Source: Candidatus Bathyarchaeota archaeon (GTDB lineage Archaea; Thermoproteota; Bathyarchaeia; 40CM-2-53-6). From it: a stretch of 7,888 bases of DNA. This document shows positions 1 to 7,888 of the stretch, one piece after another. How positions within the stretch are numbered: position 1 is the first letter of the stretch; the number at the start of each line of letters is the position of its first letter. The position numbers and the translations under genes were made by a program. The notes below the pieces were generated by a model. The model was not told where the DNA came from. It saw only the letters and a list, made by a program, of their open reading frames with translations, and searched no databases. The stretch spans positions 1-7,888 of the forward strand of contig VBBQ01000001.1 of the NCBI GenBank assembly GCA_005888755.1. Reading direction: 5' to 3'.

Positions 1-121
1 AGATTCAGACGTGGTTCGAAGGACCAGACCGCGGAAGGTACACATTGAACACGAAATACTACTCTGATAGAAATATGTGACAGGCTAGACATTAATCCAT
101 TCCATCTTTCAACATAAGAAC
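1..121. other. upstream region of the CoA-transferase; possible end of a preceding gene
   Basis: All three plus frames are open from the window edge and stop early, at about bases 48, 67 and 80. The frame ending at 80 reads plausibly as protein, with residues such as TWFEGPDRGRY. The frame ending at 67 is equally unremarkable, and a minus-strand frame from 92 is open to the edge. A C-terminal end of a preceding gene is therefore possible but cannot be assigned. Bases from about 81 onward look like the promoter region of the next gene. Confidence 0.3.
91..96 (+). promoter_or_regulatory. putative TATA-like box of the CoA-transferase gene
   Basis: The box ATTAAT is centred about 28 bases before the ATG at 122, and no Shine-Dalgarno sequence precedes that ATG. 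This spacing is what a leaderless archaeal transcript would show. The box is short and the call is weak. Confidence 0.3.
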
Positions 122-1300
122 ATGGGCCTTCCCCTACAGGGTTTGCGAGTAGTCGATCTGACGCAGGACTTCGCTGGCCCCTTCTGCACCATGATACTAT
201 CAGATCTGGGAGCAGAGGTGATCAAGATCGAGAAACCAGGTACGGGAGATGAGACCCGAGCTTGGGGTCCACCATTTGTAAACGGGATTAGCTACTATTT
301 CTTGAGTCTCAACCGGGGGAAGAAGAGCGTTGTACTGGACCTGAAGACACGCGAGGCCCAGAGGATCATCCAGAAACTGGTCGTGGACTCGGATGTTTTC
401 GTCGAGAGCTCTCGACCGGGACAAATGGCCCGGTTCAACCTCGACTATCCAAGATTACGGAAGATAAACAAAGCGCTGGTCTACGCTTCTATCTCCAGTT
501 TTGGCCAGACAGGCCCATACCGGGACCGGCTAGGCTACGATCTGATCGCGTTCGCGATGAGCGGGATCATGGCCTCTACCGGGGAGGCGGGACGATCACC
601 GATCAGGGTGGGCGTTCCAGTTGCCGACATCGCCGCAGGACATTACGCATCCAGCGCGATACTGGCCGCGCTCTCCAGAAGACTAGTAACCGGACAAGGA
701 GACTACATCGACCTCTCACTGCACGACTCCATCGTATCATGGCTCACCTATCTCGCCAGCTACTACTTCGCAACCGGCAAAGAACCACAACGGCTAGGCT
801 CCGCCCATCCAAGCATTGTCCCATACCAAGCATTCAGAAGCAAAGACAAGGACCTAGTTCTCGCTGTGGGGAACGATCAACAGTGGAAGAATTTCTGCGT
901 TGCCACAGGTCAGGAGAGATTACTTGCTGATAGAAGATTCTCAACCAACCCGTCAAGGGTCAAGAACAGACGATTCCTAATCCTCGCTCTTCAGCGAATG
1001 TTTCGCCAGAAAACGGCCAAGGACTGGCAAAGGATTCTAGATCAGGCTAATGTTCCGGCCGCACCAGTCTTCAGCATTCAAGACGTAATACGAGATCCCC
1101 AGGTCCATAACCGGAGAATGATCATCCGGGCCAGAGGCGACGTTCCGCATCTAGGCTCACCGATGGGATTCTCCAGGACAAAACCGGAGAAAACAACACC
1201 CTCCCCACAACTCGGACAACACACCAAAGAGATCCTAGCCGAACTAGGTTATTCTATTGAAGAAATCCAGAAACTCAAAGCAAACCGTGTTCTAGCGTAG
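122..1300 (+). CDS. CaiB/BaiF family III CoA-transferase
   Basis: This cytoplasmic enzyme is predicted to move CoA from one acyl-CoA to another carboxylic acid. At 392 residues it has the usual full length of family III. The N-terminal Rossmann-like part opens with LQGLRVVDLTQDFAGP (residues 5-20) and SDLGAEVIKIEKPG (27-40). The family's catalytic aspartate is matched by Asp169 in the motif GVPVADIAAG (164-173). Other family landmarks are SSFGQTGPY (125-133), GSAHPSIVPYQAF (226-238), VGNDQQW (249-255) and VPAAPV (311-316). The start is the first ATG and gives the expected N-terminus; no ribosome-binding site is visible, so a leaderless message is likely. The acyl substrate cannot be told from sequence: formyl/oxalyl, carnitine, bile-acid, succinyl and fatty-acyl members all look alike. 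A degraded partial copy lies at 2432-2602. Family assignment is firm. Confidence 0.95.
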   Translation: MGLPLQGLRVVDLTQDFAGPFCTMILSDLGAEVIKIEKPGTGDETRAWGPPFVNGISYYFLSLNRGKKSVVLDLKTREAQRIIQKLVVDSDVFVESSRPGQMARFNLDYPRLRKINKALVYASISSFGQTGPYRDRLGYDLIAFAMSGIMASTGEAGRSPIRVGVPVADIAAGHYASSAILAALSRRLVTGQGDYIDLSLHDSIVSWLTYLASYYFATGKEPQRLGSAHPSIVPYQAFRSKDKDLVLAVGNDQQWKNFCVATGQERLLADRRFSTNPSRVKNRRFLILALQRMFRQKTAKDWQRILDQANVPAAPVFSIQDVIRDPQVHNRRMIIRARGDVPHLGSPMGFSRTKPEKTTPSPQLGQHTKEILAELGYSIEEIQKLKANRVLA

Positions 1301-1324
1301 GAAGTCTGCATTATCATTGGCCAA

Positions 1325-1462
1325 ATGGTTCTCCTGGGATTCCACAACAAAAAGCCAATAGCGAGAGCGAAGTTACGCGAACTCATTGACAACATCGAAA
1401 CGATGTTCGTAGTCTTAGAAACCTCTGGGATTAATCAGCGGAGTCTCTCCCTTAGTATCTGA
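1325..1462 (+). CDS. possible 45-residue small protein, unrecognised
   Basis: An ATG at 1325 opens 45 codons ending in TGA at 1460-1462, 24 bases after the CoA-transferase stop. The predicted peptide begins MVLLGFHNKKPIARAKLREL and continues with a likely amphipathic helix containing LIDNIETMFVVLE. Its composition is protein-like rather than the Arg/Ser-rich type seen in shadow frames. There is no Shine-Dalgarno sequence and no clear TATA box, so it would have to be read from the upstream message. I do not recognise it. It may be a chance frame. Confidence 0.25.
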   Translation: MVLLGFHNKKPIARAKLRELIDNIETMFVVLETSGINQRSLSLSI

Positions 1463-1629
1463 TTGCGGCCGTCGTAGGAAACGAGCCGGAAGCCACGGGA
1501 TAGAGTCTGGAAAAGAGGGGTATTTCAAGCGTAAATGAGACGACGAGATACTCGCATAAGAAATCTTGTTGAGCATCCTAGGAAGGTCTCAGGTATTCAC
1601 ACGGGATACTGCAACTCCTATACTAAGTA

Positions 1630-1650
1630 TGGTGGGCCCGCCCGGTCTCG
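1630..1650 (-). other. tRNA 3'-end-like segment, possible attachment-site remnant
   Basis: Read on the minus strand, this 21-base segment ends in CCGGG, CGGGCCC, A and CCA. That is the order of a T-stem 3' side, seven-base acceptor strand, discriminator and CCA tail. The preceding CGAGA fits the 3' part of a T-loop. Further upstream the match stops: there is no complementary T-stem 5' strand, no anticodon arm and no matching 5' acceptor strand nearby. It is therefore not a functional tRNA. Such 3' fragments are known as attachment sites left by tRNA-targeting integrases, but chance similarity is possible. Confidence 0.3.
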
Positions 1651-1839
1651 CTGCCAATTTGGAGTGGAACTGGCAAGGATCTATGTTTCTTCAAAGGTAG
1701 GTCGAGGGTCTAGTCGAGTTTGCATGGAGCAATAGAGCGCAGCTTTGACTGCTAGTTGGTTCTGGCTACCAAGTAGAGTGTCACAAAGCGTTAGTTGTGC
1801 GGGAACAAACTTAATTCTTGGTTTCACTCGTTATTTGAC

Positions 1840-1843
1840 GGTG
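1840..1843 (+). promoter_or_regulatory. Shine-Dalgarno GGTG of the zinc-ribbon membrane protein
   Basis: GGTG lies six bases before the ATG at 1850 and matches the core of the archaeal anti-Shine-Dalgarno complement. It supports that start. A weak AT-rich stretch at about 1807-1817 could be the promoter box of a short-leadered transcript. Confidence 0.45.
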
Positions 1844-1849
1844 CTTTGA

Positions 1850-2293
1850 ATGGGCAGTGACGGCGGGTCGCTATTTGGCTTGGGTCGCGGATCACTGACG
1901 GCTATTGGGGTAATCCTGATGGTCGTTGGGATAATTCTCTTCCTCGCATCGATAGCGTCCCTGATGACGCCTACGTCAAACCAGTTTGACTTCGCAGCGA
2001 GGCAAGCGCAGATGAATTCATCGTTCGCCACGGCCCTAGTCGGGATGGTTCTTTTGGCGGTTGGATTCGGAGCGCTTAAACTTGGGATGATCAGGCCAGT
2101 GACTACGTATGTAGCGTCTGAGGCATCACCCGCGATTGAGCGTCTTTCAGAGGCCGCAGGCCAGGGGTTGGAGAGAGGATTTGGAGCAAACCCGCTTGGA
2201 AGGGAATCAGTTGTCAAAGTGAAATGCCGCAATTGCGGCTACCTTGAGAATGAGGATGCGATCTATTGCGGGAAATGCGGAAAACCCTTGTGA
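1850..2293 (+). CDS. small membrane protein with C-terminal zinc ribbon
   Basis: The 147-residue protein has a Gly/Ser-rich N-terminus, two predicted membrane helices (about residues 15-38 and 59-82) and a helical linker (about 88-110). It ends in a compact zinc ribbon, with Cys126-x2-Cys129 and Cys140-x2-Cys143 as four likely zinc ligands (CRNCG and CGKCG knuckles). Short zinc ribbons of this type are common at the ends of archaeal membrane proteins and usually serve protein-protein contacts, but the family gives no specific function. If both helices span the membrane, the two termini lie on the same side, and the ribbon is most likely cytoplasmic. GGTG six bases upstream supports the ATG. 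It lies between the intact CoA-transferase and the vestige of a second one, so it may have been inserted there. A gene is very likely; its role is unknown. Confidence 0.8.
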   Translation: MGSDGGSLFGLGRGSLTAIGVILMVVGIILFLASIASLMTPTSNQFDFAARQAQMNSSFATALVGMVLLAVGFGALKLGMIRPVTTYVASEASPAIERLSEAAGQGLERGFGANPLGRESVVKVKCRNCGYLENEDAIYCGKCGKPL

Positions 2294-2387
2294 TTTATGA
2301 CCCCTCCGCTCGTTGTACGAGGAGCTTCCGGGACTCACAGGAAATTTACAGCGGAACTCCAGGTCGAATGACTTTGAGCCCGTCCTA

Positions 2388-2393
2388 TTTTTT
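2388..2393 (+). terminator. T6 run, likely terminator of the zinc-ribbon gene
   Basis: A run of six T residues lies about 95 bases after the zinc-ribbon stop codon. Short T-runs end transcription in archaea without a required hairpin. No other gene on this strand lies between. Confidence 0.35.
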
Positions 2394-2431
2394 CCATGAA
2401 GGTCCTCATTGTGATCTGAACTCTTCATCTA

Positions 2432-2602
2432 CTGCGAGGTCCCCAGCTCCGCAATAGAAGGATGATCATCAGGTCTAGCGGCGACGCTCCGGGACTAGGC
2501 TCACCAATGAGATTCTACGAGACAAGACCGAAGAAAACAATATCCGCTCCGCAACTAGGACAACACACCAAAGAGATTCTGGCCGAGCTGGGCTATTCCT
2601 AG
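2432..2602 (+). pseudogene. C-terminal vestige of a second CaiB/BaiF CoA-transferase
   Basis: Codons from 2432 to the TAG at 2600-2602 translate in one unbroken frame. They align without gaps to residues 323-378 of the intact CoA-transferase at 122-1300, with 40 of 56 residues identical by my count. Examples are NRRMIIR, LGSPM and PQLGQHTKEILAELGYS. A 20-base stretch is identical (2558-2577 against 1214-1233). Upstream, similarity continues raggedly to about 2421 with an apparent deletion, then is lost. The N-terminal domain and the catalytic aspartate are absent, so it cannot be an active enzyme. The fragment ends 14 residues earlier than the intact protein. At 71 percent identity it looks like the remains of an old tandem paralogue rather than a fresh duplication. 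An ATG at 2462 could open a 46-codon peptide, but nothing suggests it is translated. Its stop is five bases from the end of the convergent gene. Confidence 0.85.
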
Positions 2603-2607
2603 GTGGT

Positions 2608-3240
2608 CTAGCGGATTAGTCCAACGTTTCTTGCAATATAGTGTTCGATCAGAGAGCCCGCGATCAACACGGCCAGTAGGTTCTGATTTCCTATCCAGAC
2701 CACCGCGCCTATGACCTCGGATACTGTCAGTATCAGCAGTCCAGTGAAGACGAGCCTGGTGCTGGAGAGCTTGAGGAAAGGCAGGCTCTTCTTCACATTG
2801 TCAGCGACATGGTGCTCCACGAACAGGGCCGCGAGGAAGAACGTGAAGGCGAGCAACCCGTTTACAGGTATCAGTTCCAGCCATACAAGCCAGATCGCGG
2901 ATTCCAAGCTGCTGAAGATGAGAATCTCCACGAACTGTTTCCCGGAGACGAATCGCCCGGTAGCATCCACCTGGGTAATGATATGCTCGACGAGGAGGAA
3001 TACGGCGAGGATTATTGCTGCAAAACCGGCCGCCCCGGTACGGGAGAATATCCCTCCTAGCTGCAGGATGGAGTAAGCCTGTCCTAGAACCGTAGAGGGG
3101 TCAGTGCCGTTCGAGAGCGCTAGCCACTTGACTAGGCCAACGATCTCTATCCCGGTGAATATTATTACGACGAGAAAATGGGCGATCCCTGGGAAGTGTA
3201 ACAGTCCAGGCTGCTTTTCAGCAACCTCTGGGCGAGTCAA
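2608..3240 (-). CDS. six-helix membrane protein with three-fold hairpin repeat, unrecognised family
   Basis: The 210-residue protein has six predicted membrane helices and very little else. Odd helices each carry Glu-x6-Trp: E32/W39, E113/W120, E175/W182. Even helices each carry (V/I)EH: residues 84-86, 141-143 and 198-200. The pattern implies three helical hairpins of one repeat, with a 25-30 residue insertion between the first pair (about residues 42-69). Conserved Glu and His inside or at the edge of the membrane could bind a metal or carry protons, but that is inference. I do not recognise the family. The start is TTG at 3240: no ATG occurs anywhere in the frame, and a stop lies six codons upstream. 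A weak purine-rich AGGAAG lies before it. It converges on the CoA-transferase vestige and diverges from the gene at 3416. It is very likely real, given its hydrophobic periodicity and repeat. Confidence 0.85.
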   Translation of the reverse strand: MTRPEVAEKQPGLLHFPGIAHFLVVIIFTGIEIVGLVKWLALSNGTDPSTVLGQAYSILQLGGIFSRTGAAGFAAIILAVFLLVEHIITQVDATGRFVSGKQFVEILIFSSLESAIWLVWLELIPVNGLLAFTFFLAALFVEHHVADNVKKSLPFLKLSSTRLVFTGLLILTVSEVIGAVVWIGNQNLLAVLIAGSLIEHYIARNVGLIR

Positions 3241-3415
3241 GAGGTTCTTCCTTGGCTATATGGAGGCTTGAAAAGGTCTATCTCTAGTTCAGGGACCAGG
3301 TGCTCAGCAATACGGTCGACAGTCAAGAGAAGACAAGAGTCCAGAACTAGACTTTCAACGCCATTTCATCGGTCATTGGCCAACGCTTAGTTAGCCGTCT
3401 CTAATACTTCACCTT

Positions 3416-3907
3416 ATGAAAACACCGTTGCTGATACCACTAATCATAGTGGCTTTAGTCGGCTCCTTGGCCGGTTTCTATCTCTATGACCGCTTCGTAC
3501 CGACTTCATCCTCAAGCTGTAGTGACCCCTCGTCCATTAGCAGCCACGTCTATCATCCGTACAGACTTCAAATTGTAAAATCTTGCATTACTGCTTCCGG
3601 AACAGTAGACAAGGTCATAGAGGAAGCTGACGGCGACGTTCACCTCCGAACGAATCTAGATCGGGCTTACAGCAGCCTCACGAACAGCGCCAACGACCAG
3701 TATCAATACGGCGACCTAGTTGTGGAAATAATCTGCGTAAATCCACCTAGCCAGACAGACGCGCAGTCCGCCTGCCAGAACTATACAAACCAGATACCAG
3801 TACCAAGCGCCGGCCAGCACATCACGATCACCGGCCCCTACGTTCTAGACACCAACCATTACAACTGGGCAGAAATACACCCGGTATACTCGCTAGTAAT
3901 CGGGTAG
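3416..3907 (+). CDS. membrane-anchored or secreted protein, probably OB-fold-like, uncharacterised
   Basis: The 163-residue protein starts with a Lys and a hydrophobic segment (about residues 4-24) that acts as signal or anchor. A Ser-rich linker (30-43) and an extracellular domain follow. The domain carries landmarks I associate with an uncharacterised family seen in soil archaea and bacteria: HVYHPYRLQ (44-52), SGTVDKV (61-67), DGDVHLR (72-78), GDLVVEIIC (99-107) and, near the end, GPYVLDTNHYNWAEIHPV (140-157). A short beta-rich domain with a V-x-G-x-V type strand and a final W/IHPV strand suggests an OB-type barrel; this is fold inference. Cys57, Cys107 and Cys120 could form disulfides, and Cys35 sits in the linker. 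The ATG has no Shine-Dalgarno sequence, and an AT-rich TTAGTTA near 3387-3393 fits a leaderless promoter weakly. No enzymatic residues are evident. Confidence 0.8.
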   Translation: MKTPLLIPLIIVALVGSLAGFYLYDRFVPTSSSSCSDPSSISSHVYHPYRLQIVKSCITASGTVDKVIEEADGDVHLRTNLDRAYSSLTNSANDQYQYGDLVVEIICVNPPSQTDAQSACQNYTNQIPVPSAGQHITITGPYVLDTNHYNWAEIHPVYSLVIG

Positions 3908-4072
3908 TCGGAAGAACCGAGAATAGTGAATAGAGTAGTATCAGGTTGCGACTATGTTGCTGCGCTGGTGATGGCTGTGCTCGCCTGTTGTCAAGCCTGC
4001 AGATTAGTCCCCTGAAGCCGGGGCTGTCGAACTTACGCGATTGTTCTCTCGGAACCGAGGTATTATGGGCGA
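3908..4072 (+). other. structured 3' region with two hairpins
   Basis: Between the OB-like gene and a T-run, two potential hairpins are visible. At 4006-4025, AG-CCCC pairs with GGGG-CT around a seven-base loop, with one bulged base. At 4048-4059, CTCGG and CCGAG surround AA. A third weak one, TCGG/CCGA, lies just after the stop codon. No protein-like frame belongs here; the long plus frame from 3946 is antisense to the copper protein. It is probably the 3' untranslated region of the upstream gene. Confidence 0.35.
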
Positions 4073-4078
4073 TTTTTT
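4073..4078 (+). terminator. T6 run, plus-strand terminator
   Basis: Six T residues follow two potential hairpins and lie 12 bases before the 3' end of the convergent copper-protein gene. They would end transcripts coming from the OB-like gene at 3416-3907. Confidence 0.45.
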
Positions 4079-4089
4079 CGGACTGGGAT

Positions 4090-4524
4090 TCATCCTTGCA
4101 CGAGGATTGTTCCGGTCATCTGCGGCTGATGGAATTTGCAGTGGAAGGTGAAGTTTCCTGTCTGGCTGGTTGTGATTGTTATGTTCGCGTTCTGGATCGT
4201 CGTCGATTGTGCTGCTACAACAACGTCGTTTGCGTAGGGCGCGTTTATGGTAAACGAGTGGTGTTGGTCGGTGGGGTTGTAGAAGTGAATTGTTATGGTA
4301 TCGCCTTTGTTAACGACGATGAGGTTCGACGAGTAGACATAGTCCGAGCTGAGATTTGATGGGGCGGTAAAGCTCAGGTCTTGAGCGAAAAGGTAGAGGT
4401 CTCTCGTTTGCGGTGTCGGGGCAGTGTGTGCGAAGTAGCTAGCCCCTAATCCCGTCACGCCTCCGAAGAGTGCTGCTAGCAATATCGTTGCGATGAGTAG
4501 GTTGCGGGTGCCCCAAGAGACCAT
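4090..4524 (-). CDS. membrane-anchored cupredoxin (type 1 copper protein)
   Basis: This 144-residue protein is predicted to carry electrons through a blue-copper centre on the outer face of the membrane. Residues 8-30 form one hydrophobic helix that serves as signal anchor, and the rest is a single beta-sandwich domain. Copper ligands of the type 1 pattern are visible: a His in DQHHSF (His88 or His89) and then Cys129-x2-His132-x3-Met136 in FHCKFHQPQM. The strand with VVNKGDTITIHFYNPT (70-85) is typical of the fold. There is only one Cys at the site, so it is not a CuA centre of cytochrome oxidase subunit II. The ATG has no Shine-Dalgarno sequence, and a good TATA-like box lies 27-28 bases upstream, so the message is probably leaderless. 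It is divergent from the propeller gene. Redox partners are not evident in this window. Confidence 0.9.
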   Translation of the reverse strand: MVSWGTRNLLIATILLAALFGGVTGLGASYFAHTAPTPQTRDLYLFAQDLSFTAPSNLSSDYVYSSNLIVVNKGDTITIHFYNPTDQHHSFTINAPYANDVVVAAQSTTIQNANITITTSQTGNFTFHCKFHQPQMTGTILVQG

Positions 4525-4547
4525 GATGTGATCGAAGTAGCGATGAC

Positions 4548-4556
4548 ATTAAAAGG
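4548..4556 (-). promoter_or_regulatory. BRE/TATA-like promoter of the cupredoxin gene
   Basis: On the minus strand the sequence reads CCTTTTAAT. Its centre lies 27-28 bases before the first base of the ATG at 4524, and A-rich bases before the CC resemble a BRE. This is the best promoter in the window and predicts a leaderless transcript. Confidence 0.55.
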
Positions 4557-4638
4557 TTTTACTTTGATAGTTGCTTACTTTCTCGTTTTGACGAATCGGC
4601 GACATGTGGTTTATTGTAACCACTTGTGGACGCCCCGG

Positions 4639-4644
4639 TTATAT
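4639..4644 (+). promoter_or_regulatory. TATA-like box of the propeller gene, supports a TTG start
   Basis: TTATAT is centred at about 4642, which predicts transcription starting near 4668. That is downstream of the GTG at 4626 but just before the in-frame TTG at 4677. A second candidate, TTTATTG at 4610-4616, predicts a start near 4640, also downstream of the GTG. Both argue for the shorter protein. Confidence 0.35.
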
Positions 4645-4676
4645 CCATTGACAACTCGTACTCGCCCGAAATATCT

Positions 4677-6152
4677 TTGAAAGACAATCTCCTCCCAAAG
4701 AACAAGAAAGACATCCTGCGACTGTCGACGATTCTGCTCATTATCGGAACAAGCATGGTTTACTCCATCGGAAGCGCAAGGGCTGCGAGTTTCACGTTCA
4801 CTAACTATGAACTCGGAAACACCCCTGGACTATCCTGCCCTAATACACAGGGAAACTGTTACAATTTCGCGGCAGAGCCAGCAATACGAGCCGATGCGGG
4901 TGGCAACTTCTACTCCTCCTCTGAGAACGGACTCTCAGGAGGAACTGACGCCTGGAAATCCACCGACTCAGGCCTACATTACATCTCATTGACATCACCC
5001 AACAGCGCCTCCGCAGCAGGATCACAATTCTCCCCAGCTGGTGGAGACACAGACCTAGCGGTCGCATCAGCTCTGAACGGGAACGGTTTCTACAATGTGT
5101 ACGTGGCAAGTCTAGCTCTATCCAATGTCTACGTGAGTACGAGTACTAACGGCGGGAACACGTGGTTGCTCAACCCAACAGGTGCCTCTGTGCCCGGCGA
5201 CGACAGACCATGGATCGCAGCCGACGGCGCCAGCAAGGTATGCGTCTCCTACCACAGCATTACCGCTGCAGACGATATTTTCGTCACGTGCAGCAACGAC
5301 GCGGGCACGACCTATACCCAGACAGGAAACGCGTTCGACATGAACCATCTCTGGCTCGCATCATTCCAGAACGAGATAGGAAACCTAGCAATCGACCCAA
5401 CCAACCACAACATCTACCAGTCCCTAAGTGGTATTGCAAGTGCAGGTGAGACCTCTTGCCTCAATTGTGGCTTCCATGCAGTGTGGCTTGCAGTTTCCAC
5501 GGACGGCGGTGCAACATTCACTGATCACTCGGTATACATTAACCCCGACACGTCCGTCTCCTACGGGCACCAGTTCGTAAACATAAGTGTCGACCAGGCA
5601 GGAAACGTGTACGCGATCTTCACGGACGACCACAATCTCTACTACAGTTTCTCCACTGACCATGGAACAACATGGTCCGTTCCATCTCAGATCAATCAGA
5701 GCCCGTCCGCTACTGCCATAATGCCTTGGAGCGCTGCTGGCGGAGCCGGTAAACTGGACGTCGTGTGGTATGGAACGTCCTATTACGACGGTGTGAAAAC
5801 GCCTGACAACTACCCCTCAAGCGCTTCCTGGTACGTCTATTTCGCACAGAACCTGCAAGCGACGACCCTCGGAAGCTCGTTCTCGCAACAAGCAGCGACG
5901 CCAGTAGTTCACACTGGTGGGGTCTGCGAGTCAGGGGCCACCTGTACGGGAAACCGAGACTTGTTCGATGATTTCGGAGTGGCAGCGAGCCCGGTAAATG
6001 GCATGGCATCCATTGTCTACAGCGACGACCAGTACAGCAACACGGCGACACATCCCGCGGGTCCTAATTGTACGCCGAGCCAGAACAATACCGGTTCCTG
6101 CGACAGCACCAATATTGCGAGCCAGACATCCGGCACAGGAATATTTCCCTAA
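4677..6152 (+). CDS. secreted Asp-box (BNR/sialidase-like) beta-propeller protein
   Basis: From TTG 4677 the protein has 491 residues. It starts with a classic signal peptide: lysine-rich MKDNLLPKNKKD, a hydrophobic core (about 16-32), then ARA before a likely cleavage site near residue 36. The mature part carries five Asp-box motifs of the type S-x-D/N-x-G-x-T-W/Y/F: 95-102 (STDSGLHY), 156-163 (STNGGNTW), 206-213 (SNDAGTTY), 274-281 (STDGGATF) and 326-333 (STDHGTTW). This means a sialidase-type propeller. Asp boxes are structural, so sialidase activity is not shown; no arginine triad could be identified with certainty. Cys residues occur throughout (for example CLNCG and CESGATC), suggesting disulfides. 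The C-terminus is Asn/Thr/Ser-rich, and no membrane anchor or sorting signal is visible. A longer start at GTG 4626 would add 17 residues but places an odd extension before the signal peptide. A glycan-binding or surface-adhesion role is possible. Confidence 0.85.
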   Translation: MKDNLLPKNKKDILRLSTILLIIGTSMVYSIGSARAASFTFTNYELGNTPGLSCPNTQGNCYNFAAEPAIRADAGGNFYSSSENGLSGGTDAWKSTDSGLHYISLTSPNSASAAGSQFSPAGGDTDLAVASALNGNGFYNVYVASLALSNVYVSTSTNGGNTWLLNPTGASVPGDDRPWIAADGASKVCVSYHSITAADDIFVTCSNDAGTTYTQTGNAFDMNHLWLASFQNEIGNLAIDPTNHNIYQSLSGIASAGETSCLNCGFHAVWLAVSTDGGATFTDHSVYINPDTSVSYGHQFVNISVDQAGNVYAIFTDDHNLYYSFSTDHGTTWSVPSQINQSPSATAIMPWSAAGGAGKLDVVWYGTSYYDGVKTPDNYPSSASWYVYFAQNLQATTLGSSFSQQAATPVVHTGGVCESGATCTGNRDLFDDFGVAASPVNGMASIVYSDDQYSNTATHPAGPNCTPSQNNTGSCDSTNIASQTSGTGIFP

Positions 6153-6170
6153 GACAATCCCCGGAGAGCT

Positions 6171-6209
6171 AGGAGGCGTCAAACCTCTTAGCCCCTCCTT
6201 TTCTTCTGC
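6171..6209 (+). terminator. hairpin plus T-rich tract, terminator of the propeller gene
   Basis: AGGAGG at 6171-6176 can pair with CCTCCT at 6194-6199, or GAGG with CCTC at 6184-6187. A T-rich tract follows to about 6207. It begins 18 bases after the stop codon, on the coding strand. Confidence 0.45.
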
Positions 6210-6250
6210 TGTCCTAATACTCGTCTAGGGCCTTCGCTGGTCTTTGAGAG

Positions 6251-6256
6251 AAAAAA
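6251..6256 (-). terminator. T6 run (minus strand), terminator of the RAM-domain gene
   Basis: Six A residues on the plus strand give a T6 run on the minus strand, 32 bases beyond the stop codon of the gene at 6288-6809. CCTCC precedes the run on that strand. It is convergent with the plus terminator just before it. Confidence 0.5.
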
Positions 6257-6287
6257 GGAGGTTTCTGGAGAGTCCGCTCGTGCGGGT

Positions 6288-6809
6288 CTAGAACCGTCCG
6301 AACTTCTCGGGCAGGCTGTAGGATATGAGGGTCTCGCTGGCCGTGATTCCGTTGATGCTGCCTATCTTCTCAACGGACTGTTCCAGAAGCTCCTCAGAAC
6401 TGTCGGCCCTGAAAGCCGCCAGTATGTCGAACGCTCCAGGTACCACGTGTGCCTCTGCAAAGTTCGGGATAGTCTTGAGTTTCCGCAGAATCGTGTCAAA
6501 GCTGCCTCTAACCTTCAAGAGAGCGAACGCGAGTGCACTCTCCCTGTCTGGTCGGTTGGAGCTGTTGATGATGCTCTCGAAGGATATGGTTGTCTGAGTA
6601 TTTGTGATGCTTGGAATGCTCCTGATCTTCTCCATCGTGGTGAAGGCCTTCGTCGGCTCGTTGGTTCGAAGCTTGATCACAAGATCGAATCGTCCCGTTA
6701 CAGGTGTTGCGGATTCGACGTTGGGAAGGCGCTGGATCTGGGAAATTGTGCGTGCACGTTCTCCTTTGCATTTGGCGAATATGTAGCCTGTCTGGTCATT
6801 TCTTGCCAT
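6288..6809 (-). CDS. tandem Lrp/AsnC effector-binding (RAM) domain protein without HTH
   Basis: The 173-residue protein consists of two copies of the ligand-binding RAM domain of Lrp/AsnC regulators (about residues 7-78 and 91-166). The repeat is visible directly: LPNVESATPVTGRFDLVIKL (28-47) against IPNFAEAHVVPGAFDILAAF (114-133), each with the G-x-F-D-(L/I) turn typical of the family. No helix-turn-helix precedes either copy, and the protein begins almost at the first strand. It cannot bind DNA in the usual Lrp way. Stand-alone RAM proteins are known in archaea and bacteria; they sense amino acids or similar small molecules and may act by pairing with full regulators or enzymes. RAM domains dimerise through their sheets, so two in one chain could make a pseudo-dimer. 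The ATG at 6809 gives the expected N-terminus; a weak GGTAG lies seven bases upstream. Family assignment is firm; ligand and partner are unknown. Confidence 0.9.
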   Translation of the reverse strand: MARNDQTGYIFAKCKGERARTISQIQRLPNVESATPVTGRFDLVIKLRTNEPTKAFTTMEKIRSIPSITNTQTTISFESIINSSNRPDRESALAFALLKVRGSFDTILRKLKTIPNFAEAHVVPGAFDILAAFRADSSEELLEQSVEKIGSINGITASETLISYSLPEKFGRF

Positions 6810-6821
6810 TTTTTTCTACCG

Positions 6822-6860
6822 TAGAGAAACGCGATCACTCAACCTATTTCTCTAAACGCG
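6822..6860. repeat. inverted repeat with flanking direct repeats, possible operator
   Basis: TAGAGAAA (6822-6829) and TTTCTCTA (6847-6854) form a perfect 8-base inverted repeat with a 17-base gap. AAACGCG occurs at 6827-6833 and again at 6854-6860, 27 bases apart. The block lies 13-51 bases upstream of the RAM-domain gene, where a regulator would bind. Confidence 0.4.
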
Positions 6861-7093
6861 TACTCTAACCCCCTAGAGTGTGTAACACCAGGTACTGGCC
6901 GATAGGAGAGCCCTGGATAGTTTATCTTCGGTCCCACTTCGTCTCTTTCGACCGCAAATAGCCCGGATTTGAATGCCGACTGCCCCCGGAAGCGCGGGAA
7001 TATGGTACGCGACCTTTCTGACGGTCGAGCATGACGCTCTCGTTCAAGAGAACAAAGAAAGAGCAGAAGGCGGTCCTTAGACGCTACCCTGGA
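6861..7093. other. intergenic stretch between divergent genes
   Basis: With its flanks, about 350 bases between 6810 and 7156 hold no convincing gene. The plus frame that opens at ATG 7031 joins the coiled-coil gene, but its first 42 codons lack a ribosome-binding site. They also span a TATA-like box, so they are probably untranslated. A minus frame at 6839-7096 is Arg/Ser-rich and unsupported. Confidence 0.4.
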
Positions 7094-7100
7094 CATATAG
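7094..7100 (+). promoter_or_regulatory. TATA-like box of the coiled-coil gene
   Basis: CATATAG is centred at 7097 and predicts transcription from about 7124. This leaves a leader of roughly 33 bases that contains the Shine-Dalgarno sequence at 7145-7150. Confidence 0.35.
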
Positions 7101-7144
7101 CACTAGGAACATCAGGATTAGATGGGCGCTCGGAAGAGCTGTTC

Positions 7145-7150
7145 GGTGAT
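7145..7150 (+). promoter_or_regulatory. Shine-Dalgarno GGTGAT deciding the start at 7157
   Basis: GGTGAT matches the archaeal anti-Shine-Dalgarno complement over six bases, and six bases separate it from the ATG at 7157. The in-frame ATG at 7031 has nothing comparable. This is the strongest ribosome-binding site in the window. Confidence 0.65.
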
Positions 7151-7156
7151 TACATA

Positions 7157-7621
7157 ATGTCCAAGTTACAAGTCAGCGAGAACAGTCTGACTGATATTGC
7201 AAATACGACTCTGGCGAATCAGCTGGAGTCGCGCTTGAAGGAGCTTGAGAGAAACATCGCTGTGGCTCGGCAGTTTATCGGCATGGCCGATGAATGCTAC
7301 TCGAAAGTCAAGCACGAGTGGGAGCTATTGCAGCAGGACATCGGGGTCAAGAACGCGGCCACCAACCAAACTCGATACCTTCCATCTACTGAAGAAAGAA
7401 CAGACGAGCCAGAAATCAAGGATACTCCTCGCAGGGAGAAGAGGGGCAAGTCGGAGTCTCAACGGAAGAAGGACGAGAATTCTCCCGACATTTCACCCGG
7501 ACCAGAGGATCACGCCGAGTTTGCGAAGAACGGAAAATCGAGCCGAAAACAGTCGGAAACTTTCAGCCAGGATTTCAAGCATGGCAAAAGGTCCAAGGCG
7601 TCACTAAAGAAGACTCAATAG
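7157..7621 (+). CDS. coiled-coil protein with charged lysine-rich tail, unrecognised
   Basis: The 154-residue protein begins MSKLQVSENSLTDIANTTLA. A long amphipathic helix runs from about residue 18 to 62, with LESRLKELERNIAVARQF as a likely coiled-coil core. From about residue 68 to the end the sequence is low-complexity and highly charged (Lys, Arg, Glu, Asp, Ser, Pro) and is predicted to be disordered. The last 30 residues are strongly basic (KSSRKQS, KHGKRSKASLKK). There is no signal peptide or membrane helix, so it is cytoplasmic. The layout suits an oligomer that touches nucleic acid or another acidic partner through its tail, but this is inference. The start at 7157 is chosen over ATG 7031 because GGTGAT lies six bases before it and a TATA-like box sits inside the longer frame. 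I do not recognise a family. Confidence 0.7.
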   Translation: MSKLQVSENSLTDIANTTLANQLESRLKELERNIAVARQFIGMADECYSKVKHEWELLQQDIGVKNAATNQTRYLPSTEERTDEPEIKDTPRREKRGKSESQRKKDENSPDISPGPEDHAEFAKNGKSSRKQSETFSQDFKHGKRSKASLKKTQ

Positions 7622-7626
7622 TTTTT
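7622..7626 (+). terminator. T5 run ending the coiled-coil gene
   Basis: Five T residues directly follow the TAG stop codon. With CACAG and the A5 run at 7632-7636 they form a small symmetrical element that would serve both convergent genes. Confidence 0.45.
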
Positions 7627-7631
7627 CACAG

Positions 7632-7636
7632 AAAAA
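7632..7636 (-). terminator. T5 run (minus strand) ending the Ig-like gene
   Basis: Five A residues on the plus strand are a T5 run on the minus strand, 22 bases beyond the stop codon of the gene that starts outside the window. It mirrors the plus-strand T5 run. Confidence 0.4.
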
Positions 7637-7658
7637 GACGCTTACGGATGATCCTAGG

Positions 7659-7888
7659 CTAGGTCACAACTATGGTGACCGCTAGGCTGGGCGAGATAGT
7701 AGAGTAACCCTGGAAAATTGTCACGGTTCCAGTGTAAGTTCCTTTACAAGCGAGCGCAGCCACGAGACAATGCGCGGTCACGGTGACAGGGTCCGGAGCC
7801 GGACCGCATGTCGCCTCGCCTGTCGGACTAATGGTAAGGCTCACTTTGGTCGGGTTACTGACGGAAGTATGGAAAACTACGTTAGCGA
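7659..7888 (-). CDS. C-terminal end of a secreted-type beta-rich (Ig-like) protein, partial
   Basis: The minus-strand frame is open from the window edge to TAG at 7659-7661, giving the last 75 codons of a gene that begins outside the window. The GTG at 7844 is not the likely start, because the frame continues upstream with similar composition (NVVFHTSVSNPTKV). The sequence is rich in Thr, Val, Ser and Pro, with alternating hydrophobic residues such as VSLTISPTGEATCG and GTYTGTVTIFQGY. That is typical of Ig-like or related beta-sandwich repeats in archaeal surface proteins. Three Cys residues (in ATCGP, AHCL and LACKG) may form a disulfide. It ends in AVTIVVT with no membrane anchor. A perfect GGTCAC/GTGACC inverted repeat lies near the stop (7662-7667 and 7675-7680). 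The exact domain family cannot be named from this fragment. Confidence 0.65.
   Translation of the reverse strand, partial: ANVVFHTSVSNPTKVSLTISPTGEATCGPAPDPVTVTAHCLVAALACKGTYTGTVTIFQGYSTISPSLAVTIVVT

Follow-up and report, generated by a model that had tools for sequence, protein, structure and literature searches.

The window, that is, the whole stretch of DNA that was analyzed, corresponds to one entire contig of 7,888 bases from a 2.0 Mb genome of a soil member of the Bathyarchaeia. The ORF under study is located on its reverse strand at positions 2608-3240 (stop codon included), starts with a TTG codon at position 3240, and encodes a 210 amino acid protein that is predicted to be a membrane protein with six helices. 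We identified 12 intact homologues of this protein, including those of group A (79-82% identity to the window protein), those of group B (33-39% identity), and one from a second genus (53% identity). The TTG start is also present in the group A orthologues, and dN/dS values of 0.09-0.18 in these orthologues indicate that the gene is under purifying selection. The features of the gene are listed below.

2608-3240, reverse strand: gene of the predicted three-hairpin membrane protein
2959-3186, reverse strand: putative hairpin unit 1 (residues 19-94), with AF2 helices at 19-43 and 62-94
3124-3147, reverse strand: E32-x6-W39, invariant in the 13 aligned sequences
2983-2991, reverse strand: VEH at residues 84-86, with E85 and H86 invariant
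2791-2943, reverse strand: putative hairpin unit 2 (residues 100-150), with AF2 helices at 100-123 and 128-150
2881-2904, reverse strand: E113-x6-W120, invariant, as is W117
2812-2820, reverse strand: VEH at residues 141-143, with E142 and H143 invariant
2623-2757, reverse strand: putative hairpin unit 3 (residues 162-206), with AF2 helices at 162-184 and 189-204; a single continuous helix in the group B model
2695-2718, reverse strand: E175-x6-W182, invariant
2641-2649, reverse strand: IEH at residues 198-200, with E199 and H200 invariant

Elsewhere in the window, a remnant of the C-terminus of a class III CoA-transferase is present at 2494-2603 on the forward strand, possibly starting from about 2400 (LGSPMRFYETRPKKTISAPQLGQHTKEILAELGYS*), and resembles the end of the intact gene located at 122-1300. 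The ORF at 3416-3907 (forward strand) encodes a small protein whose N-terminus includes a hydrophobic segment and which has no Pfam match; relatives of this protein are encoded in L040 and L041, where they adjoin the three-hairpin membrane gene. Finally, the ORF at 4090-4524 (reverse strand) encodes a cupredoxin-like protein (PF13473, E = 2e-9) that is secreted or membrane-anchored.

Internal repeats and the conserved signature

Our sequence comparisons indicate that the window protein very probably consists of one helical hairpin repeated three times in tandem, with divergence among the copies. Each copy has a Glu and, seven residues further on, a Trp in the first helix, whereas the second helix carries a Glu directly followed by a His. 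An earlier note on this DNA had described an internally triplicated protein with E-x6-W and (V/I)EH in all three units; the motifs were confirmed at their exact positions in the ORF, and profile comparisons strongly support the triplication. The hairpin profiles align in register (hhalign; P = 4.4e-6 for units 1 and 2, 2.1e-6 for units 2 and 3, and 1.7e-4 for units 1 and 3), and the score of each pair exceeded all of those from 200 column shuffles in which hydropathy was preserved (z = 8.1, 10.6, and 5.9, respectively). When the window protein itself was shuffled 200,000 times, at least three E-x6-W motifs arose in 52 cases, none of which also had three EH motifs.

Alignment of 24 membrane hairpins together left E, W, E, and H as the only invariant columns, and these were still the sole invariant columns once the hydrophilic hairpins described below were added. 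In a tree of the hairpins, which are short sequences, the copies of unit 2 from groups A and B clustered together, as did those of unit 3 and, with weak support, those of unit 1. Since the hairpins group mostly by position and not by protein, the triplication predates the split between both groups. Unit 1 has a long loop in group A (about residues 44-69).

The family alignment included the window protein and its 12 homologues (33-82% identity to the window protein), which come from two genera within a single family of Bathyarchaeia. All 12 signature residues are invariant among these 13 members, which share 42 invariant columns in total. The only conserved Trp residues are W117 and those of the three E-x6-W motifs, the only conserved His residues are those of the three EH pairs, and no Gln, Asp, or other variant was found at the nine Glu/His signature positions in any of the 13 members. 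The signature Glu, His, and Trp residues thus occupy some of the most conserved columns, a point that the earlier note had proposed to check, and instead of varying freely they are retained down to 33% identity. It should be noted that, in a protein family as narrow as this one (the 21 genomes examined all belong to one family), the invariance is due partly to limited divergence and partly to constraint.

Predicted structure and comparison with known families

The AF2 model of the window protein, built with 13 sequences, has six main helices (mean pLDDT = 72.5, pTM = 0.71), and the model of a group B homologue reached a pLDDT of 85.3 and a pTM of 0.80. Both models have helices at the expected positions. 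In hairpin 3, the window model has two helices, whereas helices 5 and 6 form one unbroken helix (140-184) in the group B model. Two homologues carry a short insertion where this helix is continuous, which argues for a turn within hairpin 3. Lys and Arg residues are concentrated in the loops between hairpins and are few in the loops within them, suggesting that both ends of the protein lie inside. A topology of six membrane helices with the N- and C-terminal ends inside is therefore likely. In a helical-face analysis, E32/W39, E113/W120, E175/W182, E85, E142, and E199 deviated from the conserved face by no more than about 40 degrees, and the His residues of the EH pairs were at +78, +110, and +77 degrees from it, an equivalent placement in the three units. 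It is likely that the Glu of the first helix and the Glu-His pair of the second helix face the conserved core in each hairpin, and the models suggest that they likely lie at about equal height, counted from the hairpin turn.

Searches with full proteins, hairpins, and profiles in Pfam, NCBIfam, PDB sequences, and PHROGs returned nothing credible; one short PHROGs match of a homologue (E = 2e-4 over 16 residues) was disregarded. The earlier note knew of no described family with this signature, and none was matched in these four databases, so that the E-x6-W/EH hairpin family appears, by sequence, to be undescribed. Fold searches with both AF2 models gave no match at E <= 0.001. The top VIA scores (Z = 6.3 and 6.7) were to mixed helical proteins (PNS1, CysZ, UCP1, and rhodopsins), which were set aside as probably sharing a common arrangement. 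Among them, CysZ scored Z = 5.8 and 6.7 against the two models (rmsd = 4.9 and 5.8), within the range that the tool calls common, and UCP1, which scored Z = 5.7 against one model and 6.1 against the other (rmsd = 5.2 and 6.0), ranked level with unrelated chains. The best match in a viral fold library was a 209 amino acid protein of Bodo saltans virus (TM about 0.55, E = 0.28).

Mitochondrial carriers (SLC25, PF00153) have six transmembrane helices arranged as three tandem hairpins, the same plan as in the window protein, but their repeats span about 100 amino acids, compared with about 50-75 in the window family. The defining carrier motif PX[DE]XX[KR] is absent in all 13 members, no Pfam match to the carriers was found, and the family is not assigned to them here. 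Ferritin-like di-iron bundles resemble the window family in having, per hairpin, a Glu on the first helix and a Glu and a His on the second. These bundles have an ExxH motif and two hairpins, whereas the window family has adjacent EH residues, hydrophobic membrane helices, and three hairpins. Neither ExxH nor HxxxH motifs nor Cys residues were found in the family.

Distribution and single-hairpin relatives

A hairpin match was found in 17 of the 21 genomes of the GTDB family of the window, and nearly all sampled genomes of its Bathyarchaeia genus carry the hairpin in some form. The full-length profile, searched against 398 genomes of the phylum, matched only in the genus of the window; genomes outside the phylum were searched with the single sequence only. 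No relatives were found in the viral contigs, plasmids, and phages searched. Two genomes have decayed group B copies in which the third hairpin alone is retained (L042, 4831-5034, reverse strand; L043, 6408-6596, forward strand), and L042 belongs to a genome with an intact group A gene as well.

A hairpin-profile search of relatives recovered all membrane copies and, in addition, single hairpins in two further protein families. The single-hairpin sequence is FTDIEDITLEKWL...LLVEHMIAE; these hairpins read FTDIEDITLEKWLDAENAGQDELAKKILDAGLLVEHMIAE or near, with the spacing of E-x6-W and EH unchanged and with charged, hydrophilic helices, suggesting that these segments are probably water-soluble. 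The first family (L075-L080; hmmsearch E = 3e-6 to 2e-4 per genome) has no name in Pfam or NCBIfam. Its hairpin has an identical E-x6-W ... VEH signature, but it is single and hydrophilic, and is followed by a C-x2-C...C-x2-C zinc ribbon and then by a charged low-complexity tail. The second family (L081-L083) has weaker matches (E up to 1e-3) and harbors an E-x6-W ... FEH hairpin that is also alike, but there is only one, and it lies outside the hydrophobic C-terminus that follows, which probably forms two transmembrane helices. In L081 (2397-4540, forward strand) and L082 (2053-4207, reverse strand) the hairpin gene of this second family is located beside a gene for a GvpD/KaiC-like ATPase, directly downstream of it in L081, and also beside a gene for an AAA ATPase with a Lon-type C-terminal domain (domain search performed for L081 only).

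The profiles of the hydrophilic and membrane hairpins match each other with P = 1.3e-6 (z = 14.3, 300 shuffles). When the E, W, E, and H columns were masked, the score of the hydrophilic hairpins dropped from 31.6 to 14.0, compared with 13.9 for the best shuffle, indicating that much of this match is the signature itself. In addition, a profile built solely from the hydrophilic hairpins failed to find the window protein at E = 0.01. Both kinds of hairpin are likely homologous, and convergence on the signature is the less likely alternative. The presence of single hydrophilic copies in two other families of the same lineage thus suggests that the E-x6-W/EH signature is a portable module and not only an intramembrane feature. 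The intramembrane Glu and His residues that the earlier note described are indeed conserved in the membrane protein; its description of them as intramembrane was too narrow, since hydrophilic single hairpins share the signature.

Candidate roles of the Glu/His cluster

The explanation that we consider best as a whole, and hold tentatively at a little under an even chance, is a triplicated hairpin carrying a cation-binding cluster. Each hairpin would provide a carboxylate/carboxylate/imidazole cluster, and the three copies would unite these clusters in the middle to inner half of the membrane into one Glu/His site binding a cation, most likely a metal ion and, as a second option, a proton, with the Trp residues packing above it. 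In the single-hairpin proteins, an equivalent site would arise by self-assembly. Two Glu and one His per hairpin are a typical set of metal ligands. The presence of a metal or proton site in the three-hairpin protein is in itself possible but doubtful: the EH residues are adjacent and do not form a di-iron ExxH motif, no operon partner of the gene is conserved across genomes, the window model has a mean pLDDT of only 72.5, and the group B model (pLDDT 85) keeps residues 140-184 as an unbroken helix.

Close behind this cation site, which we rank first, is a purely structural role, somewhat unlikely in our estimation, in which the E, W, E, and H residues link helices, as well as neighboring hairpins, to each other through hydrogen bonds and salt bridges (for instance, from the His of one hairpin to the Glu of the next), holding together the bundle, or a homo-oligomer of single hairpins, without a cation or catalytic role. 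Residues that stabilize the fold would be invariant as well, in all three units the His is set off laterally from the core face, as suits a contact with the next hairpin, and the signature is kept in hydrophilic single hairpins, where a membrane ion path would be needless. Yet three Glu-His pairs and three more Glu residues in membrane helices, all strictly invariant among the 13 members without a single Gln or Asp substitution, would be costly for stability alone. A small ion or proton channel or transporter, with a Glu/His ring as its selectivity or gating site and in spirit like the three-hairpin mitochondrial carriers, is ranked third and is unlikely. Six predicted transmembrane helices paired into three hairpins, acidic and His residues conserved within the membrane, and UCP1 as a weak structural neighbor of both models would fit such a protein, but unrelated helical proteins commonly reach Z values like those of UCP1, the carrier motif is missing, and the hydrophilic hairpins carry the same signature, which counts against it serving only transmembrane ion movement. 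Last in order, and improbable, is an intramembrane enzyme (e.g., a hydrolase or oxidoreductase) that uses the cluster. Buried Glu and His residues could support metal-dependent catalysis, but the family has no match to a catalytic family, no conserved gene partners, and none of the Cys, HxxxH, or ExxH elements.

Extending the cation-binding reading to both kinds of protein, it is conceivable, if rather unlikely in this full form, that the E-x6-W/EH hairpin is a new cation-binding module with a soluble single form and a triplicated six-helix membrane form, the latter with a pseudo-three-fold Glu6-His3 site. Membrane proteins with internal repeats have been described before, but a polar signature shared between such a protein and a hydrophilic single-hairpin protein within a single archaeal lineage is, to our knowledge, rare. 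Should the two kinds of hairpin indeed be homologous, this would be a short and testable case of a hairpin that moved between water and membrane and was multiplied into a bundle. The analysis also names a family that was apparently unannotated until now and is widespread in the Bathyarchaeia genus of the window.

The genes neighboring the membrane gene vary among genomes. A GvpD-like ATPase and a small-protein family are encoded near some copies; in the genome of the window they are located on a different contig, so that they provide no guilt by association. The small-protein family has 3-5 copies in each of six genomes, and in two genomes one lies just upstream of the membrane gene (L016, 4497-4883; L017, 4412-4876).
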